Origin: an uncultured Verrucomicrobiota bacterium
GTDB lineage: Bacteria; Verrucomicrobiota; Verrucomicrobiia; Limisphaerales; UBA9464
Length of the DNA stretch: 60,433 nt
Direction of reading: 5' to 3'
Assembly: GCA_903907925.1 (NCBI GenBank)
Contig: CAIVQB010000117.1
Coordinates: forward strand, 1 to 60,433
Position numbers and translations under genes: made by a program. Below the pieces are notes generated by a model. That model saw only the letters and a program-made list of their open reading frames with translations, was not told where the DNA came from and made no database searches. Numbering within the stretch: the first letter of the stretch is position 1; the number at the start of each line of letters is the position of its first letter. Below are positions 1-60,433 of this stretch, piece after piece.

Positions 1-67
1 ACACTCTGTCAGGACAGGTGTCTCGTTCTTGGAATCTGCATCATCCTTCATGCCACTTACTTAGCAC

Positions 68-766
68 TTGCCATGCCGACCTCTGCCTCTGACCAGTGAG
101 AGATGCGGGTTAGGGTTCTTTTTAACAGCTCAAGTTGAATCGACACGGGCGGACTCCGGATTCTCGGAGATCGCAAGCGCGGTGTACACCGCATACGATC
201 TCGCCATGGTGGGCTACATGAAGGTTACCGGATCTATCAGCTACATGGACTCCGTCTATCTCGAGGATTGGCGTCTTTATTGTTACGGATACTATAGGAA
301 TACTTATTACTCCACCCGCTGGCACTACTATCGCGACAATGTCGTGCATCAGGATTTCTACGAAAAAAGCCTGTATCAACCTGATACAAGTTGGATAATT
401 GACAAGACCCCATTTCCGATTCAAACCATTGATCGACGAAGCTACCGGTGCGACCAATCGACTATCGACGGGAATGGGGTGCTCGTGCAGTATACCTACA
501 ATATGCTCGAAGATTTCAAAGTTACAATTCACAATACAGTCACGGCTGAAGCGGGACCGTTTCCACATAGAGGTCCATGGCCTGCACGGATCCTCTTTAA
601 GGTTAGCCCTCTTCCAATGAATTGTAGCGACATAGAGTCCTCATTCCCTCTCACCGACTATATCGACGTCGACGTTCCGCGCAACGTAGTTGTCCACGGA
701 CTGTCGGGTCGACTCACAAATCGAAACTATAGTTGGCCTCCTGACATCCGCCTTGCTGCGCAGTGA
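68..766 (+). CDS. hypothetical aromatic-rich protein, start uncertain
   Basis: I do not recognise this protein. The open frame runs about 232 codons from a TTG, but the true start is unclear: an ATG at 104 is in another frame and soon stops, so the 5' end may be damaged. The product is rich in Tyr and Trp (a cluster of Tyr, Trp and Arg near residues 70-90) and has no clear membrane span beyond a weak hydrophobic stretch near residues 15-22. Base composition is clearly lower in GC than the downstream genes, which suggests transfer or relaxed selection. It ends 31 bases before the next small gene. A secreted beta-sheet protein is possible but is only a guess. Confidence 0.45.
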   Translation: MPCRPLPLTSERCGLGFFLTAQVESTRADSGFSEIASAVYTAYDLAMVGYMKVTGSISYMDSVYLEDWRLYCYGYYRNTYYSTRWHYYRDNVVHQDFYEKSLYQPDTSWIIDKTPFPIQTIDRRSYRCDQSTIDGNGVLVQYTYNMLEDFKVTIHNTVTAEAGPFPHRGPWPARILFKVSPLPMNCSDIESSFPLTDYIDVDVPRNVVVHGLSGRLTNRNYSWPPDIRLAAQ

Positions 767-797
767 GGAATGGTGAGATTCCTGAAATTTCAGGCTG

Positions 798-1301
798 ATG
801 AAATCATCGCATGGAATCACAATCGGGGCCGCGGTATTTCTAGTCCTTGGACTAGCTATTTTTCGAAACGGGCAACCCCACGATCCGTCGACGCCACCAC
901 CCGCGAGAAACTTGCCGGCCGATCGAGCCCAAGACCGTCCTACAAACACTCTTTCCCCGGCATCCGTTTCCTCGAAATTGGATCAAAACCCGCGCCAACT
1001 TGTCTCAAGTGTCTTTTCCAGCGCGGTTTCCAACCGTCTGGAAACACTCATCGTCGAACAGACCGCGATGCTCGAAGCAACTCGCGGGCTGGAAGGCAAC
1101 GCACTCCGTGCCGCGGCCGGCTTGATCCGACTCTTTCAGGAACGGGAGTTGGATGAATTGTTGGTCACGTTTCCCAAGGAGAGTCGACGGGACCTTCAGG
1201 CCGCCCTCGATCGACGCGTCACGATTCCTGACGGTTACCCGGCTCCAACCCATCCTTCGAGTCCACCCCCGGACCGTAATTTGATTCACGAACCGCCATG
1301 A
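798..1301 (+). CDS. small single-span membrane or exported protein, unknown function
   Basis: A 167-residue protein with an N-terminal hydrophobic segment (about residues 7-22) that reads as a signal anchor or signal peptide. A Pro/Ser-rich linker and a short helical region follow, with a Leu-rich patch near residues 90-125. I recognise no family. Its stop overlaps the start of the next gene as ATGA, so the two are almost certainly co-translated. The matching layout of both (short cytoplasmic tip, one span, Pro/Ser linker, helical C-terminus) suggests a small envelope pair. Confidence 0.65.
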   Translation: MKSSHGITIGAAVFLVLGLAIFRNGQPHDPSTPPPARNLPADRAQDRPTNTLSPASVSSKLDQNPRQLVSSVFSSAVSNRLETLIVEQTAMLEATRGLEGNALRAAAGLIRLFQERELDELLVTFPKESRRDLQAALDRRVTIPDGYPAPTHPSSPPPDRNLIHEPP

Positions 1302-1912
1302 TCTCCCATCAACGGAAACTCCTGGGGCTGGGACTCATCATTCTTTGCGGGACGATCTTTCTGTTGTCTCCGGGCTTGAGAAACCGTCCGCAGTCCCTCC
1401 GAACTTCAGGCGCCCAGGCCCCTCACGTCACCGGAAGTCTCCTCACTCCTTCGGCTTCCATGGAGGCAGAGGCTGCGATGGCAACGAGGCCGATCGATAG
1501 CCCGCAGGTGCGACGAACGAAGGAGTTGATGGAGTTTCCGAACGCGGCGGCGGCGAAGATTCTGGAGGCCGTGGAACGATATGCACCGGCCGGGTGGATC
1601 CGGACTACACTGTTCGAGGATGCCTCAATGTATTGCTGCCTGCTCACCCAGCTACGGCGATGGGAACGGGAGGAGTCAGCCAACACTCTCGCCCTCGCCC
1701 GCACTTTGGAACAAGACCACAGCGCCCCACCCGAAGTTGCGGCCAGTCTGAGACGAATCAAACCGGGGCAGCAGTGGACCGGCTTGGAGCCATTCTATAC
1801 GACGGTTTTCTCCAATCGCTTCGCCGTCCGGTTTGGAATCCTCGACAGCGGATTCCTGGAGGAACTGGGCCGTATTTCCTACGACTCCCCCACTCCCAAT
1901 TTCCGGAAGTAA
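1298..1912 (+). CDS. small membrane-anchored protein, unknown function
   Basis: A 204-residue protein whose ATG lies inside the stop of the upstream gene (ATGA, 4-base overlap). Residues 8-25 form a hydrophobic anchor or signal sequence, followed by a low-complexity linker and a mostly helical domain. No motif is recognised. The overlap and similar design argue that it works with the product of 798-1301. The gap to the following secreted protein gene is about 126 bases, so a longer operon is possible but not shown. Confidence 0.65.
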   Translation: MISHQRKLLGLGLIILCGTIFLLSPGLRNRPQSLRTSGAQAPHVTGSLLTPSASMEAEAAMATRPIDSPQVRRTKELMEFPNAAAAKILEAVERYAPAGWIRTTLFEDASMYCCLLTQLRRWEREESANTLALARTLEQDHSAPPEVAASLRRIKPGQQWTGLEPFYTTVFSNRFAVRFGILDSGFLEELGRISYDSPTPNFRK

Positions 1913-2038
1913 GCCACTGGCATTTGGGCGGTGCAGGTTCACTCGAAATTAAAGTGAACCTTACGCCGGGTCGCCGCGATAAAGGGGTGAATCAATGATG
2001 CGGCCGATACCGCCTCTGAACCCTCACCTCTCATTCCC

Positions 2039-3274
2039 ATGAAACGCTGCTTTCTCGTTCTGATCGCCCTCTGGCAGGCAGGCGCCTCCGTCCACGCGCA
2101 GCCCAGCCAGGAACACCGGACCGACATCAATCCCGCCCTCCTCTATTGGCAGGCCATCGTGCTGCGCCCGGTCCAGTCGGACGAGGATCGGGACTATCTC
2201 TTGACCAACGAATGGCGCGGACGCCCGCTCGATGATCGGTTCCGCACGCTCGTCATCGCGCCCAACACCGCCTTTCGACTGGTCGAACAAGCCGCCCGTC
2301 AAACCGCACCCTGCGATTGGGGTTACGACATCACCTACGGACCGGCGATGCTGCTCCCGGGTCTTGCCAAGGGAAAATCCTTCGCCCAACTCGAACGCCT
2401 CCGCTTCCGATGGAACCTGGAATCCGGGCGCAACGAAGACGCGGTCCGCGAGTGGCTGGCCACCTTCGCCCTCAGCCACCAACTCTCCCGTGACGGCACG
2501 TTGATCTCCTGCCTGGTTCAATTCGCCATGGACAACATTCTGCTGTGTACCGTCGCCGAAAACTGGTTCCGCCTCGACGGTGCCGCGCTCCTCGCGATCC
2601 AAAACGGGCTCACGTCCGTTCCCCGTGCTGGCACCACTCTGGACAGCAACACCATCGAGCGAACGGCATTCCGAGACTGGTTCATCCGGCAGGTGGAAGC
2701 GATCCATCGGAGCACCCCGGATCTCGTGTTGCGTCGAAAACTCATCCTGACCCAGTTCGAGGAAACATCGCCCGGCGAAGCGGACCTCGGAAAAAAGGTC
2801 CTCGCGGCGGGCGGCAACACCGGTGAAGGCGTGATCCGGCTCCTGATGGACCTCGATCCGCTCTACAACGAAGCCGCCGAATTGATCCGCCTGCCGTACG
2901 CCGGATTCCGCCAACACGCACCCGTCTTCGACTCCCACCTCAAGTCCAGTACCAACCCGCTGGCCGGCGCATTCCTCAACGGAATCCAAAAATCCCGTCT
3001 GAAGGAATTCACCGCGATCACCCGGGCCGCACTGTTTCAGGCCGCGATCGCCCAACGTCTACAGGGAGAGAAAGGATTTCAGGCCGTATTGGATCCCTTG
3101 ACCGGAAAGCCATTCGTCTTGAAACGGGTCCAGGTTGCCGGAATCGATCGTGGATTCCAGATAGGTTCCACCGTCACCGACGCCGGCGACCTTCCCTTGT
3201 CGCTGATCTTCATCGAAAAGGACGGCCCGGCCTTCCATCTGGACGGTCGCCAGGCCGGGGAACTGCTGAAATAA
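2039..3274 (+). CDS. secreted hypothetical protein
   Basis: A 411-residue protein with a clear signal peptide (Lys-Arg then a hydrophobic run, residues 2-20, probable cleavage after an Ala-Gln near residue 21). The mature part is mainly helical, with many Leu/Arg heptad-like stretches around residues 90-330, and ends in a short beta-rich tail. Proteins of this kind, helical and secreted with no known domain, are common in Verrucomicrobiota, but I cannot assign a function. It sits 37 bases upstream of an ECF sigma factor on the same strand and could be in the same transcript. Confidence 0.75.
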   Translation: MKRCFLVLIALWQAGASVHAQPSQEHRTDINPALLYWQAIVLRPVQSDEDRDYLLTNEWRGRPLDDRFRTLVIAPNTAFRLVEQAARQTAPCDWGYDITYGPAMLLPGLAKGKSFAQLERLRFRWNLESGRNEDAVREWLATFALSHQLSRDGTLISCLVQFAMDNILLCTVAENWFRLDGAALLAIQNGLTSVPRAGTTLDSNTIERTAFRDWFIRQVEAIHRSTPDLVLRRKLILTQFEETSPGEADLGKKVLAAGGNTGEGVIRLLMDLDPLYNEAAELIRLPYAGFRQHAPVFDSHLKSSTNPLAGAFLNGIQKSRLKEFTAITRAALFQAAIAQRLQGEKGFQAVLDPLTGKPFVLKRVQVAGIDRGFQIGSTVTDAGDLPLSLIFIEKDGPAFHLDGRQAGELLK

Positions 3275-3311
3275 CCAGCGCAACCCGCAGCATTCCGATT
3301 CGCCCCGATCC

Positions 3312-3956
3312 ATGTCTCCGGTTCTCTCCAACCCGGCACCCGCCCCGGCCGAACTTCCGACACCGGAAGTCTCCCCGGAGCGGATCCGGGAAGCGGCGTG
3401 GATTCGGGAGGCCCGGACGGGCAACTGTGCGGCGTTCGATGAGCTGTGTCTCCTGCACGGCGACCGCCTTCTGGGGCAGGCGATCAAGCTCTGCCCGGAC
3501 GTCGCGCTCGCCGAGGATCTGGTCCAGGAAACTCTTATTGCCGGCTGGAGGAGTCTTCATCGGTACAACGGCGGATGCCAGTTCTTCACCTGGCTGTGCA
3601 GCATCCTGATTCATCGGCACCACTCCATGGTCCGTCGGCGGTGGTGGCGGGAGATTCTGAAGCTCGATTCGAGCCTCGCCGCCGAAACACCGGATTCGAA
3701 TCACAACCCGGAGGAAGCGTCCCTTCCTGAACAGGCCCTCACCGGGGCTGAATCGACCCGACTCGTTCACGAATGCATCCAGCGGCTCCCGCGCAAACAA
3801 CGCGAGGTGGTCCAACTGCGGTTCTTCGCCGACGAATCGCTTGCGGGAATAGCGGCAGCTACGAACAGTTCGGTGGGAACGGTCAAGTCACGGCTGTTCC
3901 ACGGACTCGAGCGGCTGAGGCAGATGAAGAAGCTTCGGAAAGAAAAACTCCCATGA
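3312..3956 (+). CDS. ECF-type RNA polymerase sigma factor
   Basis: A 214-residue sigma-70 family protein. Region 2 is visible at about residues 48-105, with the conserved Ala-Glu-Asp-Leu-Val-Gln-Glu-Thr core and an aromatic -10 recognition patch with Trp and Phe. Region 4 is at about residues 155-205, with the Leu-Pro-x-Lys-Gln-Arg-Glu start and a helix-turn-helix ending in Gly-Thr-Val-Lys-Ser-Arg. It directs RNA polymerase to a stress or envelope regulon. The next gene, a zinc-type anti-sigma factor, starts within its stop codon (ATGA), the classic arrangement in which the membrane partner holds this sigma factor inactive. The target regulon is unknown. Confidence 0.92.
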   Translation: MSPVLSNPAPAPAELPTPEVSPERIREAAWIREARTGNCAAFDELCLLHGDRLLGQAIKLCPDVALAEDLVQETLIAGWRSLHRYNGGCQFFTWLCSILIHRHHSMVRRRWWREILKLDSSLAAETPDSNHNPEEASLPEQALTGAESTRLVHECIQRLPRKQREVVQLRFFADESLAGIAAATNSSVGTVKSRLFHGLERLRQMKKLRKEKLP

Positions 3957-4534
3957 ACTCCTGCCATCCCATCCGCGAACGGCTGGCGCTTCGACGCACG
4001 ACGACCGCAGACGACCTGCTCGATGCGTCGGTGCGGGACCATCTGGCTGGGTGTTCAGCCTGCCGGGTGTACAACGAGGAACTGCATCAACTGGTACGCG
4101 AACTCGAATCCGCGGCGACGGCTCCCGCCACCTTGACGCTTCCGTCGCGGATTCATCGGACGGTCGCGACGGCCATTCGGACCCGGCCGACACCAGAGCA
4201 GCCCGGCTTCGGGCTGCGTTTTTTCCCGTTGTTCCTGCGCGTGACAACACTGGTCCTCGGGCTGGCGACCGGCATTCTGGCCTTCTCGACCTTTCGGCAG
4301 CGCGTCTCCGTCGCACCGAATCCGGTTCGAATCGCCACCGCGTCGGGTGCCGCCCAGCCAGTCGGTGCCGGCGGAAAGGACCGCGATCCGATCGATGTCC
4401 GCTATGGCACCTATCGACAGGCGTTGGATCGCTCGGTTGAATCCTTTGACACCCTTCTCGCCGCGCAACTTCGGACGGCCCAAACCCGACCACAACAAGG
4501 CCCCCTGTTTCACGCGGGTGATCGATCAGAATAG
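3953..4534 (+). CDS. membrane-anchored zinc-type anti-sigma factor
   Basis: A 193-residue protein. The anti-sigma zinc motif His30-x3-Cys34-x2-Cys37 is intact and lies just after a helical N-terminus, and a single membrane span follows at about residues 89-112. The C-terminal periplasmic part is short and has no recognised sensor domain. It should bind and hold the sigma factor encoded immediately upstream and release it on an envelope signal. The start is the ATG overlapping the sigma stop codon; a longer in-frame extension upstream would only repeat sigma-coding sequence. It ends with TAG, showing that TAG is a working stop codon here. Confidence 0.88.
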   Translation: MNSCHPIRERLALRRTTTADDLLDASVRDHLAGCSACRVYNEELHQLVRELESAATAPATLTLPSRIHRTVATAIRTRPTPEQPGFGLRFFPLFLRVTTLVLGLATGILAFSTFRQRVSVAPNPVRIATASGAAQPVGAGGKDRDPIDVRYGTYRQALDRSVESFDTLLAAQLRTAQTRPQQGPLFHAGDRSE

Positions 4535-4578
4535 TCCAGAAAGTCGTTCCAAACTGGACCCATTGTGGCGCAATCCAC

Positions 4579-4686
4579 CGGTAGGGCGCGGCTCTGCCAA
4601 GCCGGGAACTTGGTAGGATGTGGTACGCCGCAATGCGTGGTGGAATCCGTCCGTTCACCCGGCTCACCGGGAGGTTCGCCCTACCG
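4579..4686. repeat. imperfect palindromic intergenic repeat
   Basis: The outer arms are a perfect 10-base inverted pair: CGGTAGGGCG at 4579-4588 and CGCCCTACCG at 4677-4686. The inside is also partly self-complementary. It lies between two convergent genes and could fold into a long hairpin that blocks read-through. It resembles the REP-like or MITE-like repeats common in verrucomicrobial genomes; that identity is inference. Confidence 0.6.
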
Positions 4687-4701
4687 ACAAGACCGCAACG
4701 A

Positions 4702-5442
4702 TCAAGCGCCAGCAGACAGCTTCCGCTTGCGCCAAGTTCGCAGTCCGGCGGCACCCAGCAGGAGGGCACCGGCAACGGCGACAGTCGATTCCGCTGGTTC
4801 TGGAACGCCCATCCCCAGCGTCAAACCCGTCCCCTCGTACGCCCAGTCGTGGATGGTTACCGTTGGACCCGATGACGACGAGACCGTTGCACTCAGCTCG
4901 ATCCATCCATACCGCACCGGCGCACCAACAACAGTGGTGTCCTTGAACTCAAACGACATGTACTTGTGAGAAAAGCCACCGGGGCCAAGAACAATAGAAT
5001 TGGAAGCACCAACCTGCTTCCGTGCAGCGATCTGCGCGTGATCCAAAACCAAACTGGACGCCGTACCAATGCCATTGAATGTTTGCCCGGGATCTGCGCG
5101 GTGCACAACATAGAGACCCGAAACAAAGTTGGCGTTGGCCTTCAAATAGGTTGCACCCAGCCTGGGCAACGGCAACACCTTGTGTGTTTGCCCGTTAAAA
5201 CTGGCCAGGAAAACGATGTCGTTCGACCCGGGAAGGTCGATCGTGTAGCTCGGCAGTTCGGTCCCCACAAATCCAACGACCACATCCAGCGGACCGGAAG
5301 AAAAGATCACCTGGGCATTCGCCATGAACGCGCCGGACAATGCCGTCGAGGACAGGGCGAGCACCGAAGCCAGCTTCGATCGCGCAGGTCCGGAATCCGT
5401 CGCCAACGATTGGTTCGCCGTTGGTGAAGTGGAGTTTTTCAT
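4702..5442 (-). CDS. PEP-CTERM sorting-signal protein
   Basis: A 246-residue exported protein. A long N-terminal signal region ends near residue 43 (Met-Ala-Asn-Ala followed by Gln). A beta-rich middle follows, and the C-terminus is a PEP-CTERM signal: Pro-Glu-Pro at 214-216, a hydrophobic stretch to about 234, then a basic tail with Arg-Lys-Arg-Lys. Such proteins are cut and sorted by exosortase and are usually linked to surface polysaccharide. No exosortase gene is in the window. It is convergent with the anti-sigma gene, and the only likely terminator between them is the palindromic repeat. The function of the middle domain is unknown. Confidence 0.88.
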   Translation of the reverse strand: MKNSTSPTANQSLATDSGPARSKLASVLALSSTALSGAFMANAQVIFSSGPLDVVVGFVGTELPSYTIDLPGSNDIVFLASFNGQTHKVLPLPRLGATYLKANANFVSGLYVVHRADPGQTFNGIGTASSLVLDHAQIAARKQVGASNSIVLGPGGFSHKYMSFEFKDTTVVGAPVRYGWIELSATVSSSSGPTVTIHDWAYEGTGLTLGMGVPEPAESTVAVAGALLLGAAGLRTWRKRKLSAGA

Positions 5443-5570
5443 AATTGGATCTCTGGAACCGCCTGAACACTAGCCCCCCGCCGATCCCCGATAGGAAATC
5501 CGACCTGCTTCAAGAGTTCAAGAAATCTTCGACCCCGGCGATCCCCGGGGCCACTGGTGAACATCAGCCC

Positions 5571-6314
5571 TCATCCAGCGGCCAATACTTCGACGAGGTA
5601 ACGCAATTCCGCGTCGGCATCGGCGGAATCCGGAACCGTCTGCGCCACTTCCGTCCGAATGAGTTCCCGGAATCGTTTCCTCAACCGGTGAACCGCCACC
5701 TTCACCGCCCCTTCACTCATCCCCAGCGCCTTCGCCGCATCCGCTTGGGACAACGCGGCCGTCTCGCCCACCAGCCAGGGCTTGAGGACCCGGTACTGTT
5801 CGGCCTTACCGGCAGTCGCCTGCTCGTTCGCCAAACGTGCGAAGGCATGTTCCATCAGCGCGAACGCCCATTGCCGGTCGAAGAAGGTGTCGGGAACGTC
5901 AGCTCGCGCGTCTGGAATCTGGAATCCGGCCCCGGTGTCGGTGTTTCCGTCGGCCGAAAGCGATTCGGGAGGCACCCCGCCGCCGCGCTTCGCAGCCCGG
6001 TCCCGGTCCCGCACGTCCCCGAGGAAATGTTTAACCGCACCCAGCAGGAAGGAACGGAACCGGCCGCGTTCCCGGTCAGCGCTGGAGAATCCATCCCGGG
6101 CGAGAATGCGGGCGAAGAATTCCTGGGTCAGTTCGCGGGCGGCGTCCTCGGTGCGCCCTTCTCTGCGCAAGAACCGAAACACAGGCGTCCAATAGGCGGT
6201 ACACAACTCGCCGAGCGCCACTATTGCCTCCGGAGTCTCCCCGCGCGCCGCAAGCACGAGCGTCCAGCGCGTGGGAACAAAGGCGGACGCGGACGAGGAG
6301 TGTGGTGATGTCAT
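5571..6314 (-). CDS. ECF sigma factor, partner of the kinase gene upstream
   Basis: A sigma-70 family protein of about 247 residues. Region 2 has the Leu-Thr-Gln-Glu-Phe-Phe core and a Gly-Arg-Phe-Arg-Ser-Phe-Leu segment; region 4 has a helix-turn-helix ending in Glu-Gly-Ala-Val-Lys-Val-Ala-Val-His-Arg-Leu. This kind of ECF sigma factor is typically coded next to Ser/Thr kinases in Planctomycetes and Verrucomicrobiota. I chose the ATG at 6314, which overlaps the kinase stop (ATGA), rather than an earlier in-frame ATG at 6329. The gene is therefore translationally coupled to, and downstream of, the kinase. No anti-sigma factor is present; kinase control is the likely alternative. Confidence 0.9.
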   Translation of the reverse strand: MTSPHSSSASAFVPTRWTLVLAARGETPEAIVALGELCTAYWTPVFRFLRREGRTEDAARELTQEFFARILARDGFSSADRERGRFRSFLLGAVKHFLGDVRDRDRAAKRGGGVPPESLSADGNTDTGAGFQIPDARADVPDTFFDRQWAFALMEHAFARLANEQATAGKAEQYRVLKPWLVGETAALSQADAAKALGMSEGAVKVAVHRLRKRFRELIRTEVAQTVPDSADADAELRYLVEVLAAG

Positions 6315-9300
6315 CGGGGAATCATCCAATCGCCAGTGATCCTGTTGGTGGTCGTTGGCTTGCCGAACGCCTTGAAACGGTGAATCACGGTCAGTTCGGG
6401 GTCCCGGCCCGCCTGCAATGCTCGCAGCTCCGACACGTTGACTCGCACATCATCCGTGTCCTGGTCGGCCCGGACGGGATCAAAATGGTCCACCCAGATC
6501 TCGTAGAGTTCCAACTCACCGTCGGCCGGCCAGAGCGACGCACCCGCTTTTTGGGCTTCGCGGAGTCTCACGGCATCGCCAGCACGGGCGGCGAGAAGCG
6601 CCTTGAGTGCCGTTAAACGACGGCTCAGGGCGCGGTTGAATTCGTAGGCGGAATCACCCTGACGGAACACCATCCGCTCGTCGGGGATCTTCAAGGCCCG
6701 GCGGAGCGGTGATTCGAGAACGGCGAGCGCGTAGTCGAGGTTCCGCCGTCCGGCGGCCCGGAATACCGACGCCAGGTCTTCCCGATACGACGTGCCCGGA
6801 TTTGCCACCGGGACCAGCCCGGAGAGGCCTTCCTTCGCCTGCACCATCTGCAGTTCCGCCTGGTTCACTTCCAACGACGTCGCCCGGCCGACTTCCATCA
6901 TCTTGCGGACGATCGCGAACCACTGCTCTGCGTGGGCAAGTCGCGCCTGGGCAGCGAGCGCCGGTTCGCCGAGAAATTCCGACTCTGCCACAACCAAGTC
7001 CCGTTCTGCCGCCAGCATCTCGGCGCCCCCGGGAGCCACCATGCCCACCTCGACCTTCTTCCGATTCTCCTGCAAACCCTGCCAGGCCAGGTGCCATTTC
7101 AACGCCGCGGCACTGGCCAAACCACCGGGAAGGGTTTGCGGCAGATCTCCGATTTCCGGCTTGGGATCAGCGCCCGGCAGAACCTCCAGCCGGATCTGTT
7201 CGAGACCGATGAACGCAATCCACACCGGGGTGTTGAAGTTCAGCACGAGATTACCCGCCACCAACTCTCCTGCCTTGGAGTAGAGCGCCTGTCCCCCTTC
7301 GGGAAGGTTGAACTGAAGGATGCCACCGTCCCGCGCATCGCCCGTCTGCACCGTGACGAACATTTCGTTTCCATTCGGACGAAGCTCATAGATCACGGAG
7401 ATCTTCGAGTGGTACTCGTTTGGACCCACCCTCGTCAGCAGAGCGGTCTTCGCCGCACTCCCGGACGACAGGCGGACCCTGGCCGGCTTCGACGCCCGCA
7501 AGTCCCAGCTCAACCGCACCTGGGAATCGATGATTGTCCGTTCTGTCCGCGTGAGCATTGCAGTTCCGGCCACTGGGACGATCAGTGTGGGTGGGTTTTC
7601 GTGAACGGTCTGCGGAACCAGAAGTATCGGTTGTTGCCAACTCAGAAACAGACAGAGGCCCACCAGAAACAAAGGCACGGCGATACCCAACAGGACTCCG
7701 AGCAGAATGCGTTGCGGAATCGATTTCCCGCCGGAGAAGGCCGCCGTCTCCGTCGCGCCGGGAAGGGTCTTCACAAATCCCCAGATCAACCAGCCGAGCA
7801 GGACAATTGGAAGAAGCCCACTCATCACGCCAACCGGAGCCCCGACGGTGCGTACCAGTTGCGGCACGAGCAGTCCGGTCAACACCAGGCTGGCCGGCAT
7901 CAACACCACCGCCACCAGCAGCCAGAAAAGACGATGCGGCCACGGACTCCAGGTCGCGATCACGGTGGCCTCCGACGCCTGCGGACGTGTCCGAAAGTAT
8001 CCAAGGCCGATGAGGATCCCGGTAATCATCGGGACCATTCCCGCGAGGAATCCCGCACCCAGTTCGAACCCCATCCGTTTAATCACCGGGGCGAGAATCC
8101 CAGCGACGAACGCCGCAGCGGGCAGGAAGATCAACGCGATCACCAGCCAAAAGAGACGGTGCGGCCAGGGATTGACGGCCAGACCGCTCGGGATGGGCGC
8201 AAGGTTCTCAAACGCCGCGACCACGGCCGGCCGGGTGAGCGTCCAGAGGCTCGCCAACGGCACTCCGATTTGGAGGAGCCCGACGATCCAGTCGACCTCG
8301 GAATTCGGGTGAAAGGCCTGCAATCCCTGGGGCCCACTCGCCAGCCAGATCGCGAAGGCCAACAAAGACGCGCTTTGCCAGGCCAGCAGCAGCGCCGAAC
8401 TGATCAACCCAAAGAAACGCCATTCCAGTCGGCGGTTCCACAAGGCGACGGCTACTGGCAGCAGCAAAATCTCGGTCGGCCAGCGAAACACTGAAACGTC
8501 TGGGGTGGGGTGGTACCGGATCAAAATCGAACCAGGAATGCCCAAAACGGCATAGAACAACATCAGCCAGCCAAATCGTTTTGCCCAGTCGGGCAGTTCG
8601 GCAGGTGGTGCTGTGACGGACTCCGCCGCGGGCACTTGCCGCGACGTGATCGGTCGGGTGCGCGGCGGTTGGCCGCCGGCGTCCGTTCCGAGCCCTTCCA
8701 CCTCCGTCTTCACTGCACCAGCGCTTTGCTGACGGAGTTCGCGATCCTTGGCCAGCGCCCGGAAGACGATGGCATCGATCCGCGCGTCCAGGTCCACCTT
8801 TTCCGACGGCGCGGCAAAACGTCCGAGCGGCAATTCTCCGGTGAGCAATTCGTAAAACACCACCCCCAGCGAATAAATGTCGGCGCGATGATCCACCTGG
8901 GAGGGGCTCTCAATCTGTTCGGGCGCCATGTAGTGCGGCGTGCCCAGGCGCGAACCGCTCTGGGTGAGGGTCACGTCGGCCCGTTGATCACCCGGATCGC
9001 GCACCAGCTTGGCGATGCCGAAGTCGGCGAGTTTCACCCGGCCGCGGGCGTCGAGCAGGATGTTCTCCGGCTTGATGTCGCGGTGCAGGACGCCCTGTTC
9101 GTGCGCGTATTGAAGCGCACCGCAAATGCTCGGAATGATGGTGAGCGCCTCGGCGGGCGAGAAGCGACCCGCCTGCATGGCCTGGCGCAAGTTCACGCCA
9201 TCGACGAATTCCAGCAGCAGATAGCAGAACCCCGGACCGGGCTGCTGGGTCGCTGCTTCCATAGTCGGCGGAACAATCGGCGCGAACCCGAAGTCGAAAA

Positions 9301-9676
9301 CCGTGACGATGTTGGGATGATTGAGCCGGGCCAGGAATCGGGCCTCGCGATGGAACCGCTCGGCGAACGCGGGATCGGCGCTCAACGACTGGGGCAACAA
9401 CTTCAGCGCCACCAGTCGGTCGAGCCGGGGTTGCCGGGCCTTGTACACCACGCCCATGCCGCCGAGGCCGAGCAGTTCGAGGATTTCAAGCTGAGGGAAG
9501 GCAGCGGCCACCGTTTCCATCGGCGGCACGGACAGCCGTTCGCCCGGTTTCAGGCCGGCATCCGTCGGAGCCGCCGCGCCGGCGAGCACGCATCGCGGAC
9601 ACAGCCCCTGCGGCGCGTCGGCGGCGACGGGCTCACCACATTTCGGACAAAGAGTTGCGGACGCTGGAGAAGTCAT
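6311..9676 (-). CDS. zinc-ribbon Ser/Thr protein kinase with polytopic membrane region
   Basis: A 1121-residue protein. The N-terminus has a zinc ribbon (Cys10, Cys13, Cys26, Cys29). The Hanks-type kinase domain spans about residues 63-330, with the Gly-rich loop at 70-75, Lys92, catalytic Asp200 in His-Arg-Asp and Asp218 of the Asp-Phe-Gly motif, all intact. About nine or ten membrane spans follow (roughly residues 370-700), in places as repeated units, then a soluble C-terminal domain of about 400 residues with beta-rich and helical parts. It should be an active cytoplasmic kinase tethered to the inner membrane. The ATGA overlap with the sigma gene suggests that it phosphorylates or otherwise controls that sigma factor (inference). 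Confidence 0.92.
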   Translation of the reverse strand: MTSPASATLCPKCGEPVAADAPQGLCPRCVLAGAAAPTDAGLKPGERLSVPPMETVAAAFPQLEILELLGLGGMGVVYKARQPRLDRLVALKLLPQSLSADPAFAERFHREARFLARLNHPNIVTVFDFGFAPIVPPTMEAATQQPGPGFCYLLLEFVDGVNLRQAMQAGRFSPAEALTIIPSICGALQYAHEQGVLHRDIKPENILLDARGRVKLADFGIAKLVRDPGDQRADVTLTQSGSRLGTPHYMAPEQIESPSQVDHRADIYSLGVVFYELLTGELPLGRFAAPSEKVDLDARIDAIVFRALAKDRELRQQSAGAVKTEVEGLGTDAGGQPPRTRPITSRQVPAAESVTAPPAELPDWAKRFGWLMLFYAVLGIPGSILIRYHPTPDVSVFRWPTEILLLPVAVALWNRRLEWRFFGLISSALLLAWQSASLLAFAIWLASGPQGLQAFHPNSEVDWIVGLLQIGVPLASLWTLTRPAVVAAFENLAPIPSGLAVNPWPHRLFWLVIALIFLPAAAFVAGILAPVIKRMGFELGAGFLAGMVPMITGILIGLGYFRTRPQASEATVIATWSPWPHRLFWLLVAVVLMPASLVLTGLLVPQLVRTVGAPVGVMSGLLPIVLLGWLIWGFVKTLPGATETAAFSGGKSIPQRILLGVLLGIAVPLFLVGLCLFLSWQQPILLVPQTVHENPPTLIVPVAGTAMLTRTERTIIDSQVRLSWDLRASKPARVRLSSGSAAKTALLTRVGPNEYHSKISVIYELRPNGNEMFVTVQTGDARDGGILQFNLPEGGQALYSKAGELVAGNLVLNFNTPVWIAFIGLEQIRLEVLPGADPKPEIGDLPQTLPGGLASAAALKWHLAWQGLQENRKKVEVGMVAPGGAEMLAAERDLVVAESEFLGEPALAAQARLAHAEQWFAIVRKMMEVGRATSLEVNQAELQMVQAKEGLSGLVPVANPGTSYREDLASVFRAAGRRNLDYALAVLESPLRRALKIPDERMVFRQGDSAYEFNRALSRRLTALKALLAARAGDAVRLREAQKAGASLWPADGELELYEIWVDHFDPVRADQDTDDVRVNVSELRALQAGRDPELTVIHRFKAFGKPTTTNRITGDWMIPR

Positions 9677-9685
9677 ACGCCGTGT

Positions 9686-9713
9686 TTCTGAGGCGGCGGC
9701 AGGCGGAGGTTAC
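9686..9713 (-). promoter_or_regulatory. possible ECF promoter of the first kinase gene
   Basis: On the minus strand GTAACC (9708-9713) is followed after 16 bases by TCAGAA (9686-9691), leaving about 10 bases to the ATG at 9676. A similar GTAACC or GTAAGA with a 16-base spacer precedes the other two sigma/kinase genes. The near-absence of a 5' leader is a weak point of this call. Confidence 0.35.
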
Positions 9714-9806
9714 AACCAAACCGCACCGGATCACGATGGCGAAAGCCGGACCAGCTCGGAAGAAGCTGCGAATGGACACTGACCCACCCGCCACCCCGCC
9801 ACCCCG

Positions 9807-9953
9807 CCACCCTGTCATTCCGCTAGCTTCGCCGAGAGACTGCAGGAGTCGCTCCCGATCTGCGGAATCCCGAAAAATGGCCTCCCACCGGTCACCACGA
9901 CTCATCAAATGGTAAACTGCTCCTTTGTACTCGATTCTCAGCCCCCTTGGCAT
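9807..9953 (-). pseudogene. truncated REP-associated tyrosine transposase (RAYT, IS200-like)
   Basis: The first 49 codons match the start of Y1-type RAYT transposases: Met-Pro-Arg-x-Leu-Arg-Ile-Glu-Tyr, then a Tyr-His-x-x-Ser-Arg-Gly-Asp segment with the family's expected spacing, then an Asp-Arg-Glu helix. After about 9807 the reading frame runs into a short tandem of CCGCCACC-type sequence and unrelated codons, so the catalytic His-x-His and Tyr regions are missing. The start lies 25 bases from one copy of the 20-base repeat that also lies beyond the hsdM remnant. RAYTs are single-copy housekeeping-like transposases tied to REP repeats; this one is a dead fragment. Confidence 0.7.
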
Positions 9954-9978
9954 CCCGAAACCATCCCGGTCATCTCAC

Positions 9979-10010
9979 TTGTGTCAATAGTGAGGACCCC
10001 TTTTCACGAG
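9979..10010 (+). repeat. left copy of the island's inverted repeat
   Basis: Contains TTGTGTCAATAGTGAGGACC followed by CCTTTTC. The reverse complement of the same 20 bases is found at 12279-12298, with the CCTTTTC extension preserved, so the two copies bracket the OLD and hsdM region in inverted orientation. Confidence 0.85.
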
Positions 10011-10056
10011 CCGCTCGAGCCGCTCGAAAGGCTGTTTTCGGAGTAGGCTTGGGGCA

Positions 10057-11820
10057 TTACAGCTTCTCAATGAGTTCCAGTAAACGTTCCAAATCCTTGT
10101 GTGCATGCTTAAGATCAATCGTGTCCGCAATCTTACTATGGATGTATGGCTTTTTGAACTTCGGATCAGCCAACCCGTTTAACGGGACACCTTTGCTGCC
10201 AATATTCTTCTTCAGGTCGATCAGACTATAGCCATTGCTGTAGTCGTTCTTAGTGGGACATTCGGTCGTCAGTATTTTAGCAACGGCACCCTTGTTGTGG
10301 TCTGTAATTAGAGAAAACTCCAAGTCGGATGTGAACACGAAAACGTTCAATCCGGCGTCTTTGAAATATTTTTCGCTGGCGGTGGCGGCGGCGGTGAACT
10401 CCGCCTCGGTCTTGTCCAATGCAGTATCAATTGTGGCTGTGACAGTCGACAAGGATGTGTGGGAATAACCAGCGTCTTTTGCGCCCCGGAGAATTGGCCG
10501 GTCTGCGTTCGCGATCAGTGAGTCAAAATCCGTTACGACCATGTGCGGAATATTTGCGGTGTTCCACGCCCGTATCATTCGCAGGAATGGCGAGAAGTTT
10601 TTATTTCCGGCAGCAGAAACTACTGAGATTCGGTGCGCTTGAGGCCCAAGTTTCTTTTCCAGAAGCAGCTTGATAACCCGCTGGTCAGACTCGCCTTCCA
10701 CCAAGACGACTTTATCCGCGAAGAACAACAAATTGTTAACCTCCGAGCTGTAGGCATCGAAAGTTTGTGCATCACGCGGAGTCTTAACATCTGGAATGTG
10801 CAACGCCGAATAGGTTCCCTCTTTCCGGACTAAACCCAAACGTGTGAACGGCGTTTCGGCAACGATGTATGGACTGTGAGTCGTTACAATTATCCTTAGA
10901 TTTTCGGACTGAGCTGTCCGGACATTCTGGTAAAGCTCCTTCTGCTTTTGGGGATGGAGAAATGCCTCTGGCTCTTCCACAGCGAGGATGAATTGAACAT
11001 CTGGATTCTCTGCAGCGCTCTGCTCAAGCCGATGCAGTGCAAGAAGAACTCCACTTTGAATTCCCGACCCTGCCTCAGATAAGGCCAGGGTCACGTTTTC
11101 ATCGTCCGTCAGTTGAAAACCGAGGCTGAGGTTGTTCAAAATCCACTCGCCGATCTGTTTGACATCCACATTAAATTTCAGCCCGAGCTTGTGCTGAGTC
11201 GAAAAACCAAAATTCTTTTGAATTCGAGGTAACAGTGCCTCATTCACATAAGGCTTGATCGTGTCGGTAATTCTGTCTCGAATTTCTTTCAACGTGCGAT
11301 ATTCCTTCGGAGTCCCGCCAGCCTTCTGTGGAATCATTTTCGATAGACCGTGCTCACGCAGCATTCGTGAGAACAATTCTTGAAACTGCACCGAAGAGGC
11401 GTCACGGAGGGCCGGAATTAGCACGAATCTATTTTTCTCGCGAAGTTTTTTCAAAACATCCAATGCAGTCCGAGTGGTTTTTGCGTTCCTTGTGATCTTC
11501 TCCAAGACAGTAAATGTCAGATCGGCTCGAACGGTAACGTATAGCTGCTTTCTAACCCCGCCGTCACCGTAATTGAGCGTAATCCGGCGAGCTTGGGGTC
11601 CGACCGGGAACATAGGCAAAAGGCGCTCGGCAAGATCGGGATGCAGTGCTCCGAGTTTAAGCGTTTCCTCGTCCAGCTGATTTAGGACGATGTCAATCGC
11701 CTTGAGAATCGATGACTTGCCATGGTCGTTTTGACCGATAAGCACAGAAGTTCTTTCGAGGTCGAATCGAAGAGTCTTGAATGCCTTGATGAACGCGAAC
11801 TCAACGGATTCAATCTTCAT
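10057..11820 (-). CDS. OLD-family ATPase with TOPRIM nuclease domain
   Basis: A 587-residue protein. The N-terminal ABC-type ATPase has Walker A at residues 29-37 (Gly-Gln-Asn-Asp-His-Gly-Lys-Ser-Ser), a signature-like Ser-Glu-Ala-Gly-Ser-Gly near 247, Walker B with Glu282 and a His loop near 313. A TOPRIM domain follows, with Glu375 in Val-Glu-Gly-Glu-Ser-Asp and the Asp431-Phe-Asp433 metal site. This is the layout of OLD and GajA-type nucleases, which cut DNA in phage defence. No UvrD-like GajB partner is adjacent, so a complete Gabija system is not supported. The gene is low in GC and lies beside a broken hsdM, a common setting for OLD proteins in restriction islands. Confidence 0.85.
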   Translation of the reverse strand: MKIESVEFAFIKAFKTLRFDLERTSVLIGQNDHGKSSILKAIDIVLNQLDEETLKLGALHPDLAERLLPMFPVGPQARRITLNYGDGGVRKQLYVTVRADLTFTVLEKITRNAKTTRTALDVLKKLREKNRFVLIPALRDASSVQFQELFSRMLREHGLSKMIPQKAGGTPKEYRTLKEIRDRITDTIKPYVNEALLPRIQKNFGFSTQHKLGLKFNVDVKQIGEWILNNLSLGFQLTDDENVTLALSEAGSGIQSGVLLALHRLEQSAAENPDVQFILAVEEPEAFLHPQKQKELYQNVRTAQSENLRIIVTTHSPYIVAETPFTRLGLVRKEGTYSALHIPDVKTPRDAQTFDAYSSEVNNLLFFADKVVLVEGESDQRVIKLLLEKKLGPQAHRISVVSAAGNKNFSPFLRMIRAWNTANIPHMVVTDFDSLIANADRPILRGAKDAGYSHTSLSTVTATIDTALDKTEAEFTAAATASEKYFKDAGLNVFVFTSDLEFSLITDHNKGAVAKILTTECPTKNDYSNGYSLIDLKKNIGSKGVPLNGLADPKFKKPYIHSKIADTIDLKHAHKDLERLLELIEKL

Positions 11821-11889
11821 TGTTTTTTACTTTTTGATCCACGCCCCCCCGACAGCAGCAGGTCGCGCGTCCGGTGAAGGTATTGGATT

Positions 11890-12084
11890 TAGCGTTGGAG
11901 CTTGAGAATGCCACCGAACGGCGGCGCGGCTCGTTCGGAGATCTGGCTCACCCTTTTGAGACGTGCGGAGTATTCTTGGGATTTTGAGGACGGAATTGGC
12001 GCGGAACTGTTCGGCGGCGTCCCAGAAGCGCTTTTCCGAGACGGCGGTTGCGGTCACTTTCTGCGACGGTGCGATCCAAATCAT
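11890..12084 (-). pseudogene. hsdM: remnant of type I restriction methylase HsdM N-terminus
   Basis: From the ATG at 12084 the frame encodes a stretch matching the HsdM N-terminus: Glu-Lys-Arg-x-Trp-Asp-Ala-Ala-Glu-Gln-x-Arg-Ala-Asn-Ser-x-Leu-Lys. At about 11981-11985, in a run of A on the coding strand, the match shifts to the next frame and continues Ser-Gln-Glu-Tyr-Ser-Ala, exactly the next conserved HsdM block, before similarity is lost. A one-base insertion in the A run explains this. The methyltransferase domain is gone, so it cannot work. I infer that a type I restriction system once stood here beside the OLD gene. Confidence 0.55.
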
Positions 12085-12264
12085 GCCGGGGACTCCAAGA
12101 AGGGGCGAAGTTACTCAGCCCCTCATTGACGGCAAGTGTGTTGTGGCGAACGCCGACGGTCGTCCTGTCAGCGGGCGGTCAAACCCAGCCAGTGTCTGAG
12201 GTGAACAAGTTCATTGCCGAGCGTGCCCGATAGTTGGGTTCGTGGTGGCGGATGAACCACCTCT

Positions 12265-12298
12265 GTGGAAAAGGGGGCGGTCCTCACTATTGACACAA
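12265..12298 (-). repeat. right copy of the island's inverted repeat
   Basis: Its reverse complement begins TTGTGTCAATAGTGAGGACC, then GCCCCCTTTTCCAC. Compared with the left copy the first 20 bases are identical; the C-rich spacer differs in length and the TTTTC extension is kept. Confidence 0.85.
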
Positions 12299-12574
12299 CG
12301 ACACCAAATCACCCTCTTTTTGATAGGATGAGGATGTTTAAAACGCAGGTCCAACTCCCCATTTTTGAGCCGGGCGGCAGTCGCTCGCCATTTCCAAAGT
12401 GTTTCAAGGGTAGTGCAAAGTCCACCATCCGCACAGGTTGACAAGCCACCTACCTGAAATCCCTATTCGGATTCACCAATTTGTTTTTGGGCGAACCGGC
12501 GGAGCTCAAAGAGTCGAGTCGTTTCTCGCCTTCCGGGTTTCGGTCGTGCAGCCTTGGTGCCGATACAGAGCCGT

Positions 12575-13339
12575 ATGGACGACGACTCCAGCGCGATCCG
12601 GCCCGAGCCGCGCCACAACACTCCCGGACAGGGCATTTTCAAGACGACCCAGTGGAGCCTTGTGCTGTCGGCCGACGGCAGCCCGGGCAGTGCCTCGTTC
12701 CGGGCGCTGGAGAAGCTCTGCCAGACTTATTGGTTCCCGGTCTATACCTTCGTCCGGCGCCAGTCGAAATCGCCCGAGGATGCCCAGGATCTGACCCAGG
12801 AATTCTTCAGCCGTTTCCTGGCACGAGGCGGATTCTCCCGCGCCGACCGTGAGCGCGGCCGGTTCCGCAGTTTCCTTCTCACCTCGGTGAAGCATTTTCT
12901 CACCGAGGACTGGCGGCGGGCAACGCGCCAAAAGCGGGGCGGCGGCGTGACCCCGATTCCCATCACCGGCGAGGACGCGGAATCCCGCTACACTGCGGAA
13001 CCCCTCGATGAATTATCGCCCGACCGGATTTTCGACCGCCGTTGGGCCGAAGCCCTGTTGGAACGGGTGATGACCCGGCTCCGCGCGGACTACGAGGCCA
13101 CAGGGCGGGCCGAGGTGTACCTGCAGCTCCAGCAATTCCTTTGGGGCCGGCAGTCCGACCTTTCCTACGTCGAAATGGCCGGACGCCTCGGCATGAACGA
13201 AGGTGCGGTGAAGGTCGCCGTTCACCGGTTACGGCAGCGGTTCCGGGAACAACTCCACGCCGAAGTGGCTGAAACGGTTGAAAACGAGGCTGAGGTCGAC
13301 GGAGAAATCCGCCATTTGTTGGGCCTGTTCGCGAGCTGA
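12575..13339 (+). CDS. ECF sigma factor, partner of the downstream kinase
   Basis: A 254-residue sigma factor closely resembling the one at 5571-6314: the same Leu-Thr-Gln-Glu-Phe-Phe core, Asp-Arg-Glu-Arg-Gly-Arg-Phe-Arg-Ser segment, Gly-Gly-Gly-Val motif after region 2, and helix-turn-helix ending in Gly-Ala-Val-Lys-Val-Ala-Val-His-Arg-Leu. The ATG at 12575 is preferred over an in-frame TTG at 12554. It lies 83 bases upstream of a large kinase gene on the same strand, the reverse of the gene order in the first pair. It is likely to drive genes controlled through that kinase, possibly including its own locus. Confidence 0.9.
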   Translation: MDDDSSAIRPEPRHNTPGQGIFKTTQWSLVLSADGSPGSASFRALEKLCQTYWFPVYTFVRRQSKSPEDAQDLTQEFFSRFLARGGFSRADRERGRFRSFLLTSVKHFLTEDWRRATRQKRGGGVTPIPITGEDAESRYTAEPLDELSPDRIFDRRWAEALLERVMTRLRADYEATGRAEVYLQLQQFLWGRQSDLSYVEMAGRLGMNEGAVKVAVHRLRQRFREQLHAEVAETVENEAEVDGEIRHLLGLFAS

Positions 13340-13372
13340 TGCACTGGAAAACGATTCGGGTCGAACGGACGA

Positions 13373-13400
13373 GTAACCTTTTCCCCGAAACCGCTTAGCT
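13373..13400 (+). promoter_or_regulatory. possible ECF promoter of the second kinase gene
   Basis: GTAACC (13373-13378) followed by TTTT and, after a 16-base spacer, TTAGCT (13395-13400), 22 bases before the kinase ATG. The shape matches the elements before the other sigma/kinase transcripts. Its place between sigma and kinase suggests that the kinase can be transcribed separately. Confidence 0.4.
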
Positions 13401-13422
13401 CCGTGTGACCAAGACCTGATCC

Positions 13423-16400
13423 ATGGAAAACACCCCCTCGTGCCTCCGTTGCGGTGCCCGGCTCGCCGGCCAGGGCCTCGGCGGCCTGTGTCCGCGCTGC
13501 CTCCTGTCCGACGCGCTGCCTTCCACCGACGGTGGGACGCCCACCCCTGCATCCCGTCCGGCGGCGACTCAGCCGGTCCTGCTCCGCTATTTCGGCGACT
13601 ACGAACTGGTCGGCGAAATCGCCCGGGGCGGCATGGGGGTCATCCACCGCGCCAAGCAGCTCAGCCTCGGCCGGATGGTGGCGATCAAACTGATGTCGGC
13701 CGGGGAATTCGCGCGACCCGAAGTGGTCCAACGCTTCCGGACGGAAGCCATGGCCGCCGCGCGACTACAGCATCCCAACATCGTCGCCATCCACGAAGTC
13801 GGTGAGCATGCCGGACTCCAGTATTTCTCCATGGACCTCGTCGAAGGTCCGAATCTCGCCGCCCAACTGGCCGGTCAACCATTGCCCGCCCGCCGTGCCG
13901 CGCAGTTGCTGACCACCCTCGCCGACGCGGTGCAATACGCCCACGACCGGGGAATTCTCCATCGCGATCTGAAGCCGTCGAACGTCCTGATCGATTCGTT
14001 CGGCGAACCGCGAATCACCGATTTCGGCCTGGCGAAGGACATCGGCGTCGATTCGGATCTCACCGTCACCGGACAAGTCCTCGGCACTCCCGGATACCTT
14101 CCCCCGGAACAGGCGGATCCTCAACGTGGACCCGTCGGACCGCCGGCCGATGTTTATTCGCTCGGTGCGATCCTCTATTTCACCCTGACCGGGCGTCCGC
14201 CGTTCGTGGGAGGAACGGTGCACGAAACACTTCGTCAGGTTCTGAACGACGACCCAGTGGCACCACGGATCCTCAACTCCGGCGTACCGCGGGATTTGGA
14301 AACCATCTGTCTCAAGTGCCTCGAACGGGATCCGGTTCGCCGCTATCAGACCGCGCGGGATCTGGCAGCCGATCTGCGCCGCTTCCTCGAAGGCGTGCCG
14401 ATTCTGGCCCGGCCCGTTTCAGCCCCCGGACGATTTCTCCGCTGGTGTCGCCGGCGTCCGGCCCTGGCCACCATCTGGGTTCTCGTCGCCGCCCTCGCCG
14501 TCGGCTCGTCGATCGCCGCGGTATGGATCCAGCGCGCCCGTTCCCACACTCAGGACGCGTTGAATCGGATGACGGTGGCGGAGAACACGTCTCGCGACCG
14601 GTTGCGGGAGGCGCGGCTCTCGGAAGCGCGGGCAATCAGTCGCACCACCCAACCCGGCCGGCGGGCGCGCGCCCTCGCGGCATTGGCCGAAGCCGCCCGG
14701 ATTCGCAACGGAACCGATCTCCGCGACGAGGCCCTTTCCAGCCTGCTGCTCAACGACCTCAATCCGGTCGAGACCTGGGATGCCCGGCCCCAGTTTCCAG
14801 CCGTGATCCGCTTCGAACCCGCGGGACGGACGGCCATCATGGATTTCATGGATCCTGACGGTACTCATTCAGAATCCGCGACGTTTCTTCATTGGGGTTC
14901 CACCAATCGGGATTCGGTGATCCGCGCCCCGGCAGTGGTGGTGGGACCCTTTCAATTTTCCTCGGATGGCACCCGGGTCTCTGGTCGCTATGCCGACAAC
15001 ACCATCCGGATCTGGAGGGTCGGCAATCCCAGGCCTGTGGTTGAACTGACCAATCGCCCACCACCCGCTCTCCGGTCGCGGGACGAATCCTTCGTGGATG
15101 ATGTCCATTTTTCGCCGGACGGAACCCGTTTTGTCGCGGGCTTGAACGGTCCGGGCCTGGCACTTCACCGAACTTCCGACGGATCCGAAATCACCCGCTG
15201 GACCGGTCCCCTCGTCTTTAACCAGGTCCGATTTTCACCGGATGGAAAACACATCGCCGCCGTCCGGGTCGCCGACCTTTCCGATCGCGATTTGACCCTC
15301 TTCTCCGGGGACCTGAAGTTCGAACGAACGATCCCCCTGGCGGCCACTCCGGGCTGGATCGCGTGGTCTTCCGATTCTTCGCGTGTTGCGGTTCCCCTGA
15401 ATGACGGGACCGTCGAGATCCACGACGTCGGGAACGGCCGGCTGCAGGCGCGCATCGTCGCCCCCAACATGGGTGCGGGCGATATCACCTTTCTCGGACA
15501 GGACACGCTGCTCGGGATCCGCGGGCGGGGCTACAGCTTCCACGTCTATAACATCACCACCGGGACCGAGGAGGTCGTGGTCGAAGGTTACAGCCGCGCC
15601 CCGGCATCCGCGCGCCCGGGCGGCAGCCAGATCGTCTCCACCTCGCTGCTCGGCCTCTCAACCCGGTGGGATGTTCTCGGACCGACCGGCTACCAGATCA
15701 TTCCCCCGGCACGGCTCTCCGGATTCGGAATGGTCATCAACAATTGCGGTTTCGATTTCAGTCCCGACGGCCGGCAGGTGCTTTCGATTAGCGGACGCTA
15801 CATCGCCCTGCGTGATGTCGAATCCGGACGATTGATCGAGGAGTTTGATGCGGGATTCCAGCGGAGCGATGAATTGTCGATGGTCGCCTTTCTCCCCGAC
15901 GGCCGGAGTTTCATCCGCAGTTCTTCAGCGACCGGAATCTGGCGCCACTCAATTCGCGAAACTCCGGACGGACTCCGCATCGATCCGGGCCAGTCATTGG
16001 ATCCGGAACCCGCCTTCACGATGACCGATCACACGGCGGGGAGCCGGCGGCTGGTCTTTGTGGCTCATTCCCAACGGGGCGCGGAACGGGTGAAAGTCGT
16101 CGAAACCACACCGGGTGGCATCCGCACCCTCAGCCGCTGGAATACGCCAGACGCCTATGCCGCCGCCTTGAATCCTCAGGGAACCGAGGTCCTGCTCAAC
16201 TGCGCGACCACCGCCTCCACCAGCACCAACAGCCGCGTCCGCATTCATCGGGCCGACGACGGATCGGTGATCCGAACCCTGTCGGCACCGGTTTCCTGCG
16301 ACGCGTTCTGGAGCGGCAGCGGCGGGGTCGCCATGACCTCCGCCGGCACGAGCACCAGCATCCTTTGGGATGCCAGGACCTGGCAGCCGCGGGCGCGAAT

Positions 16401-16680
16401 CGAGGGTAGTCTCGGCGGGGACACCACCACGTTTGCCGTTTCCCCTGACGATCGCTACGCCGTCATTATCATCGACCGGCGCCTGCATCTGATCTCCCCG
16501 ACTGACGGGAGCATCCTCGCCAGTTTCGAATGTCCGGCTGCCCCTCGCGACGCCTCGGGAATCCGGTTCCATCCCGACGGAAAACGCTTCGCCATCCTGT
16601 GGCACGATGGCCGGGTCGATCTTTTCAACCCCGACACACTCCGTGCGGCGGCGGTTGCGGCCATCGGCATCGGCTGGTGA
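13423..16680 (+). CDS. zinc-ribbon Ser/Thr protein kinase with WD40-like propeller
   Basis: A 1085-residue protein. It opens with a zinc ribbon (Cys7, Cys10, Cys23, Cys26), as in the kinase at 6311-9676. The kinase domain is at about 60-330, with the Gly loop at 67-72, Lys89, catalytic Asp182 and Asp200-Phe-Gly, all intact. One membrane span at about 345-365 is followed by a helical linker and about 650 residues of WD40-like repeats (recurrent Phe-Ser-Pro-Asp-Gly and Trp-Asp motifs), which probably face the periplasm as a sensor or binding propeller. It pairs with the sigma factor just upstream. Substrates are unknown. Confidence 0.92.
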   Translation: MENTPSCLRCGARLAGQGLGGLCPRCLLSDALPSTDGGTPTPASRPAATQPVLLRYFGDYELVGEIARGGMGVIHRAKQLSLGRMVAIKLMSAGEFARPEVVQRFRTEAMAAARLQHPNIVAIHEVGEHAGLQYFSMDLVEGPNLAAQLAGQPLPARRAAQLLTTLADAVQYAHDRGILHRDLKPSNVLIDSFGEPRITDFGLAKDIGVDSDLTVTGQVLGTPGYLPPEQADPQRGPVGPPADVYSLGAILYFTLTGRPPFVGGTVHETLRQVLNDDPVAPRILNSGVPRDLETICLKCLERDPVRRYQTARDLAADLRRFLEGVPILARPVSAPGRFLRWCRRRPALATIWVLVAALAVGSSIAAVWIQRARSHTQDALNRMTVAENTSRDRLREARLSEARAISRTTQPGRRARALAALAEAARIRNGTDLRDEALSSLLLNDLNPVETWDARPQFPAVIRFEPAGRTAIMDFMDPDGTHSESATFLHWGSTNRDSVIRAPAVVVGPFQFSSDGTRVSGRYADNTIRIWRVGNPRPVVELTNRPPPALRSRDESFVDDVHFSPDGTRFVAGLNGPGLALHRTSDGSEITRWTGPLVFNQVRFSPDGKHIAAVRVADLSDRDLTLFSGDLKFERTIPLAATPGWIAWSSDSSRVAVPLNDGTVEIHDVGNGRLQARIVAPNMGAGDITFLGQDTLLGIRGRGYSFHVYNITTGTEEVVVEGYSRAPASARPGGSQIVSTSLLGLSTRWDVLGPTGYQIIPPARLSGFGMVINNCGFDFSPDGRQVLSISGRYIALRDVESGRLIEEFDAGFQRSDELSMVAFLPDGRSFIRSSSATGIWRHSIRETPDGLRIDPGQSLDPEPAFTMTDHTAGSRRLVFVAHSQRGAERVKVVETTPGGIRTLSRWNTPDAYAAALNPQGTEVLLNCATTASTSTNSRVRIHRADDGSVIRTLSAPVSCDAFWSGSGGVAMTSAGTSTSILWDARTWQPRARIEGSLGGDTTTFAVSPDDRYAVIIIDRRLHLISPTDGSILASFECPAAPRDASGIRFHPDGKRFAILWHDGRVDLFNPDTLRAAAVAAIGIGW

Positions 16681-16741
16681 TCGGTCCAATTCCCCGGCGC
16701 TGCGGGGTTGCACTCCGACGCACGGCCGCGATGCTGTTCCG

Positions 16742-17557
16742 GTGAAACGGTTGGAACGCAATATCGGTGGCTACCACGGCGAACGCATCGACGTGGCACG
16801 GACCCGCGCCGCGCTGGAGGCGGCCGCGCGCCGGACGGGATGGACCACCGGCGGAATTCCGGCGGGCCGGCACGATCTGCTGGTGCTGGAGCGCCCGGCC
16901 AAAAACCCGAACGCACCGCGTCTCTACCTTTCGGCTGGCATGCATGGTGATGAACCCGCCGGCCCACGCGCCCTGTTGGATCTCATGGAAAAGGATGCCT
17001 GGCCCGACGCCCATCTCTGTCTGGTGCCTCTCCTCAATCCCGGCGGACTGGCGCAGAACACCCGGGAAAACGAGCAAGGCATCGACATCAATCGGGACTA
17101 CCGGCACTTCCGGACGCCGGAAGCCCGCGCCCACGCCGATTGGCTTGTCCAGCAACCCCGGTTCGACCTGACGCTCCTGCTGCACGAGGATTGGGAATCG
17201 CACGGATTCTATTGCTACGAGCTCAACCCCGATCACCGGCCCTCTCTCGCCGCGCCGATGATCCGTGCCGTTTCCAACGTCTGCCCGATTGACCCCACGC
17301 CGGTGATCGATGGCCGACCCATCAGCGAACCGGGAATCATTCGTCCGATGGAGTGGCCGGATTTCAATCCAGACGACCGCCCGGAATGGCCCGAAGCCAT
17401 CTGGCTCGGCGTCCACAAAACCCGCCTCAACTACACACTGGAAGCCCCCAGTGACTGGCCGCTCGAGTTCCGGGTCAACGCACTGGCCACCGCCGTCGCC
17501 GCCGCCCTGTCGATGCACCCCGCCACCCCGCAAACCCCGCCCGGAATCGCCCTTTGA
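16742..17557 (+). CDS. M14-like zinc carboxypeptidase / succinylglutamate desuccinylase family protein
   Basis: A 271-residue protein starting at GTG 16742; the open frame extends further upstream but only through the kinase 3' end. Zinc ligands fit the family: His68 and Glu71 in Met-His-Gly-Asp-Glu-Pro-Ala, and His148 in a Leu-Leu-His-Glu-Asp segment. An Asn-Pro-Gly-Gly and an Asp-Ile-Asn-Arg-Asp motif, typical of M14 enzymes, lie between. It should cleave an amide or C-terminal amino acid from a small peptide or N-acyl amino acid; a murein peptide is one possible substrate. There is no signal peptide, so it acts in the cytoplasm. Its stop overlaps the TTG start of hemW. Confidence 0.8.
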   Translation: MKRLERNIGGYHGERIDVARTRAALEAAARRTGWTTGGIPAGRHDLLVLERPAKNPNAPRLYLSAGMHGDEPAGPRALLDLMEKDAWPDAHLCLVPLLNPGGLAQNTRENEQGIDINRDYRHFRTPEARAHADWLVQQPRFDLTLLLHEDWESHGFYCYELNPDHRPSLAAPMIRAVSNVCPIDPTPVIDGRPISEPGIIRPMEWPDFNPDDRPEWPEAIWLGVHKTRLNYTLEAPSDWPLEFRVNALATAVAAALSMHPATPQTPPGIAL

Positions 17558-18846
17558 CCACGCCTTCCACGATCACCCTCCGCCCGCGGACCACGGGTCG
17601 ACCCTCCTCAGATTCCATCGCCGCGCCGGAGGCCCACGTCACACCGCCGGATCGCGGGCCCGTGCGGGGGCTCTATGTCCACGTCCCCTTTTGCGCCCAT
17701 AAATGCGAGTAGTGCGCGTTCTATTCCGCGCCGCCGTCCGGCGACATCATCGAACGCTATGTTAACGCGCTGGTGCTGGAACTGGAACTCATCGCCTCGA
17801 ACTGCAAACCGGAGACGGTCTTTTTCGGCGGCGGAACCCCTTCGATTCTGACCCTGCGCCAATGGGAGACGGTGCTGCGCGCGATGGAACGTCTCAACCT
17901 GCTGGGCGCTGCGGAATGGACGGTGGAATGCAATCCGGCGACGGTGTCCGCAGACAAGGCAAACCTGTTGCGAAGCTTCGGCGTGAACCGGATTTCGATG
18001 GGCGTCCAGTCGCTCGACGAAGGCCTGCTCGAACGGCTGGGACGCATCCATTCGCGCGAACAGGTGTTTCGCAGCTACGACATTCTGCGGGCCGCCGGGT
18101 TCGACAATGTGAACATCGACCTGATGTTCGCCATTCCGGGTCAGACTCTGGAGTTGTGGCAATGCACGCTCGACGGGGCCCTCGCGTTGGGGACGGAACA
18201 TCTGAGTTGTTACGAAGTGATCTACGAGGATGACACGCCGTTGTATCGCCAATTGCAGGCCGGTGAATTCGATGTCGATGAAGACCTCGCCTGCACGATG
18301 TACGACGCCTTGATCGATCGCTGCGCGACGGCTGGATTCCGACAGTACGAGATCGCCAACTTCGCGCGCGATCATCGTGCGACGGTGTCCGGTGCCGAAA
18401 CCAAACCCGCCACGGAAACCAGGACCGCCGCCGCAATTCCCACCTTCGCCTGCCAGCACAACGTCGGCTATTGGCGGGGCCGCGACTACTACGGGATCGG
18501 CCCCAGCGCCAGCGAGTACGTGAATGGGGTACGGGCGAGGAACTGGTCGAACACCACCTTCTGGATCGAGGAACTCGAACGCGGCCGCCGGGCCAAGGAA
18601 TTCAGCGAAACCCTGTCACCGCTGTCCCGCGCCGGCGAACTGGCGGCCTTCGGACTCCGCATGAACGCCGGCTGGCCGTTCGAGGACTTCCGAAAGCGGA
18701 CCGGAATGGAGTTGCGCGAAGAATGGCGGACCAACCTCGATACACTGATCGCGCAAGGTTGGGCGGAGGAAACGCCCGAGGTGTTCCTACTCAACCGTAC
18801 CGGCCTTCGTTTTGCCGACGCGGCCGCGGAACAATTGTTGCGCTGA
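17554..18846 (+). pseudogene. hemW: HemW-like radical SAM protein interrupted by an in-frame TAG
   Basis: Read as one frame from TTG 17554 (overlapping the previous stop) to TGA 18846, this is a normal-length HemW of 430 codons. The N-terminus carries the radical SAM cluster motif Cys47-x3-Cys51-x2-Cys54, but codon 53, where the family nearly always has Tyr (TAC or TAT), is TAG at 17710-17712. Downstream, Gly-Gly-Gly-Thr-Pro, the Glu-Cys-Asn-Pro segment and the HemW C-terminal domain are all intact. HemW inserts haem into respiratory enzymes and needs the cluster. Starting translation at GTG 17773 would lose all three cysteines. A recent nonsense mutation or a base error is most likely. Confidence 0.82.
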
Positions 18847-18875
18847 CCCGGCGCCGCCCGGGCACCAAAACCAAA

Positions 18876-18907
18876 GCGCCGGTGAACCTCAACGGTCACA
18901 CCGGCGC
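18876..18907. terminator. hairpin terminator between convergent genes
   Basis: A perfect 9-base stem, GCGCCGGTG at 18876-18884 pairing with CACCGGCGC at 18899-18907, with a 14-base loop. It lies between hemW and the convergent DUF5069-like gene. Minus-strand transcripts would read a U-rich stretch after the stem; plus-strand transcripts only a short A/U-rich one. Confidence 0.6.
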
Positions 18908-18951
18908 CAAATCGATCCCGGGATTCGGGACGAAAACCGCTTCTACACCGC

Positions 18952-19398
18952 TTACTTCAGGACGGCCTGGTGGAATTCAAACCAGTCGTCGAGGTTGTTG
19001 AGGCTGGTCGCATCCGGCAACACCGCGCCGCTGTCGGGCAGGTTGTTGGCGGCGAGGATGCCCTTGCGGACCTCGTCGGTGTGGATGTAGCCGGCGATGC
19101 TCAGGTTGAGCTTGTGGATGTTGGCCTTGGTCAGGTTCACGCCGGGCTGGGAACGGATCCAGGATTCAAACTGCGGATAGGTGGGCTTGCTGTCGGTGAT
19201 GAACTTGCGCACGGCATCGGCATTCAGGCCGAGACCGGTGATCACCATCATGTCATAGCCATGGCCGATGCCGGGATAGCCGGCGGCCAACTTGCCACAG
19301 GCCTCGAGCGAGGCCTTGAGCCACAGCCGGGGCAGATGAAGAACGCCAAGGGGACCAGCAACGCTGGAACTGATCAGGGGAACGATGGTTTCACTCAT
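18952..19398 (-). CDS. DUF5069-like protein
   Basis: A 148-residue soluble protein. The Leu-Pro-Arg-x-Trp-x-Lys-Ala start, the Gly-Lys-Leu-Ala-Ala-Gly-Tyr segment near residue 35 and a helical Asp-Ala-Val-Arg-Lys-Phe segment followed by a Trp near residue 80 look like the DUF5069 family, found mainly in Planctomycetes and Verrucomicrobiota and without a known function. No membrane or signal segment is visible. It stands alone, convergent with hemW and well separated from the acyltransferase gene upstream. The family call rests on memory of the pattern and is moderate. Confidence 0.6.
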   Translation of the reverse strand: MSETIVPLISSSVAGPLGVLHLPRLWLKASLEACGKLAAGYPGIGHGYDMMVITGLGLNADAVRKFITDSKPTYPQFESWIRSQPGVNLTKANIHKLNLSIAGYIHTDEVRKGILAANNLPDSGAVLPDATSLNNLDDWFEFHQAVLK

Positions 19399-19551
19399 GG
19401 GAAAAAGGGAGTCCGAGTTGATTGGTGCGAGAACCGGAGATTAAAAACCCACCCCGCCAGCCGGCAACCTGTTTCGCAGAATGATTTCGAACCAAGGTGC
19501 ACCATGGCCTTACCGGCCGGATCGGGAATGCGTTGGAGCCCGTCCGAGCGT

Positions 19552-20748
19552 TTAAATCCTCAAGAACACCTGGCGGCGATACATCCAGTACAACACGAGC
19601 CATTCCACGAACAGCACCGCCGCGCCGTGGAAGAACGGTTCGTAGGCCGCCCCGGCAAAGGCGAAGAACTGGGCGCCCAAATGGGTCACCAGGTTGTGGT
19701 GGATGAATCCTTCCCAAAGGTGGGCAATGCAGTAGGCGGCGATGGAGTTCATACCGATCACCCGCAGCGGCAGGGCCGGACCTTTCAATCCGTGGAAATC
19801 GACCAGCGCATAAAAGGCCGCGAGAAACCACAGGCAGATGCCCCCGCTGAACAATACCCAGCTCGGTGTCCAGATCCGCTTGACCACCGGACACACTCCC
19901 GTGACCCCCAACAGCCATCCAACGAAAAGACTGATGGCGCCGGCGATCAGCAGCCAACGCATCTTCGATTTCGGATCGCGCGGCCCCCGCAACAGGCCGC
20001 CGGCGATCAGCCCGAGAACCATCGTGCCCAGGGTCGGAATAAAGCTCAGTGTCGAATAGCCGCCATCGTTCATCACCCAGGGTTTGGGCCGTGGAAACCA
20101 ATTGAGGATCACGTTGTCCGCCGCCCAGGCGAAGTTGCTGTTCTTCTGCCAATGCGCCGCGAAGCCCTTCAACCCGTGCTCGCGCAGCCAATCCGCCGAC
20201 ACCGCGACCTTGTCATAGTCAAAGCTCGCATCCGGCAATGGATATGCCGCGAACGCCGCCCAATACCCGACCAGGATCGTCACCAGCGCGATCCATTGCG
20301 CCCGGACGGATTGCCAGCCGAGGACGAACAGCACCCCGTACCCAAGACCGATCTGGGACAACGTATCCTCGAAGGTCCATCGCGTTTGAGGCGAATGGGT
20401 CGAGCGCAATGCCACGCCGAGCAGAATCAAAATCAGCGCACGTCCCAGCGCGTGCAGGGTCATCTTTCCCTGCGACTGTCCCCGCGCGGAACGGGCGGCG
20501 ATCGAAAACGGCAGCGCCACACCCACCAGGAACGAGAACGACGGCTGGATCATGTCGTGCAGGACGCATCCGGTCCATTGGACGTGCGATTGATGGAGAT
20601 CGAGAAACTTCCAGAATCCGCTGTCCGGCAGCGCCCTCGACACCGCGCCAAAGCTCAACACTTCCCCCATCATCAGCAGCATCACAAAGCCGCGATACGC
20701 ATCCATGGAGGCCAGCCGCGGCGACGGGGTGGGGACTGGAGAGGACAT
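19552..20748 (-). CDS. DUF5009-like membrane acyltransferase (HGSNAT-like)
   Basis: A polytopic protein of about 398 residues with roughly ten membrane spans. The N-terminal Ser-Met-Asp-Ala-Tyr-Arg-Gly-Phe motif and the Asp-x-Ile-x-Pro-x-Phe-x-Phe-x-Val-Gly-Val segment in the third span region mark the DUF5009 / heparan-alpha-glucosaminide N-acetyltransferase-like group. These are thought to move acyl groups across the inner membrane onto sugars. The start is uncertain: ATG 20748 is chosen, with ATG 20784 and a longer frame to 20871 possible. It is divergent from a tiny membrane protein gene at 20877. A paralogue with the same C-terminal Arg-x-x-Phe-Leu-Arg ending lies at 59016-60152. Confidence 0.85.
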   Translation of the reverse strand: MSSPVPTPSPRLASMDAYRGFVMLLMMGEVLSFGAVSRALPDSGFWKFLDLHQSHVQWTGCVLHDMIQPSFSFLVGVALPFSIAARSARGQSQGKMTLHALGRALILILLGVALRSTHSPQTRWTFEDTLSQIGLGYGVLFVLGWQSVRAQWIALVTILVGYWAAFAAYPLPDASFDYDKVAVSADWLREHGLKGFAAHWQKNSNFAWAADNVILNWFPRPKPWVMNDGGYSTLSFIPTLGTMVLGLIAGGLLRGPRDPKSKMRWLLIAGAISLFVGWLLGVTGVCPVVKRIWTPSWVLFSGGICLWFLAAFYALVDFHGLKGPALPLRVIGMNSIAAYCIAHLWEGFIHHNLVTHLGAQFFAFAGAAYEPFFHGAAVLFVEWLVLYWMYRRQVFLRI

Positions 20749-20876
20749 GGCGCGGAGAATGGCCGGCTCTTTGGAATTCGCCATCCCGTTTTCATGGAAT
20801 GGACCGCATGGTTTGCCTTTATCGCGCGTTGCCAGCGGGGTAGCCACTCGACTACCATCTCGTCCAACCACTTATC

Positions 20877-21050
20877 ATGTTCGGTTTCAAGCCCAAGAAT
20901 CCGGAAGCGCACCGGTACTACCTCTTTCCCGGCCAGGGACGGGGAGCAAAAAAGAAATTTCGCAGGAACATGCTCGGCGCGCTCGCTGCTGCCGCGCTGT
21001 TTTCGGCGGCCTTGGGAACCCTGCTCTGGTACCTGAATACGTATCGATGA
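20877..21050 (+). CDS. 57-residue single-span membrane protein
   Basis: A small open frame of 57 codons from ATG 20877 to TGA 21048-21050. The N-terminal half is basic and aromatic (Phe-Lys-Pro-Lys-Asn-Pro, then Tyr-Tyr-Leu-Phe-Pro-Gly-Gln-Gly), followed by a Lys/Arg cluster and one hydrophobic span at about residues 33-52. Its organisation is too protein-like for a chance frame, and I have a weak memory of similar short proteins in verrucomicrobial genomes. It is divergent from the acyltransferase gene and lies 55 bases before the propeller gene. The function is unknown; a small regulator of a membrane complex is possible. Confidence 0.6.
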   Translation: MFGFKPKNPEAHRYYLFPGQGRGAKKKFRRNMLGALAAAALFSAALGTLLWYLNTYR

Positions 21051-21105
21051 CGCGCCGTCAGCGATCGGAACGCTTACGGACCGACATCCCTCGACCCGCA
21101 GGCAA

Positions 21106-22395
21106 ATGGACAGGATGACCCCATTCCGCCGGTTGAATCTTCCCCTGCTTCGCGCCGTCCTCGCCCTCGGGTTGGGGACCCTGTGGCTTCATTCGGCGGA
21201 CTGGCCGCAGTGGCGCGGCCCCGAACGCGATGGCCATGCAACCACTGGCGATCCCCTGCCCCGACACCTCGCCGCTGAACCTTCGGTCGCCTGGCGCGTT
21301 CCGGCCGGACCCGGACTCGCCTCTCCGATCGTCGCCAGCGGAAAGGTTTTTGTTTTCGACGCCCAGGACGGACAGGAAACTCTTCGCGCCTTGGATCGCT
21401 CCACCGGAAAGGAACTCTGGCGGCAAGCGGTCGACGCCCCGTTCACCGATTCCCAAGGTCCGACCGGTCCGCGCTGCACCCCGATGGCCGACGGTGGTTT
21501 CGTGTACGCCGTTTCCTGCCGTGGGGAATTGCAGTGCCGGAAGGTCACCGACGGAACCCTAGTCTGGCGCACCAGCTACACCGCGGATTTTTCGGCCGTC
21601 TTCATCGGTGAAAAAGGTGCGGCGCAGGGTGCCACCCGGCATGGCAACAATGGAACGCCTTTGATCGACGGTCATCGTCTCATTGCCTGCGTCGGTTCCA
21701 CCAATGGCGCCAGTGTCGTCGCCTTCGAGGCGAAGACCGGGAAGGTGCTTTGGAAATCCCAAAACGACATCGCCGGCTACGCGGCGCCGCTGGTCGCCAC
21801 GCTGGCTGGCGTCCGACAATACGTCTGCTTTACCGCGGATGGCGTAATCGGGCTCGAATGCGATTCCGGCCGCTTGCTATGGCGTTACGGAATGAAAACC
21901 TCCTTCGGTCGTCACGCCGCCACGCCCGTCGTCGCAGGCGACCGGGTCATTGTTTCCTCGCATCAGGCGGGTTTGATCGCGTTGCAGATTCGATCGGGTG
22001 CGGGCGAACAAAGCGTGGAGGGCGTCTGGACCAATCGCGACGCAGCGATGAATTTTTCCAGCCCGATTCGGGTGAACCAAACGCTGTATGGCCTGGGACC
22101 CGCGCGCAACCTGGTGGCGCTGGACGTTTCAACCGGCCAGATCGGCTGGAGTCAGGACGGTTGGTTCACCAGCCCCAAGGACAAGGCCCACGCCGGCTTC
22201 CTCACCGACGGATCCGCGGTGCTCGTCCTGACCGACGGTGGAGAGTTGGGCCTTTATTCTGCGGATCCGGCCGGCTGGAAGGAACTGGGCCGCGCCCAGG
22301 TTGCCGGTTCGAACTGGTGCAATCCTGCATGGTCAGGCGGGCACTTGTTTCTGCGGGACGCCAAGAGCTGGATTTGCCTCGACCTTAGCCATTGA
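21106..22395 (+). CDS. secreted PQQ-type beta-propeller protein
   Basis: A 429-residue protein. A signal peptide at about residues 10-30 is followed by the Trp-Pro-Gln-Trp-Arg-Gly-Pro motif typical of planctomycete and verrucomicrobial PQQ-like propellers. The rest is a series of WD-like blades with Ala-Leu-Asp-x-x-Thr-Gly-Lys motifs (for example near residues 97-106). Family members resemble BamB and alcohol dehydrogenase propellers, but the catalytic residues of quinoprotein dehydrogenases are not evident, so an enzymatic role is unproven. It is probably periplasmic. An ATG at 21115 is an alternative start. Confidence 0.82.
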   Translation: MDRMTPFRRLNLPLLRAVLALGLGTLWLHSADWPQWRGPERDGHATTGDPLPRHLAAEPSVAWRVPAGPGLASPIVASGKVFVFDAQDGQETLRALDRSTGKELWRQAVDAPFTDSQGPTGPRCTPMADGGFVYAVSCRGELQCRKVTDGTLVWRTSYTADFSAVFIGEKGAAQGATRHGNNGTPLIDGHRLIACVGSTNGASVVAFEAKTGKVLWKSQNDIAGYAAPLVATLAGVRQYVCFTADGVIGLECDSGRLLWRYGMKTSFGRHAATPVVAGDRVIVSSHQAGLIALQIRSGAGEQSVEGVWTNRDAAMNFSSPIRVNQTLYGLGPARNLVALDVSTGQIGWSQDGWFTSPKDKAHAGFLTDGSAVLVLTDGGELGLYSADPAGWKELGRAQVAGSNWCNPAWSGGHLFLRDAKSWICLDLSH

Positions 22396-22434
22396 GAAAC
22401 CCGAATTGTTGAATCCATCCAAGCGGAAATGCCT

Positions 22435-22869
22435 ATGACCACATTCAGCACCTCACGCGAAATCCCGGCGACCGTCGAAGACGTTTTTGCCGCGATCAGC
22501 AATCCGGAGCGTCTCGCGCGGTGGTGGGGGCCGGCCGGTTTCACCAACACCTTTAACGTCTGCGAATTCAAGATCGGTGGCCGTTGGTCGTTTGTCATGC
22601 ACGGTCCCAATGGAAACAATTATCCCAACGAAAACGTCTTTGCCGAGATCAAGGTGCCGGGAAAGGTCGTCATTCAGCACGTTTCAGAGCCGAAGTTTCG
22701 ATTGACGATCACCTTGGCGGCAACGGCGGCGGGAACTGTCGTCTCCTGGTCGCAGGAATTCGAGAATTCTGAAGTGGCCCGTCACATCGAACACATTGTC
22801 GTCCCCGCCAACGAGCAGAACTTGGACCGGCTGTCGGCTGAAGTTTTGCGCAAACCAAGCGGCGGCTAG
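22435..22869 (+). CDS. SRPBCC / AHSA1-domain protein
   Basis: About 144 residues covering one START-like domain: the opening Arg-Glu-Ile-Pro-Ala-x-x-Glu-x-Val-Phe, the Pro-Glu-x-Leu-Ala-Arg-Trp-Trp-Gly-Pro helix near residues 25-37, and a C-terminal long helix. Members bind small hydrophobic ligands or act as Hsp90 co-chaperone-like proteins; the ligand here is unknown. It is soluble. It follows the propeller gene by 39 bases and could share its transcript. ATG 22435 is preferred, but ATG 22429 is also in frame. It ends in TAG, followed by a large palindromic repeat. Confidence 0.85.
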   Translation: MTTFSTSREIPATVEDVFAAISNPERLARWWGPAGFTNTFNVCEFKIGGRWSFVMHGPNGNNYPNENVFAEIKVPGKVVIQHVSEPKFRLTITLAATAAGTVVSWSQEFENSEVARHIEHIVVPANEQNLDRLSAEVLRKPSGG

Positions 22870-22885
22870 ATTGACGACGAGGGCG

Positions 22886-23011
22886 CATCTTGACGCCGCC
22901 CCCCGTTTGGAGTTCCGCCATTCAGGCGGTCCGGGCTTGGGCGCACGCTGACCGCGTAAACGCGGGACTCCAAACCTCCGGCCCGCAACGTTCGGGGAAA
23001 GCGTCAAGATG
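22886..23011. repeat. large nested palindrome
   Basis: Outer arms are a perfect 11-base pair: CATCTTGACGC at 22886-22896 and GCGTCAAGATG at 23001-23011. Inner arms at 22905-22919 and about 22961-22975 (GTTTGGAGT pairing with ACTCCAAAC) match at 13 of 15 positions. It could form a long cruciform or RNA hairpin after the SRPBCC gene. The length and nested arms suggest a non-autonomous repeat element rather than a simple terminator. Confidence 0.7.
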
Positions 23012-23078
23012 TGTCCGCCTGTCCCGGTCCGTGTTCATCTGTGGTTTCTTTTGGATTGTTCGGGGTTAAATTTCGTCG

Positions 23079-26000
23079 GTGATTCTTTTCCGACGGTTTC
23101 TGTTTGGTCTGCTGATTCCGCTGCTCGGCCTGGCGCAACCTGCGGCTCACGCGCCGGAATTCGAGGCCGCGGCGAGTGATGCCCGACGATTTCAACTCGC
23201 ACCCGGATTCAAACTCTCCACCTGGGCCGCTGAACCTCAATTGGCCAACGGCGTGGCCTTCAGTTTCGACAATCTCGGCCGCTGCTACATCGCCGAATCG
23301 CATCGCTGGTCGGTGAGCATCTTCGACATCACCCAGCACACCAACTGGCTGTGGCAGGACATGTCGTTCCACACCGTTGCGGATCGCACGGCCTTCCTTC
23401 TCCAGCAATTCGCCACCAACACCGCCCTGCTCACCCGCGACAGCGAATTGATCCGGCGGGTCGAGGATCGCAGCGGTTCCGGCCGGGCCGATCACAGTGA
23501 AATCGTCTCCGACGGATTCAACTCCGCCGCCGATGGCACCGCCGCCGGCGTGCTCGCCCGCGGGACCAACGTGTGGTTCGCCAACATTCCGAATCTCTGG
23601 CGCATCGACGAGGTGCCAGGCGCCGATCAACCCGCCGGCACGCGCACGTTGACCCGCACTCGATCGGCCCTCGGCTCCGGCTTCGGCGTTCACATCGGCG
23701 TGTCGGGCCATGACCTGCATGGGTTGATCAAGGGACCCGATGGGCGCATCTACATGAGCTTCGGCGATCGGGGGGTCTGCCTGACCAATCGCTACGGCCG
23801 CCTCATCAACCTGCCGGACACCGGCGGTGTGCTGCGATGTGAACCCGATGGAACGGATCTCGAAGTCTTTTGTACCGGCCTTCGCAATCCGCAGGAACTT
23901 GCCTTCGACGATCTCGGCAATCTGTGGACGGTGGACAACGACACCGCCGGTGCGGATCCGTGCCGCGTTCTGCATCTGGTCGAGGGTGGCGACTACGGCT
24001 GGCGCACCAGCTATCAACACATGGAAGGATTCGGACCGTGGGTGCAGGAGGAACTGTGGAAAGGCGGGCAGGACGGCATTCTTCCGCCCGCAGGCACTGT
24101 CAGCCAGGGACCGTGTGGATTGGCATACTATCCGGGCACGGGCTTCGGCGACCGGTTGAAGGGAACCTTTCTGCACTGCGATTTCCCGGCTGGGATCGTT
24201 GCCTTCACGGTGAAACCCAGCGGGGCCAGCTACGTCGTCGACACACACGAAAAGTTTCTCTGGAACTGCTGGGCAACCGACGTGGATTTCGGTCCGGACG
24301 GCGCGGCCTATGTCCTGGACTGGGTCAACGGTTGGGGAAGACCGATGAAAGGCAGGATCTACCGGATCACACCCAACGAATCGGACGCGGCCCAGACCGC
24401 ATTGATTGCGGAAGTGAAACGGGTCCTGGGTGAAGGCATGCAGCAACGTTCCGAAAAGGATCTGCTGGGATTCCTGAGCCATCCCGATCGCCGGGTGCGG
24501 CTGGAAGCGCAATGGGAGTTGGCGGAGCGCGGGACGAACTCCTTCAACGGCCTGCTCGCCGTAGCCAGGGAAAGTAAGAACCAACTCGCACGGATCCATG
24601 CGCTGTGGGGAATTGGGCAGATCGTTCGCCCACTCATGGGAATGGAGTTCGCCGAACCGCTTCTGTCGGTTCTACCCCTTCTTTCCGATCAAGACCCTGA
24701 AGTCCGGGCACAGACTGCAGTTACGTTATTGGAATCTGGGTTTGGGAATGCCGTTAAACCCAGCGCCGCATTGATCGAACCGTCCAATCCCAGAGCCGCG
24801 ATGTTGGTTCTGAGTGCCCGCGTCAGGCATATTGCGAATTCACGTATTCGTCTTGTCGAACCGAAGAGACTGCAAGCTCTTATTCGAACCGCCTCCATTG
24901 TGGACAAGTCGTTGGGGACCCAACTCACAACATCACTCTCGGACTCATGGTATACGAGTGAATTTGGATACGATCCTTGGAAGGAAATTGAGCGACTCTG
25001 GGGCAACGGTGGAATGCCAGATGCGTTTGTCGCCTTGGAGGCGGCTCGATTCTGTCGATTGTCTGTTGGAGGCAGGGCGGATGGATTCTTTTCGACCGGG
25101 GTAATTCAAAGCCGGAATCCGTTGCTGAGACTTTTGGCGGTGCATGCCTTGCGCAGAGCAGAGAGTGCATCCCTAACCCAGTTCCTCTCCGACCCCGATC
25201 CACGCATCGTCATCGCCGCTGGCCGGGCCATCCACGACGTGCCGATCGTCGATGGGTTCCCTGAACTGGCGCGGTTCATCACCAAGGTCGATTGCCCGAC
25301 GAATCTGATGTCGCGCGCCATCGATGCCGCGTTCCGACTCGGGACCCAGCAGCACGCGCAGATGCTCGGCAATTTTGCCAAGCGCCGCGACATTCCAGCC
25401 TGGGCCCGGGCACTCGCTCTCGACGCGCTCGCCGATTGGGGCCATCCCAAACCACTGGACCGCGTCATCGGACTCTGGCGGCCGCTGGTCGGCAAAACGG
25501 GCGGCGGTGGAACGTCATCGCTTCCAGCCGATCTGGGGCGTTCGGCCAGCTACGAGGAGGGGATGGCTGTTCAGCGCAATGTCCAGCCGGCCAAGCGGGC
25601 TTTCCTGCGAATCGCCGATGAAATCATGAACCCGGCCACGCCGGACGAAAACGGGATCGTGCTCGGCGGTGCGCCCGCACCGGTCGCAGTTCAACTGGCG
25701 GTGATCGACGCCACGATCCGCTTGAAAGCGTCGGAAGCATCGACCCCGTTGTTCGATCAATTCACCCGCAGCAACACGCCGGTCGAGATTCGACGCGCCA
25801 TCGTTCCGGCACTGGCCGCTCTCAACGCGGGACAAACCGAGGAGGCTGTGAAGCGGGCGTTGTCCGATAGCGATGCGACGTTGCGCGCCGCCGCCGTTCC
25901 CTTTCTCGACCGACTACCCGGGGGCGATTCCACTGCGATCATCGCCGGCCTGGTGAACGAAGCCGCCGGAACCAATCGCGTCCCAACTGCCACGCTTCGC

Positions 26001-26669
26001 CTGGCGCAGGCGGCGTTGAAGGCGCTCCGAAATCTTTCCGGCGAGGCCTCCGATGCTGTTGCCCGCAGTGCCTACGAGCGGCTTCAGCGGCGGGATCTTC
26101 CCGCCGAACTGGAACTCGATGTCGTGACCGCCGCGGAAGGCCGGGGCGATCCGCAACTGCGTGCCGCACTGGCGGGCCGATTCAATGCCGGACAGGCCGC
26201 GTCGCCGTTGACCCGATGGCAGGCCGCGCGATTCGGCGGTGACGCTGCGCGCGGACGCGACGTATTCTTCAATCACCCTGCCCTGCAATGTTCCCGCTGC
26301 CATTCCGCGTGGGGACAGGGCGGAACGGTGGGTCCCAAGCTGGACGGCGTCGGAACCCGGTTGAATCGCGACGACCTCCTGGAAAGCATCGTCGCGCCCA
26401 ACGCCAAGATTGCGGCCGGATTCGAGATGGCGGTCTTGACGCTCAAGGACGGACGGACCCTGACCGGCAAAATCAAGAACGAGACCGCCGCATCGCTCGT
26501 GCTGGAGACCACCGACGGCGAAACCGGCGCGCCCGTGGACATTACCATTACCACCGCCCTGATCACCGAGCGCGAGCGTGGACTCAGTCCGATGCCGGAG
26601 GGATTGGGCTCACAGGTCACGCTGTTTGAACTGCGCGACTTGATGGAATTCCTGGCGGCGTTGAAGTAG
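23079..26669 (+). CDS. PVC-type membrane-bound dehydrogenase with c-type cytochrome domain
   Basis: A 1196-residue exported protein starting at GTG 23079. A signal peptide (residues 2-22) is followed by a glucose/sorbosone dehydrogenase-like propeller (about 40-450, TIGR02604 type), a HEAT-repeat region (about 460-1030) and a C-terminal haem domain with Cys1071-Ser-Arg-Cys1074-His1075 and the downstream Gly-Arg-x-Leu-Thr-Gly-Lys segment of the Pirellula/Verrucomicrobium type (TIGR02603). It should oxidise a sugar or related compound in the periplasm and pass electrons through haem. Codons at about 24700-25160, in the HEAT part, are noticeably lower in GC than the rest. It ends in TAG. Confidence 0.9.
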   Translation: MILFRRFLFGLLIPLLGLAQPAAHAPEFEAAASDARRFQLAPGFKLSTWAAEPQLANGVAFSFDNLGRCYIAESHRWSVSIFDITQHTNWLWQDMSFHTVADRTAFLLQQFATNTALLTRDSELIRRVEDRSGSGRADHSEIVSDGFNSAADGTAAGVLARGTNVWFANIPNLWRIDEVPGADQPAGTRTLTRTRSALGSGFGVHIGVSGHDLHGLIKGPDGRIYMSFGDRGVCLTNRYGRLINLPDTGGVLRCEPDGTDLEVFCTGLRNPQELAFDDLGNLWTVDNDTAGADPCRVLHLVEGGDYGWRTSYQHMEGFGPWVQEELWKGGQDGILPPAGTVSQGPCGLAYYPGTGFGDRLKGTFLHCDFPAGIVAFTVKPSGASYVVDTHEKFLWNCWATDVDFGPDGAAYVLDWVNGWGRPMKGRIYRITPNESDAAQTALIAEVKRVLGEGMQQRSEKDLLGFLSHPDRRVRLEAQWELAERGTNSFNGLLAVARESKNQLARIHALWGIGQIVRPLMGMEFAEPLLSVLPLLSDQDPEVRAQTAVTLLESGFGNAVKPSAALIEPSNPRAAMLVLSARVRHIANSRIRLVEPKRLQALIRTASIVDKSLGTQLTTSLSDSWYTSEFGYDPWKEIERLWGNGGMPDAFVALEAARFCRLSVGGRADGFFSTGVIQSRNPLLRLLAVHALRRAESASLTQFLSDPDPRIVIAAGRAIHDVPIVDGFPELARFITKVDCPTNLMSRAIDAAFRLGTQQHAQMLGNFAKRRDIPAWARALALDALADWGHPKPLDRVIGLWRPLVGKTGGGGTSSLPADLGRSASYEEGMAVQRNVQPAKRAFLRIADEIMNPATPDENGIVLGGAPAPVAVQLAVIDATIRLKASEASTPLFDQFTRSNTPVEIRRAIVPALAALNAGQTEEAVKRALSDSDATLRAAAVPFLDRLPGGDSTAIIAGLVNEAAGTNRVPTATLRLAQAALKALRNLSGEASDAVARSAYERLQRRDLPAELELDVVTAAEGRGDPQLRAALAGRFNAGQAASPLTRWQAARFGGDAARGRDVFFNHPALQCSRCHSAWGQGGTVGPKLDGVGTRLNRDDLLESIVAPNAKIAAGFEMAVLTLKDGRTLTGKIKNETAASLVLETTDGETGAPVDITITTALITERERGLSPMPEGLGSQVTLFELRDLMEFLAALK

Positions 26670-26711
26670 GGGTCCGGCCCAATCCCAGTCTGAGGGCCGG
26701 TACTTGCTTCA

Positions 26712-28616
26712 TTATTCCACGCCCAGGAAAGTGACACGGAGGGTGGTGGTTTCGCTCGCGGAACCCGTGCCGACCGCACCGGTCTGGAGGTAATCCTTGC
26801 GGTATTCTTTTCGTCCGCCGTCGTAGCCGATCGAAGGGACAAAAATGACCTGCCGCCCGTCGGAAGCCTGTTGAATCTCACCCTTGTGCAGCGCTCCAAA
26901 CGCTGCCGTCCAGAATCCACCCGGCTGTGCAATCGCATGGCCCGCGCAGGTCAGGACATATTGCTCCAGCGGTGGGGTGGTGAAGGGGTCCCACTCGAGG
27001 CTCAGTTGAGGCACCGCAATATCGTCGTCCCCGTACACAATATGGGAGTCAATATCGAGGTCCACGCTGTCGACTCCCAGATTGTGCACGGCACCAGTAC
27101 CCGGGCCCGGACCGGATTGCGCCGTGCATCCTGCGGGAGGGTTGTTCCAACTGGTGGTGTCGATGGTGATAGGGGCGGTCCCGGAGATTCGAGCCTTCCC
27201 GTTGGCTTCGAGATCGGCGGCGGAGAAGCTCAGCGTGAATTCGGCGGAGACACTGGTGAGAACCGAACCGGAAGCGATGTTGTACGCGGTGGAACTGAGC
27301 AGCTCCAATTTGAACCGGGCGGCGCGACTCAACAGGTCCCGGTAGCGGCTGCGATCCGCGAGCGAAATCACCCGCGAAATTCTTCCCCGGCGTGTCCAGC
27401 GAATGTCACGGTAGAGCCGGATGAGCGCCTTGACGCTCCTGGCCTGGCATCGGGCGAAGGCGCGGTCGATGGATGAGTTGAGTGCCTGCAGGGCGAGCGC
27501 GTCGGTCTCCTAGATCAACTGCCGCAGGTCGGTGTTCACCGGGTTGGCAATCTCCGAGTCCAGATTTTCAGTGATCATGTTGTATTCCCGCAGGCCCTGC
27601 TCGAGACGGTCGTCAGAATACAATGCCGACCGCAGGCGCGCGGTCACGCCGCGCTGGATCATCTCCTCGAATATAACTGCACCGAGAGTCTCCGCGGCCG
27701 GGCTTATCGGTGCCCCTCCCCGTTCCCCCAACGGGCTGGCGGGACGACGTTGGGTCAAGGCTCCCTGAAACTGGGCGAGGGCGATTTGCTGCTCGATCCA
27801 GGCAACGGAGTCCGACGGGTGCGACGTGGCGATGGGCCCCGACGGAGTGCCGGTGATTTTGCACAAACCGAAGCCGCCCAGATGTCTTATCGGAATGACC
27901 ACCTGGCTGCCATTCACGGTACGCGGAACCATGTGAACTTCGACACCGGCGGTGCTCCAGGCCACGGCGGCGACGGTGTCCAGCGCGACTCCCGCCGGCG
28001 CGGTGATGGTCAGCGTGGAATCCCCCAGCAAGGCCGCGGTGAACGGGGCGATCTGAATTCCGGTCAAATAATTCCATCCTGCCGGGAATCCCTTCGCCTG
28101 ATTAACGACTCCGAATTGCAGCACCGCCGAATCAACCAGGGCGTCTTCGGTGAGCAGAATCTCATAGGTGTATCCCGCGTCATCGAGGAATTTTACCGTC
28201 TGTCCGTCGCCGGATTCGAAACGGTTTTTGACGAAATCTTGGTTCACCTTGGGGACAATGGTCGGAGCCGAGGGAAGGCTCGCGGCATCGACGTTCCGGG
28301 CTCGCAGGAAGGCGAAGTCATCATCCGGAGGGAGGAAAAATCCGGCGGCACCATTGGTCAATATGACCGACCCAACGGCGGTCCAGTCGGTGAGAGTGGG
28401 TGAGGATTCGATGAGTACGTTCGTTCCCGCCGTGCCGGTGACCGAGAGGGTGAGGTTGCCTTTGGGGGAAATCCCGACCGCCGAGAACTGGGGATCCGCA
28501 GCAACCAGACGGGCGGTGGCGATCACAGCCAGGAACCCGGAGGCGACCCAGGAACGCCAGAAACCGGACCGCCCGGGATTCTGCCCTGCTGCATGGGATA
28601 GGTGTATTGTGTTCAT
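26712..28616 (-). pseudogene. secreted protein gene interrupted by an in-frame TAG
   Basis: Two open frames, 28616-27510 and 27371-26712, are in the same phase. The 46 codons between them are also open, so one frame of 635 codons has a single internal TAG at 27510-27512. The N-terminus has a signal peptide (about residues 20-40) and then a repeat-like Leu-Ile-Glu-Ser-Ser-Pro-Thr-Leu-Thr-Asp-Trp module seen in many verrucomicrobial secreted proteins. The region on both sides of the TAG is helical and looks continuous; the last 200 residues are beta-rich. Truncation would leave 368 residues. The function is unknown. It follows the secreted protein at 28653-30812 by 36 bases. Confidence 0.65.
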
Positions 28617-28652
28617 GAAGGTCCTCGAACTGGCGGTGACTCGATGTGGGAT

Positions 28653-30812
28653 TCAGGGCGTTCGAAACCTGAAGAACGCCGATGTGGCGGTAGTGGGCAG
28701 CGTGATGGTGACGGGCGATACGGGTGGATTGGTGGTCAGAAGCGTCTGAAATGTGCCGCCGAGGAGAGGGGTCGATTCGATGATGACAGGCTGTCCCGGT
28801 GTGAACGCGATTTCGAAGACCAGGCCGGACGACGAGTTGAAGGTGATGCGATTCAGCGTCGGGGCCGGGTTCGAGGCTTGTGAGCCGCCGGTAGTCACGG
28901 TCAGGCGTGTGATCCGCGTGAGGGACGCGAGACCTGAACCCGGGACACCGGACATCGATTTGTTTTGGTCTGTGAGGTGGGAGAAACTCAGCTCCGCGGT
29001 GTAGCTGACTCCGTTGGTCAGGGTGTTCGCGGGAATCACCGTGCCCGCGGCATCCGGTGCGAGCGTCCGGCCGTGGCACGGATCCGGATTGCGGAACACC
29101 AGCGTGCCGTCCGGGGCATAAACATTGAGCGAAATGAACTCCGTGTTGGTGGTGGCCCCCGCGAAAGGATCCCAGGCGAGCGCGGTGTCATGGGCCGCGT
29201 CCACGGTCTGCGTGACCGCGAAGTTGGAAAAATGCGGGATGGGTGGATACCCGGTGGCGCTCACCTGAAGGGCCACGGAATTGGTGACGACGACCGCCTG
29301 GTTGAGCAACTCAAGCAGGTAGCTACCGGTGGGATAGGCATCGTCGAGATCGGACCGGCCGGCGAACCTTTCCTGAACAAACCGCCGCGAAAAGTCCGTG
29401 ACGTCAATAACCGGATTCAGAACCTTCAGCTTAAAGGCGAACGGATTTGCAGTGGGCACCTTGAGAATCACCACTCCCGTGCCGAGCGCTGTTCCAGGAA
29501 GATCCATGAAGATCGAAGCCAGCGCCCCGAGGGTGGGATCGAGAGTCGGGTCGTCCTCAGAGTTCTGCAGGTAGTTGATCTGCTTCGACACAAAGAAGGC
29601 GGAGCCGGGAATCTCACCGGGATGGGACGGCGAGGTGCAGGGATCGACACCACCCGCGGTCTGAAAGACCCCGGTCTTCAGCGGAAGTTCGTTTCCGGCG
29701 GCATCGCGAAAATTGCCGGCGACACCCGGGTGCGGATTCAACGTCCAGGAAACCGTCGCGCCCGCCGGCCAGCCTCCGCCGGTCACGTTGTAGAGAAAGG
29801 CCAGTTGTCGATTGGAGTCGGCCCAGAACGTCTGGAAGGCACCCGTGGCCAGGGTGATGACCTGACCATTGAGTTGAGCTTTCCACTCGATCGAGACCAT
29901 GGCGGGATTCATCGGCTCACTGAATTGAAACAGCACGGTATCGAGTGCGGTATTCATGATGGCACCGACAGCCGGGAAGGAGGAGGTGAGATCGGGCGGC
30001 GTGGTGTCAACCGGACCGGTCGAGGTTCCGGTGGTCTTCAACGTCATCGTGATCTCCGATGCCGCGCAGGAACGTCCCGACAACAGTTCGCCGGCATCCG
30101 GGAGGGCGGGCGGATCCTTGTGGGTGAACACCAGCCGCACCTGAAGTGTTTTCCCCTTGGGCAGCTCCCCTCCCGAAAAGGTCCAGTCCTGGGTATCGCC
30201 GGTCAGGTCGCCGACTTCATCGACCACCGATCCGGAGGCGGGATCCAGAACCTCCAAACGAATCTGGTCGTCGTCGGCCGCCCCAGTAAAGGAATCCCAG
30301 TGAAGGGTGAAATCATTGTCCGAATCGACCTGCTGCGCTTCGGTGAAATTGGCAATGTGAGGGGCCGCCGGGATTGTGGTGGCGGCGAGGACGGTGTGGG
30401 CCCGGGTGGCACCGAGGATGTTCAGGGTGGCGCTGAAATTGTAGCGGCCGCTGGGAAAGGCAGTGTCCCGATCCCCGGACGTCGCGAAGTTCTGTTGAAA
30501 TTGGTAGTCGCCCGAACCGTTGCTGGAAAGGGGGTGCGATCCGCCGATCGGACCGCCCACCTGCGCGTTGCTGATAGGTTCGAACAGCCCAAACGCAACC
30601 GCCTGCGCTAGAAAATAGAACGCCTGGTCTCCCGAAACGGCGGTGGCTGCACCTGCGCTGGCTTGAACCCATCGGTGCCCGCGGATGATTTCGATCGCCG
30701 GATCCTCCGCCTGCAGGTGCGAGAAACCGCCCAGCAGGAGGAATCCGGCAATCGGGGTGCTTCGGATGAACGCCTGGGATCCACGTTTCCAGGCTGGTAT
30801 CAGCAGTCTCAT
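28653..30812 (-). CDS. large secreted protein with Ig-like (Big_5-type) domain
   Basis: About 719 residues from ATG 30812; the open frame reaches further upstream, but that start would run into the kinase gene. A signal peptide covers roughly residues 15-35. The protein is beta-rich, with an Asp-Thr-Thr-Pro-Pro opening and a Phe-Ser-Glu-Pro-Met-Asn-Pro motif of the bacterial Ig-like/SbsA type in the middle, and C-terminal Glu-Ser-Thr-Pro repeats like those of the downstream gene. It probably sits at the cell surface or outside it. It is 74 bases downstream of the third kinase on the same strand, so the sigma/kinase pair may co-express it. No catalytic motif is seen. Confidence 0.78.
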   Translation of the reverse strand: MRLLIPAWKRGSQAFIRSTPIAGFLLLGGFSHLQAEDPAIEIIRGHRWVQASAGAATAVSGDQAFYFLAQAVAFGLFEPISNAQVGGPIGGSHPLSSNGSGDYQFQQNFATSGDRDTAFPSGRYNFSATLNILGATRAHTVLAATTIPAAPHIANFTEAQQVDSDNDFTLHWDSFTGAADDDQIRLEVLDPASGSVVDEVGDLTGDTQDWTFSGGELPKGKTLQVRLVFTHKDPPALPDAGELLSGRSCAASEITMTLKTTGTSTGPVDTTPPDLTSSFPAVGAIMNTALDTVLFQFSEPMNPAMVSIEWKAQLNGQVITLATGAFQTFWADSNRQLAFLYNVTGGGWPAGATVSWTLNPHPGVAGNFRDAAGNELPLKTGVFQTAGGVDPCTSPSHPGEIPGSAFFVSKQINYLQNSEDDPTLDPTLGALASIFMDLPGTALGTGVVILKVPTANPFAFKLKVLNPVIDVTDFSRRFVQERFAGRSDLDDAYPTGSYLLELLNQAVVVTNSVALQVSATGYPPIPHFSNFAVTQTVDAAHDTALAWDPFAGATTNTEFISLNVYAPDGTLVFRNPDPCHGRTLAPDAAGTVIPANTLTNGVSYTAELSFSHLTDQNKSMSGVPGSGLASLTRITRLTVTTGGSQASNPAPTLNRITFNSSSGLVFEIAFTPGQPVIIESTPLLGGTFQTLLTTNPPVSPVTITLPTTATSAFFRFRTP

Positions 30813-30886
30813 TACCGACGGATTCGCCGGTCGGGGTTCGTTCTTACAAAAATCCGTTGGAACTTCGAAATCGTCATTTCCGCGGA

Positions 30887-33865
30887 TCACCAACCGAGGC
30901 CGATGTTCGTCAATTGGCGGCGAAGTTCCGCAAGATTCCATAGTTGCAGCACGTGCTTCGTGGAGGTTTCCACGAGCGTGTTGCCGTCAGGACTGAAGAC
31001 GAGGCGCGTGATATAGCGGCGCGTGGGATACTCCAGGGTCAGTACCTCCTGTCCGTTGGTGGCATCGAGCAACTGGATTCGTGAGGGTTTTGGGGTCCAG
31101 GCAAGGAGTTCGCCGTTGGGGGAGAAGGCGAGTTCCCAGAAGGCGGGGCTCTCCGCGGCGTCGACGGCCCGATGCCAGCGCAACGCGCCATCGGCGAGGG
31201 CATAAATGTAGCACCCGGAATCGGTTCCCACCCCGAGCCAACGGCTGTCTGAACTCATGGCGAGATGGGTTCCAAACCCAATCGGGGCGCTCCAGGCGAG
31301 GTTGCCGTCGGGCATCGAAAAGACGCGCACGCCGCGGTGGTTTCGCGTGCCGACGGCGATCCGGCGGCCATCCGGACTCACCGCCACGGTTTCCGCCAAT
31401 TCCTGTCCGTGATTCCAAACGCGCACCTTGCCGTGGTCGACCACATGCAGATCCATGCCGTGGATCCAGGCGAATACGGAACCGTCGGCATCGGCGGCGA
31501 TTTTCCCCTCGTTCCATTCCGGGCCGAAATTCGCAATCTCCCGGGCGTCGAGATGCGTGGGATCACCGGGAATCGGCGACAGTCTCCAGCGCCGGATTTC
31601 CCCGCCGCTGTTGCTCAGCAGCTCGGAACCATCCTGATTCAGGTGGAGTGCCTGGCAGTAACCCGGTCGAAACAGGGCGAGAGTGGCGGTCGGGTAATGC
31701 CAGATCCGGATCCCGTCGACGTCCGGTGCGGCAAGCCACTTTCCATCCCCGGAGAAGGACGCCATGAACGGTCCTGCCGAGGTGTGAGGATCGCCATAGA
31801 ACCATTGCCGAGAGATGTCACCGCCGGTGAGCCGCCAGGATCGTGAATGAGGTTCACTGCCCAGGCGCCAATGGAGGATTCCCCGGGCTTCCTGAAAGCG
31901 GGCTTCGTATCCGGTGGCTTCAATCCGTCCCAACTCCTGACCGGCGTGCCAATCCCACAATCGCGAGGTGCCATCCCAACTGAACGTGAGCAGCCAGGGA
32001 TACGGCGGCAGAAAGAGGCTCTGGATAATCTGCGCCTGGTGACGCCCCAGAACCGAGGAGGACGTCCAGGGCTGCATGGCGCGGACGCGCAGGTAGCCGT
32101 CGGCGGTGCCGTAGGCGAGTGCGGCCCCGTGGGGATGCCAGATGGCGGCCTGAATCTCCGCTCCGAGGGAGTCGAGATCCTGGGTTTGAAAGGTGGTGGG
32201 ATCCGCCAACTGAAGCTTCGACCCAGGTCCCATCATCTGGAGCCATTGCCCGTCGGGACTCCACTTGGGTGTCGAAGGCGAGGTGGAAGCCGGCCAGGTG
32301 TGGAGTCGACCCCAATCGGGCAACTGATGAAGCGCCACCTGGCCATTTGTGTATTCCACTGCGACCTGAGGGTGGTTCGGACGGAAGGCGAGGGAGAAAT
32401 AATTGGTGTCGAGTGCGACGACCTTTCGCCCGGTCTGGAGGTCCCAGATGCGTTCCACGAAGTCACCGTATCCGGCGTAGAGGTAACGACGATCGTCCGA
32501 CAGCACGAGCGGATCCCGGACCCGCTCACCCTGACCGGGAACCGTGCTCAGGACGGCACCACCGCGTCGGTCTCGAACCACAATGGAACCGTCCTTCCGA
32601 GGCTCGATGAACGGCCCCTCCGGCAATGGATCCTCGGGAACATCGGGGATAGGCACCAGATCCGGTTGGGCGAGGGCGGTGGCCGCGAGACTTCGTGCCT
32701 CCGCGCGCAGGGCCGGGCTGATCCGGTTGGTCAACAAGGCGAGCGCCGCCACGCTGCGCCCGATCTGCCGGCCCTGCAGGATCGCCCGGGCCTGCGCGAT
32801 GCGTGCCTCGCTGAGTCGCTCCTGGGCACTCCGCTCGGCCACCTCGGCGCGTCGGCGCAGCAATTCCTCCTGAAGCCGGCTGTCACGCTCCTGAGCGGCT
32901 TGACGCCGCGCAATGATTCCCGCAGTGGTGGTGATGACCGCAAGAACGGCGATGGCCGCGGCCAACTGGGTTGCCTGTCGCAGACGCCGCTCCACGAGGC
33001 GCAGTTGTTTCACCGAGCGTCCCGCCTGGAGCAGCGCCAGATCGGCGGCGAAATCATCCGCGCTGGGATAACGATCCGCGGGACTCGTCGCGCAGGCCTT
33101 CAGCCACAACAAATTCAATTCCAGCAGCCCGCCGCTTTTTCCAAGATCGTCCCGCTCCAGGGGCAGGGTCGGAAACTCATGGCGGTCACGTCCGGTGGCC
33201 GCCTCGTAGAGCACCTTCCCCAGGCTGTAGATGTCGGCACGCGTCGTGCCGGCGCCCTCGGGCGGAATGAATCCCTCCGTTCCCACGTAGCTGAGGGAAT
33301 CGTCGGCAGAGGCCACCAATCCCACATCCGCGAACTTCGCCGTGCCGTTCACGAAAATGATGTTCGAAGGCTTGATGTCCCGATGGACAAGCCCCGCCCG
33401 GTGCAGGTGGGCGATGGCCAGCGCGAGGCCGTGGAAATGCAGGATGCACTCCTCCACGGGGAGCTTCTTTCGGGCGGCGAGTTCCGATGCCAGGGAACGG
33501 GGAACGTATTGGTCGGGCGAAGGCGGTTCCGCCGTCATTTCCCCGGGAGCCGGCATCGCATCGGCCAGCTCCATCACGTAGTAAAAAAATCCTCCGGACT
33601 CGCTGCGTCCCACCTGCAGGATGTCCACCAGTCCGTCGTGGGTCCGTGACAGCGGTTCAAATCGTTGAATGCCGGCAAACTCGCGTTCGAAGGGGCGTGG
33701 ACTGGAAAAAGCGTCCCTTCGGACGATTTTCACCGCCCGGAGGGTTCCGAGAACGCTTCGGGCGATCCACACTTCACCATAACTCCCGCGGCCGATCGGC
33801 TGGAGCAGTTCATGATCGGGAATTGCCGGAGGCGGGGATTGCGCGGGTGGCTTCGAAGGGGTCAC
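30887..33865 (-). CDS. Ser/Thr protein kinase with WD40-like propeller
   Basis: A 992-residue protein. The kinase domain lies at about 20-285, without the zinc ribbon of the other two, with Gly loop 25-30, Lys46, and catalytic Asp163 in His-Arg-Asp-Ile-Lys-Pro-Ser-Asn. The Mg-binding motif is Asp180-Val-Gly rather than Asp-Phe-Gly; the Asp is kept, so activity is plausible. A membrane span at about 300-322 and a coiled-coil-like helix (about 323-365) precede some 600 residues of WD40-like repeats with Phe-Ser-Pro-Asp-Gly motifs. It is 51 bases downstream of its sigma factor and is probably co-transcribed with it. Confidence 0.9.
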   Translation of the reverse strand: MTPSKPPAQSPPPAIPDHELLQPIGRGSYGEVWIARSVLGTLRAVKIVRRDAFSSPRPFEREFAGIQRFEPLSRTHDGLVDILQVGRSESGGFFYYVMELADAMPAPGEMTAEPPSPDQYVPRSLASELAARKKLPVEECILHFHGLALAIAHLHRAGLVHRDIKPSNIIFVNGTAKFADVGLVASADDSLSYVGTEGFIPPEGAGTTRADIYSLGKVLYEAATGRDRHEFPTLPLERDDLGKSGGLLELNLLWLKACATSPADRYPSADDFAADLALLQAGRSVKQLRLVERRLRQATQLAAAIAVLAVITTTAGIIARRQAAQERDSRLQEELLRRRAEVAERSAQERLSEARIAQARAILQGRQIGRSVAALALLTNRISPALRAEARSLAATALAQPDLVPIPDVPEDPLPEGPFIEPRKDGSIVVRDRRGGAVLSTVPGQGERVRDPLVLSDDRRYLYAGYGDFVERIWDLQTGRKVVALDTNYFSLAFRPNHPQVAVEYTNGQVALHQLPDWGRLHTWPASTSPSTPKWSPDGQWLQMMGPGSKLQLADPTTFQTQDLDSLGAEIQAAIWHPHGAALAYGTADGYLRVRAMQPWTSSSVLGRHQAQIIQSLFLPPYPWLLTFSWDGTSRLWDWHAGQELGRIEATGYEARFQEARGILHWRLGSEPHSRSWRLTGGDISRQWFYGDPHTSAGPFMASFSGDGKWLAAPDVDGIRIWHYPTATLALFRPGYCQALHLNQDGSELLSNSGGEIRRWRLSPIPGDPTHLDAREIANFGPEWNEGKIAADADGSVFAWIHGMDLHVVDHGKVRVWNHGQELAETVAVSPDGRRIAVGTRNHRGVRVFSMPDGNLAWSAPIGFGTHLAMSSDSRWLGVGTDSGCYIYALADGALRWHRAVDAAESPAFWELAFSPNGELLAWTPKPSRIQLLDATNGQEVLTLEYPTRRYITRLVFSPDGNTLVETSTKHVLQLWNLAELRRQLTNIGLGW

Positions 33866-33916
33866 AGGCCGGACCCATTGAATCGGAAAGACGATCCGAA
33901 GGCGAGTGCCTGGAAT

Positions 33917-34531
33917 TTACAAATCCTCGGCCCGCAGTCGCTTGATTTCCTGGCGCAATTGCAACCCGATGCGGTGTCGGGTCACGTAGATCAGTGCCAG
34001 ACTGACACCAAGCGCCTTGGCGACCTGGGTGACGGGCCAACCCTGGGTGACGTACAGGTCAAAGATCTGAAAATGTTCGGGCCGGACGTTCCGTTTCACC
34101 CGTTCCAGCGCGAGTTGGTACAGGTGTTGCCGCCATTCCTGCTCCCAAAGACTCTCCATGGACGCCAGGGTGGTGTCTGGCAACGATTCCAGCGCGGCGT
34201 CGCTGGCTGCTTCCCCGGGAGACTTGGGTTCGCGGTAGTGTTTGCGAAGACGGTCCGCAATACGCCGCCGGGTGATCTGGCAGAGCCAGCTCTTGAATCG
34301 CCCACGGGTGGGATCGTAGCGAAACTCCGGCATCTGTTGCGCCACGGCAACGATCGTCTCCTGAACGACATCCTGGGCGTCCGCTTCCGAGAGGCCCGAT
34401 TTCCGGGCCACGTCAAAAATGAGGCGCCAATAGAGTTCAAAAAAATCCCGCCACGAGTCCTGGTCGTTCCAGTCCTTCAGGCGACTCAACAGACTCTGTC
34501 GGGTCGGTAGTATGTGTTCCAAAGCGCTCAA
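33917..34531 (-). CDS. ECF sigma factor, partner of the third kinase
   Basis: A 204-residue sigma-70 family protein starting at TTG 34531. Region 2 (about residues 25-95) has Asp-Ala-Gln-Asp-Val-Val-Gln-Glu-Thr and an Arg-Gly-Arg-Phe-Lys-Ser-Trp-Leu motif; region 4 (about 140-190) has a helix-turn-helix reading Val-Ala-Lys-Ala-Leu-Gly-Val-Ser. It belongs to a different sigma branch from the two at 5571 and 12575, and its helix-turn-helix C-terminus lacks the Val-Lys-Val-Ala-Val-His-Arg ending. It probably transcribes the kinase and the two secreted proteins downstream. No anti-sigma factor is present. Confidence 0.9.
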   Translation of the reverse strand: MSALEHILPTRQSLLSRLKDWNDQDSWRDFFELYWRLIFDVARKSGLSEADAQDVVQETIVAVAQQMPEFRYDPTRGRFKSWLCQITRRRIADRLRKHYREPKSPGEAASDAALESLPDTTLASMESLWEQEWRQHLYQLALERVKRNVRPEHFQIFDLYVTQGWPVTQVAKALGVSLALIYVTRHRIGLQLRQEIKRLRAEDL

Positions 34532-34558
34532 GCCAGATCGGAGGGGGCCTCCGCGGGA

Positions 34559-34587
34559 GGATTCGTATGCCGGGGAAAACTCTTACA
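34559..34587 (-). promoter_or_regulatory. possible ECF promoter of the third sigma/kinase transcript
   Basis: On the minus strand TGTAAGA (34581-34587) is followed by GTTTT and, 16 bases after GTAAGA, by GAATCC (34559-34564), 27 bases before the TTG start. It resembles the GTAACC-N16 elements before the other two kinases. Confidence 0.4.
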
Positions 34588-34682
34588 AAGTTTGTGAATG
34601 ACAGCGATTCGCGCGTGGTCGGGCGCACACTCTGGGGCCCATCCGCGCCGAATGGCAACGGCCCGTGGGCGGGAATCAACCC

Positions 34683-34820
34683 TGGAGGGCTAGGTTCCAC
34701 CCGCGCCCCAATTCATCGCGAACCCGATGTGGAATATCCCCCGCGCTGCAACCCCTGAACAGCGGCCATGTCACCCGCAACACGAACGTGGATGGGGCTC
34801 GTGTGGAAACGAGCCCTCCA
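34683..34820. repeat. palindromic intergenic repeat
   Basis: Outer arms at 34683-34702 and 34801-34820 are inverted copies (TGGAGGGCT and GTTCCAC portions) with about 17 of 20 matches. Within the right end a perfect 8-base hairpin, GGGCTCGT at 34795-34802 with ACGAGCCC at 34809-34816, has a 6-base loop. It resembles the repeats at 4579-4686 and 22886-23011 in shape, but the sequence differs. Confidence 0.6.
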
Positions 34821-34865
34821 GCGCCGGCGATGCACCGGCGGGGATCGCAGTACGAACTTCCGAAT

Positions 34866-35885
34866 TCAAAGCAGCCGCGATTGCGACGCCACGAGCGGTT
34901 TGAGTCCGAGCTTTTTATAGCTGCGCTCGCTGGCGGTTCGTCCCTGTGGAGTGCGGTTAAGATAGCCTTCCATGATCAGGTAGGGCTCGTACACTTCCTC
35001 AAGGGTGTCGGGTTCTTCACCCACCGCGACGGCGAGGGAATTGAGACCGGCGGGGCCGCCGCCGAATTTGACGATCAACGTTTCCAGGATGCGCTTGTCC
35101 ATCTCGTCCAATCCGTTCTCGTCGATTTCGAGAATGGCGAGCGCCTGGTCGGCGAGGGCGCCGGTGATCCGGCCGTCGGCCCGGACTTCGGCAAAATCCC
35201 GGACGCGACGCAGCAGGTTGCCGGCGATTCGCGGCGTTCCCCGGCTGCGTCGGGCGATCTCCATCGCGCCGTCAGTTTCGATGGCCACATTCAACAGCCG
35301 CGCGGCACGCAGGAGGATGGTCTGGATCTGATCCGCTCCGTAGTAATCCAGGCGCTCGCGGATGCCGAACCGGGTCAGCAACGGAGCGCTCAACAGACCG
35401 CTGCGCGTGGTGGCGCCGATCAACGTGAAGCGCGGGAGATTGAGCCGGACACTGCGGGCGTTCGGCCCCTGATCGATGATGATGTCGAGTTTGAAGTCCT
35501 CCATCGCCGGATAGAGGTATTCCTCGATCGTTTTCTGCAGCCGATGGATTTCATCAATGAAGAGGACGTCGCCTTCTTCCAGATTGGTGAGCAATCCCGC
35601 GAGATCGGCCGCTTTTTCAATGGTCGGACCGCTGGTCGTCTTCAGGCCGGCCCCCATCGCGTGGGCAAGGATGTTGGCGAGGGTGGTCTTCCCGAGGCCC
35701 GGCGGGCCGCTCAGCAGGATGTGGTCGAGGGCCTCCCCACGGCGCCGTGCCGCCTCCACGGCGATTTCCAGCCGTTCCTTGACCTTGGCCTGTCCGGTGA
35801 ACTCCTGGAATGCCGAGGGTCGCAGCGTCTGTTCGAGCGCTGCCTCGGGCTTCGTCAGAACTTCGGAAATCAACCGGTCGGCCAT
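34866..35885 (-). CDS. ruvB: Holliday junction branch migration helicase RuvB
   Basis: A 339-residue AAA+ ATPase of normal RuvB length. Walker A is at residues 60-68 (Gly-Pro-Pro-Gly-Leu-Gly-Lys-Thr-Thr), followed by Walker B with Asp-Glu-Ile-His, the Gly-Ala-Thr-Thr-Arg sensor segment and the C-terminal winged-helix domain with Arg-Thr-Pro-Gln-Gly-Arg. With RuvA it drives migration of Holliday junctions during recombinational repair. The start is the ATG at 35885, which gives the usual Met-Ala-Asp-Arg N-terminus; the open frame upstream lacks homology. ruvA and ruvC are not in the window. It is divergent from the PfkB kinase gene. Confidence 0.97.
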
Positions 35886-35949
35886 GCGGGTCGCAGCATG
35901 GTCGGCAGGTCGGCGAATGCAAGTGGTGGAGCATCGACCTCGGACCGTC

Positions 35950-35975
35950 GGGCGGTTCGGCGGTTGCCAACCGCC
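35950..35975. repeat. short hairpin in the ruvB / PfkB kinase divergent region
   Basis: GGCGGTT at 35959-35965 pairs with AACCGCC at 35969-35975 across a 3-base loop; a direct copy of GGCGGTT precedes it at 35951-35957. It may be an operator or a small repeat and could affect both divergent promoters. No firm role can be given. Confidence 0.4.
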
Positions 35976-36018
35976 CCGGCCCCACGACATGGTCGCCGGA
36001 CAACGGCACGCCTTTTCC

Positions 36019-37074
36019 ATGTCATCCCCGGATTCCACCGCCCCTCGCGCCACCGAGATGATCGCCCTCGGTGAGGTCATGCTGCGCCTCTCGCCGCCCG
36101 GCCACGGACGCCTCGAATTCGCACGATCCCTCGACATCGACGTCGGCGGCGGTGAGTACAACGTCGCCTACGCCCTCGCGCGGCTCGGTCATTCGACGGG
36201 ATTCGTGACCCAGCTTCCCGACAATGAACTCGGGCGAATCATCCTTCAACATGCGCGCGGAGCGGGCATGTCGACAGAACACATCCGGCTGCAACCATTT
36301 GACGGAGTGGGCCGGAATGGACGGGTCGGTCTCTATTTCGCTGAAATCGGCATGGGACCGCGGGGTGGGCTCGCGGTGTTCGATCGGGCTGGGAGCGATG
36401 CCAGCCGGATGCAGCCGGGCGACGTGGATTGGGACGCGGTGATGACCCAGTCTGGTTGGTTTCATTGCAGCGGCATCTTTCCCGTCCTCTCGGAAAACTG
36501 TCGCTCGACACTGCGGGTCGCGGTCGCTGCCGCACGACGCCACAACGTCCCTGTGAGCTACGACCTCAACTATCGATCGAAACTCTGCACGCCGGAAGCA
36601 GCGGCCGAGGTGAACCGTGAAATGGCTGCGGCCGCGACGCTATTGCTGGGAAGTCCGGAGGGGTTTGCCGCGCTGTTGGGCGCACGGGAATCAGGATTCG
36701 ATCCGGACGACGAGACCGGATTGATTCAGGGATTGACCGCAGTTTTCCCCGGCGTTCAAGCCATTGGCGCGACCCGCCGGGTGGTCCGGAGCGGATCCTG
36801 TCACGATCTGTCGGGATGGCTTTGGAGTGGAGGCACTCTTTGCCGAAGCCGGGTATGGTCGGGGGTTGAAATCGAGGATCGCGTGGGCAGCGGTGACGCC
36901 TTTGCGGCGGGCCTGATCCACGGCCGTCTGCGCGGCTGGCCGGCGCTCGACGCGCTGGAGTTCGGCGTGGCTCACGCGGTGTTGCTCCAAACCACCCGCG
37001 GCGACACCTCGCAGTTCACTGAGGCGGACGTTGCGGCATTGCTGCGCGATGGAACTGCAGCGATGAAACGTTGA
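36019..37074 (+). CDS. PfkB-family carbohydrate kinase, probably 2-keto-3-deoxygluconate kinase
   Basis: A 351-residue PfkB/ribokinase-type protein. The N-terminus reads Ile-Ala-Leu-Gly-Glu-Val-Met, then the substrate-binding Gly-Gly-Gly-Glu-Tyr-Asn-Val-Ala segment near residue 45 that is typical of KDG kinases, and the catalytic Gly-Ser-Gly-Asp-Ala-Phe-Ala-Ala-Gly near residue 294. It should phosphorylate a sugar acid such as KDG for the Entner-Doudoroff-like route. ATG 36019 is chosen because the open frame further upstream overlaps ruvB. The surrounding polysaccharide genes fit uronate or glycan catabolism. The precise substrate is inference. Confidence 0.88.
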
Positions 37075-37221
37075 TTGGGAACGCGGCTGAAAAAGGGGCA
37101 GAACGACACCGATCGAGACCGAATCAACGGCATCCGATTGCTTCCCTCCCAATCCGTGCGAATCCGTGCAATCAGTGTCGTCTCTCCCCGCCGACAGTTC
37201 TTCTGATCATTCGAAAACGTC
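37075..37221. repeat. single arm of an AATCCGTG-type intergenic repeat
   Basis: Between convergent genes, 37151-37180 carries AATCCGTG twice, 10 bases apart, followed by AATCAGTG. The same motif forms the arms of the palindrome at 52087-52189, and a weak version lies near 23026-23046. No gene is present here. Confidence 0.5.
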
Positions 37222-38520
37222 CTACCGGCCTCCGTTCAATTCCTGCCAGGTCTTGATCCCGATCACTGGGAGCGCGAATCGGAACGCCTCTTCCCAGTGT
37301 GGCGTGTCCGCCGCCCGGAACACTTCGTACAATTTCTTCTGCCGATCCGGGGTCGCGATCGTGCCCGGTTGATGAGTCCACAAGCCTAACGCCAGTCCTC
37401 CCTCTTGCGCGTGATCGACATGGCGGTGGAGGATGAAGGCGTCGATGCCCGGAAGTCGTTCCACCTTTTTCCACGCGTAACAATAGGCTGCCGCCTGAAC
37501 GATCTCGCCCTCCGGTCCGGGAGGCGTATGGAAGCCCTGTTCGCTGAGGATGACATGCCGCATCCGTCCGCGATACCGCAGTGCCGGTTGTTCCAGAAAA
37601 CGCACCAGTTGTTCGATGTTCTTGAAGGTGATCCGCGGAGTGGTCCGGAAGTTGGGTTGCGCCGAAACGTCGTTCCATGTCCGTGGATTTCCCAGATTCT
37701 CCGGATACGGATGGAAGGCGATGTTCCAGTCGAAATCACCGGCCTCGCGCGCACCCCGCGCAAAGGCTTCGAGAAACGGACGTGCCGCGAAGGTCTGGGT
37801 TTCATCGCCGCCCGGGTAGTGAATGTTCCAATGGTGTTCGAGGGAGAGATAGACGCGCGCATTTTTCGACGCCGACCGGATCGCCGCATGAGCCAGGCGC
37901 ACCGTTCGCAGGTGGTCGATAACAAAGGTCTCCAAGCTGACGTGGCCCATGTTGGACCAGAACCAGTGGGAATTAACTTCATTGCCAACGATCCAGTTCG
38001 CCACCCGGCCGTGGGCCTGATCGGGGCGGGACCAGCGTTCCGCGAGAAACCGGAGGCTGGCCTCGAACCATTCCCGGCCCTCGGGTGTGACGGTGTTGAA
38101 GGCCGAGAGATGATTCGGACAGGTCGGATCGTAACCGGGATGGAGCAGGATCCGTCGCAGAACCGGGTCGCCGGGTTCGTAGTTCAACAGGATGATCGAC
38201 ACTACGACTCCGCGGTCCGAGAGGGTCTTGATCTGGCGATCGAGGGCGTCCAGATAGGCCTGATGGAAGCGGTGGAAGGATCCATGAAGTTCAATCCCCG
38301 GTTCCTGGGGACCGCCGTCGGGCGCGATCAGTTGTCCGAGGTTGAAATTGAGCGCGGCATGGCGGACGCCGAGGGCCAGGGCGTCGTCGACCATCTGGAC
38401 CTGCAAGCCCTTCTTCGAGGTCGTTTCTGGAAAGGGCCAAGTTGCCGGCGCGGCGACCGCGGCCGACGATTGCAACAGGCAGGCCGCCCCTACCCACAAC
38501 GCCGCCACGGTTCGCCGCAT
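37222..38520 (-). CDS. secreted DUF5722 protein, glycosidase-like
   Basis: About 432 residues with a signal peptide (residues 1-24, Ala-rich end). The mature part has the features of DUF5722: a TIM-barrel-like order with Asn-Glu-Val-Asn near the middle and a Ser-Glu-Gln-Gly-Phe segment near residue 320, candidates for the acid/base and nucleophile Glu pair. A role in hydrolysing a polysaccharide outside the cytoplasm is likely but the substrate is unknown. ATG 38520 is preferred over an in-frame GTG at 38535. It ends in TAG and lies 37 bases downstream of the debranching enzyme gene on the same strand. Confidence 0.82.
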   Translation of the reverse strand: MRRTVAALWVGAACLLQSSAAVAAPATWPFPETTSKKGLQVQMVDDALALGVRHAALNFNLGQLIAPDGGPQEPGIELHGSFHRFHQAYLDALDRQIKTLSDRGVVVSIILLNYEPGDPVLRRILLHPGYDPTCPNHLSAFNTVTPEGREWFEASLRFLAERWSRPDQAHGRVANWIVGNEVNSHWFWSNMGHVSLETFVIDHLRTVRLAHAAIRSASKNARVYLSLEHHWNIHYPGGDETQTFAARPFLEAFARGAREAGDFDWNIAFHPYPENLGNPRTWNDVSAQPNFRTTPRITFKNIEQLVRFLEQPALRYRGRMRHVILSEQGFHTPPGPEGEIVQAAAYCYAWKKVERLPGIDAFILHRHVDHAQEGGLALGLWTHQPGTIATPDRQKKLYEVFRAADTPHWEEAFRFALPVIGIKTWQELNGGR

Positions 38521-38557
38521 CACGGATGGAATCACGCGGAGCAGACGCAGATGTCGG

Positions 38558-41500
38558 TCAACTCTTCGACGGAGTTTTGTCGGTGGAACGTTGGGACAGC
38601 CAGCGCCACACCCGCAGTGCTTCGGTCGCGCCCCAAGCCTGGGCGTCGCAGCCGCGCTGGCGGTGCGGTGCGTCGCCGTCGATGATTTCCGGAAGGTGGC
38701 CCAGGCATCCGGCGTTCAACAACCGGTCGATGCCGCCAAGGTGGGCGCGGGCCGCTTCCAGTGCCCTCGAATCGTCCGGATACGCCTTCACCAGCGCTTC
38801 GCAAAACGCCGGGAAGGTCCAGGTCCATGCCGTCCCGTTGTGATAGGCGGGCTTGCGGCGGGTGTCTTCATCGCCCTCATAACGCGGCCAATACGGATGA
38901 TCCGGATCGTTGAGCAGGCCGCCGTCGGGACGACGAATGGGCAGCGGCGGAACGATGGGCAGTGGCGCGAGGGTCCGCAGGGCTCCGGGAACCACGAGAT
39001 AGCGGGCGGCAGCGTCGACCATGCGGCGGGCGCGTTCGGCAAACCGCGGGTGGCGGTCGATGTCGAGGGCGATGACCAGCAGGCAATTGTTCCGCAGCGC
39101 GGTGCTCGGCGGCGACATGCGCGCGGGATGATCCGGGCCGGCCAGGAGGACGTCGGAATACCAGCCGTATTCCTCCAACCAGAAGAAGTCGTGCAGCGAT
39201 TTCTCGGTGCGGCGGGCCAGGTCGCCCCAGGATTCTCCGCGGCCTTCCCAGGGCTCCGCGCCGAGCCGGTCGAGTTGCCGGAGCAATCGGATCCAGAGCG
39301 CCTGGATTTCAACTGGGAATCCTTCGCGCGGAGTTCCCGGCGGATGATTGGTGTCCATCCAGGTGAAATGACTCGGACTCCACAACAGACCGGTGGGCGC
39401 ATCCACGCGGATCCCATTCGAAGTGCCGTGAAGACATCCGCAGGCGATCGACCGCAGCACGCCACCCAGCGTTCGTCCCGCGGCGTCGACGGCCATCTCG
39501 TACAGCCCGGCCACATGCACGGCGAGCTCCTCCGCCACCACGCCGAACCACAGCGGAGCGTCGCTGGTGTCTCGGTTCGAGGCGTCGGTGCCGTGGATGC
39601 TGTTGGGCAGGGTTCCGCCCTGTTCGAAACGTCCGAAGGTGATGAGCAGATCGCGCACCTCCTCCAGCATTCCCGCAGCAATAAGTCCGCGCGCGCAAAT
39701 CAGCGAATCGCGGCCCCAATCGAGAAACCACGGATAGCCGGCGATGACCGATCGGGCATCACCGCGACGAACCACATAGGCCTGCGCGGCGGTGACGAGG
39801 GTGCGGCCGAGTGCATCCTCGGGATCCAGTTGCGCCCGCGCCAGAGCCAGGTCCCGCAGCCGGGTGCGTTCGGCCACAAAGGTGGAAATCGCCTCCGGAC
39901 GCGGTGCAATGGATTCGGCGCTGGCCACCAGGGTGACGGTGGCGGAAGGGGGCAGACCGAGTTCGAACCACCCCGGACTGTACGCGTCGCCGGCGCCTTC
40001 CTGTCCACGGGTCGCCTCGATCGGATGGGGAATGTTCAGGCACCACTCCGGTTCGGAATGAAACCGGCCGGCATCGACCGCGACCCGCAGCCGTCGATCG
40101 GCGGCGGGCGTAAATTCGAAACCCACCGCGCCCGACCGGTCGTCAAAAGCCCGGCATTGGTTCCTGAAATGATGATCCGCCGCATCGTTCCGCTTGGTTT
40201 CCCAATGGAAATTCCGGTCTTCGATATCCACCCGGACGGTGAGCTTCACCCGGGCACCCGGCGGCAGGGGGCGACCGAGGCGGCTGGCACAACGTTCTGG
40301 ATTCGGGCGACTGAACTGGACGACCACGGTGTTCGAATCCGGCAAAAGATCGATCACCAGATGGATCTCCACGCTGCGCCCATCCCCGGCATTGGCCACA
40401 AATCTCCAATGCGCCGGAGGGCCCGGTTCGAAGTCGACCAGGTTGTCGCCGTTCAACGGAGTGATGAATCCATCGGCGTCGACCCATACACGAAGGCGTT
40501 TGGCCAGGATGTGGCGATCCACCGGAACCGATTCGTGGAGGTTCGCGCCGAGGAGACAATCGTACTTCGATTGGATGTCGCCCAGATTGACACGCAGCCG
40601 GCTCATCGCGCCGCGACCATTGGTCAGGAGGACGCAGGCGGTGGCGTCTTCCGGCGGCGCTCCGGTGGCCCGCATCGGATCGGGTGCGAGGAAGCGCAAC
40701 GCGGCTTCGAAACGATCTTCACCCCCGTGGTATTGCTCGAATTCCAGCACCGCATCCTGACCGGTCTCGGGTGATCGCGGCGGGAAACAGGCGACAAATC
40801 CCCCCAGGGCGGGAATGGACTCCACGTTTTCGGGAAGACCCGAACCCGGCATCGTAAGTCGCGCCCGAAATGGGGCCGGATCCAACAACAACAACCAATG
40901 GCCCGGTGGAACCGGCGCGATCCGGTGGCGATCCGCACGACGCCACTCAGTGATCGGACGGTATTGCCCGGCGCATCCCGACGCCCGGACGAGGCAAGCT
41001 CCGGGATCGGCATCCACTTCGGCCGCCAACCGTCGCCAATCGTCGCCCGTGGTCCCCGCCCCCGGCGTGTCCGAAGACGGGATGCGTCCCGCAGCGGTGA
41101 TCGCCCAATCGGCCCGCGCCCGTGCGGCCCGATACGCCTCACCCGAAAGTCCGCGGGGACGCGGCAACGGAGCGAGACAGTGCGCGGCACCGGGCCGCAG
41201 AATCACTTCGATCCACGCATCCGTGGCGCGCCCGGTGACAATGCGTTGGGGAACCGGTGCCGGCTGGAGAAGGTCGTGCGCATTGGCGCAGAATTCCGAC
41301 CATACCCGGGGCGAAAGACGGATCGCTTCCTCCGCCAGCGGGTTGGTGTTGACCAACACGAGGACGGAATCGAGTCCCTCGGCCGAATCGCGTCGGAGCA
41401 CCAGCACCGGACTGCTTTCGGTGCTCAACCGGGTCACCACGGCTCCGTCGAAAAAGCAGGGATGATCACGGACCAGCCGATTCAGGCCAGCGAGTTCGTC

Positions 41501-42925
41501 GACGAGGTTGTCGGGATCCCCCCACGCCAGTCCGCGACTGCTGTGGACGTTGATCTGTTCGGTGGCACCCCATTCGACCCCGCAGGTGAAGCCGAAACCG
41601 CCGTTAACGCTGGTGAGCGCGCAGAGGCGGTTTCGATGACGCGACCAGGCGAGCCCGAGCGGGTTCGCCGCCAGGCGCGAATTGTCGTGGGTTTCGCTGT
41701 AGTGGATGAGCGTGCCGGTTCCCTCCTTCGCGCGGAGGTGATGATCAATGTACGAACCAACCGCCAGCGGACCGCTGTTCTGGAACAACTCGCTATAGGC
41801 CCATTGCATGCCGCCTTCGCCCAGCAGGTCGTTGGTGGCTTCCCACGGGCCGCCGAGGCCTTCGAGCAGGAACAGCGTGTCGGGGAATTCCTGCCGGACG
41901 CGGGCGGTGATGAACTGCCAGACGTGGGTCGGGACCTTGTATCCGGCGTCGCAGCGGAAGCCGTCGACCCCGCGGCGGCACCACACCAGAAACGCCTCCG
42001 CCAGTAATTCCCACAGCTTGGGATGGTGCTGATCCAACTCAACCAAATCCTCCCACACCACGTCCCACGCACCCGGGGATTCGAATTCACCATCCGACTT
42101 CCGCACAAACCATTCCGGATGTTGTTCCCACAACGAGCTTCCCCAGCCGGTATGGTTGATGACCAGATCGAGCATCAGCCGCGCACCGCGGGTATGAACA
42201 GCGAAGGCCAGTTCGCGGAACTGATCGATTCCCGTGGTCCGCTTGTCGAACTCCACCAGGGCGGGATCGATCGCGGTAAGATCCTGCAGGGCATACGGCG
42301 AACCAAAGCGTCCGAAACGCGCAAAGGTGGTCGGCGTGGGGCTGACCGGGAGCAGATGCAGGATCCGGCAGCCCAGGGTGTCGATGATGTGAGGCAGTTC
42401 GCGGATGACATCGCGCAGCGTTCCGCCCGGCGGAATGACGGTGTATCCGGCATCATCCAGCGGTTTGAGCTGGGCGTTGAGAACGGGATCGATCGTGACT
42501 CTTCGGGTCTTGTTGGGACCGAACATCCGCGGAAAGGCGCAATAAATCGTATTGCCCGATCGCGTCCAGGAAGGGTGGACGCTGATGCCGGTGTCGGGTC
42601 CCCACGGCCAGTGCTGGAATCCGCGTTCGTCGAGGGCGAATGCCTTCGCCTTGAAATAACCGACCTCGGCGAGGGGCAGCGTGATCCTCCAGACGCCATC
42701 CTCGCCGGCGTTCAGGGGTAGGTCCCGCCACGACGCGCCTGCGAGTGGAATCCGCTCGAACCGGGCGCGGACAATCTCCTCACGCAGGCGTTGCGCGCGG
42801 CCGAGGTTGGTGCGCAATCGCGCCGACCATCCCGGCGGGACGCCGGTGAGTTCGAAGGTGAGGGCATCCCCGGCGTGACGCACAAGGCGCGTTCCGGGGG
42901 ACGGGGACATCTTCAGGTCGGGCAT
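38558..42925 (-). CDS. bifunctional glycogen debranching enzyme, GH13 plus GH133 domains
   Basis: About 1455 residues from ATG 42925 (ATG 42910 also possible). An N-terminal beta domain is followed by a GH13 barrel with catalytic Asp326 (Gly-Phe-Arg-Cys-Asp), Glu355 (Leu-Leu-Glu-Gly) and Asp414 (Glu-Thr-His-Asp-Asn). A beta-sandwich middle comes next, and then an amylo-alpha-1,6-glucosidase domain with the Asp-Trp-Gly-Arg-Asp-Ser motif, the Gly-Thr-Leu-Pro-Asn-Ser-Ile-His-Gly motif and a terminal Gly-Thr-Ala-Trp-Thr-Trp. This layout unites 4-alpha-glucanotransferase and glucosidase, the two steps of indirect debranching, in one chain as in eukaryotes. There is no signal peptide, so it acts on cytoplasmic glycogen. 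Confidence 0.9.
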   Translation of the reverse strand: MPDLKMSPSPGTRLVRHAGDALTFELTGVPPGWSARLRTNLGRAQRLREEIVRARFERIPLAGASWRDLPLNAGEDGVWRITLPLAEVGYFKAKAFALDERGFQHWPWGPDTGISVHPSWTRSGNTIYCAFPRMFGPNKTRRVTIDPVLNAQLKPLDDAGYTVIPPGGTLRDVIRELPHIIDTLGCRILHLLPVSPTPTTFARFGRFGSPYALQDLTAIDPALVEFDKRTTGIDQFRELAFAVHTRGARLMLDLVINHTGWGSSLWEQHPEWFVRKSDGEFESPGAWDVVWEDLVELDQHHPKLWELLAEAFLVWCRRGVDGFRCDAGYKVPTHVWQFITARVRQEFPDTLFLLEGLGGPWEATNDLLGEGGMQWAYSELFQNSGPLAVGSYIDHHLRAKEGTGTLIHYSETHDNSRLAANPLGLAWSRHRNRLCALTSVNGGFGFTCGVEWGATEQINVHSSRGLAWGDPDNLVDELAGLNRLVRDHPCFFDGAVVTRLSTESSPVLVLRRDSAEGLDSVLVLVNTNPLAEEAIRLSPRVWSEFCANAHDLLQPAPVPQRIVTGRATDAWIEVILRPGAAHCLAPLPRPRGLSGEAYRAARARADWAITAAGRIPSSDTPGAGTTGDDWRRLAAEVDADPGACLVRASGCAGQYRPITEWRRADRHRIAPVPPGHWLLLLDPAPFRARLTMPGSGLPENVESIPALGGFVACFPPRSPETGQDAVLEFEQYHGGEDRFEAALRFLAPDPMRATGAPPEDATACVLLTNGRGAMSRLRVNLGDIQSKYDCLLGANLHESVPVDRHILAKRLRVWVDADGFITPLNGDNLVDFEPGPPAHWRFVANAGDGRSVEIHLVIDLLPDSNTVVVQFSRPNPERCASRLGRPLPPGARVKLTVRVDIEDRNFHWETKRNDAADHHFRNQCRAFDDRSGAVGFEFTPAADRRLRVAVDAGRFHSEPEWCLNIPHPIEATRGQEGAGDAYSPGWFELGLPPSATVTLVASAESIAPRPEAISTFVAERTRLRDLALARAQLDPEDALGRTLVTAAQAYVVRRGDARSVIAGYPWFLDWGRDSLICARGLIAAGMLEEVRDLLITFGRFEQGGTLPNSIHGTDASNRDTSDAPLWFGVVAEELAVHVAGLYEMAVDAAGRTLGGVLRSIACGCLHGTSNGIRVDAPTGLLWSPSHFTWMDTNHPPGTPREGFPVEIQALWIRLLRQLDRLGAEPWEGRGESWGDLARRTEKSLHDFFWLEEYGWYSDVLLAGPDHPARMSPPSTALRNNCLLVIALDIDRHPRFAERARRMVDAAARYLVVPGALRTLAPLPIVPPLPIRRPDGGLLNDPDHPYWPRYEGDEDTRRKPAYHNGTAWTWTFPAFCEALVKAYPDDSRALEAARAHLGGIDRLLNAGCLGHLPEIIDGDAPHRQRGCDAQAWGATEALRVWRWLSQRSTDKTPSKS

Positions 42926-43038
42926 GGGTGTCGCGGACGACGGCCACAACTCTGGCGGTCCGCGAACGCCCGTGGCAAGCCGCAGCTCCTTTTCCACCGG
43001 TCCGCGGTCGATGAAAAAGATTCACATCGCCCGCCCGG

Positions 43039-43935
43039 TCATCCCATGAACGGCTTCATCTCCTCCAACAACGTCGGCACGCGGGTCCATGGGCTGTCCT
43101 TCAATTCGTATTCCAAGGCAACGAATCCCTGATAGCCCGCATCGCGCAGAATTTTGAACACCCGGGCGTCATCCCGCGGATCGTCCTGAGCCTGGCCGCG
43201 GCGGCGGATGAAGGCCTTGAACTGAACATTGACCGCCCACGGAGCGATGGCCGCGAGATCGGCGTAAGGATCGTCGGTTTTGAAATTGCCGGTGTCGAGA
43301 TTGATACCCACCCACGGCGACCGCACCGCGCGCACGATGTCCACGAGGTCCCTGGACTCAGCGACCACGCCGCCGTGGTTTTCAATGCCGAGGAAGATTC
43401 CGGCGCGCCCCGCCGCCTCGCCGCATTCCTCCAGCCCCTCAATGCAGAGCTTCTTGGCCTCCTCTTTGGAGGTTCCCTTGGGCGTTCCAGCGAAGACCCG
43501 GATGTGGGGTGCGCCGAGGAGAGTGGCCTTGCGGATCCACTCCTTCACGTGGGCGATCTGCTGGGAGCGGAGTTCGCCCGGCGGATGACAGAAATCATTC
43601 CCCACCGCGGTGCCGCTGATGGGCATCGCGCGCAAATGGGCATGCCGGCGAACCTCGGAAAGCTGGGCGTCGGTCACCTCTTTCGGAAAATAGTAGCTGG
43701 TCAACTCGGCACCCTCGCAGCCGTGTTCCGCGCAATAGTCGATGAACCGCACCATGTCCATCCGCGGTGCCGAGCCGTCCTTGCCGACGACAAAATCATC
43801 CCGGAAGGAATAGGCGGCGAGTGAGAGTCGAAGCCTGGATTTGCCGGTGCGAATGAAGGGCTCGGCGGCATGACCGAGGGGAATCGCGGCGGCCGCGGCC
43901 GTGACGGTTTGCACAAAGGTCCGTCGGGAGATCAT
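43039..43935 (-). CDS. Tat-exported sugar phosphate isomerase/epimerase-like protein
   Basis: A 298-residue protein. The N-terminus Met-Ile-Ser-Arg-Arg-Thr-Phe-Val followed by an Ala-rich stretch is a Tat signal. The remainder is a xylose-isomerase-type TIM barrel with Glu and His metal-ligand candidates, including Ile-Glu-Asn-His-Gly-Gly, Asp-Thr-Gly-Asn-Phe, and Glu-Tyr-Glu near the end. Related enzymes isomerise or epimerise sugars or inositols; in the PVC group many are exported. ATG 43935 is chosen because the earlier in-frame region has no homology. It is 113 bases upstream of the debranching gene and on the same strand, but the two act in different compartments. Confidence 0.85.
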   Translation of the reverse strand: MISRRTFVQTVTAAAAAIPLGHAAEPFIRTGKSRLRLSLAAYSFRDDFVVGKDGSAPRMDMVRFIDYCAEHGCEGAELTSYYFPKEVTDAQLSEVRRHAHLRAMPISGTAVGNDFCHPPGELRSQQIAHVKEWIRKATLLGAPHIRVFAGTPKGTSKEEAKKLCIEGLEECGEAAGRAGIFLGIENHGGVVAESRDLVDIVRAVRSPWVGINLDTGNFKTDDPYADLAAIAPWAVNVQFKAFIRRRGQAQDDPRDDARVFKILRDAGYQGFVALEYELKDSPWTRVPTLLEEMKPFMG

Positions 43936-44308
43936 GGCAACGAGACTGGAGGAACCCATCGGAATCCGCAAACGGGATCGAAGAGCGGCGGTGCCCGGTG
44001 TTGTAACCTTTTGAAGCAACACCTCCTCTAACGAGCCGTTCCTACTCCAGCGCACTCCGGAAAACACGGTTGAGTCGCGCCGCGGGGTTCGTTCGATCGG
44101 ATGAAGTGACAATTGCAGTGGTATTCCGACTCCGTTCCGTCGCCAGGGCCCGCCCAACCCTGGCATCGCGGACCGGATTCTGAATTTACCCGCCGTGGCC
44201 GTACCCGGGTTGTTCCGGGTGGGCCACGACGGAAGTCTCGTGTTGCCTGTTATGAGCATCGAAAGTGTCGGATGGGGCGGCCGGATTCGCTCCGGGTGGG
44301 TTTCGGGG
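43936..44308. other. divergent intergenic region with a hairpin
   Basis: Divergent space between the isomerase-like gene and the propeller gene. A perfect 7-base stem, GGTGTTG at 43997-44003 with CAACACC at 44017-44023, encloses TAACCTTTTGAAG, so a GTAACC element (44002-44007) overlaps the hairpin. An open frame in phase with the propeller gene begins at 44195 but lacks a plausible signal peptide before 44309. Nothing else is recognised. Confidence 0.45.
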
Positions 44309-46135
44309 ATGAGTTGGAATGTCACCTTGCGGTGGCTCCTGTGGGCCGGGCTCAGCGCCCATGCCGCGCCGGTGGATGTCCTCACCTACCGCAACGACGG
44401 ACTGCGGACGGGCCGCGCCCTGAGCGAAACCCTGCTGACCCCCGCCAACTGCAATACCAACCAATTCGGAAAGCTGTTTTCCCAGCCGGTCGATGGATTC
44501 GTGTACGCCCAACCCTTGTATCTGGGAGGCGTCACAATTCCGGGCCAGGGAACACACAATGTGGTGTTCGTCGCGACGGAACACGATGCGGTCTACGCCT
44601 TCGACGCCGACAACAATCAGGGATCGAATTCAGTGCCATTGTGGCAGACTTCGTTCATTCATCCCGAGGCGGGAATCACCAGCCAGCCGATCGCCGACTA
44701 CGGGTTGAGTGATCTTCCCGCGACCGAGTTGGGCATCACCGGGACGCCGGTGATCGATCCCGACGCAGGCATTCTTTATGTGGTGGCCCGGATCAAGGAC
44801 GCCTCCACGCCGGTGCCCCAGCACCACCAGATACTCTACGCACTCGACATCCACACCGGTGCCGCCGTCCTCGGCAGTCCCGTCGAGATCACCGCGGTCA
44901 TCGAAGGCACCGGAGCCGGGGCGAACGAGGCCCACCAGATCATCTTTGATCCGTACTATCAGTTTCAACGGTGCGGTCTGACTCTGTTGAACGGAATCGT
45001 CTACATCCCCTTTGCGTCGCAGGGCGATCTGGGATTCTACCACGGCTGGGTCCTGGGCTATGACGCGCGAACGCTGAAACAGGTTCAGGTGTTCAACGAC
45101 ACGCCGGACGGGGGTGATGGCGGAATCTGGATGAGCGGCGGAGCGCCGGCATTCGACGCCGACGGCAATCTGTTCCTCAGCACCGGCAACGGTTCCTTCA
45201 CCGCCAACCTGGGCCAACGCGACTACGGTGACAGCGTTGTCAAACTCGCGGCTCGCACCGGTGGACTGGCACCGGTTGACTATTTTACCCCCTACAATCA
45301 GGCGGTTCTGGACCAACTCGATGGCGATCTCGGTTCCGGCGGAGTTCTTCTTCTGCCGGATGAGGCGGGATCGGCGGCGCATCCCCATCTCGCGGTCACC
45401 GGCGGAAAGGACGGCACCCTCTACCTGCTGGACCGCGATCGACTGGGACATTTCAGCACCAACATCGTCGGCGCTGCACTCCAAGCGGTGCCCAACGGCT
45501 CCAAGATCTTCGGCACGCCGGGGTATTTTGGCGGACGGATCTTCATGTCGGGGGTCAACGACACCGTGAAAGCCTACCGGATTTCCAACGGACAGATGGA
45601 AACTCACCCCGAATCGGTGGGATCGGTTGTCTTCGGATATCCCGGATCCATCCCTTCCGTATCGGCCAGCGGTGCCACCAACGGCATCCTCTGGACCGTG
45701 CAGGCCGATGGATTTGGCCGCAGCGCCCCGGCCATTCTTCGCGCCTATGACGCGACCGACCTCTCCGTCGAGCTGTACAACTCCGAGGCGGCCGGAGACC
45801 GGGACCGGTTGGGATTGGCTCAAAAATTTAGTGTCCCCACCGTCGCCGCGGGAAAGGTCTACGTCGGAACCGGAATGGAACTGGGTGTCCTGGGACTGTT
45901 TCCCCCAACCCGCCTGACCGCCGCCCTTGCGGAAGGCGGAACCCGGGTGAAGCTTACCCTGGAAGGGCAACCCGGACACGGGTACACCCTTCAATACGCC
46001 GACACCTTCGATGATCCGGACCAATTTTGGTACACCTTCGGCACCGTCAACTTGCAGTCGACAAGCACAACGTTGAGCCTGCCGTTCCCCGACGGAAAAG
46101 CCGGGCGGTTTTATCGGGCCGTGCGAGTCGAATGA
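44309..46135 (+). CDS. secreted quinoprotein-like beta-propeller
   Basis: About 608 residues from ATG 44309, which places a signal peptide at residues 5-20 ending Ala-His-Ala. Blades of the PQQ/WD type follow, with a Tyr-Arg-Asn-Asp-Gly-x-Arg-Thr-Gly opening, Ala-Thr-Glu-His-Asp-x-Val-Tyr-Ala-Phe-Asp, Gly-Thr-Pro-Val-Ile-Asp and Gly-Lys-Asp-Gly-Thr-Leu-Tyr-Leu-Leu-Asp motifs. It ends with an added domain of about 80 residues with a Tyr-Thr-Leu-Gln-Tyr-Ala core that resembles the export-linked tails of other secreted proteins here. Whether it binds PQQ is not shown. It is convergent with the RCC1-type gene with only 15 bases between. Confidence 0.8.
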   Translation: MSWNVTLRWLLWAGLSAHAAPVDVLTYRNDGLRTGRALSETLLTPANCNTNQFGKLFSQPVDGFVYAQPLYLGGVTIPGQGTHNVVFVATEHDAVYAFDADNNQGSNSVPLWQTSFIHPEAGITSQPIADYGLSDLPATELGITGTPVIDPDAGILYVVARIKDASTPVPQHHQILYALDIHTGAAVLGSPVEITAVIEGTGAGANEAHQIIFDPYYQFQRCGLTLLNGIVYIPFASQGDLGFYHGWVLGYDARTLKQVQVFNDTPDGGDGGIWMSGGAPAFDADGNLFLSTGNGSFTANLGQRDYGDSVVKLAARTGGLAPVDYFTPYNQAVLDQLDGDLGSGGVLLLPDEAGSAAHPHLAVTGGKDGTLYLLDRDRLGHFSTNIVGAALQAVPNGSKIFGTPGYFGGRIFMSGVNDTVKAYRISNGQMETHPESVGSVVFGYPGSIPSVSASGATNGILWTVQADGFGRSAPAILRAYDATDLSVELYNSEAAGDRDRLGLAQKFSVPTVAAGKVYVGTGMELGVLGLFPPTRLTAALAEGGTRVKLTLEGQPGHGYTLQYADTFDDPDQFWYTFGTVNLQSTSTTLSLPFPDGKAGRFYRAVRVE

Positions 46136-46150
46136 TCGACGGGACCTGAA

Positions 46151-47431
46151 TCACGGCGTGGAAACGAAGCGGGCGAGGGCCAGTGGCTCACTGTTCCAGC
46201 GATTGTCCGCCTGGCCAAACTTCGCCGGAATCCCGTGGTCACGCAGCCATTCCGAGGTGGCGGAAAGGGCTCGGTCGACCGGTGACGGAATCGACAGGTC
46301 GAGCCCCCATGTCCAGAGGACTCCGTGGTCGTCGACGCCAAACGCCGTGTCACCTCCCGCCCAAAGTTGAGTCCAACGCTTCGACTCGAACACGCGCCGC
46401 CAGGCCACTGGAGGCAGATCGTCGCCGACAGCGGCTCCCGGGTTCCGTCCGAGACTCCACAGGTGTCCTTCCGAATCCAACACGGCAAACGCGGTGGAAC
46501 AGGCGATCGCGGCCCTGGATTCCGGTCCGATGGGCAGAGCGAAGGGCAAATGCCGATTGGTGCTCCCGAGAAAATTCTCCGCCGCCGGCCCCCACACCCA
46601 CCAGCGGTGATCCGCGCCAAGGACGCCGGAAAACGCGTGGCCGGGTTCCACCTGGATCCACGGACCCCCGGCGACCCGATTCGGCACCCGCGAATCAAAT
46701 CCGGAATTCGGAATGCCCGGATTCTCGATGAATCCCCAGTGCCACAACAACCCCCCGGAATCGATGCCGAAGGAAACGGCATCCCCCGCGCCGATGCGGC
46801 TCCAACGCTGTCCGGACCGAACCGGAGTCCACACCGCGCGGCCGTAAAATGTGCCATCACCCAGTTGACCGCGTTGATTGGCACCCAGGCCAAACAGAGT
46901 CCCGTCCGATTTCAGCCCGAGAAGATGCTGGCCGCCCGCAACGACATCGATCCAAACGGCGGTCCGAGCGACGGAATTCGTTCCGGGCGATTTCGGTTCC
47001 GCAAGCGGCGTGATCGTCAGGTGCCCGCCGGAATCAAAGTGCCATCGTTGCAGGCTGCCGTCCCCCTGCAGACCCACTCCACCGTGGTCCATCGCCGCGA
47101 TCCGCAACCAACCCACTCCGATCGGCACCCGGCGGAAGCGTCGGAGGTCGTCCTTGGAGCCGGCGGGGCCAAGGATTTCGCGGTTCTGGCCCCAGCCCCA
47201 CACCGAACCGTCGGGTGCCAGCAACAAGGCGCAGCGGGTGGCAAACGCCATACGGGTGGCGGTCAAAGTTCCCCGCACCGGAATGACCATTGCCCCCACG
47301 GATCCATCGCGGTGAATCCGGTGGAAACCCAAAATGCAAACGGCTCCACCGACCAGCAACAGCGCCAGTCCCGACACCAACCGTCGGGTCAGTCGGCAAT
47401 GAAGCCAGTCCAGGGGGATCACGCCGGTCAT
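46151..47431 (-). CDS. membrane-anchored RCC1-repeat propeller protein
   Basis: A 426-residue protein with an N-terminal membrane anchor (about residues 17-35). RCC1-type repeats cover most of the rest, with Gly-x-x-His/Cys-x-Leu-Leu, Gly-x-Val-Trp-Gly-Trp-Gly-x-Asn and Gln-Leu-Gly-Asp-Gly elements (clear near residues 65-80 and 175-195). RCC1 propellers are binding scaffolds; bacterial ones are often extracellular and of unknown partner. A periplasmic or surface site is expected here. It is divergent from the subtilase gene by about 175 bases. Confidence 0.78.
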   Translation of the reverse strand: MTGVIPLDWLHCRLTRRLVSGLALLLVGGAVCILGFHRIHRDGSVGAMVIPVRGTLTATRMAFATRCALLLAPDGSVWGWGQNREILGPAGSKDDLRRFRRVPIGVGWLRIAAMDHGGVGLQGDGSLQRWHFDSGGHLTITPLAEPKSPGTNSVARTAVWIDVVAGGQHLLGLKSDGTLFGLGANQRGQLGDGTFYGRAVWTPVRSGQRWSRIGAGDAVSFGIDSGGLLWHWGFIENPGIPNSGFDSRVPNRVAGGPWIQVEPGHAFSGVLGADHRWWVWGPAAENFLGSTNRHLPFALPIGPESRAAIACSTAFAVLDSEGHLWSLGRNPGAAVGDDLPPVAWRRVFESKRWTQLWAGGDTAFGVDDHGVLWTWGLDLSIPSPVDRALSATSEWLRDHGIPAKFGQADNRWNSEPLALARFVSTP

Positions 47432-47606
47432 TCTACCGTTTCAACCAAGCCTTGCCCAGCGTCGCACCCCTCGTCCCTTCGGCCGCTCACCGCCGAACGA
47501 TGGGCGGTGGGCTCTGGCAGGGAAGCTGCTTGAAGGTGGCGTTTCCCATCTTCCTCGCGTAAGATCCTCCGCGGGGGCGGATCTTGGGATTGGGTTTAAT
47601 ACTCTG

Positions 47607-50600
47607 ATGCATCTTCGCCGATTGGGAATGGTCGTGATGGGGCTCGTGATGGGATGGGTCGGGGTCACCCGGCTCAGCGCCGAGCCGCTGGTTTCGGTCT
47701 ATCTGGAATTGACGGGGCCCAGCCTGTTCGAAATCCAGCATCCGGAAAAAACCAGCCCCTCCGCGCGTCCGGCATCCATTTCTACGGCTCCTCCGACCGA
47801 TCGCCTGAGCGTGATTCGCCGGGAGCAGGATTCCGTCGAATCCCAACTCGCACCCTATCACGCAAGGGTCATCGGCCGATTGTCCCGACTGGTCAACGCC
47901 CTACGAGTTCTGGTTCCGGAATCACAGATCAATGCCCTGGGTACGATTCCCGGTGTGATCCGTGTCGAACGGGCCCCGCACTACCACTCGTTGGCTTCCC
48001 AAAGCATTCCCTGGGTGGGTGCACCGCAAATCTGGGGCGCGCCGTCCGGACTGACCGGCGAAGGGGTCCGGATCGGCATTGTGGATTCCGGCATCGACTA
48101 CACTCATGCCGATTTCGGCGGGTCCGGACGGGTTTCGGACTACGACGACAACGACTCGACGATCATCGAGCCCGGGACCTTTCCGACCGCCAAGGTAGTC
48201 GGCGGCACCGACCTGGTGGGCGACAACTATGATTCCAGCGGTCAGGTCGGATCGCCGACGCCCCAACCGGATCCCGATCCACTCGACGCCCGCGCGCACG
48301 GCCACGGCAGCCACGTGGCGGGCATCGCCGCCGGAGTGGGCGTGACCGCCGCCGGCGACCCCTATGCGGGCCCTTACGACGCGACCATTGATTTTGGCGG
48401 GTTCCAAGTCGGCCCGGGCATGGCTCCCAAGGCGCTTCTCTATGCCATCAAGGTTTTCGGCGGAAATTTGAGCGGGACGACGGACGCGATCGGCGACGCG
48501 CTGGATTGGGCTTCTGATCCCAACCAGAGCGGTGACCTCACTCATCCGCTCGAAGTGGTGAACCTCTCGATCGGTTCCTGGTTCGGTGACGACAACCCGA
48601 ATGCGATCGACCAGAAGTCCGTGAATCGGCTCAGTCAACTGGGATCGGTGGTGGTGATTGCGGCCGGCAATTCGGGCGACACCTCATACATCGCCGGCAG
48701 TCCCGGAATCGCCGTCTCGGCGATCACCGTCGCCAATGCCAATGACGGATTTGGCGGCGTGCTGAAGGTGAGTTCGCCCACCGCCGTGGAAGGTCTCTAT
48801 CCGGCAGTCGAAGGTGAATTCACCGCCCAATTAATCGACGTCGGCGACATCAACGCCCTCGTCGTGGCCACCCTCCCGGCCGATGCCTGCGACACTCTTC
48901 AGAATGCGGCCGCCCTCCAGGGAAAAATCGCCCTCATCGATCGCGGGACCTGCCATTTCACCGACAAGGTTCAGCGCGCTCAGGACGCCGGAGCCATTGG
49001 AGTGATCATGGTCAATAATGTCGACGGCCCGCCCATCACCATGGGCTCGGATCCACCGTCGACCGCCAGCATCCCCGGGGTGATGATTTCCAAGTCCAAT
49101 GGAGCCCTGCTGCGCGGCCATTTGGCGGAAGGGATCAACGTCACCCTGTCGAGCACGCTGGTGAGCCGTGATTTGAAGGCCGCCGACCTCATCGACGACA
49201 GCAGTTCCCGGGGACCGGTGTATCGGAGCAACCGGTTGAAGCCGGATCTGGCGGCACCCGGTGTCGGGATCTTCTCCGCCAAGGCCGGGTCCGGTGCCGG
49301 CGGCATCAGTGAGACCGGCACTTCCATGGCGAGCCCGCACGTGGCCGGCGCGGCGGCGCTGCTACGACAGGCCCACCCCGACTGGCCGGGAGTGGACATC
49401 AAGGCGGCCCTGATGAACACCGCGGTGATGACCCACGATGGTGCCGGCAATCCGTATCCGGAATCGCGCATCGGTTCAGGACGCCTTCAAGTGGACCGTG
49501 GTGCCGCCGTCCCGGTCGTGGTCCGGTCGTCCGACACCGACGGCCGGGTCTCGGTGGTGTTCGGGGCGTTTGAATTGAGCGCGCCCCAATCGGTGACCCG
49601 AACCGTCCAACTCACCAACCACGGCGATCAACCGATCACCTTCAACGTGGTCGTCAGCAACACCGTCGTCGACACCGGCGTGGTGGTGACACCGGCGGTT
49701 CCGACCCTGCTTGTTCCCGCCCATGCGGCCGTGACGATGGATTTGAATTATTCCGCCGATCCCGCGCAGTTCACTCGGGCCCAGGATCTGACTTCCCCGA
49801 TGACCAATGCCGGCGTCGCCCGGCTGCAGTTGCCGGAATCCAGCGGTGAAGTGTGGTTCCAAGCCACGAATTTCAGCCTGCATCTGCCGTGGTATTCGAT
49901 CGCGCGCGCCACCTCGCAGTTGAAAACCACCACCACCGCGGTCGGACTGCCTGCCGACGATGCGGTGACCGTCACGTTGCCGGTCCGGGGTGCATCCGCA
50001 TATCCCCGGCCGCTGGTCTCAGTCTTTCAACTCGGAGTATCACGCGCGGGCCACGGGTTCCCCGATCTCCGGTCGGCCACCGACATCGTCGCCACCGGTG
50101 CCGCCAGTGACATCGACACCGCCGGAACCCTCGCCCAAACCCAAGTGTACTTCGCCATCGCCGTCGCCGGCCACTGGCTCTCTCCGAACCGCGGCGAAGT
50201 GGATCTCGACATCGAAATCGATCTCAACGGCGATTCCGTCGCCGACTACACGCTGTACAACGCTGATTCCGGAACCTTCGCGACCGGAAACGTCAACAAC
50301 TTCAAAGGTTCCACCGACGCCATGGAAACCGTGGTCGGGTTGAAATCCACCGGATCCAGCGGCCTGGTGGAGGAGACCGTCTTCAACGCCATTTCACCGC
50401 AGGTCCGCGACTCCGGCCCGTTTTTGAACGGAGTCCTGATTCATTCGGCGCGGGCAACCGACATCGGGTTGACGGCGACCCGGACGAAGTTCCGCTACCG
50501 GGCCATTTCGCGGGGTGACTATCAGGATTCAACGAGTTGGGTGAGTTTCGACGCCGGTGCGCCGGTGATCGATGGCACCGCCTTCGCACTTCCAGGAACA

Positions 50601-51131
50601 CCGTATTCGGATGATGGCGCACCGGTTCGCTTCACCGTGCGACGTTCCCGCGCCGCCGCGGCCGGCTTTGGCTCGGCGAATCCGTTGAAGGCCCTGATCC
50701 TCCACCAACACAACGCCAGCGGCGCTCATCATGAGATCGTCCGCCTGGATCTCACCACCCCGGATACCGACGGCGACGGGCTTCCCGATTTCTGGGAACT
50801 CCAGACCTTCGGTGACCTGACCCACGATGGAACGACCGATGCCGACAACGACGGCATTTCGGATCTGGACGAATACCTGGCGGGCACCGATCCGCTGGAT
50901 CCCGCGTCGCCCTTCCGCGTCGCCCTCTCCGGGAAACCGTCCGACACCGGCGGCGCAACCCTCGCCTGGCCCTCGAAATCCGGGTTGAGCTACACCGTCG
51001 AACGGGCCGACGCTGCCGCCGGACCGTTTGTTGCGGTACGCACCGGCATCGTGGCCACGCCTTCCCGCAACACCTTCACCGACTCAACATCCTCAACCGC
51101 CGCCCGCTACTATCGAGTTAGAATCGAGTGA
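47607..51131 (+). CDS. secreted S8 subtilisin-like protease with PA domain
   Basis: A 1174-residue protein. A signal peptide (residues 8-25) and an inhibitor-like propeptide (about 60-125) precede the catalytic domain with Asp160 (Val-Asp-Ser-Gly), His233 (His-Gly-Ser-His-Val-Ala-Gly) and Ser573 (Gly-Thr-Ser-Met-Ala-Ser-Pro). A PA domain is inserted between His and Ser (about 390-500). Beta-sandwich domains follow, then a calcium-binding Asp-Thr-Asp-Gly-Asp-Gly repeat near residue 1052 and a C-terminal beta tail. It is an extracellular or surface protease of the C5a-peptidase or plant subtilase kind. Calcium dependence is likely. Confidence 0.94.
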   Translation: MHLRRLGMVVMGLVMGWVGVTRLSAEPLVSVYLELTGPSLFEIQHPEKTSPSARPASISTAPPTDRLSVIRREQDSVESQLAPYHARVIGRLSRLVNALRVLVPESQINALGTIPGVIRVERAPHYHSLASQSIPWVGAPQIWGAPSGLTGEGVRIGIVDSGIDYTHADFGGSGRVSDYDDNDSTIIEPGTFPTAKVVGGTDLVGDNYDSSGQVGSPTPQPDPDPLDARAHGHGSHVAGIAAGVGVTAAGDPYAGPYDATIDFGGFQVGPGMAPKALLYAIKVFGGNLSGTTDAIGDALDWASDPNQSGDLTHPLEVVNLSIGSWFGDDNPNAIDQKSVNRLSQLGSVVVIAAGNSGDTSYIAGSPGIAVSAITVANANDGFGGVLKVSSPTAVEGLYPAVEGEFTAQLIDVGDINALVVATLPADACDTLQNAAALQGKIALIDRGTCHFTDKVQRAQDAGAIGVIMVNNVDGPPITMGSDPPSTASIPGVMISKSNGALLRGHLAEGINVTLSSTLVSRDLKAADLIDDSSSRGPVYRSNRLKPDLAAPGVGIFSAKAGSGAGGISETGTSMASPHVAGAAALLRQAHPDWPGVDIKAALMNTAVMTHDGAGNPYPESRIGSGRLQVDRGAAVPVVVRSSDTDGRVSVVFGAFELSAPQSVTRTVQLTNHGDQPITFNVVVSNTVVDTGVVVTPAVPTLLVPAHAAVTMDLNYSADPAQFTRAQDLTSPMTNAGVARLQLPESSGEVWFQATNFSLHLPWYSIARATSQLKTTTTAVGLPADDAVTVTLPVRGASAYPRPLVSVFQLGVSRAGHGFPDLRSATDIVATGAASDIDTAGTLAQTQVYFAIAVAGHWLSPNRGEVDLDIEIDLNGDSVADYTLYNADSGTFATGNVNNFKGSTDAMETVVGLKSTGSSGLVEETVFNAISPQVRDSGPFLNGVLIHSARATDIGLTATRTKFRYRAISRGDYQDSTSWVSFDAGAPVIDGTAFALPGTPYSDDGAPVRFTVRRSRAAAAGFGSANPLKALILHQHNASGAHHEIVRLDLTTPDTDGDGLPDFWELQTFGDLTHDGTTDADNDGISDLDEYLAGTDPLDPASPFRVALSGKPSDTGGATLAWPSKSGLSYTVERADAAAGPFVAVRTGIVATPSRNTFTDSTSSTAARYYRVRIE

Positions 51132-51162
51132 TGCCGTTGCGACCGGTTGCAGTAAGCGGCGG

Positions 51163-52023
51163 TCAGACCACCGCCACGGTGTTGATCAGTTCGCCAATGC
51201 CCGAGATGGCGATGCGCACCACGTCGCCAGGCGCAAGCGTGAAATCGTTCGGCGGAACGACGCCGGTGCCGGTCAACAGCACCGCGCCGCGCGGAAATTC
51301 CTGACTACGACAGAGGAACCCGGCCAGCTCGGGAAAGCTGCGCTTGATCTGGCTGACCGCGGTTTGACCCGAGAAAACATCCACACCACCCCTGGCGATC
51401 AAGATCGAAATGGTCCATTCACGCGCGCCGGCTTCGCTGACTCCGATGGTGATGAACGGTCCGAGGGCGCACGAGGCGCGATAGACCTTGGCCTGCGGCA
51501 GGTAGAGGAGATTCTCGCCCTCGATGTCGCGCGAACTCATGTCGTTGCCGGCGGTGTAGCCGACAATGTCGCCGCGCGAATTCAGCACCAGAGCCAGTTC
51601 CGGTTCCGGCACGTTCCATTTTGCATCGGCGCGGATGCCCACATTCGCCCCCGGTCCGACCACCTTTTCAGCCACCGATTTGAAGAAGATCTCCGGGCGT
51701 TCGGCTTCGTAAACCCGGTCGTAGGCGGTGGCGCTAAAATCAGACTCTTCCATGCGCGCCTTCTTGCTGCGCAGATACGTAACGCCCGCGGCCCAAACCT
51801 CCTGTTGATCGACCGGCGACAGCACGGTCGCTTCCGCCAGCGGAATCCGGTGCAACGGTCGACCCGCCAGATCCGAAACACGGGCGGCCAGATCGGTCGA
51901 ATCCAACAGCGCGGACAGACTGGTGACCCCGGCTGCGGACAGATCGAGGATATCCCCTTCAACGGTCAGCAGACCCGGGGAGGGCCACGGATTGGATGCG
52001 GAACGAAAACGGCAGAGCTTCAT
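51163..52023 (-). CDS. fumarylacetoacetate hydrolase (FAH) family protein
   Basis: A 286-residue protein. The FAH fold is seen in the C-terminal two thirds: the Val-Pro-Glu-Pro-Glu-Leu-Ala metal-site motif (about residue 139), Gly-Tyr-Thr-Ala-Gly-Asn-Asp-Met-Ser-Ser-Arg-Asp-Ile-Glu-Gly at about 157-171, and Leu-Thr-Gly-Thr-Gly-Val-Val-Pro near 251. Family members hydrolyse, decarboxylate or dehydrate diketo acids and sugar acids. The substrate is unknown; a 2-keto-3-deoxy sugar acid step would fit the KDG-type kinase in the window. No signal peptide. It is convergent with the subtilase gene. Confidence 0.88.
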   Translation of the reverse strand: MKLCRFRSASNPWPSPGLLTVEGDILDLSAAGVTSLSALLDSTDLAARVSDLAGRPLHRIPLAEATVLSPVDQQEVWAAGVTYLRSKKARMEESDFSATAYDRVYEAERPEIFFKSVAEKVVGPGANVGIRADAKWNVPEPELALVLNSRGDIVGYTAGNDMSSRDIEGENLLYLPQAKVYRASCALGPFITIGVSEAGAREWTISILIARGGVDVFSGQTAVSQIKRSFPELAGFLCRSQEFPRGAVLLTGTGVVPPNDFTLAPGDVVRIAISGIGELINTVAVV

Positions 52024-52086
52024 GGCCGGTGAGAGTGGACCAGTCCCGACACCGGCTCAAGCCGACAAGGGCTTCACAAGAAAATG

Positions 52087-52189
52087 GACACGGATTTCAC
52101 AGATTATCACGGATTCCTGAAGAGCGGACTGATTCAGTCCATTCTGTTTCGTTCTGTCCCAATCCGTGTCAATTCGTGAAATTCGTGTC
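52087..52189. repeat. AATCCGTG-type palindromic repeat
   Basis: Left arm 52087-52115 and right arm 52161-52189 are inverted copies with about 24 of 29 matches, including the perfect CACGGATT / AATCCGTG ends. The intervening 45 bases are unrelated. The repeat lies between the squalene-hopene cyclase stop and the FAH start, both on the minus strand, and could form a hairpin in the transcript. Confidence 0.65.
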
Positions 52190-52207
52190 GTTCCTTCCGC
52201 GTCCAGC

Positions 52208-54265
52208 TCAGAGCCCCACATCCCCGGCTTCCTGGCCGCGCAATAGCTTGCGGTAGGTGGCCAGGGCCAGCAGCGGCCAGGAGTTTCGGTACATGTCGTA
52301 CTTGAGGTAAAACACCTTCGGGAAGCCGGTCCCGGTGATCTCCTCCTCCGTCCACGAACCGTCCTCGTTCTGGTTGCGAATGATCCACTCCACGCCCTGG
52401 CGCAGGGCCGGATCGTTCGGATCGCCCATCGCGCAAAGCCCCATCACCGCCCAAGCGGTTTGAGAGGGCGTGGCCGGGCCCTGACCCTTGAAAACCGGGT
52501 CGTCGTAGGTGTTGCAACGTTCACCCCAGCCGCCGTCCGGAAGTTGAACCGAACGCAGCCAGTCGCGACCCCGCACGATCCAGGACTCGTTCATGTCGAT
52601 CTTGAGCGCCCGCAATCCGCGCAGGACCTGCCAGGTGCCGTAGATGTAGTTCACGCCCCAGCGCCCGTACCAGGATCCGTCCGATTCCTGCTGGGTGCGG
52701 ACATAGCGCAACGCCGCCTGAACCTGGGGATCCTTCACCGACCAACCCTGGTATCCCATGAGCTCCAGAATGCGGGCCGTGATGTCGGCGCATTCCGGAT
52801 CGAGCATCGCGTTGTGGTCGGCGAACGGCACCTTCTCCAGGATCGAATTGGTGCAATCCCTGTCGAAGGCCGCCCAACCGCCGTCGCGACATTGAAAGGT
52901 CAGCATCCACCGGATCGCCCGTTGAACGCATTCATCCCGCCGCGCCACGTCGTCGGTCGGAACCATCCGCAACGCCAGGATCACCATCGCGGTGTCGTCG
53001 ACGTCCGGATTCCATTTGTTGGCGAATTCAAACACCCAGCCGCTGGGATCAACGTCCGCCGGATTCTTGTGGATCCAATCACCGCGAAACCGGATTTCCT
53101 TGTCCATCAGCCAGGTACCCGCCCGCTTGATCTTCGGATGATCCGCCGGAACGCCGGATTCGCGGAGGCAGATCTCGACAATTGCCGTGTCCCACACCGG
53201 CGAAAAGCACGGCTCGATCCGGAGACTGTCCGCGGTGTGATGCTCCAGCTTGGTCAACTCGCGATACGCCCGGACCACCTCCGGATGATCATCGGCATAC
53301 CCCAGCGCCTTGAGCGCGATCAGCGCGTTGAGCATCGCCGGGAAGATCGCCGCCAATCCGTCGCTGCCCTCGAAACGTTCGGTCATCCAGTCTTCCGCGC
53401 GGCGCAGCGCCTGGCGGCGGAAGGGATGCAGTCCGTGACGCGCAAACCACTCGGCGAGCTTGTGCAGCTTGTCGAGCCACAGGAAGGCGTTGCGCAGGGT
53501 GAAGTCGAAATACCGCGGCCGCAGCGACTCATCGAGCTCCCATTTTCCGTTGGGATACAATTCATCGAGATTGAAGCCATCCGGCAGCGTACGCGTGGGT
53601 CGGAAATGGTTGATGATCGCCAGCGGGACGAGCATGGCGCGCGACCAGTTGCTCATGTCCCAGAAGTTCACGTGAAACCATTTGCCGATGAGCAGCACCT
53701 CGCAGGGAATGGTCGGGACGTGGTTCCAACCCACCAAGCCGATCAGGGCCAGGTAGAGCTTGGAAAAGGTGTTCATCCGCGGCACGCCGCCGAGCGCGCA
53801 GGCCATCGCGCGCGCCTTCAGCATCCGCGGCTCGGTCGCCGGGAAGCCGGCCATCTTCAACGCCATGTAGGCTTTCACCGTGGCGTTCACCTCGGCCGGG
53901 CCGTTGGGATAGATGTTCCATCCGCCATCGGGGAGCTGGCGTTCAAGGATGTGATTCACCGCCTTGCGCTGCCACTCCGGATCGACCCGTCCCCACCAGT
54001 GGTGGAACGCGATCATGTCCGAGACCAGGGTGGAATCGACGATCAACTCGCCGACCCAGTAGCCCTCGGGTTTTTGCTCGGAAAGCAGAAAGGACTGCGA
54101 GCGGGTGATCGCCTCGTCGAGGGAACCCGTGGACGGATGAAAACTGTTGGGAGGGGCCGTCGGGGCCGCTCCAGCAGCCGGGACAGTCGTCACTGACATG
54201 GCGCGAGAATGGGAATCGGCATCTTTGTGTAAAGGGGTTTGTGGATCGACGCCGGCCGGATTCAT
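52208..54265 (-). CDS. shc: squalene-hopene cyclase
   Basis: A 685-residue triterpene cyclase. The catalytic Asp421-Val-Asp423-Asp424-Thr-Ala motif is intact, and several QW motifs are visible (Gln-Leu-Pro-Asp-Gly-Gly-Trp and related forms near both ends). The terminal Tyr-Arg-x-x-Trp-Pro region is complete. It cyclises squalene to hopene or hopanol at the inner membrane, giving hopanoids that stiffen the membrane. ATG 54265 is used; ATG 54199 would remove a 22-residue extension. It lies 48 bases from the rhomboid gene, same strand, and may be the last gene of a leftward transcript. Other hopanoid genes are not seen. Confidence 0.96.
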   Translation of the reverse strand: MNPAGVDPQTPLHKDADSHSRAMSVTTVPAAGAAPTAPPNSFHPSTGSLDEAITRSQSFLLSEQKPEGYWVGELIVDSTLVSDMIAFHHWWGRVDPEWQRKAVNHILERQLPDGGWNIYPNGPAEVNATVKAYMALKMAGFPATEPRMLKARAMACALGGVPRMNTFSKLYLALIGLVGWNHVPTIPCEVLLIGKWFHVNFWDMSNWSRAMLVPLAIINHFRPTRTLPDGFNLDELYPNGKWELDESLRPRYFDFTLRNAFLWLDKLHKLAEWFARHGLHPFRRQALRRAEDWMTERFEGSDGLAAIFPAMLNALIALKALGYADDHPEVVRAYRELTKLEHHTADSLRIEPCFSPVWDTAIVEICLRESGVPADHPKIKRAGTWLMDKEIRFRGDWIHKNPADVDPSGWVFEFANKWNPDVDDTAMVILALRMVPTDDVARRDECVQRAIRWMLTFQCRDGGWAAFDRDCTNSILEKVPFADHNAMLDPECADITARILELMGYQGWSVKDPQVQAALRYVRTQQESDGSWYGRWGVNYIYGTWQVLRGLRALKIDMNESWIVRGRDWLRSVQLPDGGWGERCNTYDDPVFKGQGPATPSQTAWAVMGLCAMGDPNDPALRQGVEWIIRNQNEDGSWTEEEITGTGFPKVFYLKYDMYRNSWPLLALATYRKLLRGQEAGDVGL

Positions 54266-54313
54266 TCCGTCCGTCAGAGGGTCTGAAACCGCCGCGTCAT
54301 CGCCGATGGAAAT

Positions 54314-55000
54314 TCAGAGCGCGGGTGGTTCCAACGGGACTGTCCGGATATCCATCAGATTGAGCATGAGCAATCCCCCGAGCAGACCTCCCAGGTGGGC
54401 CAGATGGGCCACGTGTCCCCAGTTGAACAGAATGCCGGCCATGCTGATCAGCGAAATCGACAACAGCAGGAACTTCGCGCGCATCACGATCGGAAGGATG
54501 AGAAACACGCGCACTTCCAGCGGTTCCTCGGCGTAAATGGTGCAAACCGCCGCGAGCAGGCCGCACAACCCCGCCGACGCGCCGACTACCGGATGCCCAA
54601 ACAGGCCGGGCGACATCCAAGCCCCGGCCAGATGGATCGCGCCGCCAAAGACACCGCTGGCCAGGTAGAGCAACGCAAACCGGCGCGGGCCCAGGGTTTG
54701 CTCCAGGACCGGTCCGATGGAGTGCAGGAAAAAGAGGTTGAAGAAGAGGTGCAACCAGCCGCCGTGCAGGAATTGATAGGTCAGGAACTGCCACCAGGCG
54801 CCGGATTGGACACCATCCAGGCTCAGGGCATAGCGCTGTTCAAACGCGAACCACGGAAGCCCGTGGAGCCGGCTCTGCCACAGGAACACGATGACATTCA
54901 CAACCAACACCGCGTTGGTGACCGAAAGCACCGGCGCCTTCGGGTTCGCGGAGTCCGGAATCGGAACAGGAACCGATTGAATGGGCGGAACGGAATTCAC
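54314..55000 (-). CDS. rhomboid-family intramembrane serine protease
   Basis: About 228 residues with six or seven membrane spans. The catalytic dyad is present: Ser142 in Gly-Ala-Ser-Ala-Gly and His202 in Ala-His-Leu-Gly-Gly. The loop with His-Gly-Gly-Trp-Leu-His-Leu and an Asn in the second span (Phe-Phe-Asn-Leu) agree with active rhomboids. The start is the GTG at 55000, which overlaps the stop of the M3 peptidase gene (GTGA). Rhomboids cut membrane proteins within the bilayer; the substrate is unknown. The overlap makes joint expression with the M3 peptidase nearly certain. Confidence 0.92.
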   Translation of the reverse strand: MNSVPPIQSVPVPIPDSANPKAPVLSVTNAVLVVNVIVFLWQSRLHGLPWFAFEQRYALSLDGVQSGAWWQFLTYQFLHGGWLHLFFNLFFLHSIGPVLEQTLGPRRFALLYLASGVFGGAIHLAGAWMSPGLFGHPVVGASAGLCGLLAAVCTIYAEEPLEVRVFLILPIVMRAKFLLLSISLISMAGILFNWGHVAHLAHLGGLLGGLLMLNLMDIRTVPLEPPAL

Positions 55001-56727
55001 GCCAGAGCCTCCCACTCCCGCCGGACACGTTCGGCGAGCGGACGGAGGGATTCGCGGCTGAAGTCGAAACGCCCGCCCGCCCGGGCGAACAGTTCCGGAA
55101 GCGGACGCGACCCACCCAACGCCAGCGCCGCCCGATAGTCGGCCAGCGCCCGCACCGGATCGACCGCCGCATTACCCCAAACTTGGAGGGCTCCCATTTG
55201 GGCGATGCCGTACTCCACGTAATAAAACGGATACAGGAAGACATGGAGTTGCTTGTGCCACAGCGCGGCGCGAACCGCCTCGCACCCGCTCCAATCGACG
55301 GCACCCCCAAAGCGTTTCATCAAGCCGTTCCAAGCGGCGCGACGTTCTTCACGGGTGTGATTCGGATGGGTGTAAACCCAGTGCTGGAAGGCATCCACGG
55401 TCGCGATCCACGGGAAAACGCCGACGATCCCCTCAAGATGAACCCGCCGCGCGCGCCGGGCATCGTCCGGCGAATAGAAGACATCGAGATGCGGCGCGGC
55501 CAACAGTTCCATGGCCATCGACGCCACTTCGCAAAACTCAATCGGCGCACCGCGATAGGCGTAGAGATCCTCGTTCTGCGTCGCCAGCGCGTGGAACGCA
55601 TGACCGGCTTCGTGGAGCAGCGTTTCCACATCGCGCTGGAGGCCGACCGCGTTCATGAAAATGAACGGCAACCGGGCTTCGCTCAACGTGCTCTGATATC
55701 CGCCCGGGGCCTTGCCCTTCCGATTGTCCAAATCCAGCAGCCGGAGATCCCGCATCTTCTTGAACCCGGCCGCCAACTCGGGATCCAACCGGTCGAAGAT
55801 CTGCTGGGTGCAACGTTCCAACGCCAGAGACTCGGTAAACGGCCGGAGCGCCGGCCGCGCCAGGGGATCCACCGCCAGGTCCCACGGACGCAGCGTCGGG
55901 AGTACCATCTCGGATCGCCGCCGTTCCTGCAGCATCGATTGGATGGGCATCACTTCCGCCTCAATGGCTTCGTGAAACCGTTCGCAATCCGCCGGCGTGT
56001 AATCGAAACGGCCGCGCATCCGAAACGCATAATCGCGGTAGTTGGTAAAGCCCGCGTTGAGCGCCATTCGATGGCGGAGGGCCACCAATTGATCGAACAA
56101 CGCGTCGAAGCGATCCTCTTCCTGAAGCCGTCGCGCGACCACCGATCGCCAGGCCTCTTCCCGTACGGCGCGAATTGGATCCTCCTGATAGCGCCCCATC
56201 GCCACCAGCGTTCGTTCCTCGCCCCGGAACGAAACGGTCAATCCCCCGGACAATTTGTTGTACTCATTCCCGAGCTTCGCGTCCTCGGTCTCCAGCGGAA
56301 CGTTGTCCTCGCGGAACAGTTCCACACGCAACCGGGTGTCTCGGTCAAAGACCTGGTAGCGATCCTGGGGCAGCAGCGTGCGCAGGGGATGATCCAGATA
56401 GACCCGGGCGAGTTCGAATTGCCGGGGTTTGAGCTGGGGTTCGACGTGTTCGACGAAATGGAGGTAGGCCTTTTCCGCCGCCGGATCGTCGGTGTGGCAG
56501 GTCATCGCGATATGCCTGCGGGCACCTTCCTCATCGAGTGCGGCCGACAGTTCGCCGCCGTCCAGGATCCAGCGTTCCAACTCCACGACCGTCTTCAATT
56601 CGCCCGCGCGGTGCATCAACTGGTCAAAAAGCGGACGAATCTGATCCCAATCGCCCAGGTCGATGGTTTCAGGAACGAAGCGCCGCGCGGAAAAAACCGG
56701 TAGAGTGCCGAAGGGCAACAAACTCAT
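54997..56727 (-). CDS. M3-family oligoendopeptidase (PepF-like)
   Basis: A 576-residue metallopeptidase. The zinc motif His372-Glu373-x-x-His376 is intact, with Glu400 as the likely third ligand. The helical N-terminal half and the long helical bowl around the site agree with oligoendopeptidase F-type enzymes, which trim short peptides in the cytoplasm. No signal peptide. ATG 56727 gives a standard N-terminus; an earlier in-frame start at 56748 is weaker. The overlap with the rhomboid gene is notable: a peptide released by membrane cleavage could be a substrate, though this is speculation. Confidence 0.9.
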   Translation of the reverse strand: MSLLPFGTLPVFSARRFVPETIDLGDWDQIRPLFDQLMHRAGELKTVVELERWILDGGELSAALDEEGARRHIAMTCHTDDPAAEKAYLHFVEHVEPQLKPRQFELARVYLDHPLRTLLPQDRYQVFDRDTRLRVELFREDNVPLETEDAKLGNEYNKLSGGLTVSFRGEERTLVAMGRYQEDPIRAVREEAWRSVVARRLQEEDRFDALFDQLVALRHRMALNAGFTNYRDYAFRMRGRFDYTPADCERFHEAIEAEVMPIQSMLQERRRSEMVLPTLRPWDLAVDPLARPALRPFTESLALERCTQQIFDRLDPELAAGFKKMRDLRLLDLDNRKGKAPGGYQSTLSEARLPFIFMNAVGLQRDVETLLHEAGHAFHALATQNEDLYAYRGAPIEFCEVASMAMELLAAPHLDVFYSPDDARRARRVHLEGIVGVFPWIATVDAFQHWVYTHPNHTREERRAAWNGLMKRFGGAVDWSGCEAVRAALWHKQLHVFLYPFYYVEYGIAQMGALQVWGNAAVDPVRALADYRAALALGGSRPLPELFARAGGRFDFSRESLRPLAERVRREWEALA

Positions 56728-56785
56728 GTCACCGATACTGTGGTGCAAACGACGACCTCCGGCAAGTGGGCGGGAAAGGTGCGCG

Positions 56786-58198
56786 CTACGGCGCGTCGAC
56801 CTTCATGCGTGCACCGGACAGTGCCGGGTCATCCAAATTCAACCGGTACAGCACCTGGTTGTAGTCGGCCCGCGGCACCGGTGCCGCGTGATCAGCAAAC
56901 TCCCGGCTGAAGGTTCCCTCAAACAGCAGAATCGGTGAGTCGATCGGCGTGAACTCCGGATGCAGGCGCGGGTTGTAGAATGTGTAGTTCTCGTGGGTGA
57001 CAATCCGCACCGCCGGACCCCACGGACCGGTCGGAGTTGGCGCCTCAGCATACCACAACTCACCAAAGGCGGACGGTTTTCCGAACGCCTGAAGAAACAC
57101 GGCGATCCAACGGTTCCGAAACCGGTTCCAAGCCATACTTCCGCTGTGGGGCTTGATCCGGTCACCCTCTCCTGCCGATGCCAGGGTTTCGGGCGGTTGC
57201 AACGCCTGCCAGTTCGACGGATCGCGCCACGCTTCAAAGGTCGGCGGACAGGCCAGGGTCGGAAACGGATTTCCGAACAGCAGCGCCACCGTCCCCGCCG
57301 CGTTGGTGGCCCGAACGGGGTGGCCATCCGGAAAATGTTCCGGCCGGGCCGCTCCGTCAGACTTTCGCCACAATACCCGCTCGCGATCGAATTCGCCGGC
57401 CTCCTCGTTCCACACACACAGCCCGATTTCGTAAGCCTCCATCGGCGGCTGGATTTTTTGATAGGTCGCGACCAGGCGTTCAACACCCGCCGCGTCGGGC
57501 ACCGTCGCCACGCCGCTGATCCACGTCGGCCCCTGCCCCGGCATGCGTGCGATGCCACGGACTCGTCCGGTACCGTCACGAAAATGATCGAACTGCAGAC
57601 GGACTGGCGGTTCGAATGAGGTCAGGGGCTGGACCGGAGTGGTCGCACCGGTCATGTCAAAAATCCCCAACGGATACCGCGCCAGCGACGTGTCACCCCA
57701 GGCCCAGAACAGTTTCCCGCCCCACACGGCGTTTTGCACGCTGTCGCATCCCAGCACCCGACTCTCGGTCCAGTTGGTCTCCCGACCCAGCTTCTGGCTT
57801 TCGGCGAACAGTCCGGCACCGGTCAGCCGACCCAACCGCTGCGCCGGCAAGGTCCGCGTCACCTCAATCTTCAAACGCCCGCCCGGCGTCGGGGTCAACC
57901 GCACGCCGTGATAACCGAACCCGTCGGCAGGAACCTCGTATCCATGGCCGACCACGAAGAACCAGGTTTCCACCCCCATCAATTCCGGCAGGTCAAACGC
58001 CACCACACCGGCATTGTCGGAAACAAACCGAACCTGATGAACGGTGCGCAATTCCACCAGCGGCACCGGCCAGCCCGAACCCTTCTCCACCACGTCAATT
58101 TCGCATAGACGAAACTCCGCGGCACCGCACCGCATCATCCCCACAAGGATCCACAGCCGAGCCAGCCAGCCGATGGGCGATGGACCCCGACGGTTCAT
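56786..58198 (-). CDS. secreted hypothetical protein, five-bladed-propeller-like
   Basis: About 470 residues from ATG 58198, overlapping the stop of the hydroxylase gene upstream (ATGA). A signal peptide covers residues 8-27. A carboxypeptidase-regulatory-like beta domain (about 30-115) is followed by a domain with recurring Trp, Asp and Pro motifs (Trp-Ala-Trp-Gly-Asp-Thr, Asn-Pro-Arg-Leu-His-Pro-Glu-Phe) like GH43- or DUF4185-type five-bladed propellers. Catalytic Asp/Glu residues cannot be confirmed by eye. Coupling to a lipid hydroxylase gene is unusual and may mean envelope glycan or lipid work. It ends in TAG. Confidence 0.65.
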   Translation of the reverse strand: MNRRGPSPIGWLARLWILVGMMRCGAAEFRLCEIDVVEKGSGWPVPLVELRTVHQVRFVSDNAGVVAFDLPELMGVETWFFVVGHGYEVPADGFGYHGVRLTPTPGGRLKIEVTRTLPAQRLGRLTGAGLFAESQKLGRETNWTESRVLGCDSVQNAVWGGKLFWAWGDTSLARYPLGIFDMTGATTPVQPLTSFEPPVRLQFDHFRDGTGRVRGIARMPGQGPTWISGVATVPDAAGVERLVATYQKIQPPMEAYEIGLCVWNEEAGEFDRERVLWRKSDGAARPEHFPDGHPVRATNAAGTVALLFGNPFPTLACPPTFEAWRDPSNWQALQPPETLASAGEGDRIKPHSGSMAWNRFRNRWIAVFLQAFGKPSAFGELWYAEAPTPTGPWGPAVRIVTHENYTFYNPRLHPEFTPIDSPILLFEGTFSREFADHAAPVPRADYNQVLYRLNLDDPALSGARMKVDAP

Positions 58199-58998
58199 GA
58201 TTCGTGGGACACGGCGCCCTCCGGCAACCGTCGCGTGACCTCGCGAAACCGGTTTTCGTATTCGGGGTGATTCGTGCCCATCCAGCGATCCCAAATATTG
58301 AAGTACAACCCGTAGTTGCCGCGGATCCGCTCATGATGGAGCACGTGATTCGTCGGCGTGTTGAGATACCGACCCCAGCGCGAGTCCATCAGCCAGCGGG
58401 GATGGAATTCGTATCCGGTATGGCCGAGGACGTTGAAGGTGATCTGCCACACCATGAACAATCCGAACGCAAACGGATGGATCGGAATCAGCAGCGCCAC
58501 CACCGGGAACACCAACGCCTGAACCACCGCTTCAAACGGGGAAAACGCATAGGCCGCCCACGGGGTCGGATTGTCCGACTCGTGGTGCAGCCTGTGAACC
58601 AGACGGAACCAGCGCGGCCGATGCATCCAGCGGTGGCTCCAATAAAAGAGGGCATCGTGAACCACAATCGCGGCGGCAATGCTGCCGACGAACCAGAGAC
58701 TGCCGTGATCCGACAGCTTCCAGTACATCTGCGTCCATCCGTGGTGTCCCGCCAGAATCGTGAGGGCACCCACGAGGGCGAAAATCACCACCGACGACAC
58801 CGACCACACCAGTTCGCGGCGGACATCCTCCGTTGCCGGAAACGCGCGGATGATCTTTCGATGAAACCAACGCTGGCGAAACAGCGCGTAACCCAGCAAC
58901 CAGGCCAGTCCGGCGAACAGGGAATAGCGAACACCGATGTCCACCGCCATCTGGCCGGCCAGCTTGAGAAACCGCGGATCAGAGTGCAGAACTTCCAC
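58195..58998 (-). CDS. sterol desaturase / fatty acid hydroxylase family membrane protein
   Basis: About 267 residues from GTG 58998, with four or five membrane spans. The di-iron histidine boxes are complete: His-Asp-x-x-Phe-Tyr-Trp-Ser-His-Arg-x-x-His, then His-Arg-x-His-His-Glu-Ser, a Gly-His-Thr-Gly-Tyr-Glu segment and Asn-His-x-x-His-His. The enzyme should use O2 to hydroxylate or desaturate a lipid in the inner membrane. Nearness to squalene-hopene cyclase raises hopanoids as a possible substrate, but fatty acids or carotenoids are equally possible. It lies 17 bases downstream of the acyltransferase gene and overlaps the propeller-like gene. Confidence 0.9.
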   Translation of the reverse strand: MEVLHSDPRFLKLAGQMAVDIGVRYSLFAGLAWLLGYALFRQRWFHRKIIRAFPATEDVRRELVWSVSSVVIFALVGALTILAGHHGWTQMYWKLSDHGSLWFVGSIAAAIVVHDALFYWSHRWMHRPRWFRLVHRLHHESDNPTPWAAYAFSPFEAVVQALVFPVVALLIPIHPFAFGLFMVWQITFNVLGHTGYEFHPRWLMDSRWGRYLNTPTNHVLHHERIRGNYGLYFNIWDRWMGTNHPEYENRFREVTRRLPEGAVSHES

Positions 58999-59015
58999 GA
59001 CGTCGTGCTTTCGGC

Positions 59016-60152
59016 TTAAACCCGCAGGAAGATTTTCCGGTTGTAGAAGAACCGGCAGATCATGAAGGAGAACCACAATCCCAGCAGGGCGGTCACCAGG
59101 ACACCCAGACCGTGGTGCATCCCCTCCAGCGATTTGTGAATTTCCCCGCCGACAAACCGCTTCGCCAAGTTGTCCAGACTGACCACATGGGCGATCAGAT
59201 AGATGGTGATGGCGTTGGTGCCGATCCAAACGAACGGCTGGCACCAGGACCGCCGGTTCTTGATGTCGATCACGTAATAGAAGAAGGCCAGCAGCAACGA
59301 ACTGATGCCCGCGGTGAGGAGGACGAAGGATGAACTCCAGATCTTCTTGATGATCGGGAACTGGAGATGCCAGAGCAGAGCCGCCACAATGCCCGCGCAA
59401 CCCCACATCACCAGGAGCCGGACCTTTCGCGCCGGTTCGACCGACGGATTCTTGATCAGCAACCCAGCGAACACGCCCAACAAACTGGAAGCAATCGCCG
59501 GAATCGTGCTGAGCAGGCCTTCCGGATCATGGTCGCCATCCCACTTCCGGAAGGGCAGATACATCTTGTCCACCCAGTTGGCAAAATTGTGACCCTCGGC
59601 AAAATCACCGGCGCCGAAACCCGGAACCGGAATGAAGGTGAGCATCGCCCAATACCCGGCCAGCAGAGAAACCGTGAGCACGATCAGGGACCGGGTGTTC
59701 AACCAGACGAAGGCCAGACCCGCCCCGCAGGAGCAAATCGCCAGACGCTGGAGCACGCCGAGAAGCCGGACATGATCAATGCCCTCCGCGATGCCGCGAT
59801 AAGTCAGAATGCCGAGAATCCAGAGGATCACCGTCCGTTTGAGGATCTTGATCGACGTTTGGGATTTCCCCTCGGTCGCCACCGATTTGGAGAGGGAAAA
59901 CACCAGTGAAACCCCGACGATGAAGGCGAACAGCGGGAAGATCAGGTCGTAGAAGTGGAAGCCGGCCCACGGCGCATGCTGGAGCTGCGCATTGATCGAC
60001 GGCTTCATCGGGAACATCTCCGAGATCGCCTCGAAGACCTCCTCCATGCCGACGATGAAGAACATGTCGAAGCCGCGGAGAGCATCGATCGACATGACCC
60101 GTTGCGTGGCCGGCGCGGCAGCAGCCCCGGGAGGATTGGAGGAAGCATTCAT
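59016..60152 (-). CDS. DUF5009-like membrane acyltransferase (HGSNAT-like)
   Basis: A 378-residue protein with about ten membrane spans. The opening Ser-Ile-Asp-Ala-Leu-Arg-Gly-Phe-Asp-Met, the His-Ala-Pro-Trp-Ala-Gly-Phe segment and the Asp-Leu-Ile-Phe-Pro-Leu-Phe-x-Phe-Ile-Val-Gly-Val motif match the family and the paralogue at 19552-20748. It probably transfers an acyl group to a sugar or lipid at the inner membrane. ATG 60152 is chosen; a TTG at 60164 is the alternative. It is the first gene of a tight block (acyltransferase, hydroxylase, propeller-like protein), which suggests a joint role in modifying an envelope lipid or glycan. Confidence 0.88.
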   Translation of the reverse strand: MNASSNPPGAAAAPATQRVMSIDALRGFDMFFIVGMEEVFEAISEMFPMKPSINAQLQHAPWAGFHFYDLIFPLFAFIVGVSLVFSLSKSVATEGKSQTSIKILKRTVILWILGILTYRGIAEGIDHVRLLGVLQRLAICSCGAGLAFVWLNTRSLIVLTVSLLAGYWAMLTFIPVPGFGAGDFAEGHNFANWVDKMYLPFRKWDGDHDPEGLLSTIPAIASSLLGVFAGLLIKNPSVEPARKVRLLVMWGCAGIVAALLWHLQFPIIKKIWSSSFVLLTAGISSLLLAFFYYVIDIKNRRSWCQPFVWIGTNAITIYLIAHVVSLDNLAKRFVGGEIHKSLEGMHHGLGVLVTALLGLWFSFMICRFFYNRKIFLRV

Positions 60153-60433
60153 TCGATCAGGCAACGTGAAGCAGTCATGCGGTCATGGACACCACCCGAC
60201 TCTGCCGCCCTCCCCCGCCGCTTCAAAGCAAAAGTGTGGTTCTGTAGTCCGCGCCGAGAGGCGAACAAATCCACAACGCCTCCTCCGCTGCGGACCGCAA
60301 AACCCCGTTCAAGCGCCAACGGCGCGTGGCAAACCGAACCGGGACACCCGCACCAGAAATCCCGTCGGAGCTCCTATCAGACTTGAATCGAAGAAAGCCC
60401 GGGTCGTCGTCGCTCAAATGCAGCAACGACGAC
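60153..60433. other. right-end region without a supported gene
   Basis: A minus-strand open frame at 60223-60426 has no recognisable domain and reads like a translated intergenic repeat. The GC-rich sequence has several small inverted segments but no clear long palindrome. It should contain the promoter of the acyltransferase block; I cannot point to one. Confidence 0.4.

What the first reader, a model, noticed from the sequence alone, without database searches (positions are those of the whole stretch)
9979..12298. OLD nuclease and broken hsdM bracketed by inverted copies of a 20-base repeat, next to a dead RAYT
TTGTGTCAATAGTGAGGACC is present at 9979-9998 and, inverted, at 12279-12298, both followed by C-rich sequence and TTTTC. 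Between them are an intact OLD-family gene and a frame-shifted HsdM N-terminus, both low in GC. A truncated RAYT begins 25 bases outside the left copy. RAYTs are known to act on REP-type repeats near them, so this may be a defence cassette bounded by RAYT-linked repeats, a carriage mode rarely discussed for OLD systems.
Basis: partly seen in the sequence, partly recalled or inferred. Interest (0 to 1): 0.62.

Follow-up and report, generated by a model that had tools for sequence, protein, structure and literature searches.

The report
Defence gene in dead restriction operon
An apparently intact anti-phage-type OLD gene survives inside the wreck of a type I restriction-modification operon, and the matching repeats on either side are the outer ends of two separate small transposon remnants, so it does not look like a transposon-borne cassette.

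Summary
The two 20-base copies are real, and so is the RAYT relic beside the left one. The repeat is the end of a RAYT-type element with terminal inverted repeats, like the published TIRtron/TIRYT elements; intact 1-kb copies and miniatures occur in related genomes. There the ends face the other way: among listed neighbours up to 1.2 kb apart in relatives, 18 pairs have element polarity, 1 the window's, 4 are same-strand. So OLD lies outside both elements, between their outer edges. A second such bracket in this genome holds a sigma-factor gene. An 85% and a 70% homologue lack the repeats.

The real unit is a collapsed type I operon: start of hsdM, tail of hsdS, whole OLD, start of hsdR whose ATG overlaps the OLD stop. 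In G721 a 70% homologue directly follows a full-length-looking hsdS, overlapping it, with a shortened hsdR further on. OLD is under strong constraint (dN/dS about 0.05-0.09). Defence genes between hsdS and hsdR are known. Against: one 62% homologue (L121) does lie between REPs beside a RAYT; this is left open.

The parts
9813..9953 (-). Relic of a RAYT gene: first 47 codons only, rest replaced by unrelated or repeated sequence
   Evidence: tblastn of the intact RAYT of L111: 68% over residues 1-47, E 8e-15; intact RAYT is Y1_Tnp PF01797
9979..9998 (+). Left repeat: outer end (TIR) of the RAYT element whose gene is the relic at 9813-9953; inside points left
   Evidence: 25 nt from the RAYT start here, 27 nt in the intact elements L100 and L111; 20 of 26 to the consensus end without gaps
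10028..10057 (-). Relic of hsdR: first ten codons (MPQAYSENSL), ATG overlapping the OLD stop (TAATG)
   Evidence: the start pattern is met by 1 of 1432 ATGs in the window, this one
10057..11820 (-). Intact OLD-family ATPase-TOPRIM gene, 587 aa
   Evidence: Pfam AAA_15 1.9e-29, OLD-like_TOPRIM 7.2e-15; PADLOC GajA 1.4e-40, Old 7.4e-35; 6p74 E 4.3e-15; dN/dS about 0.05-0.09 against L120
11853..11900 (-). Relic of the hsdS C-terminal tail, with an in-frame stop
   Evidence: 13 of 16 residues, score 54 against at most 39 in 500 shuffles
11983..12090 (-). Relic of the hsdM start
   Evidence: 69% over 36 aa to an HsdM_N/N6_Mtase ORF of G013 (Pfam of that ORF)
12273..12298 (-). Right repeat: outer end (TIR) of a second element; inside points right, no partner end found by 12560
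   Evidence: 25 of 26 to the consensus end; best candidate partner 14 of 26, shuffles average 13.6

Best explanation
A type I restriction-modification operon of the order hsdM-hsdS-OLD-hsdR, with OLD as an embedded accessory defence gene, was acquired and then collapsed. Shown: the segment keeps the start of hsdM, the tail of hsdS, the whole of OLD and the first ten codons of hsdR, all on one strand and in that order. Inferred: one or more deletions joined hsdM to hsdS, and another event at the left repeat removed the rest of hsdR. Shown: the two flanking repeats are outer ends of RAYT-type elements (one with a dead RAYT, one a lone end) whose insides point away from OLD. Inferred: they landed or were left there independently, in a stretch whose two flanking chromosomal operons were not found adjacent in the related genomes compared. 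Inferred: OLD still works alone as an ATP-binding TOPRIM nuclease; in its home operon it would be a second line of defence beside or after restriction.
For: Order and strand of four recognisable pieces. In G721 a 70% OLD directly follows hsdS (Methylase_S), overlapping it by ATGA, with the end of hsdM upstream and HSDR_N downstream. HsdS tails also precede OLD in L120 (E 7e-4) and L135 (E 1e-9). OLD conserved: dN 0.09, dS 1.1-1.7, codon-position differences 81/41/272. Repeat ends, intact elements and miniatures in relatives, with polarity 18 to 1. No repeat in L120, L121 or G721 nor in 29 other OLD loci of about 3 kb.
Against: No empty site or undamaged ancestral copy was found in the same genus. 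G721 is itself not a whole operon: its hsdR ORF is 420 aa and hsdM was recognised only by its end. Close OLD homologues are few (four counting the window), and one of them, L121, shows no hsdS tail that I found and does sit between REPs beside a RAYT. The hsdR piece is only ten residues long.
Confidence: 0.85

Rival explanations
1. One reading: the two repeats are the ends of one mobile unit that carries OLD and the hsd fragment, moved by the neighbouring RAYT.
For: Two perfect 20-nt inverted copies close to both edges of the low-GC segment and a RAYT relic beside one. L121: a 62% OLD between perfect 29-nt inverted REPs with a Y1 transposase gene 12 nt outside, in the polarity of that genome's REP pairs. 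RAYT adjacency in 2 of 4 close homologues against 0 of 29 other OLD loci by four RAYT queries.
Against: Polarity in the window is the reverse of the elements (18 to 1). Other brackets of this polarity hold ordinary genes. L120 and G721 lack the repeats. In the window hsdR is cut off at the left repeat, as expected of a break and not of an edge chosen to include whole genes.
Confidence: 0.05
2. RAYT loci or the DNA next to them are shared landing sites: OLD genes and RAYT elements gather in the same variable stretches without moving one another.
For: Window and L121 both have OLD beside a RAYT, of two different kinds. In G013 a miniature element lies about 0.7 kb upstream of a type I hsdM. The flanking operons of the window are not adjacent in relatives compared.
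Against: Small numbers; G721 and L120 show no RAYT nearby. It is compatible with the best explanation and adds only why the repeats are there.
Confidence: 0.3
3. OLD is a solitary class 1 gene acquired on its own, and the hsd scraps beside it are unrelated debris.
For: It stands alone among intact genes today.
Against: The scraps are in operon order and on the same strand, the hsdR ATG overlaps the OLD stop, and hsdS or its tail stands directly before OLD in three other genomes.
Confidence: 0.03

Closest known systems
TIRtrons / TIRYT (PMC3733652, section 16 read; probably subclass 2.1 in PMC6006769, section 20 read)
   Same: RAYT-type Y1 transposase gene flanked by terminal inverted repeats with a GGGG tip; repeats scattered, often in pairs
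   Different: The window holds only two lone ends and 47 codons of one RAYT. The tip is GGGGTCGG in most copies seen, one letter off the published GGGGWSAS; G013 copies (GGGGTCAG) fit it
REPINs / REPtrons (PMC2817692 and PMC6006769, passages)
   Same: RAYT flanked by inverted copies of a repeat that also occurs in pairs elsewhere
   Different: In the window the repeats lack the GTAG head named there, and the bracket has the reverse polarity
Defence genes embedded in type I RM operons, such as DarTG2 between hsdS and hsdR in EPEC (PMC12255303, passages) and PrrC in a type IC locus (PMC12707154, passages)
   Same: Accessory defence gene between hsdS and hsdR (for G721; relic in the window)
   Different: The guest is an OLD nuclease, and in the window the host operon is dead while the guest is intact
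OLD family, class 1 (P2 Old, T. scotoductus OLD) and Gabija GajA (PMC10568477, passages)
   Same: ABC-ATPase plus TOPRIM; Walker A, ABC-signature-like, Walker B and TOPRIM motifs kept and shared with L120 (motif names recalled)
   Different: No GajB or reverse transcriptase beside it, but derived from an RM operon and not a gene away from other defence genes

Membership tests
TIRtron / TIRYT element (source of both repeats) | Y1 (IS200-like) transposase gene | tested here: met
   Intact in relatives: L111 is PF01797, E 3e-12. In the window only 47 codons; nothing alignable beside the right end
TIRtron / TIRYT element (source of both repeats) | Gene flanked by terminal inverted repeats that are not GTAG REPs | tested here: met
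   L100 and L111: the same 26-nt end at both sides, inverted; no GTAG head in it
TIRtron / TIRYT element (source of both repeats) | GGGGWSAS tip | tested here: inconclusive
   Most copies GGGGTCGG (one letter off), G013 copies GGGGTCAG (fits)
TIRtron / TIRYT element (source of both repeats) | C-terminal helix-turn-helix extension (subclass 2.1) | tested here: inconclusive
   Protein is long (316 aa), but Pfam at E 0.01 reports only Y1_Tnp
Mobile cassette bounded by the two repeats | Ends in the polarity of the element's mobile units | tested here: not met
   Window + then -; relatives within 1.2 kb: - then + 18, + then - 1, same-strand 4; 93 of 111 sites used
Mobile cassette bounded by the two repeats | Cargo keeps the repeats in relatives | tested here: not met
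   L120, L121 and G721 lack this repeat; L121 has other, GTAG-type repeats
Mobile cassette bounded by the two repeats | Empty site in a relative | tested here: inconclusive
   Flanking operons found apart in same-genus genomes, so no site could be compared
Defence gene embedded in a type I RM operon | hsdM, hsdS, guest and hsdR in order on one strand | tested here: met
   As relics in the window; in G721 hsdS whole, hsdM end and shortened hsdR
Defence gene embedded in a type I RM operon | Functional host operon | tested here: not met
   hsdM, hsdS and hsdR are truncated in the window; no Methylase_S match in the own genome
Class 1 (solitary) OLD | ABC ATPase plus TOPRIM in one protein | tested here: met
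   Pfam and 6p74 match
Class 1 (solitary) OLD | Single gene away from other defence genes (PMC10568477, passage) | tested here: not met
   hsd relics at both sides; hsdS directly before OLD in G721
Gabija GajA / retron-Eco8 effector | Partner helicase or reverse transcriptase next to OLD | tested here: not met
   Neighbours are hsd relics, then kinase and sigma-factor genes; NCBIfam Eco8 model 62 bits against a cut-off of 250
OLD family nuclease | Nuclease or anti-phage activity | not testable with these tools
   Needs a bench assay

The most novel reading that the evidence does not exclude
RAYTs of more than one kind pick up this OLD subfamily. In L121 a 62% homologue fills the space between two REPs in REP-pair polarity with a RAYT 12 nt outside, and the window is a decayed example in which rearrangement has turned the ends round.
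Probability: 0.05. Interest if true: 0.7.

Novelty: new member of a known kind. Interest (0 to 1): 0.27.

Why it matters
It removes a proposed new carriage mode for OLD genes and replaces it with a testable one: OLD as a guest in the hsdS-hsdR gap that outlives its host operon. It also warns that inverted copies of RAYT-linked repeats must be checked for polarity before the DNA between them is called a cassette.

Tried and rejected
Empty-site comparison: the kinase genes left and right of the segment were sought in the seven same-genus genomes (own genome also searched) and compared in 13 fetched stretches, one of them from the own genome. sigR-kinR-sdh-hemW order is kept in G007; kinL with sigL lies elsewhere there. 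No site could be compared.

Partner end for the right repeat at 12299-12560: none above chance. A possible second repeat inside the left relic (16-mer at 9770): 3 sites in the genome at up to 2 mismatches, only the window's exact; dropped. OLD relatives in plasmids (E 1e-20) and viral contigs: none. PADLOC scan of eight ORFs around intact RAYT elements: no hits, but several of those ORFs may be wrong frames, so it weighs little. The ORFs taken from L114 and L005 had no Pfam family and may be wrong frames too. An early blastp of the HsdM fragment against ORFs of OLD loci gave nothing significant. No structure prediction was run; sequence families sufficed. One paper search returned mostly unrelated papers.

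Rows dropped before counts: the polarity count used 93 of the 111 sites that one search reports for 12 genomes other than the own, because only 41 of 59 were listed for G034. Of the seven + then - neighbours in relatives four were opened; those of 36.5, 7.0 and 3.3 kb (3307 bases) were not. GC inside and outside the four brackets differed little or was higher inside (0.72/0.66, 0.65/0.66, 0.66/0.66, 0.68/0.62); for the own-genome bracket on C115 the part read has GC 0.56 against 0.62 for the window, which is lower than I would have liked for a plain chromosomal bracket.

Mended on recount: the HsdS tail identity is 13 of 16, not 14; the RAYT in L121 starts 12 nt from the repeat arm, not 13; G721 is not a whole operon. 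The odds did not need to change.

Full report
THE OBSERVATION. The 20-mer is present exactly twice in the window, inverted, with none expected by chance. GC drops to 0.49-0.50 over 10-12 kb. The intact gene is an OLD-family protein: AAA_15 and OLD-like TOPRIM in Pfam, GajA and Old models in PADLOC, and T. scotoductus OLD (6p74) as best solved structure (E 4e-15). The RAYT relic is real: 47 residues at 68% identity to an intact RAYT.

WHAT THE REPEAT IS. In the own genome the 18-base core has 13 sites at up to 3 mismatches (8 forward, 5 reverse; reversed-pattern control 0 and 1). By my reading of their flanks, four sites adjoin RAYT starts or ends: the window's left copy, C124, C115 and C52; by tblastn only the window's and C115's reach E 1e-3. 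No intact RAYT of this type was listed in the own genome; the two PF01797 hits there are of another type. Among 96 genomes, own included, 13 have the core at up to 1 mismatch, one with 59 copies, and every control count is 0. Two fetched intact elements, L100 and L111, show the whole: a 26-base end, a RAYT of 316 aa (Y1_Tnp for L111), and the same end inverted, about 1.05 kb in all. Miniatures with the same ends are mostly 50-185 bp with varied interiors; two G013 copies are longer, 241 and 351 bp. This matches the TIRtrons with TIRYT transposases of PMC3733652 (section 16 read), which PMC6006769 (section 20 read) places mostly in its subclass 2.1. Their TIRs often share a GGGGWSAS tip; here the tip is GGGGTCGG or, in G013, GGGGTCAG.

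POLARITY. In these elements the ends point outwards: - then +. Among 93 listed sites of 12 relatives (of 111; 41 of 59 for G034), neighbours up to 1.2 kb apart are - then + 18 times, + then - once, same-strand four times. The window has + then -, 2.3 kb apart. So each repeat's inside lies away from OLD: on the left the RAYT start 25 nt off (27 nt in L100 and L111), on the right nothing recognisable, and no second end by 12560. The OLD segment lies between the outer edges of two elements. The same genome has another such bracket, C115 6265 + and 8913 - (the second site at 3 mismatches), around a sigma-70-type gene. Four of seven such brackets in relatives were opened: a PQQ-repeat protein, a protein with a prepilin-type N-terminal methylation motif, a TPR/CsgG protein and one ORF without a family. 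None was recognised as a defence gene by Pfam.

WHAT OLD BELONGS TO. The 85-codon ORF upstream of OLD is an HsdM start (69% over 36 aa to an ORF with HsdM_N and N6_Mtase, E 1.4e-11). In another frame the same stretch runs into an HsdS tail (13 of 16 residues; 0 of 500 shuffles reach the score). At the other end the OLD stop overlaps an ATG (TAATG) that opens MPQAYSENSL, like HsdR starts such as MNYTEDTLV in G721 and MTYTEDALV in an annotated HsdR. The pattern M, up to four residues, Y[ST]E[DN]xL occurs at 1 of 1432 ATGs in the window; over all fetched loci there are 9 hits in 27,237 ATGs (redundant loci included): G721's hsdR start and a copy of it, the annotated HsdR, and this same place. The pattern was drawn from these starts, so this is a consistency check and not an independent test. 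The order is hsdM'-'hsdS-OLD-hsdR'. No Methylase_S gene was found elsewhere in this genome.

RELATIVES OF OLD. Close ones are rare: own copy only in 387 genomes of the phylum at E 1e-40, two of 369 in the class of a proteobacterial MAG, two loci in genome contigs, none in plasmids or viral contigs. G721 (70%) shows the context best: hsdS (Methylase_S) runs into OLD with an ATGA overlap; PIN, RhuM-Fic and HSDR_N genes follow. G721 is not a whole operon: its hsdR ORF is 420 aa, and of hsdM only the end was recognised. L120 (85%, 499 of 587 residues) keeps an HsdS tail before OLD and lies beside a HaeII-type endonuclease and a cytosine methylase. L135 (31%) also has an HsdS tail just before OLD. 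The window's repeat is absent from L120, L121 and G721 and from 29 other OLD loci of about 3 kb each, one of them a second weak hit in the own genome. Between window and L120, OLD has dN 0.09 and dS 1.1-1.7, with 81, 41 and 272 differences by codon position, and the ATPase and TOPRIM motifs agree. OLD is kept by selection while the hsd genes are gone.

AGAINST. L121 (62%) is the exception: OLD between a perfect inverted 29-nt pair of GTAG REPs, with a Y1 transposase gene starting 12 nt outside. Its genome gives 31 matches to that REP at up to 2 mismatches, some places counted on both strands because the repeat is palindromic, and three Y1 hits. The bracket has the polarity of that genome's REP pairs (for example L210, L212). 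With the window, two of four close homologues lie beside RAYTs, of two different types, whereas none of 29 other OLD loci does by four RAYT queries; G721 and L120 do not either. This may be chance or shared landing sites; I keep it as the novel case.

KNOWN OR NEW. Defence genes set between hsdS and hsdR are in print: DarTG2 in EPEC, with the remark that the site may be a recombination hotspot (PMC12255303, passages), and PrrC within a type IC locus (PMC12707154, passages). OLD ATPases near BREX and RM-like systems are discussed in PMC12839542 (passages). Four searches pairing OLD or accessory genes with type I RM showed me no paper that describes OLD directly behind hsdS. One of their hits, PMC6945700 (passages), reports an OLD gene and an RM gene in P. 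aeruginosa that act independently. The library is partial, and most listed papers were not opened. Class 1 OLD is defined by single genes away from other defence genes (PMC10568477, passages), which this OLD fails by origin.

VERDICT. A new member of a known kind: an OLD guest that outlived its type I RM operon.

Noticed in passing
L121 1-3335: A 62% OLD homologue lies between perfect inverted 29-nt GTAG REPs, with a Y1 transposase gene 12 nt outside the left one and the end of a class II tRNA synthetase gene beyond the right ones.
   Followed up: partly
L225 2636-10846 (G721): In this type I RM locus copies of hsd gene ends recur beside the guest genes: a 101-nt copy of the hsdR start behind the PIN gene (97%), a shorter one behind OLD (88% over 33 nt), and a 96-nt copy of the hsdM end before hsdS (84%). 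Guests may enter by duplicating gene ends.
   Followed up: partly
G013 contig C164, L180 2702-2915 and 3560 onwards: A miniature element of the same repeat family lies about 0.7 kb upstream of a type I hsdM whose reading frame also looks broken.
   Followed up: no
L120 3446-5691: The 85% OLD homologue sits next to a HaeII-type restriction endonuclease and a cytosine-5 methylase, so the OLD gene keeps company with restriction genes of another type.
   Followed up: no
window 9787-9818: Three head-to-tail 8-mers (CCCGCCAC, the last diverged) mark the spot where the RAYT relic breaks off.
   Followed up: no
L014, L015 (own genome C75, C47): The own genome has two intact IS200-like Y1 genes of another type; no intact RAYT of the repeat's own type was listed, so this repeat family may be inactive here.
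   Followed up: no
L005/L013 (own genome C115 6265-8930): A second + then - bracket of the same repeat in this genome, next to another RAYT relic, encloses a sigma-70-type gene; GC of the part read is 0.56.
   Followed up: partly
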